Below are positions 1 to 64,000 of a stretch of 64,000 bases of DNA, piece by piece; position 1 is the stretch's first letter, and every line of letters starts with the position of its first letter. The DNA is taken from the NCBI GenBank assembly GCA_015039465.1, contig MU130073.1, positions 95,787 to 159,786 of the forward strand, given 5' to 3'. The notes under the pieces are model-generated. The model had not been told where the DNA came from. It saw nothing but the letters and a program-made list of their open reading frames with translations, and made no database searches. Source of the DNA: Phlegmacium glaucopus (Eukaryota > Basidiomycota > Agaricomycetes > Agaricales > Cortinariaceae). The position numbers and the translations under genes are program-made.

Positions 1-284
1 TACAAGTCAATGGAGCACGACTACATGCTGACGTTGACCATTGGACTACTTGTGACTATTATATGACGTTTGGTGTACATTTACATGACTATACATTCCA
101 AATTGTATGAGGTGGTGATTGACTATTGATTGACTTACATTGTCAAGTACTAGTCAAAAATTTTGTAATTTAGTCAGAGTTTAGTAAAGCAACATGACTT
201 CGCACGACTCCGTGTGACGTTGACCTGACTTTGACCTGACATTCGTTTTTCCTGAGAGTTATAGATCACGATATATGAAGTCTG

Positions 285-1590
285 TTGTTTACCGCGCCCC
301 AAACCCGTGCTAGAAAATGTTTATGTAATCTTCGGACTTCGAAATCATCTTCATCTCCTCTGAGCGCGATAATTGAAGTGTCTTTTCACCTATTTTTAGA
401 GAGAAAGTATTTCTATTGGATCCTTAAATGTATTATATATATAATTTAGGAGTATCTGATGCGATGTGGATGCTTTCGCGAAAATTAGGTGCATGTCAAG
501 TTGAGCTCCAAATCACGTGCACCACTTTTGGCTTCATTTCCTATAGTCTCGTGTGCCAAACACGTCCACTTCGTGGACGGTCTTGTACTAAAGTAGGTCA
601 CGTAGCAGGGCAGTGTTTAAAGTCACATCCATTAGATTATTGTTTGTAGTCTTTACAAAAAATCAATACAAAATTTTAGTTGCCGGGGTAAACAAGGGGT
701 GAGTCTGCGTGACAGACATGAATGAGTATTCGAAATTGCCCAATGATTGACTCGGATACTCTAGTAATGAGCATTTCATGCTGTGAAAATGCTAATGACA
801 ATCCTTTAATTATATCTACACTGGCATCTCAGGCTCGTATAACACCTTCAAAATCTACCTCAAACTCTCTTAATACTATCCCTCAAGCACTGGCACTATT
901 CAGCAGTGAGGCATATGTCGGTTCATCGTAGTAAGCTTCAATGAATTCATTAATAGAGCGCCACCCAGACGCTTTCACCTTGTTGACAGTAACTTGGAGT
1001 TTAGTTTTTCGACCATTTTTTCGGGCAGGATGCATAAGAGAGACAATAACGACAGTAGCTGCTGCTCGCACGGTTATGGCGGTGCGGTGTGACGTGTATG
1101 TGACTCCGGGAACTCAAACACAAAAGACTACAAAAAGGGAGACCTGATTTTGTTCTGTAATTATCATACCCTGTCCATTGCGATAAAATAAAATAAAAAT
1201 CATATTCATGAATATAATTAACCACAGAAGAAACATTGTCTATTTAATAAATTACCCAGAGCAGTATGGAAGGTGATATTAAATAAACAAACCGGAAATT
1301 TACATTGCCCTGATGAAACCCCTACCTTGTTATAAGCCCCACTCACGTTTGCACGTGGTGGGTTGCTTAATTGAGCCTATCATTTCCTATTGACGAGGAA
1401 GTCACATAAACACCCATCCTCTCAGCCCCAAATTTTAATTTATATGGTGTCTAAGCTAAATATAGCAACTTTCACACTAAAAAGTAGCAAAAGGCCTGTG
1501 TCGTCGCGTGAGCTCGACGCGACGATAATTCAAAGTCCGAAGATTACATAATGATTTTCTAGCACGGGTTTGGGGGCGCGGTAGAAACAG
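285..1590. mobile_element. 1.3-kb element bounded by ~50-bp terminal inverted repeats
   Basis: The segment at about 291-343 (beginning ACCGCGCCCCAAACCCGTGC) reappears in reverse complement at about 1530-1583, with only a few differences over roughly 50 bp; outside these the flanks lose similarity within about 10 bp. This is the structure of a non-autonomous DNA transposon or MITE-like element. Between the repeats there is no reading frame longer than about 75 codons and nothing recognisable as a transposase. I could not identify a clear target-site duplication, so the superfamily is unassigned. Seen directly: the inverted repeat. Inferred: that it is a transposable element. Confidence 0.6.
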
Positions 1591-1779
1591 GACTAGTTCC
1601 TTCTTAGCTCAAGCCATATAAGCGATGCCTCTAAAATCGTATGGGAAGAGGACCATTATTTCTGTACATATCATATGGTCTAAAGCTTGTTGTCTTAGAA
1701 GTGCCAGAATATGCAGTCAAAGTCCCCCTTTTACTTGAGTTAAGGACTCGGAGAGCTTGTACTAAGTTGTAGACGAACC

Positions 1780-2220
1780 TCAATAACCACTTGGATTTTC
1801 TACAAGTTGCGCCAAAAAAAAAAGTCTGCCTTTACCCCCTGGTCCTGTAGGGCTTCCACTGATCGGGAACTTGACATCCCAAAATCTTCCGAGTGGGTAT
1901 ATCATAAATGCTCTCGAGAGTTCAGTAAGCTCTGTTTTTTTCATCCTTCCATACGTCGATTCGGATATTATACATCTCAATGCCGCAGGCACAGGTATCG
2001 TCATACTTGACACACACAAAGCCACAATTGGGTTGATTGAGAAAAGGTCCAACAATTATTTGGACAGGTACTTTCCTTATACCTGAGTCTCTTACAGCCG
2101 TTTCGATAGGCCAGTAAGTGGAGATAACAGGCTACTTTCACAATGCCGAGAACGAGATGGCTCTTCGAATGTCACTAGAACATGGTCTAATTACACGGAA
2201 ATTGCTGAATGTTAATGATT
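1780..2220 (+). pseudogene. Cytochrome P450 N-terminal remnant
   Basis: From about 1812 the plus strand encodes the proline-rich hinge typical of P450s (LPPGPVGLPLIGNL), followed by a helix-A/beta-1-like stretch with DIIHLN and, near 2040, LIEKRSNNYLDR, which is the usual 'EKRS..YSDRP' position of fungal microsomal P450s. The frame ends at 2086. A further weak trace, FTMPRTRW at about 2140, resembles the 'F.PYG..WR' segment. No membrane anchor, I-helix, EXXR or haem-binding motif follows. It is a truncated, decayed P450 next to the inverted-repeat element; the intact P450 at 48.8 kb belongs to a different type. Confidence 0.6.
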
Positions 2221-2408
2221 AAAGAATTAAATATTGACACAAGAATTCGCCCCAGGACGATGCGGGGTCTCCGCAAGCAGTTTCGCGAGACTGGTGAGGT
2301 TGTGGGGCCTGAGGCCTCATGCGATACCGTAACTGTTGTTTGAAATTCACAATTGTGGGGTAGAGTACTTAGTACAGATTGTGAATAGTCATAGTCATAA
2401 TGTAAACA

Positions 2409-4241
2409 TCATTTCTCCTCCTTCCCCCCATCAATGCCAGTGTCGAGATACCCGAAACTCATACCATCTCGAAGAATCAACACTCCAAAACTTTCGAAGT
2501 TCTTCACGGCCTTTTCTCTTATCGCACGACAAAAGTGGAATCTCATGTCTGTAATGGGTGTCTTCTCAACGCTGCCAGCGTCCAACCCCGAAGAGGACTT
2601 GTCTTCGTACTCTGCGGTAGGTAGCCTAAAGCGCACGAAAGACAACAATATGCCAAGCAGACTAAGTTCTCCAAGCTCGTAATTCGCAAAATTTACATCC
2701 ACGAATGAGATAGCTCGAAGACGAGGCAACAATTCTCCAAAGGTTTTCGTCCTATCCGTGCGCGAGTTGAAGAAGGGAAGAAGGAACTGGAGTGTCGAAG
2801 ATGAAATTTGTTCGATGCTTTCCAGACGGTGAAACGATGATAAAAAGGCATCAAGTACGGCGTGATGTCTTTCCTTGTCGTCGATGGTAATAGCAACGAC
2901 AAGGTTGAGGTCCGTGACGTTCGCGCACGGTTTTCGTATGGCGGATGTCAGCGCAGAGAAAACGTCAAGGGGATCGATGGGTATGTGAGCCACGGCATGA
3001 GAATTGGGGCTGTTCCATCGGATAGAAAATGACAATGATCCTACGGAATTCTGGCTATCTTGCGGATTATTCGGGCCTTTCAGGTTGATGACACAAGATG
3101 AAGGTGTGACAGCCGCCAATAACGAACGCGGACGGCCAGTCAACGAAATAGACTCCTCGCTCGAACTACGTTCGAAATGCTGTTCAATCTCTGCGACCAA
3201 AAGATGGAACGAAGTATCGATGGACGAGAGGCCACCAGCTGCGATAATGATGTTACAAGACGGCGGTAATTTTAGATGCTCGAAAATATGGCTGCAATGA
3301 CGGAGAGGCGCATCGAGATGAAGTACTTCGAGTTGGGGTAGTGATACAGATAGTTTGGAATAGGACAACTCTTCCGGTTCATCTAAATTATAATAAGCTG
3401 GTGTCAGAGTGGTATTGACTAACTCGAGATGTTTGAGGGCGGGCATGTTGCTCAGGACATCAAGCCATTCAGAGGGAGAAAGCGATATACCGCTAGGGAC
3501 GTGGTGAACTGTCAATTCCGAGAGGTAACTAAAGGCATGGGCGTCGAAAGCTGTGAAGCAGCCTGAAAGAGTCAACGAACGCATATTCCAAGGGGTTTTG
3601 CCGACGAACGCCTCTGAATTCCAAAGCATTAACAGCATAGGTTCTAGTATTATTAACCCAGTGTCGACAACCGTCAACGATTCAAGGTGGGCCATATCCA
3701 TCTTATCGAGGCCGAAAGAAGTCCAAATCATAGCCGGTATCTTGAGCACGACGTTACGGCACCCTGGAAGATTGAAGAACCAAGGAGATAATATTTTTGC
3801 ATCATAACAAATGGGTAAGTCCCAACGTCGGACGAGGTCAACAGGCCGAGGAGAAGTTCGGTGAAGATATTCATCTGCACAGGACTTCATCAAACTGTTG
3901 GTGACAGAAGGAATCATCATGTCGATTGGGAGTGTGCCACAGCGTGTAGTAACCTTTTTTATCCAGACCAAGGGGTCTTTGAAGTCGATGCTTTGTGCCC
4001 ACAGAGTAGGAGAGTTAAGAGTAATGTGCCGCCATCGTTTGCAGACTTGGGATGTGTGCCGAGTTGTGCGACTGGGACTGTGGACATAGTGAAAGTTATG
4101 TCGCGCGTTAAGGATGAATATGGATAGTAGAATCTCCACTGGGAGATCAGAGATAGTCGTTGGTGGCTCAGTGACAGCCTCCGGCGCCTTTTTCGCAATT
4201 GAGACGTTCTGGGACGCAGATGGTGATATTTCAACTGTCAT
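2409..4241 (-). CDS. F-box protein (agaric LRR-like type)
   Basis: Uninterrupted 610-residue frame. Residues about 30-80 form an F-box: TISDLPVEILLSIFILN, then the conserved SQVCKRWRHITLNSPTLWA. The rest is a long, weakly repetitive region rich in Leu, Pro and Ser (for example the LKHLELVNTTLTP and LEVLHLDAPL strands), as in the large F-box/LRR-like families of mushrooms. Such proteins normally act as substrate adaptors of SCF ubiquitin ligases by binding Skp1 through the F-box; the substrate here is unknown. Intron-less, unlike most neighbours, which is common for this family. A decayed relative lies at about 27.4-28.4 kb. Confidence 0.85.
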   Translation of the reverse strand: MTVEISPSASQNVSIAKKAPEAVTEPPTTISDLPVEILLSIFILNARHNFHYVHSPSRTTRHTSQVCKRWRHITLNSPTLWAQSIDFKDPLVWIKKVTTRCGTLPIDMMIPSVTNSLMKSCADEYLHRTSPRPVDLVRRWDLPICYDAKILSPWFFNLPGCRNVVLKIPAMIWTSFGLDKMDMAHLESLTVVDTGLIILEPMLLMLWNSEAFVGKTPWNMRSLTLSGCFTAFDAHAFSYLSELTVHHVPSGISLSPSEWLDVLSNMPALKHLELVNTTLTPAYYNLDEPEELSYSKLSVSLPQLEVLHLDAPLRHCSHIFEHLKLPPSCNIIIAAGGLSSIDTSFHLLVAEIEQHFERSSSEESISLTGRPRSLLAAVTPSSCVINLKGPNNPQDSQNSVGSLSFSIRWNSPNSHAVAHIPIDPLDVFSALTSAIRKPCANVTDLNLVVAITIDDKERHHAVLDAFLSSFHRLESIEQISSSTLQFLLPFFNSRTDRTKTFGELLPRLRAISFVDVNFANYELGELSLLGILLSFVRFRLPTAEYEDKSSSGLDAGSVEKTPITDMRFHFCRAIREKAVKNFESFGVLILRDGMSFGYLDTGIDGGKEEK

Positions 4242-6124
4242 AATGCCTATAACACACGAGATATCAGGGGGGAGTAAACAAACTGTAATTTATAGTAAAC
4301 ATACGTTCAAATCAATGGTGTGTGACGCTTGTGATCTAGTGGTTGTATCAACCCAAACGAGACGTAGTTCTTCCAATAGTTGATATATGAGCAAGATAAG
4401 GGAACAAGAGGATATATCAGAACAACAGGGGGAAAGTGTGTTCAAGACGATAGTGGATGTGCAGGTGAAAGTTGGGAAACAAGCTGCTTTGAACTTTCAA
4501 GGTTGGATTAGAAGATATTGGAGTTGGCCCCTGTTTCTATTCCTGGATGTACGTCAAAATAACAATAAACTTGAAAAATGACCATTGTTCTGAACAATGT
4601 TCATCTCTCGGAGTGGCTGGACCGTATTTTTTTGGTCCTGCATAAGGGTTCCAAACAATAGTACAGGCGAGTCAAAACGGATCTCGAAATCCTGATTAAA
4701 TATCTGCACAGTTCCAGAATCTGGCAGATAATGAAGTTAGCAGCACAAGTAATGAACCTTGATGGAAATACTTCAAGTTGAGCCCTCTCCTGTCCTCGCA
4801 CTCCTCGTTCCAATGCTCCTCTGGCCCTCGTAACCTTGACATAATATTGTTTTGTACATCAGAAAACCAGGGGTTTACTTAGTACTAGGATTATCAGGGA
4901 TAAACCTGGGGTCTTCCAGGCCACCTGTACCCAGGAAACCCTACCCAGGAATTCATAAGTATGATGACGTGACCGAGATGTGACCCAATTCGCCTGGAAA
5001 TGTATGGTGCTGTCCGGTGCCGGTAAGCCGGCCCCGAGTTTACTGATAAGCGTAGAAATATATAGAATAATGTATCTATGCCGCTACTATCATCAAATTC
5101 AGATTGACCTATAGACTACAGTCATGTATAGAAATACGGGGGCACAGAAAAAACGACCCAAAAAAGGTGGGTAATTCGAAGAAATCTATTCATAGAACAT
5201 CTTCGGAGTAGCATCAACTGTTCAAAGGGATTTCTAGTGTTTAGCGCCAACTTTTACCAATAAAAATTAGACGTTTTGGTAGGTATTTACAAGGAGATTA
5301 CAAATATATTGCAAAATTAGATGGGTGGGGCAGATGAAACAAAACTTATTGCCTTTCGTTCATTTGAAGTAACCAAGTGTACATAGGTAGTATCATGCCT
5401 GTTTTAACTTTCTTGTCAGTTTCATCCGCAATGCGTCGTCCATCTGTGTCTTTTCTCGGTTTTATCCCTGGTTATTTTTCGACAGACGCCTCGTACACCG
5501 ACATTTAACCCCATCCCTATTTTCATTTTTATTCTTTTTCGACTTTGAGTAAATAAGCGCCCAGTTAGAGCATACAAGTCTGAATCCATTTGATCTCCAG
5601 CGTCTTCATAAACTAGAAAATTTGAGTCTTTGTTTTATTTGCAAAATATGTGGCTGCACACCGTTCTGTTCAAGTTTGATATAGCGCGAACAATGTGCGA
5701 ACTTGAAGTTATGATTTGGCGTAAATGGCGCAGAAAAGCTGGAATAAATAAACAATATATGGCGAATCTATCGAAGGGAAAATCCCTAGATCTTGTAAAA
5801 AATTGAACTCGGTAAATTTGTTGGATTATAGTGCACTTGTTCAAGTTCGACATTGGGGAGGTACACGCTTCTTTAGCCGAAACAGGGAAGAAATGGCTTC
5901 ATGAACCACGGAATTTTTCGAATTAATTTAGATTTTGAATGCCGAGATTGTAGCGTACCAGAATTACTGTGGTTTACCAATTAGGCAGCCACACAGTCGG
6001 ACATACCTGTCAACCAGGCTGCCAGAACTTTGCACAGCCATGACAAACCACACCGCCCTTGTCTTTCTATACCACAAAGCTTCCCACTGAACGATCCCAG
6101 CAGAATTAAAGGCCTGAGATACGA
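4242..6124. other. Intergenic, no gene recognised
   Basis: About 1.9 kb between two divergent genes. Only short frames (72 codons or fewer) without recognisable motifs. AT-rich with several poly-T tracts. I see no RNA gene or repeat family here. Confidence 0.5.
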
Positions 6125-8932
6125 ATGAATACCGATAATGAATCTGCACTAGGCGCCTCCGCAAATTTTAATTCTGTTGTCGACCGAGGACCGCCTAAAC
6201 GGAGTAAACCCTGGGTAGCCTGGAATTTCACACGCTCATTCTGGACCCTCTTTCTCTTTCTCGTAACCTCGTTTTCCGGAGGCTACTTTGTCTACAACAC
6301 CATACACACGAACTACATCCTTGCAAAGGACCCTCATCGATCCCTATACCAAGATCTTACTGCGACATATGGGCAAAAGGACGTCGTTCACCCACTGGTC
6401 GATGCAAATCAGACCTTTGATATTGTCGCAACTGTCTGGCTGCGCGCTGATCCACGAGAACCACCAGCGAATGTCACGAAGGATGGCACACCCGTGTGGC
6501 GCGATCCATCAGCTTTGGTGGAGACGGCGATCTTTACGGAGACCATCTTTCATGGGCTGCGACTTCGGGATAAGAATGTCAAGACTGCTGTAAAGTTCCG
6601 GGTGCCAACGGAGATTTTGTGAGCCCTTTACGTTGTGGATTTTCATCCCGTGTCTCACATTTCATGCTGAAGGATTTGATTAATGTTTTAGTAAAAAGAA
6701 AGAATTGTACACCTATGACCTCCGCTGCTCGTTCACGCTCATACCCAATTCGCCTTCTCCTTTGGATGATGTTTTACACTACTCATCATGGATTCCACCG
6801 TACATAACATATCCTCCGTCGATATCGTGGCCGTACGTTTTTTCTGTTCTAGAGACCTCTAATTGCGTACAGCTAATTGTACCGACCTATTTCATTCGAA
6901 CAGTGACGGCCACAAACCCTCAGCAGCTGAGTTATTAGTCAATGCATACGGCACCTTCATGCCTCTTCTGTCTTTCCATAACGTCAAATCGAGATGTGGT
7001 TCCCCCCAAAAGCCTGGAGATGAAAAGGATACCGACGAAAGGAAAGGAGACAAAGAAGAAATTACATCAAATCCTACTCCATCTGAATTGAAACATCCAT
7101 TTCCGAAAAAAGGCCAGCCTCCTCTCCAGTCCCACCCATACATTATCACCAGGTAACTCTGAATTTGTCGAAATTGACGTCTATTAACCGAGAAGTCTGA
7201 CTCAATTTTTGTCCGTGACAGGTCGTTCTTGCGTGTGGTTGACATGACGCCTCTGTATAACGAAGCTGCATTCGAGTTGGCCCAGCGCAGGCTGAAATTT
7301 AATGCAGTGAGTCTTATTCGAGGTTCGAGGTTTGAGACTCAAACAACATTGACTATTTGATTAGTGCTCTAAAAGGACCGCTAAGGCAGACTGGCGATTG
7401 TGTGCGAGGTCGTTTTTCACCAATGGGCATGGAGAATTCAAAATTCTGCTAGGGAAGAAGAACGAGCCGAAGGAGAAAGCCCCGGATAAATGGGCGTATG
7501 CACCGTACCTTAGTGTTGCTGATACGCCTGTTGCACCACTTGTGAGCTTTCCTTGCTCTGACCGGGATTTTAGTACTTCTAATACTTAAATTTTCACCTG
7601 TAGGATCTCATACCAGTTCCCGTCAACCGCGAGGACTGTCTGAACAACGATTTCTCTGAGAATGGGAACCGTAAGTCTTCTATTTTGTAGTTCATCTGCT
7701 GAATTTTCTAACCCATAATTGAACGCGAAGTTCACGACGAAGATTTTGTCGATATCACTTGGAACGTCGCATTTTCGGGAAGGACGCCTGAGAAGCTCCT
7801 CTTGGCGGATTTCCTGCCCAAAACTAATGTCAAATATGATATGACCGACATGGAGAGCCACGATCTTGGGTGGAAGCACAACGGCATTGAGCTTATGCGT
7901 GAGTTAAGCAAGCCTTTTGATCTGTGCGAGGCAGTCCGTTCTTATGCTGTTGTTTAACTCAGAATAGTTGGACAACGATTTCATGACGATTACCATCCCC
8001 GGCGCGCTGCGTTTTTTATTTGTGTCGGGCAAGTTGTCGTCTTCGTATTTTGGTTGGATATGCATAACTCATGTGTGGAATCGCAGGCGTTTGATTGAAA
8101 TTCTCCAGTTCATTCTTGCGCTTCATTATTGGCTCTCCCTTGCGTCAACTGTTGGGGTATCGATTACTGGAAATGCTCTTATAGCCGTGGCAGGCATATT
8201 AGACGGTCTTTTCGGAGCGATTTTTGAAGCGTGTCGAAGAGGATATACCGCCCAACAATTTATTCGGGCCTTGTCCGTCCATGCCGCCTTTCACATACTT
8301 TCATATTCCACCCTTAAAGGTATCATGCGCGCCAAATTCCGTTTGTCAAAGCACTGGATACCGACGGTGTACTTCGCCCCAGCGTCACATGCAGAACGGA
8401 CCAGTCAACGGCTAGATTTTCGGACGACTTGGAGATTTAAAATTCCGGCAAGTTTATTTCAGTAACTCAGTGATATCTTCTTGATCTGGAATACCCCTCG
8501 TTTCCGTTTTAGGCTTTTGTGATCCTCGCATCCTTTTTCCAGTTCTGTTACTCCCAACACTTCTACATTATTAACCGTGTTACAAGAGGCCCATCAATTC
8601 CAAAGGCCCCAGTGCTTAATGGAATATTCACGCTCCACACCCTCACTGTAACTCCTGCATTAATCCTCGGCCGGGTTCTCCAACTCATTATGAACTCTCG
8701 AGGGTGCGAATTTGCTGGGAAGTACAAAATATGCGCGATATTGGACTTGCTGGGATCCCTTTTCGCCGTTGCGGCTGCTGCACCGCCAATCGTCGGAAGG
8801 TCGATACACAGTTTTGGACTTGACGTTGAGATGGGATCTGAATTGGTGGCTATTGCTGCCCTTGCATTCCAGGCAGTTTGGTACCCTGTGGTGTCACCTA
8901 TAGGTGAAGACGAGGATTCTACTAGTAGGTAG
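6125..8932 (+). CDS. Multi-pass membrane protein of unknown function
   Basis: Exons that join in phase: 6125-6618, 6692-6832, 6904-7152, 7222-7306, 7365-7541, 7604-7670, 7731-7898, 7968-8044, then 8109 onward. The N-terminus has one membrane segment (residues about 38-58, FWTLFLFLVTSFSGGYFVYN), followed by a ~250-residue hydrophilic, presumably lumenal or extracellular domain (containing DFVDITWNVAFSGRTPEKLL), then at least four hydrophobic segments including one in the last exon (8513-8932, AFVILASFFQFCYSQ). The splice pattern between about 8159 and 8512 is ambiguous: two frames are both open, and one solution uses a GC donor at 8448. Topology recalls CLPTM1-type proteins but I see no diagnostic motif, so no function is assigned. 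Confidence 0.65.
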
Positions 8933-10634
8933 CACTGGTATGGAATCAGAGTTGGAATTTTGGAAATCCAAATGATTATATCAAAGAAATTCAGCCCGTG
9001 ATTTTTTTTTTCAGGCAGACTAAGTGTCCATAGTTCTTCGGTCCCTCGATGCGAAAGGATATGTGACTTCAGCTAACTTCACACGATCGAGGTTGACTCC
9101 TGGGCCAATTTACTTCCCACAATATTCGTTTATGTAAACCATAGAAGTTTTGTATGCAGAATATATGCATCTTGTACAATTTTTTGTCAGAGGATATGCA
9201 TACTTTGAATACAATTTGGCCGAAATGCCAGCGAAGAAAGCATCGCATAACTTTCGTAAGTTTACCAAAAGGGAAGCATTCAAATCCTCTGAAAGTTTGA
9301 AAACTCGGAGTTCATGGGTTCTAATAATTTATACATGGTTTTTGTGATCAAATACTGTGTTCTCGATTTTAAACTTGAATTCAACTGCGAAGTCCTTGGT
9401 TTTGGTGCATCAGAATCGGTGTGCCTTTGTGATCTTTGGTTCGGACCCGGGGCGTCCGCTCATTTCCCGCTTCAATTCGCGTTGATTCTTCTCTTCGCTG
9501 CTCTTTTCACTACTCGTCCATAACGGTCGCCTTCATTGGATACTCGCGCTTACGAAGGCAGAACGTAAACATATGGGCGATATATCGAGTTTAAAGTTAT
9601 TTTATATCTGATTCTTTACGCAAGTTCAATGAGCGACCATCAAGGGCCTCTGGTACACGTAGTCACGATCACGAGCACTCAAGCTGTGACATCAACAAAC
9701 GAGTAACAGTGCAGGTCCACCGATCGGCTGACACTGCTATGAACACAAACCGTTTAGCCATGACATCCTGAGGACGAATAGTCTAGCAATGACGCTCCGA
9801 GGAGAGACACAGCGATAGGGATAAAAGAGATAATCCAAACGGATCTCTACTCATCCCTCGCTCACTGTCTCTCCCAGGTATGATTACTGTTTCCACTGTT
9901 GCTCGTGTCTACCCCTCGCTAATTGTCTCTCCCAGGAGTGACTCGTAGTGCCAGAGCCAATTTTTAGTCACCCACCCACCCTCTTCCTTTCTACTTTTTT
10001 ATTACACATGCTGTACCTAGTAGAGAGATAACAAATCTAATTGGCCGGTTGGCCGGCCAGAGAGCTGCCAACCGGTTCTGACCCGCTATTCTACCCATGT
10101 CTCCCACACCCAGTCGTCATTGGATGCTGCAAAAATCAAATTTTGACATGTTGAGAAAAACAGGGAAATTTTGTGTCAGGTTGTGAAAAGCGTCAAAATT
10201 TTGACATGTTCAAAAAACGCACATCTTTGATTCGTCCTTTAAACCTCGTTTACACCAGGCTAATCACTGCGAGGGTTAAATCGCCTAGTCGCTCCAGCTG
10301 TGCCTCGCTCAGGCCCTCCTTAGTCATACTTGACTCCTTTCTGGTCGCGCCTCGCTACAGGCCCTCCTTAGTCATGTTTTGGCACTTGGTGCTGGTGTCT
10401 CACATGCTATTTACTTTTTGTTTCACCTTTGTCTCATAAGAAACCCGCTCATTGCACAAGAGCTCTCTTTATCGTACTCTCTTGTGCTTTGGGTGAGCTT
10501 AGTTTTTTTTTCCCCTGTTGTACCTGTTTTCATAAAGATTTACTCTCTTTGTTCTTGCAGTAGTCGCTCGGTTCTTTTTCTGCTTACAATATTTATTCTT
10601 CACATCCACAAACCCTTGTGTCACTATTTAAAGG
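8933..10634. other. Intergenic and retroelement 5' flank with short duplications
   Basis: No gene recognised. Two imperfect direct duplications are visible: a pyrimidine-rich CTCGCTNNNTGTCTCTCCCAGG motif near 9860 and 9920, and a 26-bp GCCTCGCT..GGCCCTCCTTAGTCAT unit at 10302-10327 and 10349-10375. The latter lies directly upstream of the gag start and probably belongs to the retroelement's leader or terminal region. Confidence 0.45.
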
Positions 10635-10828
10635 ATGTCCCAACATGGTGAGGCATCGATGAACAGCGCTACACTATCGAGCGTCACCCCTTCCAGTACA
10701 GCCAAGTCCTCAGGACCTCAAACAGAGACAGTCAATGCCTGTGTTGACATCGTTCAGCAGTTCAGAATTGGAAAAATCACCAAACCAAAAGTGTCGCTGC
10801 TCCTTCAACAAGCAATCCCTCACAAATC

Positions 10829-12486
10829 GAGGTCTTTACTCTCCCCCACCTAATCTGCGCGGAGTCCGTGCGGAGTCTGAGCTGTCCACACAAAATTTAC
10901 ACCCTAAACCTTAAAATTAAAAGCTTTTGTAATATATATATATATGGACAGCTCGGACTCTGCACGGAGTCCGAGCTGTCCACACAAAATTTAAAACTTT
11001 TATAATATATATATATACCTATCCTAATTCTAACCCTAACCTTAACACTAACTTTAACCCAACCCTAACCAATTCCTAACAAATCTGTGCAGAATGCTAA
11101 GAGTCCACGCTGATGTAACTGCACAGAGGTTGTTGAGAAAAGGTGTATTTTCAAGATTATAAAAATCTCTACTCAAAACAATTACTCAATCAATACTTTA
11201 TACAATCTTAATAATGCAAGTTGGGTTTTCTAGAAAGTATAACCTTTCCAAGACTTTGAAATTCACTTCAACTAATACACACAACAACAACAATAATTTG
11301 GATCAATTGAAGGATGATCAAACTTTTAAGTGGTTTTGCAATTTATGGCTTGCACCAACAATCAGTCAAAGAATTCCTAAGACTTTACTGATTGATTTAC
11401 AATTTGTGTACACAAAAGTCCAAGACTTTGTTACAACTTCAACACAATTGCATACACAAGAAGGCTCAAACTTCTGCTATGACTTTAACACAATTGCATA
11501 CACAAGAAGCCCTCTTACTTCTGCTATGACTTTAACACAACAACAACTTTTACAACAATTCAACAATTATTGCAACAAATCAAACAACTCTGAGAAACTG
11601 ATTTATTTTCAAGTCCACTACTCAAAGACAAGTGTTCTTGCTCAATGTCTAAGACAGTGAGCTGTACTAGGTTGCAAATGAGGGGGGGAAAGAAAGAATC
11701 CAATTTTCTGACTATTTACAAACCCTGGGAGGTATTTTATACATTTGAGATACTTAAAAATAGATAATGTCCAAAAATAGATATACTGGTTCCTGGTACC
11801 CTTACTTTGGTTCTGGCACCATGTGCACTCATTGTTCCTGGAAACATAGGGGTTGTTCTATTTTTAGCCCCATGTTCCTAATTTTAGGTAGTTTCCACCC
11901 CTCTTGGTGGGAACTGTGCCTATTGTGCCTTGAAACAATCTTTATGATTGTTCAGCACTCCCCCTATCCTTAATCATCATGATTCCCACACAATCACATG
12001 GTTCCACTATCTTGGTTATTCTGCTTCCACTGTTGCTAGGGCACCAACTTCCCCTGAATATTTATTAATAATATTCTGTTGCTCCAAAATCACACCCCAT
12101 GACATTTGCTAACCCAATATTGTTTATTTAACTTTTCCTGTGCCAAGTCTATAAGGATATTCATGGATTTATTGGTTTTAATCCAGACATGCAATTTGTA
12201 GTGTAACAAATGATAGTCTATTGACCACACTTATTAACTATATGCATTTAAGTCACACAGTAATAGGTCTAATCAGCAGTTGTAGGGTAAACAACTCTGA
12301 TTCCCTTGTCTATTATCAGTGGTATTAGCCAGTTATTGGTGCATTAATTAATATTTATGCTGAAATAATAGATAAAAATTGCAAAAACCATGCTTATGCA
12401 GATTTAAATCATATCAACGCGGACAGCTTGGACAGCTTGGACAGCTTGGACTCCGCGCAGAGTAGGTAGGGGAGTGTAAAGTACAG
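10829..12486. mobile_element. Nested 1,658-bp non-autonomous hAT-like DNA transposon
   Basis: Flanked by identical 8-bp direct repeats CACAAATC (10821-10828 and 12487-12494), the target-duplication length expected of hAT transposons. Ends are inverted: the left begins GAGGTCTTTACTCTCCCCC and the right, read on the other strand, begins CTGTACTTTACACTCCCC, with similarity continuing for about 38 bp into CTGCGCGGAGTCC. The left end contains a second GCACGGAGTCCGAGCTGTCC palindromic copy and two TA-dinucleotide runs; the right end has GGACAGCTT three times in tandem (about 12422-12450). Internal frames (longest 148 codons at 11214-11660, Asn/Gln/Thr-rich) show no transposase motif. Hence non-autonomous. 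Confidence 0.85.
11028..11075 (+). repeat. Telomere-like CCCTAA-related short array inside the hAT-like element
   Basis: Degenerate tandem CTAACC/CTAACA units, including AACCCTAACC at both ends of the stretch, resembling the complementary strand of the TTAGGG telomere repeat used by most fungi. It sits just inside the left end of the nested transposon, far from any evident chromosome end, so it is best read as an internal part of that element. Confidence 0.5.
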
Positions 12487-13533
12487 CACAAATCCATTGA
12501 AGAGGAATCATTTGTCTCAGCGTATGGGTCCTATCTTGACATGCTCGATAACTTCGAGCGGTATCGGACAGGGAACATCCAACGCATCAACGCAACTTCC
12601 CAAACCCTTGCAGGAGGAAGGAGTGATGAGCGACAACATGCTGATGAGCAACCAAATTCAGCAGCCTGTGCTGCTGGCACGCCTAAACGACCCATCTCCG
12701 TTTTATCAGAGGAAGAAGAAGAGGACGAATATGCTAAAAGGACCCGTCTCGACTTCAGAGCCTTACCCTGGCACAGAGCTGAAGATACCAAGGCTGAATC
12801 TCTCGAAAACCTCTCTCCGTCACTTCAGAAAACCCACGCTCTCCTCAAGAATTTCTCTCAAGACGTCAAGCAAGCTCAATCCTCTCTCCTTAACTGTAAC
12901 CGAGCCATTCCCCAATTTCCTCAAACCAAATGGCTCAATCTCCTCGGCGGAAACATTATCGACCTCGACCACATCTTCTCCAACATCTATACAATTTCCT
13001 ACAGCAACAAAGAATCAATCGAGCTTGGGAAGAATATTGAAGTACTCCACAGTCCATCCACACCAGCGAGGACAGTCAAGACACATGGGGACTGGGTCAT
13101 TGCTTGGGATGCCCTGGCAGAAGCAACCTGTTTTGTCTTCAGTCACCGTAAACAAGAACTGCAACTCTATAGTAAGCACATCCAGCAATATTTCGCCTCC
13201 TTACCTGCGCAGTATCACTCCCGAGTTATCAACTACGACCGCGCCGTCCAGATTAGGATATCCCAATGTCGTGACCTCGAGCTCACAAACTTTGCCCAGT
13301 TTGACAACCTCCAGATCCAATGGATCCATAGTCCCAGCAACCTCTCATCCAGTCAGCAGACTGAGCCCAGAGCGAGGCAACCGTCTGCACGTCGACGTAG
13401 CGCCCCCTGCAGGAGATGGAATGAGCGCAGATGCCCAAACTCAGCTTCCACATGCAACTACCTACATGTCTGTTCCAAGTGCTCGAGCGGCGGTCATGTT
13501 GCCGGAGAGTGTGCGCCAGCCTCGAGAAAGTAA

Positions 13534-14533
13534 AGCCTTGAAGTCGAGTCTCCACTGGGAGTGCAGACCAAGATATGTTCGAGAGTATGTATGGAATGAA
13601 GATGAACCTCTCAATTTGTCGACAGCATTGACCAGTGTGAATGCGGCTCCAGTTCCAAAGCCTCCACCTAATGAAATTCATAACAAAGTCGCATGGCGCA
13701 CCATCAGGGATTACTCTCACCTCTTTCAAATCACAACTCCTGTCAAAGTTGAGTGTTTACATGCTTTATCAGTCACCCATCCTAATCGACCTTTCGTGAA
13801 CTCCATCTGTGAAGGCTTAGTTGACGGCTTCTGGCCTTGGGCTGTAACTTATGCCTCAGATACACCTGCTATTGTCGATAACGCAACTCTCCAAAGGATC
13901 AAGGACCTGGTAGACTTAGCTTTTATGCAGGAACAACGGGATGAAGAAATAGCATTAGGGCGCTTCTCAGAAGTGTTTCCATCCTTGTTACTGGGAATGA
14001 CCACTATACCCTTATGGGTTGTGCCTAAACCGCATTCAGATAAATTGCGACTTGTTGTTGATCATTCCACAGGGAACTACTCACCGAACTTGTACATTTC
14101 ATCTGCCGATGCTAAAGTCCATTTGGATACCCTCCGTGCCTTGGGTGCTGCCCTTTTGCGAGCTAGGAAAGAGCATGGAGACAGAAAGCTTACTCTTTTC
14201 AAGATGGACGTCTTGCAAGCCTATCAGAGGTTACCTGTCCACCCTCTGTGGCAGTTGCGTCAAGTTATTATGATTGACAATCTGCATCATGTAGACAACA
14301 ATAACAATTTCGGTGACCGCGGAGCAGGCCGTCTTTGGATTACCTTCTTCAGCCTCGTCCTCTGGATTGCCATTTTTGTCAAGTTCATTCTTGATTTGTT
14401 TGCCTACATAGACGATGCATTTTCTTGGGATTTTGCTGACAGCTCAACCTTTTATGCTCCTTATTGCAAATGCCTACCATTGAAACAAGCCGCCATTATA
14501 AGATGTGGACAGCAAATGCCAAAAAAAAAATGA
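13534..14533 (+). pseudogene. DIRS-type reverse transcriptase, 3'-truncated
   Basis: The frame is open from 12497, overlapping gag, but recognisable sequence starts near 13540. Visible blocks: NRPFVNSICEGLVDGFWPWA, FPSLLLGMTTIPLWVVPKP, LRLVVDHSTG, the first catalytic block LFKMDVLQAYQRLPVHPLWQ (Asp), then FGDRGAGRLW and the catalytic YIDDAFSWDF at about 14404-14433. This order is that of DIRS/Pao-type fungal RTs, which copy the element's RNA into DNA. The frame ends at an A-rich run (about 14520-14530) before the thumb and RNase H. Coding appears overprinted on gag from a different frame, so translation probably needed an internal start or frameshift. Inactive. Confidence 0.8.
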
Positions 14534-14614
14534 ACTCATACATGCTGTGTGTGTTGATAGGACCCAGGTGACATCTAGGGATGTAAATGCACCATTTTCA
14601 TGGTTTCACAACCT

Positions 14615-14712
14615 TTGCAGTATACTTGCAGATGCTCACATATCATTGCAGATACTTGCAGATCATTGCAGATCATTGCAGGTCATTGCAGATCATTGCA
14701 GATACTTGCAGT
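14615..14712 (+). repeat. 10-bp tandem repeat (TTGCAGATCA)
   Basis: About nine imperfect copies of a 10-bp unit with consensus TTGCAGATCA or TTGCAGATAC. It lies directly downstream of the truncated reverse transcriptase and marks the start of a low-complexity zone. Confidence 0.75.
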
Positions 14713-16709
14713 CATCACCAACATTTGCATTATCATTCACAGTTGCCAGCTGTTCTCACAATCTTTTTTTAAATTTTTTTATTTGGCTCTTATCTCCTAT
14801 ATTTCATTACCAAATTACCAGATCCATGTGACTCTGCTTTAACCCACATTTTACATTTCTGTTTCACCTTTCTGCACTTAGCTATTTGCTAGTTACTATA
14901 TTATTAGCAGTAGTAAGTAAGGTAAAACAGAGGAGAACGGACAAAATTACCACAGTTTTGATCCCACCTTTGGAATGTTGTACGAAGCTACTCTTGCACT
15001 CTTTTAAAATCATCCTGCAAACTTCACTTTTGCTGCACATTATCTCGCACTTTAAAGCGACCCTTTGCACCTCATAAAAGCTCACTTTCACCTATTGAAG
15101 AGAACTACATCAACCCCACAAACTATGTAACTACTTGCAGTCTGTCCCCACCACAGGTACATCAGCATCTGCCATGACGGCCTTCACAGACAAGTTTAGA
15201 TTTAATTCTATGGCAAATGTTTTTATATCAAAGACAATACCAGTTCTCCATTGAATAGCACAAAAAATTTAATTCCATATTTATGGTGTCTTTACTCCAC
15301 ACTGGAATCCTCCACGGTGCCACCCTATTTCACACAAAAAGTGATCACTGCCAAGGACCTGTACCATCTTGACACTGCTGTGCCAAGTATGTTGACAATA
15401 GGCTATAGCACAGCCACATGCACTGTAAAACACCTCTTCCAGATTCCATAAAAAAAATTAGGCTCACAATTTGGCTACCAGTAAAAAGATTCATGTATCA
15501 GTTGAGATAGGTGACAATGATGAATTGCCACCAATTGTAGATAATTTTCAAATCACAGTATTAAAAAACATAAACATCATCCAGAACATGAAATAAAATA
15601 AATATCCAAGTACCTGACCTGGTACCTGCCAATCCAAAATTCTAAACCTGGACCCCTCAGAGATCTGTGTTAGCAGGTGACCTGGACCTGCAGGTCATGC
15701 TACCTGCAGGTATTCTTATGGGTATACCTGTCTGTGGGTTACCTTTGTGGACCTGGACCTGTGTCCAGTCTTAGTTATTACATATATTCACTGAATTCCT
15801 GGGACTTTCATGGCACAAATTTCATGGTTTTTCTCTCCAAAAGCTGGACTTTAAAGCACTACACACAAATATATCACAAATGAAATTTTACAAAAGATTA
15901 AAAATTAATAAGACTAGTACTGCCATGCAAAGCACCAGCCCACAAGAGAAAGTAGAACTCATAATCATTGTACAGTAGAAATCTCAGGTAGTTTTACAAC
16001 TTTGACCAGTTCAGATATAGATAGTGATTGCCATGTGTTTTTGAAATCCTGCGGGTAAGCAGGCCAGGCACAGACAGGTATGGGTATGGGTACAGATTTC
16101 TGTACCTGCCACCTACAAAATGAGCCCTAGAACATCCAAAACAGATCAGAATTAGTGGAGATATAGCCAAAATGATATAACATATCATTTAGCACCTATC
16201 TTGCTCATTTCTAGGTTGTTTTGGGTGTTTTTGGGCTTGTTTTGACAAGTAAACCCACGGGTTTAACAGGTAGGGTCTCAGGGGTACAGATACAGGTCAG
16301 CATCAAGATACCCAAGGGTTACCCCTGTCAATCACTAGATATAGATCTAACTTGAGACAGTTGTTACAAAAGTAAAGTTCAAGTTTGATGAGCTCTAAAG
16401 AGTGCAAGTATGGATAGACTTGTATCATCTTATAGAGTTTGAGAATGTAGGGGATCTTTAGACTAAAGAATACAAATAATTATGCTATGGTTTATATAGT
16501 AAAAATGGAATATTAAAAGCATATGTAAACATGTATTAAAGGAAAACATGGATAAATCAAAGGAAACATATAGATGAAACAATTAAGTATCAATGAAAAT
16601 AGGAATGAAAATGAAAATGAAAATGGAAATGGATAAAACAAGGGATGAAACATGTAAAGAAAGAAAAGAGAAATTCATAACAGGTACTGCAAGATTCTGA
16701 ATCACCTGT
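14713..16709. other. Low-complexity, transposon-derived spacer
   Basis: No gene recognised. Recurrent ACCTG/CAGGT words with the palindrome ACCTGCAGGT occur at about 15600-15770 and 16020-16320, and a GAAAAT-rich tract at about 16600-16635. Frames are 69 codons or fewer. The stretch holds the 3' flank of the microexon gene that ends at 16710. Confidence 0.5.
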
Positions 16710-19700
16710 CTACATCCTGGCATCTTCTTTCTGAACTCCCAACTGAAGTCCCTTGCTGGAGCAGGAATCCACATGCATTTCATCTGGATAACAGTATCAT
16801 AATCACAGAAGAAAGATATCATGAATAGACACACTCACCATCACTGAGTTCTTGCATTCCAGGCATTGAGTTGTTTGGAGCCTGATTAATAGCATTAAGC
16901 ATAAAAGTAGATAGTAGTATAATGAAAAGAAAGGCAGTCACAGACTGCAATGTGGAAAGAGGACATTGTTGCAAGCTAAGGATGATAGTCAGGTCAGAGA
17001 ACACTTACATCCTATGTTACAGAAGAAGTCATTGCTATTACCTTGGAATGACATTCAGGAAACAGTGCACTCACAAGCTGTGATAGAGAGAGATATTGTC
17101 AGCTATGGATGACAGCCAGAAGGGAGCACTCACATAATCTACATGCATTGCATCTAGGTGATCATGTTATAATCATGACATGAAGATATCAGAATAGACA
17201 GACTCACCATCACTAAGTTCCTCAATCCTAGATGTTGAGTTATTTGAAAACTAATTAGAAAATTTTCATATTAATATCAGGCATAGAAATATAATATAAT
17301 GATAGGAAGAAATACTTACAAACTGTAATATAGAAAGAGAATATTGTTGTCAGCTAAGGATGAGAGCCAGATCAGAGAAAACATACATCCTGTGAGATTA
17401 TTATAGTTAGTAGATAGGGATAACAGTTAGGAAAAAGCACACACAGAATCCACATGCATTGCATCTAAATGACCATATCATAATCAAAATGGGAAGATAA
17501 GTAGACAGACAAACTGACCATCACTGAGTTCTTCAATTCCAGATGTTGAGTTGTTGAGAGCCTGGTTGGAAGCATTTACCATGATAGTAGGGAAAATAAA
17601 CAAGAGATAAGTCCCTCACCAACTAGAATGAAGAAAGAGGCAATTTTTGTCAGCTAAGGATGACCAGGAGAGGGAGGACTCACAGCCTGCAATGCAGAGA
17701 GGTCATTTTTGTCAGCTAGGGATGACAACCAGAAGAGAGCACTCACAAACTCCAAGGCAGGGAGGCCATTGTTGTCAGCTAGAGATGACAGCCAGCAGAG
17801 AGAGTACTCACAGTCTGCAATGCAGGGAGATGTCATTGTCAGCTAGGGATGACAACTAGGAGAGAGGGAACTTACAGACTGCAATGGAGAGACAGGTCAT
17901 TCACAGCTAAGGATGACAGCCAGCAAAGAGAGCACTCACATCCTGCAATGCAGAGAGAGGCCATTTTTATCAGCTAGGGATGACAGCTAGGAGAGAGAGT
18001 ACTCACCAACTGTAATGCAGAGAGAGGTCATTGTTGTCAGCTAGAGATGACAGCCAGGAGAGAGAGCACTCACAGGCTGCAACAGAGAGAGGTGATTGTC
18101 ATCATCTATGACAGCCAGGAGAGAGAGCACTCACAGACTGCAATGCAGAGAGGAGTCATTCTTGTCAGCTAAGGATGACAGTCAGGAGAGAGAGCACTCA
18201 CAGCCTCCAATGCAGAGGCCATTGTTGTCAGCTTGGTATGACAGCCAGAAAAGAGAGCACTCACAGCCTTCAATGCAGAGAGAGGTTATTTTTGTCAGCT
18301 AGACATGACAATCAGGAGAGAAAGCACTCACAGACTGCAATGCAGAGAGGCCATTGTTGTCAGCCAAGAATGACAGCCAGGAGAGAGAGCACTCACCAAC
18401 TGCAATGCAGAGAGATGTCATTGTTGTCAGCTATGGATGACAGCCAAGAGGGAGAGCACACACAAACTGCAACACAAAGAGAGGCCATTATTGTCAGCTA
18501 GAGATAACAGCCAGGGGAAGAATCACTCACAGCCTACAATGCAGAAAGAGGTCATTGTTGACAGCTAGGGATGACAACCAGGAGAGAGAGCACTCACAGA
18601 CTGCAATTCAGAGAGGTTATTATTATCAGCTGGGGACAACAGTCAGAAGAGAAAGCACCCACATCCTGCAATGCAAGGAGAGGCCATTATTATCATCTAG
18701 GGATGCAGCCAGGAGAGAGAGCACTCACCAACTGCAATGAAAGAGGAAGGTTGTTGTTAGCCAGGAATATCAGCTAGAAGAGAGAGCACCTACAGGCTGC
18801 AATGCAGAGAGAGGTCATTGTTATCAGCCAGAGATGACAGTCAAGGAAGAAATCACTCACAGACTGCAATGCAAAGAGAGGTCATTGTTGTCAGCTAGGG
18901 ATGAGAGCTAGGAAAGAGAACACTCACAGCCTGCAATGCAGAGGGAAGGCATTGTTGTCAGCTAGAAATAACAGCCAGGAGAGAGAGAGCACTTACAAAC
19001 TGCAATGCAGAGAAAGGTTGTTGTTGTCAGCTAAGGATGACAGCCAAGAGAGAGCACTCACAAACTGCAACACAGAGAGAGGCCATTGTTATTAGCTGGA
19101 GATGACAGTTAGCCTAGGAGAAAGCACTCACCCACTGCAATGCAGAGAGAGGCCATTTCTTCAGTGAGAGATGACAATAAGGAGAGAGAGCACTCACAAA
19201 CTGCAATGCAGAGGGAGGCCATTTTTATCAGCTAGGAATGAACAGCCAGAAGAGAGAGAGCTCACCAACTGCAATGCAGAGAGAGGTCATTGTTATTAGC
19301 TAGGGATGATAACCAGGAGAGAGAGCACTCACAGGCTGCAATGCAGAGAGAGGTCATTGTTATCAGCTAGGGATGAGTTGGATGACAGCCAGGTGAGAGA
19401 GCACTCACAAACTGCAATACAGAGAAGTCATTGTTGTCAGTTATGGATCACAGCAAAGGTTGATTTTAGTTACTGACTATTTTTCTTGCCACCTTGACAC
19501 TTTTTCTAACAGTCTCTTGAAAGATGACCATGTCTGTCCTGAAATGCAATATTCTTTCCATATCACCAGGTGCTACATCATGGACTATAGTGAGTTTATT
19601 TCTACTTCTTCAATGAAGGCAGCCAGGCCACATCACTCACATATCTGATTTTGTAGCCTTGCATGGAAATTTACAATATTGGGAGCCTACAATGAACAAG

Positions 19701-20727
19701 TTAGTACATATTTCATGGTTTTATGTTGCTCAGTGATTATATATTACTCTCTTGCTACCTCCTTTGGAACTTGCTAGCAAGCCATATGATTCAAGGAGAA
19801 TAACATCCAGAAGAAGTTCATGATTTCGAGAAAACACAGGTAGGTCCCAAAATCTTGACCAACTCCAGTGTAACACAGTGAAGGGGCTTGTGCTGAATAT
19901 GTCCTACAATTTCCCAGTTAATTTTTTCCAGATATATCTCAATATAAGTGCTCACCATTAGTTGAAAGAACTGAGCAATGGTCAGTTAACATCAAGAAAG
20001 GATGACATAAACTCAACCAATGAGAACATACAGCAGCTATCTTTATCATTTCTACATCTGCAGAACTTCCGATAAATACATTTGATAAGGATAGACCACC
20101 TGCAGAAACGCAATGTGAGGGACATGTAAATTTTTATAAGGCTACACTCATACCACCGGAAAGGACGATAAATCTGTCGCCATCCTCATTATCAATAGAA
20201 GTTCCGAGGAACTGGGATATATCTGGCCGACGAGCCAGTCTTCTATGTGTCAGAATCCTTGAAATAGTACAGCAAGGTAACAAAACCCACGGTGATTTGG
20301 CGAATTCTAGATGATTATCAAAAATATCTTCCTTATCCCCGTACCAATGGATGCGATACATTTTAACACGGGAGGTCATTAACATCGGCTTCATCTCCAT
20401 GGTCACAATGCCAGTGGGACTGGTGCGCAGATGTCGCAGTGTTTGCTGATCGAAGTCGACCCATCGGTACTTATTCCACTTGAATGTAGTCAGTTTTTAT
20501 GCTGTAATCAACTTCTCGCGGTCGGCCTTACGTACGTGAGATGGCCGTTCACTAGAATAAACATTCATAATTCCATGAACGATAGCTAACGTGCTTTGAT
20601 TGACGCTGAACTGATTTGCATTAGGAAAGAAGGCGCCATATGATGGTGACTGGGAGCCTTCAAGTAAACGGTTTGGATTGGTGAGCGGTTCATCGTTCAC
20701 AGGTTCGCCGTACAACAAGCGATCCAT
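16710..20727 (-). CDS. Predicted 46-exon gene with 33 three-nucleotide exons
   Basis: Phase-consistent hand model, about 411 codons. Large exons: 20727-20536, 20478-20154, 20099-20032, 19970-19956, 19903-19748, 19686-19641, 19584-19493. Then 28 exons of 3 nt (lowest base and codon): 19409 TTT, 19333 CCT, 19266 TTG, 19198 TTT, 19132 TGG, 19062 TTT, 18997 TTT, 18928 GCT, 18861 TCT, 18794 CCT, 18729 TTG, 18663 GAT, 18598 TCT, 18531 GCT, 18464 TTT, 18397 TTG, 18332 TCT, 18265 GCT, 18202 GCT, 18135 TCT, 18074 CCT, 18007 TTG, 17940 GAT, 17876 TCT, 17812 ACT, 17747 TTT, 17684 GCT, 17620 TTG. Then exon A (17561-17519), B (17464-17445), 17387 GAT, 17320 TTT, A (17250-17208), B (17153-17134), 17075 CTT, 17009 GAT, 16942 TCT, A (16881-16839), last exon 16783-16710 with stop TAG. 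The N-terminus (YGAFFPNANQFSVNQSTLA) resembles agaric-expanded proteins of unknown function. Exons 5-7 encode LHWSWSRFWDLPVF and FHDVAPGDMERILHF. Function unknown; the joins need RNA evidence. Confidence 0.62.
16942..19492 (-). repeat. Tandem array of intron plus 3-nt-exon units (61-76 bp period)
   Basis: On the plus strand this reads as a satellite with units around CTGCAATGCAGAGAGAGG and GTCAGCTAGGGATGACAGCC. On the minus strand each unit is an intron: donor GTGAGT (variants GTAAGT, GTGGGT, GTGTGT, GTAGGT), a CTGAC-type branch site in AGCTGAC about 25-30 nt before the acceptor, a C/T-rich tract, and acceptor TTGCAG. Start-to-start spacing of the 28 core units is 61-76 bp, most often 67, so introns are about 58-73 nt. 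All 33 three-nt exons (28 core plus 5 dispersed) keep GT after and AG before; weaker acceptors (GAAG, GGAG, GTAG) occur at 18265, 18202, 17747 and 18531. Interspersed larger exons mark block boundaries. Confidence 0.9.
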
Positions 20728-22399
20728 GCTAAGGAAGTGTTTTATATAGCGCTGAGGAGGATTTGAATGGTGTATGTAGATGGAACGACGCTAAGCTGGC
20801 ACGCATCACGTTCTGTTAACCCTCTCAGCGCTAACTTCATCTTATGTAACAACGTACTTCAGGTTGGAAGTTAATTTTATTCTATCCTTGCGCGCCAATG
20901 CGCGCCATCTTGTCCTTTTCAAAAATTTCTGCAAATTATTCCACAAGGTCTTAGCAAGATAGGTAAGAATGCGATATTTTCTATGAATTTCATGGAATGC
21001 ATTAAGCCGCTCTGTTGAATGACTCGTAGCAAGGACAAACAGCATTTCTGCTCTTTAATTTTTTTTTGAAAATCGTCATCGAATTCAAGGCGAAGTAACA
21101 AGGTTAGGCGGACTCCATATGATCCCAATAGCATGTGTTACAAGGCCCTCGTGTAGGATTGGGGCGGAAATGAATGCCCACTAGCAAGTGCCTTGCATAT
21201 AAACTGCCGAGAACCACAAAGATATCTATTTGGTAACCCACAGTTTCGTCCAGTGGTCCGCCCTCAAGGCCCCATGCGTCTCCCACAGTAGGCACATATC
21301 CCAGCCGGTAAGATCTCCTCTCCATTCGTTTCTTTACTATCTTTAAACGATCATTATATTGGCGGCACTCAGATCGCGGTGTAATACTATACCAGCTTTG
21401 TACGCTTGTTGAGCGCCGGCTGGTAGAGGGATTCTTATAATTGCCAACTAAGAATTTGGATGAAACACACACCTTCAACCACAGAGTCGGCAATACACTG
21501 GCAGGATAGCAGAACTTTGCACGAGCGACGTTATACGATCGCAAATCATCTTGTGTTTCAACCGTTTTGATTTTGGAGCGAGCTCTGTAACCCATTCCTG
21601 TGTTTCTCTCCCCGGCCCACGCAACTAAACACATAGATGCCACAAGCCTTGGCATCCTTCTGATTCCTTCAGCGTCAGGTAGATAATTTCTTCGCGATTC
21701 ATACGGAGCGATTTTTCCTGCCACTGTGCCACAGATACTTCAGAAAAGACATTGTAGGATTCCTGAGGTTGATAAGGACAGGCGAGAGAGTATTTAGTGG
21801 CACGATAATAAGGAAACAGACTAGCACGCCCATACCCCGGAGGCAGAATGAAGACACTCCTTGTTATACTAGATGAACCGTGGAGAAATACCCTCTCTGA
21901 AGAAGTGTTTAGCGCGCCGCCTTAGTGACCTATCAAGAGCCTTCACCAGAGAATCTTGAATGGCGATGACGGGGGTCAAATCCAGCACCGAGGATGTCGA
22001 CCAACGAATAATTAGTACGTTCTGTCAGACGAGGCATATAGCCACCCATGAAGGTGGCCAGGATTAACTTTTAATTATAATAAGATCCGCGGGCCCGCAC
22101 AATAAACGGTACGTAAGACGCACGCATGGATTCCGTCGTTATCTCCGTCAACGAAAATGCAAGGTGCAAGGCCATCCTCAAAGGCGATTACATAGGCAGA
22201 GTAGAAAGTGGGAGACGACGAATACTGACCATGAATTGGCTGCTAAGTAAGCTTTCTATCCATTGCGTAAGGGAATTAAATTGTCATGATAAAGGCGAGG
22301 CTCGGATGATGACATTAAAGTACACCGCGATTGAGGTACATACTCATGGTACGGTAGTACATCTGCAACTGGAGAGATCTTCTATCCTCAGCAAACCAA
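20728..22399. other. Intergenic; one unexplained 206-codon frame
   Basis: No recognisable gene. A minus-strand frame at 21104-21724 (206 codons, begins MAGKIAPYESRR, contains LEGGPLDETVGYQIDIFVVL) is long for chance, but it has no family resemblance I can name and no obvious splice partners. It may be a decayed gene or a fortuitous frame. A TATA-like TTTATATA lies at 20741-20748, too close to the ATG at 20727 to be its core promoter with confidence. Confidence 0.35.
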
Positions 22400-23250
22400 T
22401 TAGTCGATGAGGTATTTCCGCTTGAAGAAAGCTCGAAGGTGGAAGATTTGCCATGCGCCAAGGCCTGCGAGAGAGACCATTGTGAACCATGCGAAGTTTT
22501 GGACGCGGGTGTTTGTTGAGTCTAAGTAAGGAGAGGGTTATAGATATGTCTAGCTGAAGGAAAAGTGGAACGCACAATTTGTGACCGTAAATCTCTCTTC
22601 ACGTTTCTGTAGGTAAACCATCTCGTCCACGACTTCTTTCACCAGACCTTCAAGCTTGCGCATCTCGGTCTCAAGTGCGGATAGTGATTCTTGATTCGCA
22701 ATAGCACTAGAACAAATTTTCAAATAAAATGAGTTCTTGAAAAGAGATAGAGACACGTACTTGTAGTCCACGGCATCAGCACCAATATCAATATCCAAGT
22801 CGACGACACGATTCAGTTTCCCATGCTCACTAAAGCTCACATCTACAGATAATCAGACAATGTATGACACTTTGTATGACACTTTAAAGACGAAAAGAAG
22901 TACCCACCGCCCTCAATGTAATTCTTGAAACATACACCAACTTCACCATCGGCATGTGTCGTAATAGCCAACCTAGATTCACCCTTGATGTCCTTCTTAT
23001 TGAGGTAGACATTCTTATTGTCACTCGAATCGAGTATGCTGACGTCTACACGCTGATTGTTCCCTGGTCCGACATTGGCAGTGACGATGACAAGGGTGTT
23101 AGTATGTACTGCGTTCCAAATACACTTCGTTGGAGGATATTGGAAAGCTGGAAGACTGAATTTGATTGCTGCGACTAAATGGACTGTTGAGAGAAAGAGA
23201 AGTAGAAGAGGAAGAGGCATAAAGACATGAGCGCGAGATGCCCATGCCAT
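22400..23250 (-). CDS. ERV25: p24-delta family cargo receptor (ERV25/TMED10-like)
   Basis: Four exons in phase: 23250-22908, 22842-22761, 22706-22576, 22521-22400; about 225 residues, the usual p24 length. An N-terminal signal peptide (hydrophobic PLPLLLLFLSTVHLVAA) precedes a GOLD domain with the two conserved cysteines (KCIWN and VGVCFKN), a coiled-coil stretch (LSALETEMRKLEGLVKEVVD), one membrane span, and a short cytoplasmic tail with a diphenylalanine and basic residues (RAFFKRKYLID). That tail is characteristic of p24-delta/TMED10, where FF and basic residues bind COPII and COPI coats. p24 proteins cycle between ER and Golgi and help load GPI-anchored and other cargo. Divergent from the next gene. 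Confidence 0.92.
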
Positions 23251-23321
23251 TTTCAGAGTGAGCGTTTGGTGTCAACGTGGATATTACACACGGCCCGTTA
23301 CCCTCCGGCCTTTCAACAACC
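23251..23321. promoter_or_regulatory. Very short divergent promoter interval
   Basis: Only 71 bp separate the start codons of the ERV25-like gene (minus) and the galactonate-dehydratase-like gene (plus), so the two must share regulatory DNA or have transcripts that overlap the opposite coding start. No clear TATA box is visible. Confidence 0.5.
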
Positions 23322-24949
23322 ATGCCTCCATCTTTTATTTTCAATATTGAAGTAAAATTAAATTATTTCACTTCGAACTAGGACTAAATATTTTTTCAGA
23401 CCTTCCGTGTCCCCCCGCGATGGCTCTTTGTCCGTGTACAAACCACCGATGGTATTGTCGGCTGGGGTGAAGCTACCCTTGAAGGTCACACAGAAGCTAT
23501 CGAGGGTGCCTTCCAAGACCTTTTTGAACGTTTCGTTGGAAAAAATGCAGACAATATCCAGGACATATGGCAAGAAGCTTTCCGTGGAAGATTTTACCGC
23601 GGTGGTCCAGTTCTTATGGTTTTATTAAACTTCCAGTCCGATCAATGCTCTTCACTCACCCATTTATTAGAGCGCTCTTTCTGGCTTGGACATCGCACTT
23701 TGGGACATCAAAGGAAAGAAATTGGGTGTCCCCATCTCCCAACTTTTGGGAGGCACTGTTCGAAACAAAATTCGCGTTTATGGCTGGATTGGAGGAGACA
23801 CTTTCAAAGATCTTGTCGCTTCTGCTCAACGAAGGAAGGATCAAGGTTTCACGGCTATTAAAATGAATGCTACAGGCAAATCGTTTCATAGACAGCTCTC
23901 AGTAGCTACACCGCTGAACAAGTTGGTTCGGTGTTGCAGAATCCCTGGCATGGATTGACTCTCCAACTCTCCTCGAGGCAACTGTTCAACGCGTGAAAGA
24001 CGTTCGTGCTCTAGGACTTGATGTTGGTGTTGACTTCCATGGGCGATTGCATAAAGGGATGGCAAGACAGCTGGCAAAATTGCTTGAACCCCATCAACCT
24101 TTATTCATTGAAGGTCCGTTGGAAGAACCCATGCTCGTCCTTTTGACTTCATTTTTGTCTAGAGCCCCTCCTTCCCTCTCACCCACAAGAAACAGCTGAT
24201 CTGTCAAAACTCATCAGCACCCCAATCGCTTTAGGCGAGAGGCTCTTCACCCGTTCAGACTTCCGACCCTATCTCGAGAGCAGAGCTATCGACATCGCTC
24301 AACCTGATGTGCGTTTCGTGGTCTCTACTCGTGAAACAACATGTTTCGACTCATGTTTCCTGTCCATAGGTATCCCATTGTGGCGGTATTAGTGAATTAC
24401 ATCGGATAGCTTCAGTGACGGAGACATACGATGTCGGATTGGCACCTCATTGTCCGTTGGGGCCCGTCGCCTTAGCAGCATGCATGCAAGTCGCTGCTGC
24501 CGTTCCCAATTGTATGTTTGTGAAGCACCACTCTTATCTTAACATACAACTGACCATATTACCAGTTTTCATTCAGGAGATGAGCTGGGAGGTATGTACT
24601 TTATCTTGCCTCAGTCTTCATACAACATATATATATCCCTACAGATCCACTATAACCAGGCGGACAAAGCCGATCTACATACCTACATGCTCAACCCAAA
24701 TATCTTCGATGTGAAAGATGGACATGTTGATATTTTGAAAGGTACGTATACTAGCAGTTTCTCTAACCGTTATTTGATCGCCTTGTTTCGAATGATAACA
24801 ATCATCCATCCACCTTGACAGGCATGGGCCTTGGGATTGAGATTAACGAACAATTGGTCAGGAAGACATCTAAGGCGTACGTTGATGAATTCCCTCCATG
24901 GAGGAATCCAGTTTGGAGAGGTGAGGACGGCAGTTTGAGAGAGTGGTGA
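23322..24949 (+). CDS. D-galactonate dehydratase-like enolase-superfamily enzyme
   Basis: Nine exons in phase: 23322-23351, 23400-23618, 23671-23875, 23940-24113, 24163-24308, 24370-24511, 24566-24591, 24645-24741, 24822-24949; 388 residues, matching the family length. Mandelate racemase/muconate lactonizing features: [12 protein letters not shown], the metal ligands in GVDFHG (Asp), FIEEP (Glu) and GERLF (Glu), then QPDVSHCGG and the catalytic His of APHCPLGP. The closest family I recognise is galactonate dehydratase (dgoD type), which removes water from D-galactonate to give 2-keto-3-deoxygalactonate; fungal relatives may use other aldonates such as L-galactonate. Intron 3 has a GC donor (CAG then GCAAAT). 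Confidence 0.9.
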
Positions 24950-25226
24950 GATGGAGTCATCGCTGCTAGAATTTGGTCCTTCGTACGTTGGTACCCAAGC
25001 TAGTCTAATATCTGTTGTCGGGGGTGTTGGAACTAGCTAAGCTAGTCTCTTGAACCCAGGCATGAATTACGGACTGACCAATCGAAGCATCGTGTACGAT
25101 AGGTAGATCACTGAGGCCAACAAGGTGGAAAAGAAAGAAGCGCCTAATAATAATAATTGAGAAGAATAATACAGTACAAGTATACAACCTTGACAGAGTA
25201 CAGAATAACAAAGAGGGAGGAGAAAT
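24950..25226. other. Convergent 3' region
   Basis: Short spacer between the convergent dehydratase-like and H2A genes. No gene seen. Fungal replication-dependent histone mRNAs are polyadenylated, and I see no metazoan-type histone stem-loop here. Confidence 0.5.
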
Positions 25227-25826
25227 CTAAAGTTCCTGGCTGATTGCCTCGTCCTTCTTGGACTTCCCGGATTTCGTTGGTAGGAGTTCCTAAGAAAGCT
25301 GTTAGTGGGCTGAACACGATAAGACGAGAATGATAAACTTACAGGAGCAATGTGGGGTACAACACCTCCTTGCGATATAACAACGTTGCCTAAAAGTTTT
25401 TGCAATCTAAAATCGAGCCATCCAGCTTCAGGTTAAAGAACTTCAACCAACTTCTTTCATGACTCACTCTTCATCATTTCGGATGGCCAGCTGCAAGTGA
25501 CGCGGGACGATACGTTGCTTCTTGTTATCGCGGGCAGCATTACCAGCGAGCTCGAGAATCTCGGCGGCAAGATACTCCAATACTGCGGCCAGGTATACTA
25601 GGAAAATCGGAAACAGATTAGATATGCTAAAACTCCTGATCAAGCGACATATACCTGGTGCACCAGCTCCAACACGTTGGGCGTAGTTGCCCTTCTTCAA
25701 CAGACGATGAACACGACCAACAGGGAACTGGAGACCGGCTTTGGCGGATCTAGATTGAGATTTTGATACAGAGTCGCCTCCAGCTGCTTTGCCTCCGGAT
25801 TTGCCAGCTTTTCCTTTACCAGACAT
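25227..25826 (-). CDS. H2A: Histone H2A
   Basis: Four exons in phase: 25826-25655, 25597-25468, 25406-25343, 25289-25227; about 142 residues. Canonical H2A blocks are present: [19 protein letters not shown], the acidic-patch helix [39 protein letters not shown] and the docking segment [18 protein letters not shown]. The C-terminus ends in SQEL, the SQE-phi motif that fungal H2A shares with H2A.X and that is phosphorylated in response to DNA breaks. It forms nucleosomes with H2B, encoded divergently next door. The first exon has a Lys/Gly-rich tail with acetylatable lysines. Confidence 0.97.
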
Positions 25827-26201
25827 TATGAATGTGGTAGTGATGGGTAAGATGGATGGATTGTGATGGACGAATGTGAAGCGAGTTGTTTAGTGGTGTG
25901 GTGGTGGGGTAAAACAGAAGGGATAATTTGGGGAACCTCATCGTCGTCCTGTATTTATAGTGAAAGGAAAGAGACGCACGAGCCACAAGACCATCAACAA
26001 ACGAAATAAGGTTTGTGAGCGCGTGCCAATCACGTGAGTTATCAAACGCGCTTGTGTTGATCAACAAAGACGCGTAGAATCAAATAAGAACAAACTTGCG
26101 TGTCTATATAACACCAACGACCCTCCTTGAACTCTCTATTATCCGTTCTCCTTTCTGCAACCACCACCACATACCACTTAGTATCTGCTTCGTCTGTCAC
26201 A
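25827..26201. promoter_or_regulatory. Shared divergent H2A-H2B promoter
   Basis: A 375-bp interval between the two histone start codons. A TATA-like TATTTATAG occurs at about 25950 (CTATAAATA on the H2A strand) and TATATAA at about 26104 for H2B. Between them lies GCCAATCACGTGAG at about 26025, combining a CCAAT box and a CACGTG-type E-box. Divergent H2A/H2B pairing with a shared, cell-cycle-regulated promoter is widespread in fungi; regulation here is inferred. Confidence 0.75.
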
Positions 26202-26821
<620 letters not shown>

Positions 26822-27439
26822 TTTTTCTTCGGATATCGTCTGTTTCTCTATGTATCACTTGTATCTATTGTGTAATTCAGTTTTTTTCCCCATCTCTTAC
26901 CGTCGTAATCGACCTGAGTCTCACTGACTCTTGTTGCGATTGTCCCATTCCGTTCAAGGTTTTCCGGATCACTAACAACTGGTGATCTACGGCGCTTTCT
27001 ATTTATCCAACTTGACGCTCCTCAGCTTACCACCTACTGCAGGGTGATCTCCTTGATGATTGAAAATATTGCCATCAAGCATTTGGCATCGAGAGGAGGC
27101 GTCTAATCAACGTCTGAGGAACTCCGTTGTGGCCTTTCCACTTTCATCTAGGATTATGGCCCTTTTTTGCCGAGCACCAAATATCCTCTAGTGGTGTTCT
27201 TCAACGAAATTGGCCAACAGATTTACCAAACCTATGGCATTATCTGCGGATTGGAACTTGAACTATTGCATGAACTGGAGATTTTTGCTTGAAGTAGAGC
27301 CTTGGTACGTGTTTAAGCACTTAATTCATGCCATTCACTGACCTGTTGTGGGATGGCTACAGACGATCAGAGTGGATAAGCTTTGGCACTTTTGACCTCA
27401 TCCCAATACCTGATATTACGTTCTTAACGACGACCTTCT
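26822..27439. other. Spacer, no gene recognised
   Basis: Contains the H2B 3' flank and what may be the heavily decayed 5' part of the following F-box pseudogene. No continuous coding frame. Confidence 0.4.
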
Positions 27440-28420
27440 GGAACATGTACCCCTCTTTAATAGCCTTCATGCATTCCAACACCTCCACAACTCCGCTCAG
27501 ACAGTCCGTCGGACATCGTAGGCCTGTCGACGATGGCGGCAATCGCTCTACGCTATGGGCTCACATTATCGACCTTGAAAATCGCTCGAGATGGGTTGAA
27601 GAAGTGCTTGATCGGGCTCGCTCCGCGCCCCCTTGATCCATCCATCCTTCTACGACCAAAGATCTTAATGACAAAAGCTGGGCATCAGAAAACCCTCTCG
27701 TTTGAGATGATCGACGTATTTTGCTTCAACGAGGAACTGCTACAGAAATGTCTTCGTGAAACGCGCAGCATTCTATTATCCGTATCATCATCCAGCTGGT
27801 TGACGTTCCTGCGTCTGGTCGTGATCCTAAAGTTGAGAGCCTTTCGTTAGTGACGCCCAAAAGTCAAAGTGGACTTTTGGAATTTGCGTTCACTGAACTT
27901 GAGGAAGTACAGCATACTTTTTTTCGGCCCATCTCTTCCTCACCTTGAAGGGTTAACGATACATCGTCTACCTTTAATAAAAACTCAAAAGGCTCGAACT
28001 GGTTAACGTCACCGCTACCAGGCATTGGATGACTCAAGGGGGAAACGAACATAGTTCGTCGGGTGGTACAACTCCTTAACGGCTGCATCTTTGATTACCC
28101 CTCCCTCATCGGATTGATATGCTAGCGAGCCTTGTTATGCCACCATCCTGCAAGTTGGACCTGGCGACCGATGGGTTTTCATCCCTTGGTGAAGAATTTT
28201 ATTCCCTTGTCGATATCATCAAGCAAAAGTTCAATGCTGCCGAGAGGATACTGCCTTGGGCCATATACTCCTGTTTGGCTCGCCTGGTCGACCTGTCGTT
28301 CTCGCTTGCAGTGAGAAGGGCGGCTATATACGCACAGGCCCTTGTCCGTTATCCTATTTGTCCGTAGTGGATAAAGGCATTTGACGGCGCTAGGTGTTCT
28401 ATCACTACTTTGCATATTGA
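27440..28420 (+). pseudogene. Decayed F-box protein gene
   Basis: Fragments in several frames are collinear with the intact F-box protein at 2409-4241. One fragment near 27490-27630 reads STLWAHIIDLENRSRWVEEV, matching the 'SPTLWA..IDF....WI..V' part just after an F-box. A second, after a frame change, reads PLDPSILLRPKILM. A third at about 28120-28220 reads PPSCKLDLATDGFS, EEFYSLVDIIKQKF, like LPPSCNIIIAAGGLS in the intact copy. At least two frame changes and in-frame stops break it. Weak further traces extend to about 28960. Confidence 0.6.
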
Positions 28421-29100
28421 CCTCGACGTCGCTGCCGGATCGAAGGAATCCTAGTTGAGCTTTTCAACAATTTCAATAACTACACCTAGTACCTACATCA
28501 CATTACGCCTTCCACTTGACAATTCAGCTATTTCGAGTCTGTCCCAACAGACAGATGAGTCCGGAACCGGATTACTCAAAACTCTCACCCCTCATAATCA
28601 CCAGGGTGTGAACTTCGCATTGCTTCACCCCTCCGATCCGAACCTTCTCAAAAACTTTATGACCATTCGCCTGTCAAACCTGAATGTGAGCCTTATCACA
28701 TGGATGAAAATTGCCATATAACAAGCAGACCCGCGAACGTTGGGGTGTAGCTTGGATGAATCCACCTGTAAGAATTGTGATATACGAGTGGAGACCTTCC
28801 ATAATGAATGGCGCATACTATTTCCCCAAGCCTTAAAAACGGTTTCAATGAGAGTTAAGTTGAAAGAATTTGTAGCTTCATGGTGTTGGTCGAAAGATAG
28901 CCTTGACTACGAGAGATATTCAATTCGGTCTTGTACCAGTCCATCTGTCAAATATTTATTGTATCACGCACCGGCCTCTGAATTCTATTCTTGGGCAGGC
29001 GCGCTGCGCGTTATTTATTTATTTCGCACGGTTTTGAAGCCCAGCTACTTGGAGCTTGCATCTGATCAACTTCAATATTCAAACTTGGAACTGAACGAGC
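28421..29100. other. Spacer with weak F-box-like traces
   Basis: Frames of 88 and 125 codons at 28455-28721 and 28740-29117 carry no recognisable domain; they may be the far end of the F-box pseudogene. The region includes the promoter of the PWI/SR gene starting at 29101. Confidence 0.35.
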
Positions 29101-30881
29101 ATGGCAGACGCTGGTGAGAAACGACACACCCGAACGCCATATCCTCCAGTTGTACTCACTGTTTGTGTTTCGCTCACTATTGACAGGTTTTTTCAAAGGC
29201 ACTTCAGCTGACCAGGATAGACGATTTTCTGACAAGGAGCTCAAGCTTCTTAAAAGCATGAAATTCCCTCCTGAATTCGATAAAAAGGTATTGTTAGAGT
29301 TCCCTTATACTTGTTCTCGTTAATGAAGCAAATCAATTTTGTAGGTTGATATGAGGAAAGTAAACTTGTCCGTCATCAGGCCATGGATTGCCAAAAAGGT
29401 CGTAGAACTTATTGGTCTCGAAGATGAGGTCGTCGTTGAATATGCCATGGGTCTCCTAGAAGACGAACAGCAACCAGTACTTACCTCCTCTACCTTCTAC
29501 TCTTTCATTAACATTAACCTGCGTGTTTTACAGACTCCTGACCCCAGGAAAATGCAAATAAATTTGACAGGATTCATGACAAAGGATACACCAGCATTCA
29601 TGAATGCGCTGTGGAACCTGCTTCTAGAAGCCCAGTCGGACATGACTGGTGTGCCTCGTACTTTTGTTGAGCAGAAAAAGGAAGAAATGCGAAAAGCACG
29701 AGAAAATGACACTCGTGCCATTGATGAACGTGATCGTCGTGCTCGTCTCGATGAACTAAATGGAGATCGTGGTGGACGCGGTGGCGGAGATTTCAGAGGG
29801 CGAGGCCGTGGTAGAGGACGCGGTCGAGGACGTGGCGGATTCGACGATGACCGTGGAGGGAACAGAAATCGTGATTCAGGATGGGGTAACAGAGGTGGTG
29901 GTCCGAGCGGTGTCAGTATCTCATCTGACTTTCACCTTTGCTTATTCACTGACCTCATGAAAATAGAATCCTCGTCGACGAGGTTCTCGCTCTCCACAAC
30001 GCCGTCGTTCACGATCAATCACCCCTCGGAGTTCTCACTCTCCTCTCCTTCCATTGCGTAGACATAGATTGTCCCCTCATCGTTCTTCTTCATCTCGCGA
30101 CGGTAGTTCTCGTTCTCCTTCACCGCCAACCAATAGGCGACCGTCGCCAGTACGTAGGCCAAGTCCACCCCGTCGGCGTGCTTCGCCTTCTGTTACTCGT
30201 TCTCCACGACCTAACCGCCGGAGGCCACGTTCACCATCCGTGACTCATCCTCGTGACAGAGAGCGTCGTTTCAAAGGCGTTAGAGAAAGTCGGAGCCCAC
30301 CTCCGGCCAGACGTCGTCGACAGTCTCCAAGGCCCCCATCTGAAACCCGCAGCAGATCTAGATCTCCCCCACGCAAGTATAGAAGGCGGAGTGCAAGCCC
30401 TCTTACAAGGAAAAGAAGCCCAAGCCCTCGTCGACGTCGAAGGAGTCCTTCAGTGTCAAGGTCTCCATCGCCTCGACCTCGACGCAGAAGTCCAAGTCCT
30501 GACAGGAAAAAAGCCGGAAAACATGTCAGACGACCAAGCATCAGCAGGAGCAGAGACAGCAATTTAGGATCTTATTCTCCTCGAAATAGGCGCAGTTCCG
30601 ACATGATGGATGTCGACAAGGCAAGTTCAAGCGGTGCAGGTGCTCCTGGCGAACTAAAGATAAAGGGTCAAGCAGAGTTTGAACGTAGGAAAAGTAAGTG
30701 GGAAGCCGAGGATGATGATGATGTGCGAATTGTCCCTGACGATTCTGAGGCTCTTTTTTTACTGATTATTTGTTTTTGTTTCTAGGAGCTGAATAAAAGG
30801 GAGCTTGAGAAACGAGAGAATGAGTTGAAGGAAAAGGCTTTGAGAAACAAAGTCATGAGATCGCGCAAGAGGAGCAAGTAG
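29101..30881 (+). CDS. PWI-domain SR-rich splicing factor (SRRM1/SRm160-like)
   Basis: Six exons: 29101-29113, 29187-29287, 29345-29476, 29534-29911, 29967-30722, 30786-30881. The N-terminal 150 residues form a PWI domain: FKGTSADQDRRFSDKELKLL, VNLSVIRPWIAKKV (the PWI signature), VEYAMGLLEDEQQP and AFMNALWNLLLEAQSDMTGV. An RGG/RG-rich stretch (residues about 210-250) and a long RS/RP-rich tail with many SPSP and RSRS repeats follow, then an acidic patch and a Lys/Glu helix ending RSRKRSK. PWI domains bind nucleic acid and SRm160 is a spliceosome and exon-junction co-activator. The last donor (GTGCGA at 30723) is my choice; a GC alternative would leave too short an intron. Confidence 0.9.
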
Positions 30882-31388
30882 AGCTCGAGGGAGGTGCGCA
30901 TGGAAAGGCCCAAGGGCAAGTCACTATAAATCGTTTTATTTCTTTCTTCCGCAAAATCTTGTGCTTAGTGTTTTCTTCTATATACAGTCTATCGCTTGCT
31001 TTGATGTGGTGATGATGATAAATCCTTGCTTTCTTTTGTTCAATAAAATGTCTGGTCTGCTATTTCTATGCAACTACTACATTGTGTTTGATCAACTGAC
31101 TTCTTACAAGCCATTTTCGACGCTTTATAAACTGTCTTTCAGTTGTGATTCCCTGGCCGTAGTCTCATTGTCATAGTAATTTCCGTTCTCCGTGATTGGA
31201 TATGCTAATTTACCATCTTCTAATCTCCATGCCTCTCAGTTACTTGCTAATTCGATGGTTTTGCTCGCTGGCTGCGGACGGCATCGGAGTCTATAAATAT
31301 GGACGGCATTGATAATCTTGAATGATTGCCGTCGGAGTCTCAATGGGTTACCGACGGAACTGAATCATCAGGCTCGTTCTCGATACTC
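30882..31388. promoter_or_regulatory. Spacer with TATA box for the next gene
   Basis: No coding frame of note. TATAAATA at 31292-31299 lies 90 bp upstream of the ATG at 31389, a usual distance for a fungal TATA promoter. Confidence 0.5.
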
Positions 31389-32074
31389 ATGTCTTCAACA
31401 GCGTCACCGTCACCGACTGCCAGTTCTGGCGAAGGTGACCTAGATACACAACGCGGGGCAAACTACTTTTTTGGTTTTCTTATTGCCTTCGTCGGTATAA
31501 TCATGATATTATTCGTGTGCGGTATCGGTTCCAGATGGAGGGTCGCATCGAGAAGGGAGGGTGTAACAAATTTTAGGCCATTCCGAAGCATTTCCAATGA
31601 CAAATCAGAAGGACCTCCGCAGTTCTATGAATGCCCGTTTGTCATAGGCGAAGACAAGTGGAGCAATTTAATGGTAAGAATTCCCTGAATGTCAAGTCTT
31701 ATTAAGTTTACTTACCGTTGGGCGGTTTCTAGCCGTTATCAGCCAGCATTTGTAAAAACGAAGAAAACGGAAGCGATTTATTTGCACACGACTTGGAAGA
31801 ACTACCGCCTGCGCCTCGCAGTACTCGTTGTCTAACTTGCCATGTCTTCCCTTCATTTTTTCTTCCCAATTGGTCCTGCATCCACCACAAAAATCCTCAA
31901 ACTCGGCACGATCCTGATCCGCCAGAAACTATCCAAATCGCTATCATGATTGTTATGCCCTACAAACCCCAAAACCACGACCAGCCACCAAAAAAACTGG
32001 ACCACTTACCTGAGTCTCAGATTGGCGATATCAGCCTTCCATGGCGGCAGCATGATCTACGTCTGGTTTCATAG
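31389..32074 (+). CDS. Small single-pass membrane protein (paralogue of the gene at 51.2 kb)
   Basis: Two exons in phase: 31389-31673 and 31733-32074; about 208 residues. A Ser/Thr/Pro-rich N-terminus is followed by one membrane segment (residues about 27-47, YFFGFLIAFVGIIMILFVC), a basic stop-transfer stretch (RWRVASRREG), then a cytoplasmic region with WSNLMPLSASI across the splice and IQIAIMIVMP near the C-terminus. The start ATG at 31389 is the first in frame. The gene at 51168-51988 shares this layout, the intron position after NLM, and the PLSA and QIAIMIVMP-like motifs. Agarics carry many such single-pass proteins; the function is unknown. Confidence 0.75.
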
Positions 32075-32140
32075 CCGCTGGATTTCTTACCTCGACTTCT
32101 GGACGTTGCATTGTATAAAATTATCATGGTATCGTTGTAT

Positions 32141-32167
32141 ATTTTTATTTTTATTTTTATTTTTATT
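32141..32167 (+). repeat. ATTTTT microsatellite
   Basis: About four and a half perfect copies of a 6-bp ATTTTT unit in the spacer after the membrane-protein gene. A triple GTGTAAC-type direct repeat follows at about 32212-32240. Confidence 0.8.
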
Positions 32168-32686
32168 TGTATAACACCACGACCAAAATGTATTTGCCTG
32201 GCTTGTGCGATGTGTAACAGTGTGTAACAGTGTGTAACCCACACTTACCTTTCGAAATTCGCCTGTTACACAGGAATCACACAATGTGATGGCTGGGGGC
32301 AATCCCGGTGATTTGATTGGTTTGAGCAAAGAATGGGGCCCAGGTATTGTATACTTACTATTGGAAGGGGACCAGTGAATTTTGAACCTTGCGTTCCGCC
32401 GACCCCGACCCACATGAAGCCACGTAAATTAGGACGAAGATACATCTTCGTGATAAGCAGACGAGGTGAAACTTATAAGCCGCTCAACGATATCCTGCAG
32501 TTGGACAAAGATGTCTAATGGGAGGTACGGCCTATGCGCCACCACCTCCCCAGAAGCAGGGCATCTGTATTCTGGGCCGAAGGAAAAACAATCATGGCGT
32601 GTAGAGCTCAGCGCGTTGGAGACAATGACGATCTCGGAGATACGCAAGAAATTCGTTTTCGGTCAAACAATACATGGGACCTTGGT

Positions 32687-32958
32687 CTATTTCGCGTCCT
32701 CCGCCTCTGGCTTGTCCTTATCTACGACTCCAACACCGGCCCCTCCAGAACTGGTTTTAGCGGCTTTGTGGCCCTCGATGGCCTCTCTGGCCTCTTTCTC
32801 CAACCTGCGGTTGTACTCTGCTTGGATGGTTTGGGCACGTTTGATCTATTCCGCAGAATCCGGGTAAAGTAATTTGGGCGGAGAGAATGTACGGTCGTCA
32901 ACGAAGGCGGATACTTAGATATGAAATAGAACGCACCTCTTTCGGGTGGTGCAGACAT
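32687..32958 (-). CDS. Small charged protein, about 60 residues
   Basis: The second exon (32845-32687, ending in TAG) encodes a strongly charged helix, IKRAQTIQAEYNRRLEKEAR, then an Ala/Gly-rich, acidic tail (GVVDKDKPEAEDAK). A probable first exon starts with ATG at 32958 (MSAPPER) with a donor GTGCGT. The most obvious donor and acceptor leave the frame off by one step, so the junction is unresolved; a missed small exon is possible. I do not recognise the family. The coding character of exon 2 (no stops, helix-like charge pattern) is the main support. Confidence 0.5.
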
Positions 32959-33537
32959 TCTAGATAATCATTGCTTTGTGGCCGGCATTCAATGGGATTT
33001 TCCGACTGCGCGTAGCACTTAGAGTTAATAGTTAATAACAATGAATATGAGTATTGAGTATTGGCCTCTCACTTTCTGGAACTCTTGCCAGTAAGTAAAG
33101 CATCTTGAACGTCCTAGTGATGGTTGTCATTGAATAAGTGTTTATAATGGTTGAAGCGCACCTCCACCCCAACTAAATCCCGACTGGTAATGAGAATCAG
33201 TACCATGACAAAGAGAGAATTTTCAGAGGCCTACCGCCATTATCAAATTGTAAGGGAGGATGGATTTAAAATTCAAACTCTGGACTAACAGTCGTGACGT
33301 GACTTGGCATGAGTATTGCACATGACGATGACGGTAACGATTACATAAATTTAAATTACCGATGCTCCTCAAAGTTTCTAGCAGCTACGCGTATTACTCA
33401 GACAAACCCTTTTATTCGGTGAGTTTACTGTCGACCCGTCTAAAACTAGCTAAGGACAGCAATCTCTTTTCACATCCAGACGCCACAGCCTATTGAAGGA
33501 GTTTAGAATTCTGTCTAAAAACATAACAAGCAGATCA
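32959..33537. other. Intergenic, no gene recognised
   Basis: Divergent interval between the small charged protein and the ubiquitin-like gene. No recognised element. Confidence 0.4.
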
Positions 33538-34713
33538 ATGACAGACTCGTCGGAAAACGCAGAAAGGACTTTTGCTAGAACATTTTTGAACACGTTGTCT
33601 ACACAGCCCATCATTTATCCGGACAATTATCAGCAGCCACCTGAACAGTCACTCAGGAGGGTTCCAGTTTTACCGGTTAGCCTGATCTTTAACCCCTTTT
33701 TGTCTACCATCGCTGTCATCGAGTCCAAGGACTGATTCATTGTCTTCTCTTCCATTATTCTGCGCTCCAATTCATAAATCTAGATTGCGGTCCCACCACC
33801 CCCAGAACGTGAACTCCAACCCGAGCCACCTGGATCTTCATCTGGTCAGTTTCATTGTCTATACGTGTTACAAATTTTCTACGTGTTTGTGTGCAACATT
33901 TTGATGGCCACAATCGATCTATAGCTTCTATCTCCCTCGTGTTCAAGTCCCTGAAGCCGCCTGCGGCCTTCACAATTACGGTTCGACCCACGGACACAGT
34001 TGCCAGTATAAAGGCACAACTTGCTGTTAAACCTTCTGCACCTCCAGCAGACGCCCAACGACTTTTGTTCAAAGGAAAAGCACTCGCTGACGGAAAACTA
34101 CTTAAAGAGTACAACAACATCAAAGACGGAGACACTGTCAATTTGATGGTAAAACCTGGATACGATTGGAACCCTACAGTAACAATACCATCACCACAAG
34201 TGTCTGAATCACCAATGCCTGCGTCTTCGCCTGAACCCTTACTTACTCCTGGTTCCAACCCATTTGGATCTGGTACTCTTGATCCAGAAGCCCGCTCGAG
34301 ACAGGGAGGCAGAAGACATCAGCGTATCCCAAGTGTTGTGTTATCCCCTTCACCATCACTCGAGGCAACTGGTGGAGCAGAAAAGGATATCATGTTGACC
34401 ATCGACGCTGTTGATCTCCCCAGTCCCGTTGTTCAATCTGACGCTATGTCTACGTTTCACCGTACAGTGGCTCAACCCGAATTCTGGGAGCGGCTTCATA
34501 CATTTTTAAAGTACGTTTATCCCCCTTTTTTTTCGCAAATTAGATGGCGGGGGGCCTGATCAGAGACCTTTTTTCAGGAATGAATTTCAAACTCCCGCAG
34601 ACGTACATTCGGCGTTTGAAGACTTTTTGTGTGCCACCAAAGGCTCGCTTACTCCCAGTGAAATTGCCATGATTCGCGATCAAGTTGGTGTCGTTGGGAT
34701 GTCTGGTACTTGA
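33538..34713 (+). CDS. Ubiquitin-like-domain protein (Get5/UBL4-like)
   Basis: Four exons in phase: 33538-33675, 33784-33844, 33925-34510, 34578-34713; 306 residues. After a Pro-rich N-terminus, residues about 70-145 form a ubiquitin fold: LVFKSLKPPAAFTITVRPTD, TVASIKAQLAVK, RLLFKGKALADGKLLKEYNN and IKDGDTVNLMVKPG. A Ser/Pro-rich linker leads to a helical C-terminal domain (PEFWERLHTFLKNEF, FEDFLCATKGSLTPSEIAMI). A UBL followed by a C-terminal helical dimer module is the plan of Get5/Mdy2 and UBL4A, which bridge Sgt2 and Get4 in tail-anchored protein delivery to the ER. The UBL is certain; the Get5 assignment is inference. Confidence 0.78.
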
Positions 34714-35098
34714 GTAGGACTTTTTTTTTGGTTGAATTAGATGAATGTTTGGAAAAGGATTTTTTAATACCTAAACCGAGGGTGTTTGCATGATACGATT
34801 ATATAGGACTTGCATTAGTACTTAGTTGTTTTTTCAAGTCTGCGTACAGTTTGAACTTTGAAGATGGACCATTCTATGATTGAGGCCTGGCAGCTTGCTT
34901 ACTCGCAGGAGAGCTGTTCATGGAACCAGTAAATGATTCTTGCGGGGTCAGCGTCATGCCCCTCCTCTGACTTAGTACTGCGGTTGACTTAGTGGTAAGA
35001 ATGGTTCACTCACCTTTTGATCAATAATTTATTTGTTCTTGTGTTCAACACGAACTTCGATTGCCCGGCCTTTACATGTCTGCTCCAAATTAATATCT
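34714..35098. other. Intergenic, no gene recognised
   Basis: A 385-bp interval between two genes on the same strand. Nothing beyond T-rich tracts. Confidence 0.4.
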
Positions 35099-35876
35099 AT
35101 GTTGGCAGCTCTATTTCGCCGACGTCCAAGTTTTCCAGTCGTATCTATACCAAAACAAACTCACCCTGTATTGTTCAAGCAAAATCCTCCATGGTGGGCA
35201 AGATGGGCTTTGGTGCTAGTCTCCCTTGACGTTATGGTCGCGTCTGTCTCTCTCTAATTTTTTGATGTATTTTTACTGATTCAAAATAAATGGTCTCCAC
35301 AGTACTTCAGCAATCGAACTCACATGGAATTACTGGTCAATAACTCCAGACACCTCGGCGAAGGGAACGGAAACGCCAAATGATCATCCAGTACCATCAT
35401 CTGAATCGGATGGACAACGCGTTCTGCAACCAGTCTGGAGGCGTGGTGCATTTTGCCTCCTGCACTTTATGTCTGGTTGTGTTGTCGCAGGAAGTATTCT
35501 GGCCGCCAGATCCCGCGTCGTACGGTCTATAACCATCCCAAAACTTTCTACTACTACTATAGGAGGCCCAATGGTGGGTCCTCGGCTCTACCTCGAAACA
35601 GCAGGCCATCCTCTAAATCATGGATACGAAATCTACCTTGAACGATGTAAACTGAGCGAGTCGAAAAACAAACAACAACTCTCGTTTGAAGTGAAGGATC
35701 ATGGGAGATGGTTATTGGATTTACGTGGAGCGTCAATTAACGGAGCGGCGGCTCTTCCCCCATCTCTTAATTACGATTCTATGATGAAGGCTTGGCAGTT
35801 GGCTCGACAACGTCCAACGGTGACCCCAACCGATATCCCCAGCACTTCCAAGATACTGAAGAAAAAATTAACATAA
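35099..35876 (+). CDS. Basidiomycete protein of unknown function, two membrane segments
   Basis: Two exons in phase: 35099-35241 and 35303-35876; 238 residues. The N-terminus is basic (MLAALFRRRPSFPVV) and could be a mitochondrial presequence. A membrane segment follows (WWARWALVLVSLDVMVAT), then after a polar loop a second one (GAFCLLHFMSGCVVAGSILA). The rest is soluble: PKLSTTTIGGPMVGPRLYLE, YEIYLERCKLSESKNKQQLS, FEVKDHGRWLLDLRGASING. The two-helix plus C-terminal domain layout recalls small mitochondrial inner-membrane factors such as TMEM223, but this is only a topological comparison. Donor GTCTGT is inferred from phase. Confidence 0.75.
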
Positions 35877-36090
35877 TTTTTTTTATCTCAGATATTTGGT
35901 ACAAGTTGAAGGTTACAAACGCATCAATTGATCACATACATATACATTCGTTCTCAATAAGTAGCACAGTTAAATATGGGGCCTTTAATTTGTCACGGCA
36001 AGTTAAATGGTAGCCTGACACTTGCCAGGACCTTAGAGCTATAATAAGTCGAGGAGGCCTTTTCCAGCCTCATAGGTGTTAGAATACCAC

Positions 36091-37272
36091 CTATCGGTAG
36101 GGACCTACATAATCATGAAACACAATTGGGATCAATGTCAAGGGCAAAACTTCATAGATGGGATTATTGACCTTGATGTAGACGGCTCCTTCCTCAATGA
36201 CGACTTGGCTGTATCCATCTGGGATGGAATCGACGACACTAAGCCTGAAGGTTTTTGAGTCCAGGACTTCTAAAAGCCCTTCTTGTAGCATATCATCGCC
36301 CTCAAAACCTTGGGTTTTGAGCTGATATTTTAAACCATCCCTAAAATCCGGTGTTAAAACACAGAAACCAAAACGGAGCGGGAAGAGAGCACCTTACCGG
36401 AAGTATTCTAGCGTAGCTCTACCGAACGTCCTTTGCCAATCATTATCTGCCTTCTTGAGCAGTTTGGCATAGTTCGCCTCAAAATTTGGATCGAGGATGA
36501 CATCAGGAACATTGATGATCTTGCCAATTTCTTCGGTAAGTTCTTCAACCTCAGCACTGTACTCAGAGTCTATAGAATGCTTTGCGATGAGTGAGAAGCC
36601 TTCATGAGGAACACTATCAATCGCATTGGCGAAATGTTCCGAAAGATAATCTTGGTTGTAACCAAGCTTATCCTGGTGGAAGAGAATACGGAAAACACCG
36701 TCTTTGACGTCCGCCGAAATGGTAGATGCCTGAGTGGTAATAATGCATGTAATTAGAGATACTATAATTCATCTTGTGCACGGAAAGAAAAAAAAGGAAA
36801 TACCAACATTCTCTCCCAATTCGTTGACGGCCACCGTAATTTCAGATGCCGTTACAGATTTTTTGAAGTATTCTTTGCCGATGTCACCATAGGTGTCGAC
36901 ATAACGTTTCAATGCATAGCGAAAACCTTCGACATAACTGCGATGATCATGAAATCACTGAGGTCTAGGCAAGGCGTAAGATTTAAAATGGCCTACCCAG
37001 AAATAAGGGAACCAGCAGCACCGCTATCTGGTTTTGCGTATGCCAAGATGGCACCAGGGTTAATATTGATAGAAACAGGGAATCCAAGCAAATCGTTTAT
37101 TGAGCTTTCGAAATCTGCCTTTTTGGAATCGTAGTTGTCGCGAACTGCCGCCCATAATGTCAGAGTTATCTCTCGATAAAAAAAAAGAAGACAATTACTC
37201 ACTGTCCTTGCGCTGGGCGAGAGGAAGCTTCTCAATAGCAGGCTTTGGTACAAAAGGGGCAGCTTTGGGCAT
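36091..37272 (-). CDS. Conserved hypothetical soluble protein
   Basis: Five exons in phase: 37272-37203, 37144-36997, 36937-36808, 36729-36398, 36340-36091; 309 residues. I do not recognise the family. There is no signal peptide or membrane segment. Visible sequence: ESSINDLLGFPVSININPGA, YVEGFRYALKRYVDTYGDIG, FHQDKLGYNQDYLSEHFANA, ADNDWQRTFGRATLEYFRDG, and a beta-rich C-terminus (SVVDSIPDGYSQVVIEEGAV). Donor of exon 3 is GTTGGT, less usual but the only one that keeps phase. The even exon phases and lack of stops support a real gene. Confidence 0.75.
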
Positions 37273-38260
37273 CTTTTTTGAAGGGTGGTTTTGATGTAGG
37301 TGAAAAACTTGTTCAGAAATCCGATAGAGGACCTGTAATTTATTTAAAACGTTCTTGGTTCAAAACGAGCGTGGGGTTTTTTTACAGAGTTCTGAGCTCA
37401 CGCTGCTAGTCAAATGTCGTTTCTGAACGACTGCTGTATCAAATATTGGCAAGGTTTCCTGAGCGTGCAGGGATATGTTTCGGCATTTGCCAAGAATGTA
37501 TAGACATGATCGAGATCCGCACAATGTTGAATGCACATTTCAAGTTGAAATCATGGGCTGGCTACTAAACTCGACCCCAGCATCGTCCTCTACGACGACT
37601 ACAAGGGCCAAGCACACGAATTCGTCTGCTGCTTTGCGGATTTCAGCTACTCTTCGAAAATGCTATTTCTGTGCCTGAAATTTTCTCGCATGCCGAAGCC
37701 GAGCAAAATAAGAGAGTCGGAATGCATCAAGAATGCATTGTGCAATGGTAAATTCTTATGGTACAAATGGCGAGACTCCGTCAATACCGGTGTTGTGATA
37801 GGGGTGCCGTTGTTTTTACCTTCTTGACTTTCATTCGATGTTGCTGTTTTCTTAGTTACCAGGTCCAGGCGTTGTTCTCTCAGCATAGCGACACAAGCAC
37901 GTCTCATTCCATTTTTAATAAGCACGTGACATGTCCGTGATTGACTCTCACGGTTTTTGGATACTTACATAATATTAATAATAATATATTCACGGCCAAC
38001 ACATTTGAAACTCCGAAACGCGCATATGCCTAGGGACAATTAATTCGGAGATCAAATATTGACCTGCGCTTGACAAGATGTGTAAACACTAGGTCCATTT
38101 TACCTCGCGAATTCCTCCACCTCAACACCATAATTTGACCACAAAAAAAAAGGATGTAAAGGTGAGATAGCAACGTTTTTGAGGATAAAAAAATTTAAAT
38201 TTTTGGTAAGGAATTGAGGGAGTTATGATTTTATTTGTAAACACCCGGTCAGTGATAGTA
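37273..38260. other. Intergenic, no gene recognised
   Basis: About 1 kb with only short frames. AT-rich near 37970-37995 (AATAATATTAATAATAATAT). It separates the upstream side of the hypothetical protein gene from the 3' end of the chromate transporter gene. Confidence 0.4.
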
Positions 38261-39894
38261 TCATAAGCCGGATCCAACGGCTCCCCACCAAGCCAAACCT
38301 GCTGCTCCTCCAATTAAGATAGCTACGGCTGGAGGAACAGAGAACCATTCCACAGCCGTGAAAGTTGTAGCAGCAATTACTAACCACCAAGGCTCTTGCC
38401 CCAAACTCGCTCCCTGATTATTGTTTGGAGTAAGATATCCAATCTCCCAGACTCTGTAAACCGCCGTAAAAATGAAGCCCACGGCGGTCGCGTTCACACC
38501 ACGCAAAATACTGACGACTTCTCCTCGCTTCCTCGATTGATTCCAGAGACTTTGAAAGGCGATAGATAACCAAAGACCAGGAGTGAATATACCCAAGAAA
38601 CCAAGTATTGCGCCAACAACGCTGGGAATGGGTTTGGAAGCGGTTGGCCCAACAACGCTGAGAGCACCGAGATAGACTGCAAAATTGAAATTAGGCCCAG
38701 GCATGGCCTGAATGATTGCCAATCCCAGAAGAAAATCACGTGGTGAAACCCATCCCAGGGTCAACGACGTAATTACGCAGGAGAGGGATAACGACGGGTC
38801 CTCCACCGAAAATAATGGTGCCTGCAAGGAACATGTTGTTGAATAGGGAGAGTGGTAGAGGTGCAGGATGTAGTGCTCCACGCAATGATAAGAAAACAGT
38901 GAGTGCCGCTAAGAACCCGATGATCAAAGCCAATCCAACTTTGACTGGGATTGAGTGGTCGAGAGTCTGCGAGGACTGGACGACAGGTGTGAAAATTTGG
39001 TCTGAGTCGTCATTCGTTCGAGAAGTAGCGTCAACTGCCATACCGGATGAGATCTGTCTTTGATGAGGACCTTGGCTTTCTGTACTTGGAATATCACGTT
39101 TGATGTCACCATCTCCTGGTTGTGGGAAGCTCGACCGTCTTCTACTTCTCTTCCTCAACCATCTTCTCACCCATGATTGACCGAAACGGTCCCATATGAG
39201 TGTCGCCAAACCCCCAAATACGAGTAAGACGGGGAAGTACCATAAAGCACTGAAGCACAACCCCGCACATCCACCGAAGGCCAATAAAATCCTCGTTAGA
39301 GGATCTGTAATTGCCTTTCGTGCAAGCTGCACGGCAGCGAGTGCTATTATCCCGACTGTCGCTGCATTGACCCCAGAAAGAAGAGCGTAGACTGGGTCGG
39401 GGAGGTGTTCACCGATACGTTGCACGCCCAGAGACAGCCCGTACATGCCAATCGCGCCTGGAAGGGCCCAAACAAAGAAAACTAACAGAGCTGGTATCAT
39501 CCCGGCATGGATCTGGGCAATGTTGAAAAGCATCTTCGTGGATGCCGGACCAGGCAATGCCTGAGTGATGGCAAATAATTCTTGATACTTTACAACAACA
39601 AAAAAACCAAGTTCAACAAGAGGGAAAAAAAAGTATGAAAGGAGAAATAACCGTTTGTTCATCGAGCCAAGCAGGTTTTCCGACACTGTCTACAAATCTT
39701 CTGTGTAAAATCTGGAAATGAACGGGTGGGCCACCAAAAGCGGTAAATCCTAGATCGTAAGTACGTAGGAAGACATCCGATAGACGTGACGCAAGTTTAG
39801 ATGTGTTAGCCTGATAATTAGGAGTCGTATGACCGTGGCTATTGTCAGGCTGTAGTCGACGGAACACAGCGTAGATGAAGGCGTTGAACACCAT
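38261..39894 (-). CDS. chrA: Chromate transporter (CHR family, two-domain), apparent frameshift
   Basis: Exon 1 from about 39894 (start uncertain; the frame is open to 40104) to 39652; exon 2 from 39587. Two homologous halves, each with the CHR signature: FTAFGGPPVHFQILH and ITQALPGPAST in the first, TIIFGGGPVVIPLL and IIQAMPGPNFNFAVYLG in the second, joined by a basic Ser-rich loop. About ten membrane segments. Long-chain CHR proteins export chromate or move sulphate-like anions across the plasma membrane. Near 38752-38762 the frame must shift by one base between NYVVD and GWVSPRDFLLG; as written the first frame meets a stop within ten codons. It is either a mutation or sequence error, or a rare splice that would delete a conserved helix. 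Confidence 0.85.
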
Positions 39895-40104
39895 GCAATG
39901 CCTACTGTGGGGGCTACAGTCGCGGACAAACGGAGTTGATGCCTCCGGAATCGATAGAAATACATTTACAGCCCATTCTGAATTAAAGGGGTCAACATAA
40001 TACCCTTGCTGAATTATTAGTGCCTTGCATAACCAATGCATAACCGTTGCACACTGGCTTTGGAAATTCGTGTTTGTATCCATTTGTTCGTTATGGACTG
40101 TCAC

Positions 40105-40518
40105 GCATCGGTAAGCTGAGATCTAGAGATCGTGCTCTAAAAGTGTCCATAGCGGACGACGAGGTTATCGCTGGTTTGTCAAGACTTGCAAGGCGATTCA
40201 CAATCAGAACATAAGTTGAATATATGCGAACCTGCCAGCTTTCTGCTTTTATGTAAAACTGAAGTGGCATCTGCCCCTGGTATCCTCTTGGAGTTGGACA
40301 GAGATGTGTCAAGAAATTACTTTGACGTACATAGTATCCATGAGCGACACAGTTCCTTTTGGTCCCTTGAGTGTACTTTGATAACGCTTTGCACGTTTGA
40401 AATCACCATCACGATTGCATGTGTCAGGAACATGACGTGCTGATGGGTTTACGTTTCCAGGGGGGGGGAAAAACCTAGTCGGACTCGCTACAGCAAACAC
40501 CTGAAGAGTTGAAGAAAG
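40105..40518. other. Divergent spacer
   Basis: Between the divergent chromate transporter and the hypothetical gene at 40519. No recognised motif; a G-run occurs at about 40459-40467. Confidence 0.4.
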
Positions 40519-41676
40519 ATGTCAGTTGAAAGCTTGTAAGTGATCGATCCATTGAGGCTAAACACAATGAAGAGACTAATATACTGAACGCACCAAGACC
40601 TTTGAAAATTCGCGCCGACATACGTGATCATTGGGATTCGCCCAAGGCACCAATACAAGCGTCCGTCGAAGATCTGGCAAAGACACTCGGGCACAGACTT
40701 GTGCCACGAGTCGAATGGCCATTGCTCTACAATAGCTTGAAGGATCGGTTCTCAGACAAAAGTACCTTCGTGCCAACGATCTCTCAGATTGTGAACACCT
40801 TTTATCTGAAGCTTATATCAAAGCTCGAGGACGAAGCAAACTCTGAATGGACTGAAGAGTTCCTTGGAGTCTTAGCCAAAAGTACGCCTGGATCGACCTA
40901 CCCTCTGCGTATAGAGGTATGCAAGATCATGTCGGGAGTGTTGTAGCTAAGCTGAACAAGTAAACATTTAAGGCATCAACTAACGCCGGACCTCGACCTC
41001 GTGTCAGCTGGAAAGCAGAGTTGAAATCATTTTACCTTGAAGTTCCTAATAGCGAGCCTGCGTTGCGGGCAATACTGGAAGCAGGATTCGACCAAGATCT
41101 GGATAACCTTCTCTCAGGATCCGATTCTTTGAATGATGATGAATGGGCAGAAGTCACTGAGCTTGAGACACGAAGCACACGCCATACACCTCAGGGAATC
41201 CCCAGGGCAATAGTAGAACGCCTTCCGAAGATGGATATGTTGGCACGCCCTGTGGACTTATTCAAAACTACCACACCATCTATCCTCATCGTTGACGCAC
41301 ATGCCCAACCTCTCACCATTCAATGCAGCCACCAGCCGAGCCTCGATCTTTTAGCATCCTATCTGAAAAAATGGGGTAAAACAAATCCAGATGACGGCTT
41401 GAAAGTGAGTTCTTGCTTGAAGTTAGGACTGATGTGTCTGATTAAATCCAATACATTTCGAAGCGACATTACCTCAAGATAACTCTTATCGAATCTCTTT
41501 TCAGTGAGGGACTCATCGATGCCATAACAATCGAGCCGTACTCGAGCTATCGTATGGATAAAGAAACTCCAAACCCAACCTTGGTCCTTGCATTTATTGA
41601 AGGTACTTTGGGATACAAGTTAGTCCACACGACAGGTGTTCGATGGGTTTACAAATCAGAAAACATCTTCAAGTAG
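40519..41676 (+). CDS. Conserved hypothetical protein
   Basis: Four exons in phase: 40519-40535, 40598-40916, 40973-41404, 41479-41676; 321 residues. The first exon is only 17 nt (MSVES plus two bases). I do not recognise a domain. There are no membrane segments. Visible sequence: PLKIRADIRDHWDSPKAPIQ, SVEDLAKTLGHRLVPRVEWP, ELKSFYLEVPNSEPALRAIL, FDQDLDNLLSGSDSLNDDEW, and a C-terminal alpha/beta part (FIEGTLGYKLVHTTGVRWVY). Two acceptors end in AAG rather than CAG/TAG. Function unknown. Confidence 0.72.
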
Positions 41677-41712
41677 TAATCGTGTTTTGTGAGATGTTGA
41701 TAGAACCGAAGA

Positions 41713-41736
41713 GGCCCCGGGATTTGACCGGGGTCC
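41713..41736 (+). other. GC-rich hairpin just after the stop codon
   Basis: GGCCCCGG, a 7-nt loop GATTTGA, then CCGGGGTC: an 8-bp stem with one G-U pair in RNA. It starts about 36 nt after the stop of the hypothetical gene. It might affect 3' end formation or be fortuitous. It is not a tRNA: there is no T-loop consensus or second arm. Confidence 0.4.
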
Positions 41737-42082
41737 CCAGTAGCAACGATGAGATGTGAAGGCCACTGTAGCAGTGGAAATTTTTTGTTTTTGTAGTACT
41801 ACTCAACAGTAAAGCTCAATATCACTGAATTGTATTACAATGGCGAATGAATATCCATCTAGGGCTCAACCTGTAAGATAAAATGTCACAACAATATCCT
41901 AGAAATTTTTACCAACCCCCGTGTGATTTTAAATCCTTGGATAGAACTCTGACGGCGCTCCGAATGCCTCTGAATGCACACAAGCGAATTTGTTTGACTA
42001 ACTATGATTACATATCACTAAATACAAATTATAAAGCTTGCTTTGACAATGGACACCATGCCCGAAAGCCTGCATCATCGTG
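41737..42082. other. Spacer upstream of the GST gene
   Basis: No gene recognised; only a 66-codon frame with no motif. Confidence 0.4.
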
Positions 42083-43635
42083 ATGAGCAGCTTACTGAGC
42101 CGCACTCTCCGCATTGACGTCACTTCACGTGGATATCAATATCATATAAGACAATCTTCCCATCCTCAGTTCAGGTCAAAACTTTTATCCACCATGACTA
42201 CTACAAAAGATACGACTTTACAATCAGACATCACCAAGATGAAGACCGAATCGGACGGGTCGTTCAAACGAGCAGATGCCTCCTTTCGTGATACGATTGC
42301 GAAAGGTAGTCGATTTGAACCTGAACAGGGTATGTTTTCAGTGTTTCTCCTGATTCCTTTCTTGCTTGACATACTATCTTTGTTACCTAGATCGTTATCA
42401 CCTTTACGTTTCCTATGCCTGTCGTACGTTCCGCTTTATATCCTTGGGGATCCAGCGAATTTGTAACCAACCATTTTACAGCTTGGGCCACGAGAACTCT
42501 CATTGTCAGGAAATTGAAAGGACTGGATTCAATTATTCGTAAGTGGTCTCAGGCAATTTCGTTCCCTAAAAGCTCGAGTTCACACCGCATACTTCAGCTG
42601 TCACCGTTGTATCGCCTCGCATGGGCTCGCAGGGTTGGCCTTTTGCCCAAGTCGACTCTTTCCCAGATGCAGATGAGGACCCGCTGTACCATTCCGAACA
42701 CGTGAGGGATCTTTATATCAAAGCTAATCCTGACTATGGTGGCAGGTTCGTTCCTGCACGCTATATACATATATTCCTGATCTTTGAAACAAAATCCTTC
42801 CACGCTCAGGTTTACCGTCCCTATCTTGTGGGATAAGAAATTGCACACGATTGTAAACAATGAGAGCTCAGAAATTATCCGCATGTTCAATCACGCCTTT
42901 AATGATTTCATCCCTGCTGAGAAGGCCGCTATCGATCTGTACCCCAAGGATTTACGTCCTCAGATCGACCAGTTGAATGACTGGATCTACCCCGGTATTA
43001 ACAGTACGTCAGGTCTTTTATCTTCGGCGTCCTTTCAGTAACATATTCAAATTTGCCTATATAGATGGCGTGTACAGATCCGGCTTTGCAACCACCCAAA
43101 CAGCGTACGAGAAGGCTGTCGGGGAAGTCTTCGATGCCCTTGACAAGGTTGAAAAGATAGTGACCGGAAAAGACTACCTGGTGGGAGACAAACTCACAGA
43201 AGCTGACGTGAGACTCTGGGTGACGATTGTAAGTTTGAATTTAACTACACGGGTTTTGGACAGTCGTTCTGAACTCCTGGTTAGATCCGATTCGATCCTG
43301 TCTATGTTGGTCACTTCAAGTGCAATTTCCGCACAATCCGTGACGGTTATCCTGCCATCCACAAGTGCGTTTACTAATATTCTTTTCATCCGAAAAAAGC
43401 CGACAATGATATGAATTTGATATGTAGATGGATGCAGAAGCTTTACTGGAACGATAGTGCATTCAAAGACTCCACGAACTTTGAACACATCAAGACACAT
43501 TATTACTGGTCGCATTCCGCCGTAAGCTAAATCCTTCACTTTCTCTGAACCTCGATGGCTTTATTTACCTTGCCACAGATCAACCCCACGAGGGTCGTCC
43601 CTCTCGGGCCCGTCCCCAACGTCAGGCCATTGTAA
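42083..43635 (+). CDS. ECM4: Glutathionyl-hydroquinone reductase-like GST (ECM4/Xi class)
   Basis: Nine exons in phase: 42083-42329, 42391-42423, 42482-42538, 42598-42745, 42810-43003, 43065-43228, 43285-43364, 43428-43521, 43580-43635 region ending TAA; about 357 residues. The active-site motif YACPWATR (CPW, catalytic Cys) is split across two introns. Other family blocks: [77 protein letters not shown] and [14 protein letters not shown]. Such enzymes reduce glutathionyl-hydroquinones with glutathione and are abundant in wood and litter fungi handling quinones. The N-terminal ~35 residues are Arg/Ser-rich and could be a mitochondrial presequence; a second ATG at 42194 gives the cytosolic form. 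Confidence 0.93.
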
Positions 43636-43932
43636 AAACGAGCGAGTATTCGCAAATTTGGTCCTCAATACGAATAGTATCAGTGATGAAAAATCAGTGT
43701 ACAAAAGATAGTGTCATTCATTGAAATGTACTTTTAAGAGGTGGAGACGTTGGATGGCTTTTTTTTTTCCCTTACAATTTCTTCTGCGTAGTAAGTATGC
43801 CTTCCCAGTATTGGACTCCATCCAATTGGCTTTCTCAGTTCCTCATATTTTTGTACTCGCTGCTTCACTCCCCAGAACAGGCCGCATGACCTTCTGTCTC
43901 AATATTAAAATACAACATTCGCGGGCAATAAC

Positions 43933-44855
43933 ATGAACGACGCACAGGCATTCCACTTCCACCAACAAGACATACAAAATGCCTCATATCTTGATTCGAC
44001 CGGCGACGACTTTAACTTGAAGTTCTTGGGTGCAGCCACGATAGAACCCCCTGTTTATTCTTTACCAACGATGTGGACATCGCCACAGCTTGAGCACCGG
44101 ACGTTTTGTTCACATGTTGGTCAGATCGCCGACAATAATGACTATTATCATACTTACCGTGGATAACATTTATGCAAAATTTATTAGTTCTGTTGCCTTG
44201 TTAGTAAACCGCATTGAAGTCGAACAACAGCAGTTCCAACCGAGCGAATGCATCCAACAATCCGCCCAATTCCAAATATACCCTTTAACTTTGCGGTCGA
44301 TCCCCTCGCAGCAGCATCCTGCTTCTGGACGGCACTGAGGCTTCTCAGTCTCCTGCAACCGTTCCGGGGGATCATATAATCAATCTCACTCAAGGTGACG
44401 AACGACGACCTCGGGGAGGAACCAAGCAAGCTATCCTTGTCTATGGATCAATCAATCCAGCAGGAATTGCAGCAGTTGTATAACGATACCCGCCAGACAA
44501 CGACAGAGGCATCCATCCCTTCCCCAATCTCAGAACATGAGTGGGAAAATTGGAAGGAGTCTCGTGTCATACAGTCTGCACCTGGGCATCGCAGTTCTGA
44601 AGGCTACCTGTGGGATCGGAAATGGATCTGATTAATCCAAGCTTGGATCGTTCACTCCTCTTTATCATATATGCCTTTTTACAAGCTTTTTGACTGATTT
44701 TTTTTTCGCAGGGGAGGAAAGTAGAAGAGTCATGCAGCACAACAGATGTCAAAGGTGAAGCGTGGAGCACCGGATATGATGACACGAAGAATATTCCAAA
44801 CCAGACTCTGTGCGTGCCAGCAAATGCCGATTTCGAGTCTCCACCTCGTCAGTGA
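43933..44855 (+). CDS. Putative multi-exon hypothetical gene
   Basis: Coding-like pieces lie in sequence: 43933 (MNDAQAFHFHQQDIQNASYL) to about 44121, then Gln-rich VNRIEVEQQQFQPSECIQQS near 44206-44300, then LSLSMDQSIQQELQQLYND and ISEHEWENWKESRVIQSAPG at about 44430-44590, and a last piece VEESCSTTDVKGEAWSTGYD ending TGA at about 44855. I could not join them all with consistent phases. Composition (Gln, Ser, Pro; acidic) is that of a regulatory or disordered protein. There is no DNA-binding domain visible. Treat boundaries as approximate. Confidence 0.4.
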
Positions 44856-45804
44856 CGACGACATTGTGAACTAGATGCTTTCAAAGCTGAAGACTCCAGT
44901 TCCAGCAAGCCGCAAACTCCATCGGCGGCGTGAAAGTTTTATTGAAAGGAGGACCCCTACCTTCGTTCTCGAACCCCCCCACTGAATGGAAATTTTTCGA
45001 GATTCTTTCCACTCATCGATCTCCCTCCCTCTCGCCGATCGCTTGTGTTCAAATTCTTCTAGTGTATTTTTCCAGCCGCATATCCATCACTAGAATCGAT
45101 CTTCTCTCGTTGTCCACAACATCTGAAGTTTTCATCGATGAAAATTTTTCAGTTTCTTTCTTTCTCTTTTCTTCAAGATATGTGTCTTCTTTCTTCTCAT
45201 GGCTTCTGGATTGTGATTAATATCAGGATCGTAAATTGGGCGCCTATTGTAGACTTGGCTGTACCTTTCTCAATTGGCATCTACATTTTTGGTTTGTTGC
45301 TCTTCTACCAACGATGTTGCATCGAGAACTGTGACAAGGCAAATAGTTATCCAGCCGACAAGAAGGAAATACTCACTTTTCTTAGGACTAATCTCAGACT
45401 GAAGGCGATAGTGCATGAGAAGGGTTTGCTGTCACAAATTTGATCTTCTCTTTGTATCTTTCAAACAGCGACTCGGCAAGCAACTGACGCCGAACAAAGA
45501 TACTATAATCGAGTCCAAATGCTGAGCCGATACATGATACTAGTAAGTGCCCAGAAAGATACAAGCCATTGGTATATATAAAAAAAACCAAGAGTCAGTT
45601 AAAAAGGTCAAAAATTGTCCATACAAAAAGTCATCAAGTGTCCATCAGCAAGTCCAGCCGTTCGTGAATTGTAAATATAAGAAAGATCAAAGAGAGATGA
45701 GTTTATGAGTTTTCAGGGAATGAAGAGAAGAAGAAAAAAAGTTCATGGACAGATATATGGGTATTATTGCCACGAATAAACAGACTCATCTTGCCTGAGT
45801 TAGA
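44856..45804. other. Convergent 3' spacer
   Basis: No recognised gene; a 101-codon frame at 45138-45443 has hydrophobic stretches but no splice or family support. Confidence 0.4.
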
Positions 45805-47408
45805 TCAAAGGACAAAAAGTGCTCCAAGCATGGAGCATACGATGGCTGAACCGATGGTGAAAATGGTACGTTCCCATTGGTCCGTAAAAGTAGAACGAGA
45901 CGCAGACGAGCTTGAAGTTGAAGTTGAACCATTCGCACCAGTCGTTGAACTTGGCGGGCGCGTAACGCCAGACGTGCTCTGTAAGGAGGTCGAGGTGACG
46001 GTGGCAAGTGAAAGTGATATATTTTCACTTACGCCGGTTGATGTCTTAGAACTAGTACCCGTGTTACTTGCCGCTGGAGGCATAAAACTTGTGCCAGAGA
46101 TGAAGAAGCCGTTGCCAATCGTGGACAACGTAGTGCATGACGAAGACGAAGGGCGCGGGTGAGGTGGTGGCGTCGCAGGTTGGCCTTGGAAAAATGTCGA
46201 ACCACCATACACCCCCATCGGCTATTCAATAAAATTGGTTTAGCTCTCGGTTGACAAGGGTGAGAATAGGAGAGAGAACCTCGCCACTGTCGCCTTGACA
46301 CGATTCGAATCCAGGATCATAGCTCGCCGGCATGTTCCATTCGCAACCCATAACATCGTATATATGCTGGCAGAACGTTGGGGCGAGAGGTCCAGGTTTG
46401 CACGCACGGAAGCAGAACTGGTCAACACCGATAAAGTTCTGGGGAAGTGGTAAAATAAAATATCGAGTTATCCGACATAGATTTAGTTGCTTAATTGACC
46501 TACCGTCCATTCATGAATCTGCTGAACTTGTCCAAAAGCAGAAGAGAAAACTAAACCGCCAATAGGGTTTCCTGGCGGCATATTTCTGTCAGGGGGAAAC
46601 GTGAACATATCAAGAGGTATTGTTACCGTTTCCGTCAGCGCCATGAGGATCAAGCTGGACAGGAATTAGAAAAATTGGGGTTTTATAGACCAAAAAAAGC
46701 AAAGCTTACTTCTCCCTGTTGAATAGGTCGAATCAGTCATGACGTTATTATGGCTAGGTTTGGGACTTACTCCTCCGTCTCCTGCTGGGATATTGATTAA
46801 TTGGAGGTTGCCGATGCCTTGAAAAAGACCAAAGTGAGAAGAATCGAATATAAAGGGCCCAGCCAATCATACCAGTAACTTGGACAAAGTCAGGTGTTTG
46901 CACAAAATGAGCGCCCGTGATTGCACCATCAGGAATCAGACGGGCACCGGTGCCGTTCTAGCACGAATTGATGAGTATCCCATTTACATATGGATATGGG
47001 CTCACTTGGGTGCACCAAGCAACTTCGATTCGCTAAATAGTAAAATCGATGGTCAATATATGAAGCTATTCTTCAAACAAAGGATCAATCATTGACCTCG
47101 GTGTTTCCGATGACCGAACCAGGACCTGGATCTGGAGGTGCAAAGACACAAAAGTCGGTCACAGAGTTAACTTTTGGTAAACATTCGTCAGTGTATATGT
47201 GGAAGATTCAAATTTGAACTAACTCACTATAGGCGTTTTGGCAATTGGAAGTCTGGTTCGCAGCTGTCCCGCACTGGTTAGTGCCTGTTTGACCGTTTTC
47301 TGTCGTTGGCGGCACGTTGGAGGGAAGATAGGTAGCACTATATTGTGCATTTATGCTCCTGCTTACCAAAAACGAGAACAAAATGAGGGTCAAACGAGAA
47401 AGTGCCAT
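45805..47408 (-). CDS. Secreted macrofage-activating-glycoprotein-like protein
   Basis: Ten exons in phase: 47408-47228, 47170-47097, 47032-47006, 46957-46873, 46817-46771, 46715-46710, 46654-46627, 46571-46504, 46438-46280, 46221-45805; 363 residues. A signal peptide (MALSRLTLILFSFLVSRSINA) is followed by the family core: NQCGTAANQTSNCQNAY, DFCVFAPPDPGPGSVIGNTE, ARLIPDGAITGAHFVQTPDF, ELDPHGADGNGNPIGGLVFS, ACKPGPLAPTFCQHIYDVMG and CEWNMP. A Ser/Thr-rich tail ends in a hydrophobic helix (IFTIGSAIVCSMLGALFVL), consistent with a GPI anchor. Known in agarics as 'macrofage activating glycoprotein' homologues; the molecular role is unknown. Exon 6 is only 6 nt (GGAGAA) yet supplies the conserved Gly-Glu before LDPHG. 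Confidence 0.9.
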
Positions 47409-48722
47409 TGCCACCCCGGATTAATGAAAACCTTGGAGGTTATAATGAAGATTGCGGTGCATTCAACTTGACAAGCGTGCGGATTGAAACTGACCATACT
47501 GGTGGAAGGCACATGATCGACGATCCCTGATGATGCCGGAGAATTCCGGAATACCGCTGCAGGATGAACTCATACTCTAGTGTATCTACCTACGGCAAAT
47601 GTATGCGTAATGAAACAATGGAGCCAAACGGGAGAGATATATAAATCACACGATTGGAGTTCTTGAACCTTACGTGCGCTGCGAGTTGAACTTTCACAAC
47701 TGCTGGATACCCATAAGGGGAAAAGGAGTCTGAGCAAGGAACCACAATACAACCTTGGAAAGTGACTTCTAGAAGGCCTAAAGTGGGTGGTTAACATCTG
47801 TAGCCAATATTGGGCAAAGCTTAAGAATCTAAACACGGGGCCACCAGGGCCACCGGCATCATGTCTTTTCTTCCGGCTGCACGTCTTGTGCACCCGAAAT
47901 TTTCTACCGCAGTTTCAGCGAGAAATTTTTAAATATGATACCACGCCTCGAGGCAAATTTCACCGCAGGAGAGAAAGTCTTCAATATTCATTAATTTAAG
48001 GAAAAATCTGTACATACTTGAAATGCGGCTGTGGCTGTGCATGCGGGAAGTTTGGGATTCCGCGTCATTCAGCGCTAATTTTGCAATAGCTATGGTGATG
48101 TAGAAGACGGATTCGAAGGTTTCGGGCTTTTCCAGGCAGATAACTCAAAACCTGAGATTTGAGCTTTACATGGATGCAGACACATCACAACTGACGACAG
48201 ATTCAACGGCTTTCTTCTGCCAAATGACACAAATTCATAGGAGACCGAAAAAAAAGGTGGTGTGACTGTCCCTCGTGCCCACATGCCCAATAATCAATTG
48301 AATCGCTTTATTATCACACAAGGGTAAAGCTAACACAGGTACAAGAGTGCTTGTGAAATCAAAATAATCAACCAAATGAACTTTTTCAGCAAGGGTTGCT
48401 ATGGTTTTCGCGGTTGTAAGATGTTCCTAGACAATGTACGTCAATCTACCGATGCTCGTGTATAAACCGCTCCCTGACAATCACGAAACCACATGTCCAA
48501 CGGTGCCGTCGGTGTGCCTTCTGTTTGTCTTGTGCCCTTTGAATCCGAGTCAAACGGGTTGAGATCATTGTTACAAGTTCAAGTCAAGTCTTTGGTGGCG
48601 GAGCATTGGTCTAGAACTTTGTGTGTTGTATCACTGGCACAGGGACGGATCCCAATGGGTTTATCAACTTCTCCTATACGATCATAGTGTAACTGCTACT
48701 TTTGGCTCAATACTCCGATCCT
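47409..48722. other. Intergenic, no gene recognised
   Basis: About 1.3 kb between divergent genes with frames under 108 codons and no recognisable motif. Confidence 0.4.
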
Positions 48723-48730
48723 TATAAATA
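48723..48730 (+). promoter_or_regulatory. TATA box of the P450 gene
   Basis: TATAAATA about 70 bp upstream of the ATG at 48794. An earlier in-frame ATG at 48743 lies only 13 bp past the box, so it is unlikely to be in the mRNA; this decides the start at 48794. Confidence 0.6.
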
Positions 48731-48793
48731 TTTCAGCCTTATATGTCCACTCTTTGCCTAACTCCCTTTTGTTCCCCCAGCATCGGGTTCAAA

Positions 48794-50765
48794 ATGCTAG
48801 GCGTCATCAACCTCATACTCCAGCACCTTAGTCTACAGAGTGTAATCCTCTTGGGACTTGCTTCTGTCGTCCTTGTCCATGTTATACCTTACCTATGGGA
48901 TCCCCACCGTATTCGCAAATATCCTGGCCCATTCTTTGCAAAGTTCACGGATGCTTGGTTAGGCTTGGTATGCAAGAATGGCCATCGCTCCGAAATCGTC
49001 CATGAGATACATTTGAAACATGGTGTGTGAAGCTGTTCATGATGGCTAACACATGAAAGTTTAACACGTTCACCCCCCCAACTTTCTTTCCTAATACGTG
49101 TAGGGCCATTCGTCCGGCTTGCTCCCAACCATATTTCTATTGCCGATCCTGATGCCCTCTCCACCGTCTATGCTCATGGAAATGGGGCGCTGAAATCAGA
49201 GTTCTACGATGCTTTCGTGTCCATTGGCCGTGGAGTGTTCAATACTCGTGACCGAAATGAACATACCCGGAAACGCAAAATAGTCTCACACATATTTTCT
49301 CAAAAGAGCGTTGTCGAATTTGAACCTCATGTTCGGCTTTACGTCGGCATGTTAATTCAACAATGGGATCGACTATATGCTTTGGCAGTTGAAGGGTTAT
49401 CAGGGTCAGAGGGTGAAGGCGGCTGGAAAGGTGAAGGCGGCTGGAAAGGTGAAGGTGGCAGACTGTGGCTCGATTGCTTACCTTGTGAGGCTATCTTTTA
49501 AAGACCGGAGGGAAAATCTAATTGAACACGTGTCGCAGGGGCAAACTATCTTGCTTTTGACATCGTGGGCGACCTTGCTTTCGGCGCGCCCTTTGGAATG
49601 ATCAAAGCTGCGAAAGATTCGGCTTTGGTTCCAAAGGACCAAGAAAATGCAATGAAAAGTTATGGTAGCGGGAAATCTGTCGACGTCGTCGAAATTCCTG
49701 CGGTTCAGATCCTCAATGGACGTGGAGAGTACTCCATGTCTATGGGTGTTCTTCCGGCTTGGTGGCGTCCCTATGTTCGCCTTCTTCCATGGTACAGCAA
49801 AGGTCAGAAAGATGTCAAAACTTTGGCCGGTATTGCTATAATGGCCGTTGCAAAACGTCTTGCAACCTCCACGGACAGGGTTGATCTTTTGAGTAAACTG
49901 CAAGAGGGTCGCGACGGTGACGGGAACCCCATGGGCAAAGCGGAATTAACCGCAGAAGCCCTCACGTTATTAATTGCTGGTTCCGACACTACATCCAAGT
50001 AAGTGAATAATTTTAACCCTGCACTGGCAGTTGATTATCATCTAAACTCTTTGCAACACTAGCTCAACGTGTGCTATCATATACTATCTTGCTGCCAACC
50101 CTCAAACTCAACTGAAACTACAAAAAGAACTGGATGAACAACTTGGAACGGAAGACGAGACTGTTTCGAATGGTCAACAAGTCAAACGATTACCATATCT
50201 CGACGCATGTATAAACGAAGCTTTACGTTTACATTCAACTTCTGCACTTGGCTTACCACGAGTTGTCCCCGAAGGAGGTTTAACTATCATCGATCAATAT
50301 TTCCCTGCAGGCACTATTGTCAGTGTTCCAAGCTACACAATTCATCGCGACAAGACGATCTGGGGTGAAGATATCGAAACCTTTCGACCTGAGCGGTGGT
50401 TTGAACGTAATCAAGCTGATATTCAAAAAACCTTCAATCCTTTCTCTATTGGCCCAAGGTAAGTGTGACCACAATCGAAAAATTCCTGATTAACCCGTTT
50501 ACCAATTCTTAGAGCTTGTGTTGGTCGTAACCTGGCATTCCTGGAACTTCAGATTATCATTGCTTCCCTCTTGCGAAGATATCATTTCGTCCTTGAGAAA
50601 GCAGACCAAACGGTTATTTATATCCTTCCTTCAGTTCTATTTCCCACTGTCCGCTGATAAGGTTTTTTTTTCTAGCTTGAGACCCGAGAAGGCTTCCTTC
50701 GCAAACCCCTCGCGTGCAGAGTTGGTATTAAGCGTCGCGATGTGTTATCTGCTGTTGGCCGGTAA
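48794..50765 (+). CDS. Cytochrome P450, CYP53-like (benzoate para-hydroxylase type)
   Basis: Six exons in phase: 48794-49022, 49104-49484, 49539-49998, 50063-50458, 50513-50612, 50676-50765; 551 residues. The N-terminal anchor (SVILLGLASVVLVHVIPYLW) is followed by KYPGPFFAKFTDAWLG, the B-C region GPFVRLAPNHISIADPDAL and RKIVSHIFSQKSV. The I-helix is LLIAGSDTTSN, the K-helix EXXR is NEALRLHS, the PERF region ETFRPERWF, and the haem loop FNPFSIGPRACVGRNLA with the ligand Cys. The overall pattern matches fungal benzoate 4-monooxygenases (CYP53), ER enzymes that detoxify benzoate from lignin or plant phenolics. A short Gly/Trp/Lys repeat (GEGGWK, 18-bp unit) expands the loop near residues 200-215. 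Confidence 0.9.
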
Positions 50766-51167
50766 CCTTTCTATTGATTTGCTACATCCCATGGTTGTAT
50801 TTTTTTTTGTTGCTCGAATCTGTTAGGTGGGCTGAAAATGTATGTACTATGTATATCCTTTCACAAAATGCCATTCTGTCGAGATCTTTTTATGAACCCA
50901 CCAGTAATGGAGTAAGAATCTCACACTTATGTGCGATATCGGATATCCGCCATTGGACGCAAGTGCCGTTCTCACATGACTAAAGTTATAAATAGTTGGC
51001 TAGCGGCGTGAGCGCTGAGCAATGACTCGGTCACTGTGCTTACTATTTAGCCGCCATGGGTCTTATCTGACCCGCGTGATGAGAACAGGGGGGGAAAGAA
51101 CAAATTTAGATTTGTTCTTTAGGGAACAGCCTTTCAACAGAACCACAACACACACACAACATTTTCA
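50766..51167. promoter_or_regulatory. Spacer with TATA box
   Basis: TATAAATA at 50987-50994 is the likely core promoter of the membrane-protein gene at 51168. No gene in the interval. Confidence 0.45.
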
Positions 51168-51988
51168 ATGTCACTATCACTGCCTGGCGCTCAACAACCA
51201 GCAACCCAAACGGCCACCGCCGAACCAAACCTCGGTACTGACACCCCCTCGAGTTTTACTCCAATAAAATCCCCACCCCTCGTTCTCGCGTTCTTGGCGA
51301 TCGGCCTCTTCTCCGGCGCTATGATCTTCGTTTTCAGTTGGCGGCGGATTCAACTACGTCGGGGATGGTCGTTCATCACTGTGGTGCCTTTGAATAATAT
51401 GAATGCTAATACTGCTAATCATTCCGACGTCGAATCGCCCATTGTCTATCTCACCCGGCCGAATTTATGGGATTTAACAAGTGAAAGAAGTGGGGATAAG
51501 AAGGGGCCCGAAGTTGATATAAGATGGATTAATTTGATGGTATGCTTGGCATCATTGACGAAGCTTAAGCGGATCTTCATGTCGTAATATGATAGCCTCT
51601 ATCCGCCAAAACAGTGTTGGATTCGCCCATCGTTACTGCTGCTGATAAACCACGGCAACAACAACATTCATTCAACAACATTCTACAACAAAGGATACCC
51701 AATCTGAACCCCTTATCACGGCGGAATCACAGACGACCATCATCAGCATCATCATCATTATCATTGGCACGACTCGACAACGAGAAGAAATCTTCAGTTG
51801 TTGACGACGGAATGAAAACAAAGATGCAAGTGGCGATCACGATTGTGCTGCCTTCACCAGAATACCCTATTCATATTAAAAATCGGAATATTGATAATCA
51901 TCATCGTCATGGAGAGGGGAAGACTATGGACAGACAGAAGATGACTGACTACTGTATCGGCATGTATGAATGTTCATGGCATGAATGA
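51168..51988 (+). CDS. Single-pass membrane protein (paralogue of the gene at 31.4 kb)
   Basis: Two exons in phase: 51168-51539 and 51596-51988; 254 residues. A Thr/Pro-rich N-terminus precedes a membrane segment (PLVLAFLAIGLFSGAMIFVF) and a basic stop (WRRIQLRRGW). The junction reads WINLM then PLSAKTV, matching WSNLM and PLSASI of the gene at 31389-32074. The C-terminal MQVAITIVLPSPEYP and IGMYECSW match IQIAIMIVMP and IGDISLPW there. The second exon is rich in Asn/His/Ser. An acceptor at 51595 rather than the more obvious CAG at 51614 preserves phase and the PLSA match. Function unknown. Confidence 0.75.
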
Positions 51989-52199
51989 CATTGTTATACC
52001 ACACCCGGGTCAGTCACTTGGCTTGTTATTGAAGAAGCAATATAGGGATAGAAAATCCGTGCTTGACGGGTCGAATGTGGGTCGTGGAACGTAAAGGAAC
52101 CAACGATATTTCGGCGGTCGATAATTGGGACCTGGGTATCATGAAGAACTCGGAGTGGGGTATAATTCTGCAGATGAAATTTTTATTTCATCTACAATT

Positions 52200-52715
52200 T
52201 CATTGTGGCCTGCGTAAGGTCAGAATGAAGGTATCATCTTCGTCAGGCGAAGCTGACAATCCAGCGAACAAAGTGTGCTTGAGCAAGCAATCGACTCGCA
52301 GCACACCATTCGCGCGACATTCTTCGCGTTGCATTGATATTCTGCAACGGTCATCGAATATGTGACCAATACGTTCGCGTTGTTTTTCACATATCCGATC
52401 CCATTCGTCTTGTATGATCCGACGATTGATAACAGAGTGGATGGCACACAGAACATCACCAACGGTGACGCCCTCCAGTCGTTGAACTTTGATGGGCCAT
52501 GCCTTTGGAAAAACGTCGCATATGATGTGGAAGATGCGGCGTGGTGGGGTAGTCGCATGTTGTGATAGATCACTAGGGGAGAGTGGTTTGTCGGGATTTT
52601 CTATGTAAAGCGCGGATTCGGGTGGTTCGCGTAGATCCCAAAGAATGCAGCAATGCCCCTCCCCAACGCGATGCTGGGAATACTTGAGCAACGGATTAAG
52701 GAGTTTAGAGTCCAT
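52200..52715 (-). CDS. DUF6699-like protein
   Basis: An intron-less frame of about 171 residues from ATG 52715 (MDSKLLNPLLKYSQHR); it is open upstream to 52778. The opening LNPLL, CCILWDLREPPESALY, and the middle block FPKAWPIKVQRLEGVTVGDV with LCAIHSVINRRI are the pattern of the small basidiomycete DUF6699 family, single-domain proteins of unknown role that are multicopy in mushrooms. No signal peptide in the chosen form. Confidence 0.7.
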   Translation of the reverse strand: MDSKLLNPLLKYSQHRVGEGHCCILWDLREPPESALYIENPDKPLSPSDLSQHATTPPRRIFHIICDVFPKAWPIKVQRLEGVTVGDVLCAIHSVINRRIIQDEWDRICEKQRERIGHIFDDRCRISMQREECRANGVLRVDCLLKHTLFAGLSASPDEDDTFILTLRRPQ

Positions 52716-52778
52716 AACTGTGATAGCAAGGGGAGTAAAAAATGAGACGTTCGTGATTGTGGCCGCAGTGAATAACAA

Positions 52779-53726
52779 AGTTGGTGGGGGTCATGACATG
52801 GACAGGAGACCCTGTAAGACGAGTGCCATCGGTTTATATACCCCCGACTACGAGGGTGGATAGCATAGAGGGACTCCGAGGGGGATATCCTCCAAGCGAC
52901 AAACAAATATGAGTGGGCGGGATGACTCTTATTGACAACGGGGCTTGCAGGTATGACGTCAAACCTTGATCTGATAGCCAATTAAGCCAGGATTAGCCAT
53001 TGTGGAGGGTGTGCCGGCAGAAAACAACAAGCCACAGGAATAAGGGACGAGGAGCACCTGAGCTATGGCCGTGGGTTGGTGACATGTTCCGTGGTCTCGG
53101 GAACACTGCATTTTACAACAAGCTGCGGATACAACACTCCGGACCACATTAGGAAAGACGAAATACACGTGTCGTAGCGTTGAAAGGAGTTCTTTAGAGA
53201 ACTACTTGGGTTCTCTTGCATTGTGAGTCAAGAGGCGACTTCACGACAAATATCTGATTAAAGCTTTTCTTTTTTTGCTTCCATTCCAGCTACTGGGACT
53301 CACATGCAGTGCCGTACTGAGACTAGAATGCATGATTACGATGGCTCTCTTGCAGCTTTATAAACACTCTGAATAATCTTGAGTCTTGAATAATGGGAGG
53401 GATCGGCACTGACATATGTCATCTTTTGGATTTTCTCTACAATCTCGGCGTTTGACCTCCCGAATGAATGGCATGCAAATCAAGACAGAAACATTATGAC
53501 AGGGGCTGAAGTTTGACGTTGGAATCAAGGTTTGTTTGAACCCACCAGGCGCGTTGCAGGCGCGTGTCTACCATTGGTTGCTTGGATGCTGACGTAAGAT
53601 GCATAGGATTGTTGTTGTTTGTCCTGTCGTTGTCAGTTTCTCCTGAACACAGGCGTCTTTGTGGCATTGCGTGCTCATTGCTCATTTCGCACCAGAACCT
53701 GTTCAAAGTTCAGTCCGGAGATTAAG
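52779..53726. other. Intergenic, no gene recognised
   Basis: About 950 bp between divergent genes with no coding signature. Confidence 0.4.
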
Positions 53727-54370
53727 ATGGCAACGTATACGCCTGCTGCGGACATTCATCGACCAAAGAATGGTTACCCAGCCGACAAACATACACAACA
53801 TTCTCGCTCTCGACTGCCTGTAATCCCAGATCTACGTTTCGAATACAGTTACCTACGGAGTATTCGACCTTACATTCAAATTGAAAGGTCGACTTCAGCT
53901 TCAGTATCTACGGGTGTGCAACCCGTTGATTCGGCTCTTGAAGATCAGGAATATGAGAGGATAAATATACCTGGTGATGAGAAGGAGACGGAAGGAAACG
54001 CCAGAACCTTGATTCTTACTTCCGAAATCGTCCATGTTCAATGGAGAAAAGTCATCTGGATAACATTACGCGACCAAGTTATCAGCCCACTATTACAAGG
54101 GTCATTGTGGTAAGTTTTTTTTGTCAAACCCTTGGTCTTATGTTTCGATGACGCATTTCGGACAGGGCACTTGCTAGTTACTATATTACGCCATTTTCAG
54201 CACAGCTTGGTTCTAAAATGGGCGCATTTGCACATGATCATATCCCAACGAAGGAAGGCTCTGGTGTCGGATGGTTACGTCGTTGGGCAAAGAATTTGGG
54301 TCTGTCGAGAAGTGATGGCGACAATAGCTATCAAACACAGCAAAGAAGGACAACTCTAGGGTTGCTCTAG
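53727..54370 (+). CDS. DUF1770-like fungal protein
   Basis: Two exons in phase: 53727-54109 and 54166-54370; 195 residues. Chosen start ATG 53727 (MATYTPAADIH); the frame is open further upstream. The core is PDLRFEYSYLRSIRPYI, an acidic middle, then VIWITLRDQVISPLLQGSLW across the splice, continuing ALASYYITPFSAQLGSKMGA. The 'PDLRFE.SYL' and 'RDQ...PL.QG.LW' motifs are those I associate with fungal DUF1770 proteins. One moderately hydrophobic helix near the C-terminus may contact membranes. Function unknown. Confidence 0.72.
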
Positions 54371-54886
54371 ATTTATAAAATCACGAGACGGTTATCGTTG
54401 GGATTTCAGAAAAGGAGAAAGACAAGAGGTTGCCGAAATGATTTACTTTCCATGCAGAGGATCGCATATTCCAAACTATAGGGTGGCTTGACTTATGAAC
54501 TGCGCCCATGCGCCCAGGAAGGTGATCATCGATCTAGGTTTAGATTGAGAACAGCAGGATAAGAGAATAGAAGCAGGAGAGATGACAGTTACACGGTGTT
54601 TGATAATTCGTATTACATGTTTACCAAGGCATCATATCTTGATGGAATTCCATCTACATCAATCACTGCGCAACCCAAAGACCGTCTTCACCAACATCTT
54701 GATGACGGGTCGGATCCGACCCAGCTATTTTGAGGAAAAAATTAGGGTCCTTTAACGATCCTTGTATTATAAATATATAGAAGCAAGAGTCATAGTGGAG
54801 ATGGCAGACCTGACCGTGAAGGAGTGTGATTGTGTAAAAGAAGTACCATAAATTATACATAGTCCTTGTCCTGGTCTGCCCACATT
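54371..54886. other. Convergent 3' spacer
   Basis: Between the convergent DUF1770-like and PIG-L genes; no gene recognised. Confidence 0.4.
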
Positions 54887-55849
54887 TTATGCTTTCATTT
54901 CAACCCAGGCATTGACCCACATGTACTTGGAAAACGCAACGTAAAGCCAACGAAACCAAACGAGCTGGCTCCTGTGTGCTTGCATTGCTTGGAGCGCTCT
55001 CAAATATTCCCAATACCCCGATATGAAGAGCGGCAGTGACTGAGCGGTGTGGGTCTTGTTTGCCGCAAGTTCAGGGTAGAACGTGGGAAAGATATTCATG
55101 ACGAAGGGTTCCAGTTTTTGAATGACCAGGAAACTGTAGATGACTACCTTCCCTATAAGTGGCCCCAGGATGCTGATATATTTTGCGGCGAGAGGTACGG
55201 TCACCAATGTGAATAGCCGTGGAGGATTGGAAGATGTTTGAGATAGTGTTTTTATGAGCGTTTGAGCACCGAAGGGTAATGATTTGTGGTTTGGGTGTGA
55301 GGATACACCTTCAGGATCGAATGTAAGTATCTATTTAGTGTTAAAATGATGGGGGGTGAGCATAACGATCTAACAAAGATCACCGTATTAATGTTCCAAT
55401 TCAAAACAAAAGGTTTGATGACATCCGCAATGATGCTCGCGTCCCAAAGCATTGTGATATTGTCCTGTAATTCACTGTGATACTTGAGTTAGGAAGCTAT
55501 CGAAGGAAATTAATTGCAAAAGATCGACCTACGGATGGTCGACTATCCATTGTTTATTGTGATCTATTCCAAGAATGCTGAGGCTATTTCTAAGCTCTCC
55601 TTTTCTTGTTTCTCCGAGCCCATCTGCGTTTCCAGAAGAGAGACACAAGTGAAACAAATTAAGAGAGGTCTTTCTAGTCAAAGACAAGATAGTTGGTGCG
55701 AAAAACATGGTTTCATCGTCGGGATGGGCAGTGACTAGGAGAATATTTTGGGATTTAATTGCCAATTCTGTTGTATTGAAAAGTTCATTTGAATTGAAGA
55801 GGGAAGCTAAGATTATTGAAAGAACCAGAATGTAAACAGAAGAAGACAT
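54887..55849 (-). CDS. GPI12: N-acetylglucosaminyl-phosphatidylinositol de-N-acetylase (PIG-L)
   Basis: Three exons in phase: 55849-55533, 55474-55384, 55330-54887; 283 residues. An N-terminal membrane anchor (YILVLSIILASLFN) precedes the zinc-binding motif LLVTAHPDDETMFFAPTI, then LCLSSGNADGLGETRKGEL, and the second metal motif TFDPEGVSSHPNHKSL. These are the three hallmark blocks of PIG-L/GPI12, the second step of GPI-anchor synthesis on the cytoplasmic face of the ER, which removes acetyl from GlcNAc-PI. The start codon is the first ATG after the promoter; it lies only 45 bp from the start of the divergent RNA-binding protein gene. Confidence 0.95.
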
Positions 55850-55894
55850 TACAATTCTCACACACACAACTTTTTTTCCTTTAAGACCACAACA
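55850..55894. promoter_or_regulatory. 45-bp divergent start-codon interval
   Basis: PIG-L (minus) and the RBM26/27-like gene (plus) have start codons 45 bp apart. Their 5' untranslated regions or promoters must overlap the neighbouring transcript. The interval contains a CACACACA run and a T-rich tract. Confidence 0.5.
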
Positions 55895-58800
55895 ATGGCT
55901 TTCTTCGCTCTAGGATCTCAAGCCTCACCCATTGCACTCGACGACTCTGAAGATGAAGTATATTATGAGCTATACAAAGATTCAAACCATTCATCTTCAT
56001 CTTCTCTTTCTCTAAACCTGGAAAAACCAACACCACTACCACCACCTCCACAAGCATGGAGCTGGACCAGCGAAAGTGTGTAATATTCCAACATACGTAT
56101 AACAAGTTTTTTTTTTTTTCATTTCCATCCTTCTCAAAAGGCCAACCCCCACACTGGGACAGAAAACGGAAGCGTACTCATAGTTTCGTCAGTCACGACG
56201 CTCCAATACCTGGTCCTAGTGTACCTCAACGCACCTTGGAAAATCGTTTGTCTCAACCTGAAAGTAAGAAAGCAAGAAAACGAAGGCGGAAAGCTGAAAG
56301 ACAGGCATTGGAAGATGCTCGTCTCAACTGGCTCAATGGTCCTAGTCCTTTTGCATCCGGCGTCCCCATCCTTCCTCCCCGGTCTTGGTCAAGTGACGTA
56401 CAGATGTATGGTGGATACCCACCTTCACACTCTGCTGATCATGCTTCGCTCTTAAAGTCGGGCCTGATCACTCGGTCCACACCACCTCTTTCTTCATATA
56501 CCGTCATACCTGGACCCGACGACTTTACCCTTTATGATAATTACGATTCTCATTCAGTATCTCCACCTCCACCGTCGTCTCGTTGGGTGTCATCTATGGC
56601 CAAGGCTGCGGCCAGTAACCCGATAGATCCCTCAACAGAAGAGCACGACACACAATCGCAATGGTCTCCTTCGTCTAGTCAAATGCCTTTACCACCCCCT
56701 CTCCCTTCCTCACTGCCTCCTCTGTTGCCTCCTAATGCACCCAACAACCCTTCCCGCTTGAGTGTTTCAACTCTTCCAAAACCTGTTGAACATCATGCAC
56801 TACCGCTGAAGCCACCTCCGCCGCAGCCCATTCAAACAACTATAGGCATGAAACCCGACCAAGACCCAAATAGCAAACACGGCATTTTCCAACTCACATC
56901 TGCTACCAAAGAAGCTGGAACGGACGTGAAGAAGAAGGGACCTCTTTACATGCCCAATCCTGCGCGCACCCTCGTTATGGAACAGTTACCCAAAACCCAC
57001 CGTCATCCTGATTTTATCAACAACTGGAGTAAATCCGCTTGTGGTGCCCACCCTGTCCATATGTTCATAGATGGTCCTGGTGGAAAGGCTTTGATTGAGT
57101 TCGCCACGGCTGAGTTGGCACGCAAAGCCTGGGCCAGTCCTAAACTTGGACCTCCGTATAATCATCAAGTTAAAAGCAAAGCGAGGGAGGACTTGATCAA
57201 AGTCTGGTGGTACCGCGTTGACGGCGTGGGTGCCGGTTCTGGTGTTGGCGAGATCGAGGAAGGTGAAATTGAAGGTGATGCGATTGAAAAAGAAGTCGAT
57301 CAGCCTTTCAGAAGGGAGACTAAGAAGGAGAAAAAGGCTCGTCTTGCTAAAGAACGAGAAGAGAAAAGGGTGAAACGCGAGTTGGATTTGAGATTGGTTA
57401 AAGAACGGCATGCATTGCAACAGCTGCAGGTCGAGCCTCCTATCCATTCGATGAGCTCCTTCGCTGTTCCGGAAACTCAGAGAGCTTTAACGCCTTACCC
57501 GATATCTCCTCCCTGGTCGCCAGCCCTAGTACAAGGTCTAACCCAACATCTGCCCACTGCTTCTGAGGTCAGCAGTGGGGGTCCCATGGAATGGGAAAAA
57601 CCGCCACCGGCAATGGGTGACAACTGGATGGGGAGTTTGGGTGCATCAACAACTTGGACCACAGAAGCTGATGATCTGGACGATTATGAAAGTGATATGG
57701 AAATCGATGTTTATGAACCCCATCCAGTTGTGCAACCTCTTCCACTGCATAGCTCTTTACCACCTCGGCCTGCGCCCAGCATTGTGGCTCCTCTTCCTCG
57801 CGTTGCCGTTCATAGACCGCCGCCATTTCCACCACCCCCTCCACCCTCACCGCCTACCGATATGACGCTACACAGTTCACGGCCCGTCTATGGGTCTCCT
57901 ATCCCCGAGGTTGCACCGTCGCCGCCACCACCACCGATTATACATACATCGGAGTCATCTTCATCTTCATCAACGCCATCACCGACAGTTCTGCCATCTG
58001 AGCCCAGAGCCATGAAGAATGTACCTACCAAGCCAAGTTTCACTAAACGTGCTCTACTGGCGAGACAGAAAGAACTGGAAGAGAGGATAGCTAAAAGTAA
58101 ACTGGAACTTGCGGAGAGGAGGGCCGTTAGCAAACCCGCGACACCGATTAGCTCTGTGCAACTTGCTGATAACCTGATTCCAGTAAAACCCTCTATGGAT
58201 TTGGGAGAAAAGCAAGCGATGGAGGATAGGCTGAGGAAGCTGGTGTTGCAAAGTCAAAGAGCGAGAGGAAAGACGGGTGCAGCTGCTAACAATAGCAATG
58301 GTGCCAGCAATGTGTCAGCCTCCACGACAGCGGCGCCAGGCGATGTTTCGTCAATATCACTGTCTACATCTACGTCATCATCTTCTTCGTCCTCATCAGC
58401 ACCCTCACCTGCTGTTCCATCGAATCAGCGTCCACTAGACCAATTGACAACTGTCACTGTCTCGGCTCATAACTTTTCATTGGAGGATCTTGCCGTTTCT
58501 TTTATTACGCAGACGATAGAGACTATCAAATCGCAACCGGCTCCTAGCCAAACCCAGACGCCGACCTCAATATCTGTCCGTCCATCCAACAAACCAGTCT
58601 CAACTCAATCCAACAATAACAACACAACAAAGCTTGAACTTGCAGCAAAACAGAAACAGCTAGAACAGCACATCATGGAGAGCAAGAACCTGATGACCAA
58701 GTTGGCTCAAGCACGAACTAAAGAAGAGAAGGACAGCCTTTTGAAAGCCATGCGGGAGATGACCCGGTGCGTTCCCATCTCATCTATTAATATCATCTTG

Positions 58801-59103
58801 GTTGTCCTTCCTCGGGGGTGACTAATTGGACTAAAATGTAATCTTTTGGGGATTTTTATTCCTTGCCTTTTTTTTGGCATTTTTTATTCTTTATAGATCT
58901 TTTGAAGAAGGAAATCAGTCAAAGACGGCGACGACGACAACAACAACAACAATTATGAAGCCGAAGACGTGCGTATCTCAGCAACCCTTTATTGTTCTTC
59001 GATGGCTCAGGGATCGTTCGTCAGGATTTGGCCTGGAAGTCATGAAGATGCTGGGGTTCTTATCCTTAGTGACTCTGACTCTGACGAATCGGAAGAAGAC
59101 TAA
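55895..59103 (+). CDS. Proline-rich RNA-binding protein, RBM26/27 (Rmn1)-like
   Basis: Four exons in phase: 55895-56075, 56141-58766, 58897-58968, 59025-59103; about 985 residues. The N-terminus is acidic, followed by a basic DRKRKR patch and a long Pro/Ser-rich region. Residues about 340-430 form an RRM-like fold: RTLVMEQLPKTHRHPDFINN, KALIEFATAELARKAWASPK and REDLIKVWWYRVDG, the last recalling the 'IKVLWH' strand of RBM26/27. An acidic EIEEGEIEG stretch, coiled coils (RQKELEERIAKSKLELAERR) and an acidic C-terminus (SDSDSDESEED) complete it. RBM26/27 and fission-yeast Rmn1 act with the nuclear exosome (PAXT/MTREC). Assignment to this family is inference; the gene itself is clear. Confidence 0.78.
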
Positions 59104-60270
59104 AGCTTTATTCCTGCGAACCTCAACTCGACAGGTACAACACCTTTAATATGGAGAGATAACAACTAGTGGCAAGGACGATGACGATTATTCTTATTAT
59201 TACGCATTTTTGAAACATTTTTGGTCAATTCTTTTTGGGGTTAACTTAGGTGTGTTATTTCTTAATTGAATGCACAAGGAAAGGGATGGGTTCGGTTTGT
59301 GTTCGTGTTTTCTGGGTCGGAAAAACTGGTGGATCGCACGTCAACTGGGCGGGTTCGTCCAACGCAATCGGGGAGTAATTTGTATAAACTTTCTTCTTGA
59401 ATTTCTTTTTCTCTTTCATTTCTGAAATGCAGTTCAGGAAGGGACATTGTTTCCGCGTGCTTTTCAACTGCAACCTCAATTTCGAGGTGAGTGCTTGCTT
59501 CCTGATCCTTGCAGATCTAATCCTTTGATGATTGGTAGGGTTGCTTCGTACCAACGATATGGATCCCAGCCACGAGCACGCTCATAGCCAAAGCACACCT
59601 TCAAGGATACCCATAACTTTCTTGCCAATCTTTCCGAAGTAGGGGGTCGTAAGTACGGGACGAAACGGAGTCCGGGGAGAGAAAAAAAATAAAACCCTTC
59701 ACGAGATCGTTCCTTTTTTTTCTCCAGGCCCTGGCTCATTACGTTGCATCCGCTCTGATCCATTGCTCTCAGCTCAGTTTTTTTTCCCTTCAGAGACCAA
59801 AATTCCGACTGTACTGCCTTTTAGTTTTTTAACTATAAAGGCGCATGGTTGGGTTTTTTCCTTCCCCCCCTTGGTCTTCGTTGGAGTTAGCTTGCTTCTC
59901 TGTATCTACTTGCAATTGACAATTTTTGAATCGGATAACTATTGAGATTAAGATAAGGCTGTGTTTGCTGACTAATTATGAATGACCATCTTCTGGGGGT
60001 TACAAAACAAAGGACAAACAAAGACAGTGCACCTTATCCCTTGACCACCACCAACTCGTTGCATTTCCATTTTTTTGTTGGTAAGTTCTTTCTTTTGTTC
60101 GCTCAGATCGTCCCTCCGCTCTGTCCTCGTATCCATCGCTTTCAAATAGTTCACCTCGCCATTATCTGTCCTTGTCCTCGTCTAATCATTTCTTGATCCC
60201 CTGCGATCCCACCGTACAATTGCTTACTTTGAGTTCTCTTACCTTTCAGTTTCCAAATTTATAATCTTCG
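59104..60270. other. Intergenic, no gene recognised
   Basis: About 1.2 kb of T-rich sequence upstream of the E2 gene with no coding signature. Confidence 0.4.
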
Positions 60271-60981
<711 letters not shown>

Positions 60982-63696
60982 GAAAGCGCGCAATGCTTTG
61001 CACCTGAAATATGTGTCCTAGAATTGTACTGCTGTAAACATATCATTTGTCTTTCCCTCTGCCTGTTTTTAATACTTCACCATGAGCATCAATCAATAGC
61101 ATACCATCGTAATTGCTCATTGTCAATGAAGTCTGGTGTTTAACGCTCACGCAAGTATGATACAATGTGTCAGATTACACTTTTTTTGTCAGGTTTTCCT
61201 ATCTTAGTCCAATCAAGACCCGACAGTCCCGGCTTGATATTATATATATCAAGGAGACGCAAGGCCTAGGGCCATCGATCGGATGCCTTGAGGCTTGAGG
61301 ATATAGAAATCAGAAATAGCTAACGATGGGCAGGCAGGACCCAGGTAATGAGGGCCCTTGATTCGACAACTTGCGTTCAGTACTCTCTAGGGGCAGCTGG
61401 ATCATCATGATAGCATCCGAAGATCACCTACCTGGTTCTTGATTTCCCCCCCCCCCATCATAACGTTTGTAGGAAGCGCTATATATTTTGGCACTCGTAA
61501 TAAGCCTAAGCGTTGTGTTGTCAATGCACAAATTGCTTGAAGGGGACGAGTCGGACGTCCATTGTTCTTCGTTAACGGAAAACCCGGACCTTCAGACCTT
61601 TCTCACCCCAAGTGAACTTGCTACGGCGATAGAGTCTTGCCTGTTCCAGGGTTGCAGATACTTATACCATCCCTTGCGGTCCTCGACTAGACTATTGAAG
61701 TTCCCATCGATCTGGACGTTGTCAATTCCCATTTCATATCTGGAGAAGGCCTAGGCCCTAGGGCGTGGGATATAGGATTCTCGATCCGTACCTCATCCAA
61801 TCGACAAAAACTTGATTCTTAGCTCAAGATCCGGCCAAAACTACTCCAAGACGGCCTTCACTGGCAATGCGTGGCGACTTGGCGATCCTGTCCCGTTGGA
61901 CAACAAGATGTCCAATTCTAGATCGTCATTATAGCCATCAAAGCCCTTGAAGTTCGGCCAAGTCCTCCAAACTTCCTGCGGATGGTTCTCTGTGCTTTGT
62001 AGATGATGAATTATCACAGAATATTTTGGCGCCGGGTTGTAACAGGTTTGTAGGGATAGTGTTTACTACGAAGTGATTAGGTTTTTGTGAACACTCGTTC
62101 GAAATCACCAGTGCTAAACTCCATATAGGCAGCAGATCGACGATCCCGTTCTTCGACACTGGCAAGACCCTTCATCACAAGCTGTCATCGCAACTAGTCG
62201 AGAAGTTTCATATGAGGAGTTGGAGAATATAAAACCTCGAGAGTCAACACCCAAACCATCCCTCAAAGTCTGGCCCTTGTTCCATCCCAGATTTTTCCCT
62301 GCCAGCGGTATGAAACGACTCGGAACAGATTAAGATGGGATAGTTGCAGAGATTTATTTACATATGCCTTCAGGAATTAGCCTTCCTTCATCGCAAATTA
62401 GTGGGATATTCTATAAGGGATCTTCAGTATTCCTCAGGACATTGGCGTACAGTTGCGGACAATCAAAGGCATCATGCATCAAATTTCATCGTTCCATTTT
62501 GGGCACTCCTCAATACCCCGGAAAATCCAGAAAACCACCGGAATAGCATTATTTCGAACCAATGAATCCACTGGCACGAGCCGATTTCACGATAACGAAA
62601 ATTTTGACCACAAATTTTTAGCGGCCGGCAAAAAAAATAGCCAAAATCCTCGGTAAATGTATTTTTATATACAATCCTGTTCGATCCTTCAAGTAGATAA
62701 GACTTTCATTACGCCGAAAAAACATCAACTTTCGCCACGTCATGCCAGGCTGTCCTCAGATTATCTGCTACTTTATCCGTCGGTCATGGAGGTTTATGAG
62801 TGCATGTCAGCTTGGATTGACGGAGAGAACGTGGGCCGTCAGAAATTAAAAACAGCATCGACAGGTTTCTCAGCGGGCGATGTTGTGCCACTCAGACTTA
62901 TGACCAAACCTCTTCCGAAAACACTTTTTGGACGTTTTTCGGGCTGTCTGTGAATCATAAAGATTCGTGTTGCCGAGAAACCAAATTGGATAATTGTCAC
63001 ATAATCACGTGTGTCACATGCCGTTAAAGCCTCCTCAAAACGCTATTTATTTTTCTGATCCATGAATAACGACCCTCCGCATGGTAATGTATTTTAGTTG
63101 TCTTCGTTTTGATACGGTGTTAGGACCTATCTTACACTAATTCCGCTCGTAAATGCGAAGGCGGCTGCCTCAACGGCTGTTTGGGAAGCCGCGTGTCACG
63201 GAATGTCACGTGCACGTGATATGGTGATTGACTGTCACCGTTCTGCTTTAGGCTCTGGGAGACGGCTTTCAGGTTCTCTTTACAGAAGTCTTGGCTCGTG
63301 TATACCACAGTAACTGTCGGCCCAAGTTGTTCAGACAAACTGTGCGGCCGCCATCCACATGGCTGGCTAACTTCCATCTGCTTCGTGATTTCGGTCGAGT
63401 ATGCTTTAAATGGCGCACTCCACATGGCGAAATGTAACAGTCCAGTTGAGACGGAAGGTTAGAGAGAGATCTCTTCTTCGCTTCCTCTCGGCGCTCAACA
63501 TTATTACTCCTCCAGTCCAATTCCGGAAAGACCCTTGAATCAGCTGATACTGCATGCAGGAAACATGGCACATGGCGCAAAATCCGCTGATTTGGAATCC
63601 TGACATCTTCAGTGTGGATTATCCTAGTACCATCTCCGTGGGACGCCAATTTTTACACCCCAGCTTGACTTGCAAGAGAAAAAACAGTATAAAAAT
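60982..63696. other. 2.7-kb gene-poor spacer
   Basis: No gene I can support. Several overlapping frames of 60-98 codons (for example 61488-61754 and 62657-62953) lack splice partners and family motifs. A C-run occurs at about 61447-61456. This could be decayed transposon sequence or simply a long intergenic region. Confidence 0.4.
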
Positions 63697-64000
63697 ATGA
63701 AGGAAGCCATAATCCAAGTGTTCTCTGACATGACTGTCTTCTTGAAATCGAGCCTTCTGGCTTACCTGTCGCTGTCTACCCTAGCTACCCCTTATACGCA
63801 GAGGGATAGCTACACTGGCGCCCAGTTTCTGAACGGCTTCTCGTTCCAAGCAATCGCAGATCCTACTCATGGTCGAGTGTAAGTCTTCTTTTTGAGTTGG
63901 ACCGTAACAAAGAAACTCTAGCAGCAAGTAATTCGTAGAAATTATGTTGATGCACAAACAGCAGCAAGTCGGAACTTGACCTTCTCATCTGCGGATCACT
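63697..64000 (+). CDS. Glycoside hydrolase family 16, 5' end (partial)
   Basis: First exon 63697-63878, second from 63939 to the window end, in phase. After a signal peptide (hydrophobic SSLLAYLSLSTLATP; the second ATG at 63730 may be the real start) comes SYTGAQFLNGFSFQAIADPT, HGRVNYVDAQTAAARNLTFS. The motif 'F..GF.F....DPTHG.V.YV....A...L' is the N-terminus of basidiomycete GH16 beta-glucanases of the laminarinase or beta-1,3(4)-glucanase type, secreted enzymes acting on fungal or plant cell-wall glucans. The catalytic ExDxxE motif lies outside the window. Confidence 0.85.

Follow-up and report, generated by a model that had tools for sequence, protein, structure and literature searches.

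A predicted minus-strand gene of Phlegmacium glaucopus with a tandem array of one-codon exons

Introduction

The question raised by this locus is whether a region of Phlegmacium glaucopus DNA that looks like a satellite could instead be part of a protein-coding gene, in which single codons are set between copies of a short intron. The original prediction, made from the window (the whole stretch of 64,000 nucleotides analysed), had drawn attention to 33 three-base islands on the minus strand; all of them are where they were claimed to be, each with AG before it and GT after it, none a stop codon, and all in phase 0 of the gene model. The satellite-like character of the region is likewise borne out, as Tandem Repeats Finder (TRF) reports a period of 67 nt and 27.6 copies. 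The analysis below indicates that 28 consecutive phase-0 codons, each alone between predicted introns, are very probably spliced into a variable stretch of protein.

Structure of the predicted gene

The predicted gene runs on the minus strand from 20727 to 16710 and comprises 47 exons, with 46 introns of 51–73 nt (51–69 nt outside the array) and a product of 395 aa. By this prediction it is rich in microexons, since 34 of the 47 exons are 15 nt or shorter (33 of 3 nt and one of 15 nt), the one-codon exons occurring as 28 in a row and 5 farther downstream. The totals of about 46 exons and about 411 codons given originally are revised to 47 exons and, with the stop counted, 396 codons, and the upstream part, claimed as seven exons of 894 nt (298 codons), is in fact eight exons of 846 nt (282 codons); delivery of phase 0 to the first island holds for this corrected part. 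Alignment of the seven paralogs gave the corrected sites, and these agree with P0005, a partial public model of 189 aa that is 100% identical over its full length.

All coordinates refer to the minus strand. The predicted first coding exon, E1 (20536..20727, 192 nt), starts at an ATG at 20727 that is shared with P0005, and is followed by E2a (20291..20478, 188 nt), with splice sites conserved in the paralogs, and by E2b (20154..20239, 86 nt) and E3 (20032..20099, 68 nt), both placed by paralog alignment; P0005 agrees with all three. The 15-nt microexon E4 (19956..19970; FFQLM) is present in all seven loci and is read in P0005, P0001, P0002 and P0003, but is absent from public models P0004 and P0006. 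Paralog alignment also places E5 (19748..19903, 156 nt), the start of which is read in P0005, and E6 (19641..19686, 46 nt), for which paralog model P0001 has the same frame. The last exon before the array, E7 (19478..19572, 95 nt), ends in phase 0 at ATA/GTCAGT, the same donor as that indicated by the residues of P0002 and P0003. An earlier reading that ended E7 at 19493 was dropped, since L011 lacks a conserved donor at that place and 19478 is the donor chosen in the public paralog models.

The array proper (17620..19411) reads FPLFWFFASPLDSAFLSAASPLDSTFAL in 28 predicted one-codon exons of phase 0, with introns of 58–73 nt between them; the first bases of these exons are 19411, 19335, 19268, 19200, 19134, 19064, 18999, 18930, 18863 and 18796 (a1–a10), 18731, 18665, 18600, 18533, 18466, 18399, 18334, 18267, 18204 and 18137 (a11–a20), and 18076, 18009, 17942, 17878, 17814, 17749, 17686 and 17622 (a21–a28). 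Beyond it, an anchored downstream model places the module exons M1a (17519..17561, 43 nt; ALNNSTSGIEELSDD) and M1b (17445..17464, 20 nt; AMHVDS), the one-codon exons d1 (GAT, 17387..17389) and d2 (TTT, 17320..17322), a second module of M2a (17208..17250, 43 nt) and M2b (17134..17153, 20 nt), three more one-codon exons, d3 (CTT, 17075..17077), d4 (GAT, 17009..17011) and d5 (TCT, 16942..16944), and M3a (16839..16881, 43 nt); the last coding exon, M3b (16710..16783, 74 nt), ends with the stop TAG at 16710. The downstream module structure thus stands as three 43-nt exons, two 20-nt exons and a 74-nt last exon with TAG, interleaved with five 3-nt exons. An ad hoc Viterbi gene finder tried on the post-array part carried no cost for early stops and was uninformative (of six loci, three came out as single read-through exons and three as odd or partial chains), and the anchored models were used instead. 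Pfam matches are below cut-off or marginal, and a search of the PDB by sequence gave no match; a protein kinase fold was considered for the N-terminal part, and fold comparison returned weak rows only, mostly kinases.

Paralogous loci, public models and relatives

Six paralogous arrays are present in the P. glaucopus genome besides that of the window, making seven, with 19 to 32 units each. A genome-wide pattern search found 107 exact or one-mismatch units against none in the reversed control; the 100 of these with listed places lie at the seven loci, which belong to one family, and another genome search, scoring the best candidates only, also lists the unit there. With a branch-acceptor-codon-donor pattern, 64 of 69 matches genome-wide fall in the seven loci, the remaining five being single matches on five contigs, and the reversed control gave one. 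In the virus collection the unit pattern has no exact match.

Upstream exons are open in five loci (L014 without E1), and their lengths differ by multiples of three only; dN/dS in these exons is 0.37–0.78, computed from five loci because the upstream models missed E2a in L012 and L013 and E1 in L014. Upstream introns of the seven loci measure 47–68 nt where modelled. In the window gene and in L010 the frame is open all the way from first exon to terminal stop, and L012 is open in the pieces seen, that is, upstream by the partial public model P0004 and downstream by an anchored model with one 207-nt gap unfilled. The other copies are damaged outside the array: one of the module acceptors is lost in L011, a module of L013 contains a stop, L014 is interrupted downstream of its array, and L009 has GTG in place of ATG and a shifted end.

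Public models treat the array in different ways: in P0001 and P0004 the reading continues into the first of its introns, and in the paralog models P0002 and P0003 E7 is joined to an exon farther on, so that the array is jumped. Three ORFs of relatives, on short contigs, read E4–E7 without introns into extra residues at the array position (35 in P0008, 47 in P0011 and 35 in P0023, the ends of these stretches being placed by eye), and P0011 continues past its array-like stretch into the module STSKIEELSDDEMDI. Residue make-up resembles that of the islands in P0008 (r = 0.84) and P0023 (r = 0.62) and is different in P0011 (r = 0.25). As the P0023 stretch was ended before a V, the absence of V from the 117 residues is not used as evidence. 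P0014, on a 1558-nt contig like that of P0023, reads into an intron, and that contig may therefore be partly spliced; P0009 and P0019 end soon past E7 and have no array-like stretch. The stretches in relatives, known here as ORFs only, may stem from an ordinary exon.

Conservation of splice signals and exon length

The array introns have the features of ordinary (U2-type) spliceosomal introns: donor, acceptor, a branch at fixed distance and lengths like those of the gene's other introns. Among the 170 introns counted (from the 170 of 179 units with a next unit within 90 nt), the donor is GT in 168 and GC in 2, the acceptor is AG in all 170, lengths are 49–73 nt, and a strict CTRAY branch motif occurs in 150, at a distance of 28 nt in 102 of these. 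Splice dinucleotides (GT/GC plus AG) are kept in 170 of 170 introns, against ~101 expected at the drift of the 56 other columns; other intron positions vary by ~12%. Units were located via their splice sites, yet the arrays tile without unexplained gaps.

Exon length is fixed as well. With 0–9 nt permitted, 177 of 178 units in the seven arrays have an exon of 3 nt; the single exception is the ambiguous unit GAT/GTTAGT, and a false match among the 177 was subsequently removed. Zero-length exons, with AG directly before GT as in recursive splicing, are not seen among these units, 177 of the 178 having 3 nt in between. Array intron lengths, by contrast, drift out of register (91, 46 and 33 of 170 by remainder modulo 3). 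In the final unit rows one off-array L009 match (GTG, inside E7) was removed and two GC-donor units of L013 were added; two L013 units (AAT/GTCAGT) that keep AG and GT were missed by the pattern and stand outside all counts.

Read in phase 0, the seven arrays hold no stop in 179 codons, against 3 and 40 stops among 172 codons each in the other two phases, and 8.2 phase-0 stops were expected from 5,000 column shuffles. The comparison is partly confounded in that the expected stops are mostly TAG and other NAG codons are also rare (2 versus 6.6 expected); TAA and TGA alone give 0 observed versus 1.3 expected. Decoy splice sites inside codons are few, with GTN at 0 versus 18.3 expected, NGT at 6 versus 17.0 and NAG at 2 versus 13.4 (10,000 shuffles).

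Composition and divergence of the array codons

The codons between these introns specify mostly F, D, L, W and N, an acidic-aromatic composition, and none of the 179 array codons has C as its third base, only T, G and A being used; TTC, GAC and AAC account for 0 of 89 F/D/N codons in the arrays versus 95 of 230 such codons in upstream exons, counted over five loci. Entropy at codon positions 1 and 2 (1.68 and 1.82 bits) is the highest among all 67 unit columns. Between loci (a sample of 2,593 pairs), mismatch at positions 1 and 2 is 0.64 and 0.70 versus 0.18 for array introns, the upstream introns giving 0.14 for comparison.

Within the window array the block GCT TCT CCT TTG GAT TCT occurs twice, exactly (P = 0.0004), while the introns within the repeated six-codon block are 72–89% alike, with a mean about that of the background; such a repeat was found in one of the seven arrays only. 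Codon difference is 0 in the most intron-similar unit pairs (2 pairs), 0.17 in the next bin (3) and 0.48 in the next (27), against 0.65–0.71 in the other bins, which suggests that codons are copied along with the unit and that their excess divergence takes time. Grouping the units by alternate intron columns did little to raise the similarity of the remaining columns, which means that the units do not form a simple tree. Targeted hypermutation of the codons was considered and is weakened by six fixed-place one-codon exons beside unique exons, which differ by 0.25 and 0.33 at positions 1 and 2 (81 pairs).

Alternative explanations

The reading as one-codon exons is supported by the sequence in several ways, through the fixed 3 nt, the stop-free phase 0, the kept splice sites, the avoidance of decoys, the repeated block and the extra residues of relatives; since P0002 and P0003 jump over the array, this support falls short of proof. 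Those two models are what would be expected if the gene were real and the array were a satellite within one long intron, with E7 spliced straight to M1a and the islands never read. As the units are tandem repeat copies, their splice signals could on that account have been inherited by copying, but copying fails to explain 170 of 170 intact acceptors amid ~12% drift elsewhere, or GC as the sole replacement of a GT donor (2 of 170), and it leaves unexplained the decoy avoidance, the stop-free phase 0 and the extra residues that three ORFs of relatives have at the same place. The predicted introns outside the array measure 51–69 nt, and we regard a long-intron satellite as decidedly improbable.

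The same splicing would result if copies of one intron had invaded an ordinary exon of ~30 residues and come to lie between every codon, and diverse codons between similar introns would then need no special selection. However, the seven arrays show by eye no codon-by-codon alignment past the first codon, unit numbers vary from 19 to 32, the never-C third base is unlike other exons, and the intron is confined to these loci apart from the five single matches; an origin by intron invasion is therefore unlikely. The damage outside the array in four of seven copies, together with dN/dS of up to 0.78, could also point to decaying relics of a family no longer expressed, to which we attach only a very small probability: splice sites and frame are kept even in the arrays of damaged copies, upstream exon length changes are multiples of three, and the window gene and L010 are open from first exon to stop, as is L012 in the pieces seen.

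Proposed mechanism and significance

If the codons are indeed spliced one by one, each unit would be recognised by intron definition, through the donor GTGAGT, the acceptor TTGCAG and, for the most part 28 nt ahead of it, the branch CTGAC. With 3 nt between the donor and acceptor of neighbouring introns, simultaneous occupation of both is hardly possible, and removal would therefore be stepwise, with one codon joined per splice. The array may grow and shrink by unequal exchange of the 67-nt unit (one intron and one codon), and the frame would never be broken by such exchange, nor would it be by skipping any number of units. The codons appear to be under selection of their own, in that they are about four times more diverged than the flanking introns across loci and yet stay together as a block in the window array. 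The predicted protein would consist of conserved sequence at the N terminus, the variable acidic-aromatic stretch and conserved NNSTSGIEELSDDAMHVDS modules, the predicted stretch being likely a variable binding segment, which is the weakest step of this explanation. The exons of the units are symmetric and of phase 0, and for that reason alternative skipping might give rise to a large in-frame set of peptides from a single gene. It is possible, and we propose it tentatively, that the whole is a diversity device, in which exchange reshuffles codons between generations, skipping gives many in-frame peptides per cell, and selection keeps the introns alike and the codons different.

If confirmed, dozens of adjacent one-codon exons would represent a limit of gene splitting, and with donor and acceptor so close the gene would test the reach of intron definition alone; it would also offer a route to a variable peptide through frame-safe tandem duplication. 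Gene finders seem blind to such arrays. The public models considered here for these genes break off at the array, divide there or pass over it, so other genes of this kind may have escaped notice.

Comparison with known systems

Among the literature matches listed (titles and abstract starts of open-licence papers), none describes an array of one-codon exons. In the micro-exon genes of schistosomes the coding region consists largely of symmetric tiny exons of ~6–36 nt, with variable products, in-frame skipping and a secretion signal. The predicted gene is like them in symmetry, variable product and frame-safe skipping; it differs in size, with exons of 3 nt in a 67-nt tandem unit, whereas theirs are not copies of one unit. 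Tandem duplication of the collagen type, in which exon and intron are duplicated together, is alike in mode of growth, but its exons are 45–54 nt or more and conserved, while those predicted here are one codon and variable. Introners, or mobile introns, are near-identical introns spread across many unrelated genes, whereas the present unit is listed at the seven loci of one family, five single pattern matches aside.

Bicycle and megacycle genes of aphids, as described in PMC9168663, have many microexons (more than 100 in megacycle) and diverge rapidly, and internal exons of bicycle genes are almost all of phase 2, whereas the array exons here are of phase 0, one codon long and in tandem repeat. 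For the single-nucleotide exon of Arabidopsis APC11, the authors favour intron definition with stepwise removal (PMC4674806); both cases lie far below the limit of exon definition, the APC11 exon being isolated there and the exons here forming an array. Human RPS24 has consecutive, alternatively used microexons of 3, 18 and 22 bp (PMC11162997) and so shares neighbouring microexons that include a 3-bp exon, but it is not a repeat array. Xlr2 of Trichoderma virens has a functional microexon, and according to the abstract functional microexons were previously undescribed in filamentous fungi (PMC11121469); a microexon in a fungus is common to both systems, that of Xlr2 acting as a switch in one gene and those predicted here standing in tandem, one codon each.

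Structure of the predicted gene

The minus-strand chain of small introns lying 3 nt apart that had been proposed for 20727-16710 is present in the sequence. The array proper comprises 28 islands (19411-17620, minus strand), each with the form AG-NNN-GT and spaced at 61-76 nt, and five further one-codon islands lie among the downstream modules, which are built from three 43-nt and two 20-nt exons and a 74-nt last exon. The upstream part, originally drawn as seven exons and 298 codons, has to be revised, as splice sites conserved among paralogs give eight exons and 282 codons. The model built from these conserved sites has 47 exons, 1188 nt and 395 residues followed by TAG, and all of its 46 predicted introns are 51-73 nt long. 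Public annotation divides the gene (16710-20727) into P0005, a partial model of 189 aa that is identical to the rebuilt upstream part across 189 residues, and P0028 (70 aa), with the array omitted; among the other public gene models of the species, P0002 and P0003 are joined over the array and P0001 and P0004 run into its first intron. A TATA-like stretch, GCTATATAAA, is found at 20750-20741 (TATATAA occupies the same place in 5/7 loci), and as it stops just 13 nt short of the annotated ATG (20727), translation may in fact begin at a more internal codon. Elsewhere in the window, a short telomere-like repeat, TAACCCTAACCT, is present in 3.4 copies at 11024-11070, internal to the contig.

Seven loci and the state of the copies

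Phlegmacium glaucopus is an ectomycorrhizal mushroom of the Agaricales. Its genome (60.5 Mb) contains seven such loci: that of the window on contig C41, two on C93, and one each on C209, C67, C17 and C241, with 19 to 32 units per array. When the genome is searched at the protein level for the upstream part, these seven loci are hit and, at E <= 0.001, no other place; five close homologs of P0005 are also assigned to P. glaucopus. In all five modelled loci (paralog L014 being modelled without E1, the first exon) the upstream exons are open, with dN/dS of 0.37-0.78 and dS of 0.19-0.33. In the window gene, L010 and L012 the downstream modules are open as far as the terminal stop; the frame is shifted at the end of L009, one module acceptor has been lost in L011, and a module of L013 has a stop at its end. 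L014 (C241) is interrupted directly after its array, from about 5533, by unrelated DNA that, going by a motif, may resemble a Ty3/Gypsy-type element in the opposite orientation.

Exon length, reading frame and splice signals

When exons of 0-9 nt were allowed, 177 of the 178 units in the seven arrays had a 3-nt exon, the remaining one being ambiguous. Removal of one false hit and addition of two units with GC donors gave the 179 codons analyzed; two further L013 units were seen yet excluded from the counts. Phase 0 contains no stop in 179 codons, and the other two phases contain 3/172 and 40/172. Column shuffles predict 8.2 stops in phase 0; however, TAG accounts for most of them and the remaining NAG codons are scarce as well, which makes the stop test indecisive when taken alone. 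Array introns are 49-73 nt long and fall into all three modulo-3 classes (91, 46 and 33; n = 170), and the frame could thus be held only by splicing.

The 170 aligned introns have 168 GT and 2 GC donors and an AG acceptor in every case, counts that carry a possible circularity because the units were located via their splice sites. The arrays nevertheless tile without gaps apart from two places in L013, both filled by a unit bearing AG and GT. The mean departure from consensus at the other 56 intron columns is 12%, and drift alone would be expected to leave all four splice bases in ~101/170 units. In 150/170 introns there is a strict CTRAY branch motif, and in 102 of these its distance to the acceptor is 28 nt. 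The sole non-GT donors belong to L013, where two TTT one-codon exons (about 5553 and 5619) are followed by GCAAGT.

Array codons avoid internal extra splice sites: GTN is absent (18.3 expected), NGT occurs 6 times (17.0 expected) and NAG twice (13.4 expected). Their third base is T in 138, G in 36, A in 5 and C in none (n = 179); in the upstream exons of five loci, TTC, GAC or AAC make up 95/230 of the F, D and N codons. Among the 179 residues F (39), D (38), L (24), W (16) and N (12) predominate, and V, C, K and M do not occur.

Codon variability

Of the 67 columns of the unit alignment that are occupied in 50% or more of the units, codon positions 1 (1.68 bits) and 2 (1.82 bits) show the highest entropy, and pairs of units mismatch there in 64% and 70% of cases. 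In a sample of array introns, the difference is 18% for pairs from separate loci (n = 2,593) and 16% for pairs from one locus (n = 407); for the paralogs' ordinary introns upstream of the array it is 14%. When nearest neighbours are chosen by half of the intron columns, codon mismatch is still 65% and 66%, and the other intron columns mismatch at 17%, with no single column above 38%. Such variability might reflect blind hypermutation of the codons. However, unit pairs with the most similar flanking introns share codons more, with mismatch of 0 (2 pairs), 0.17 (3 pairs) and 0.48 (27 pairs) against 0.65-0.71 in all other similarity bins, and six one-codon exons in fixed places beside unique exons mismatch at only 25% and 33% (81 pairs); together these results argue against it. 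Codons are thus copied along with the unit and afterwards diverge more than the introns. In the window array one six-codon block is present twice (P = 0.0004, by shuffling), and no comparable run occurs in the other six arrays. Since the introns around this block match at 72-89% in the units listed, approximately background, and codon divergence is excessive, the array codons look selected: sometimes kept, mostly diversified.

Relatives

Homolog searches of a large protein collection returned 13, 27 and 10 proteins in largely overlapping sets. Three proteins of relatives, P0008, P0011 and P0023, on short contigs of 1110, 1324 and 1558 nt, run on beyond E7, the last exon before the array, into stretches whose ends were placed by eye: 35 residues rich in D/F/L, 47 rich in E/S/L and 35 rich in D/R/F, respectively. 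That of P0011 leads into a module, STSKIEELSDDEMDI, close to the window's STSGIEELSDDAMHV. Residue make-up correlates with that of the array islands at r = 0.84 for P0008, 0.62 for P0023 and 0.25 for P0011, the value for upstream exons against islands being 0.35. Introns run through this whole part in the copies of P. glaucopus, so the three contigs are probably spliced transcripts, although P0014, on a contig the same size as that of P0023, reads into an intron. P0009 and P0019 end shortly after E7 without an array-like stretch. The P0009 open reading frame terminates there in WMVDMISWGVSLLLAFIYGLY, of which VSLLLAFIYGLY may represent a retained intron with GTGAGT at its start; this would hint at a partly spliced array.

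Proposed mechanism and comparison with known systems

The arrays may have grown through tandem duplication of intron plus codon, which would account for the 67-nt period, for array sizes that differ (19 to 32 units), for the third base that the units have in common and for the lack of frame damage in the arrays. As to the product, the N-terminal part shows at most a weak likeness to protein kinases, and a Pfam search with it gave no family above cut-off; our guess is that a variable acidic-aromatic segment flanked by conserved parts would be suited to bind partners that change.

Among the open-licence literature matches listed, there is no tandem array of one-codon exons; the nearest counterparts in them are microexons that occur singly or a few side by side (PMC11162997, PMC11096116, PMC8831610) and the microexon-rich effector genes of aphids (PMC9168663). 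The predicted array could be called an extreme of microexon genes. Introns of ~64 nt in which donor, branch motif and acceptor are all strong would be suited to intron definition, and as a donor and the neighbouring acceptor 3 nt away could hardly both be bound at once, the array introns would be expected to be removed stepwise. The same combination, intron definition with stepwise removal, is what the authors of a study on an Arabidopsis single-nucleotide exon propose (PMC4674806).
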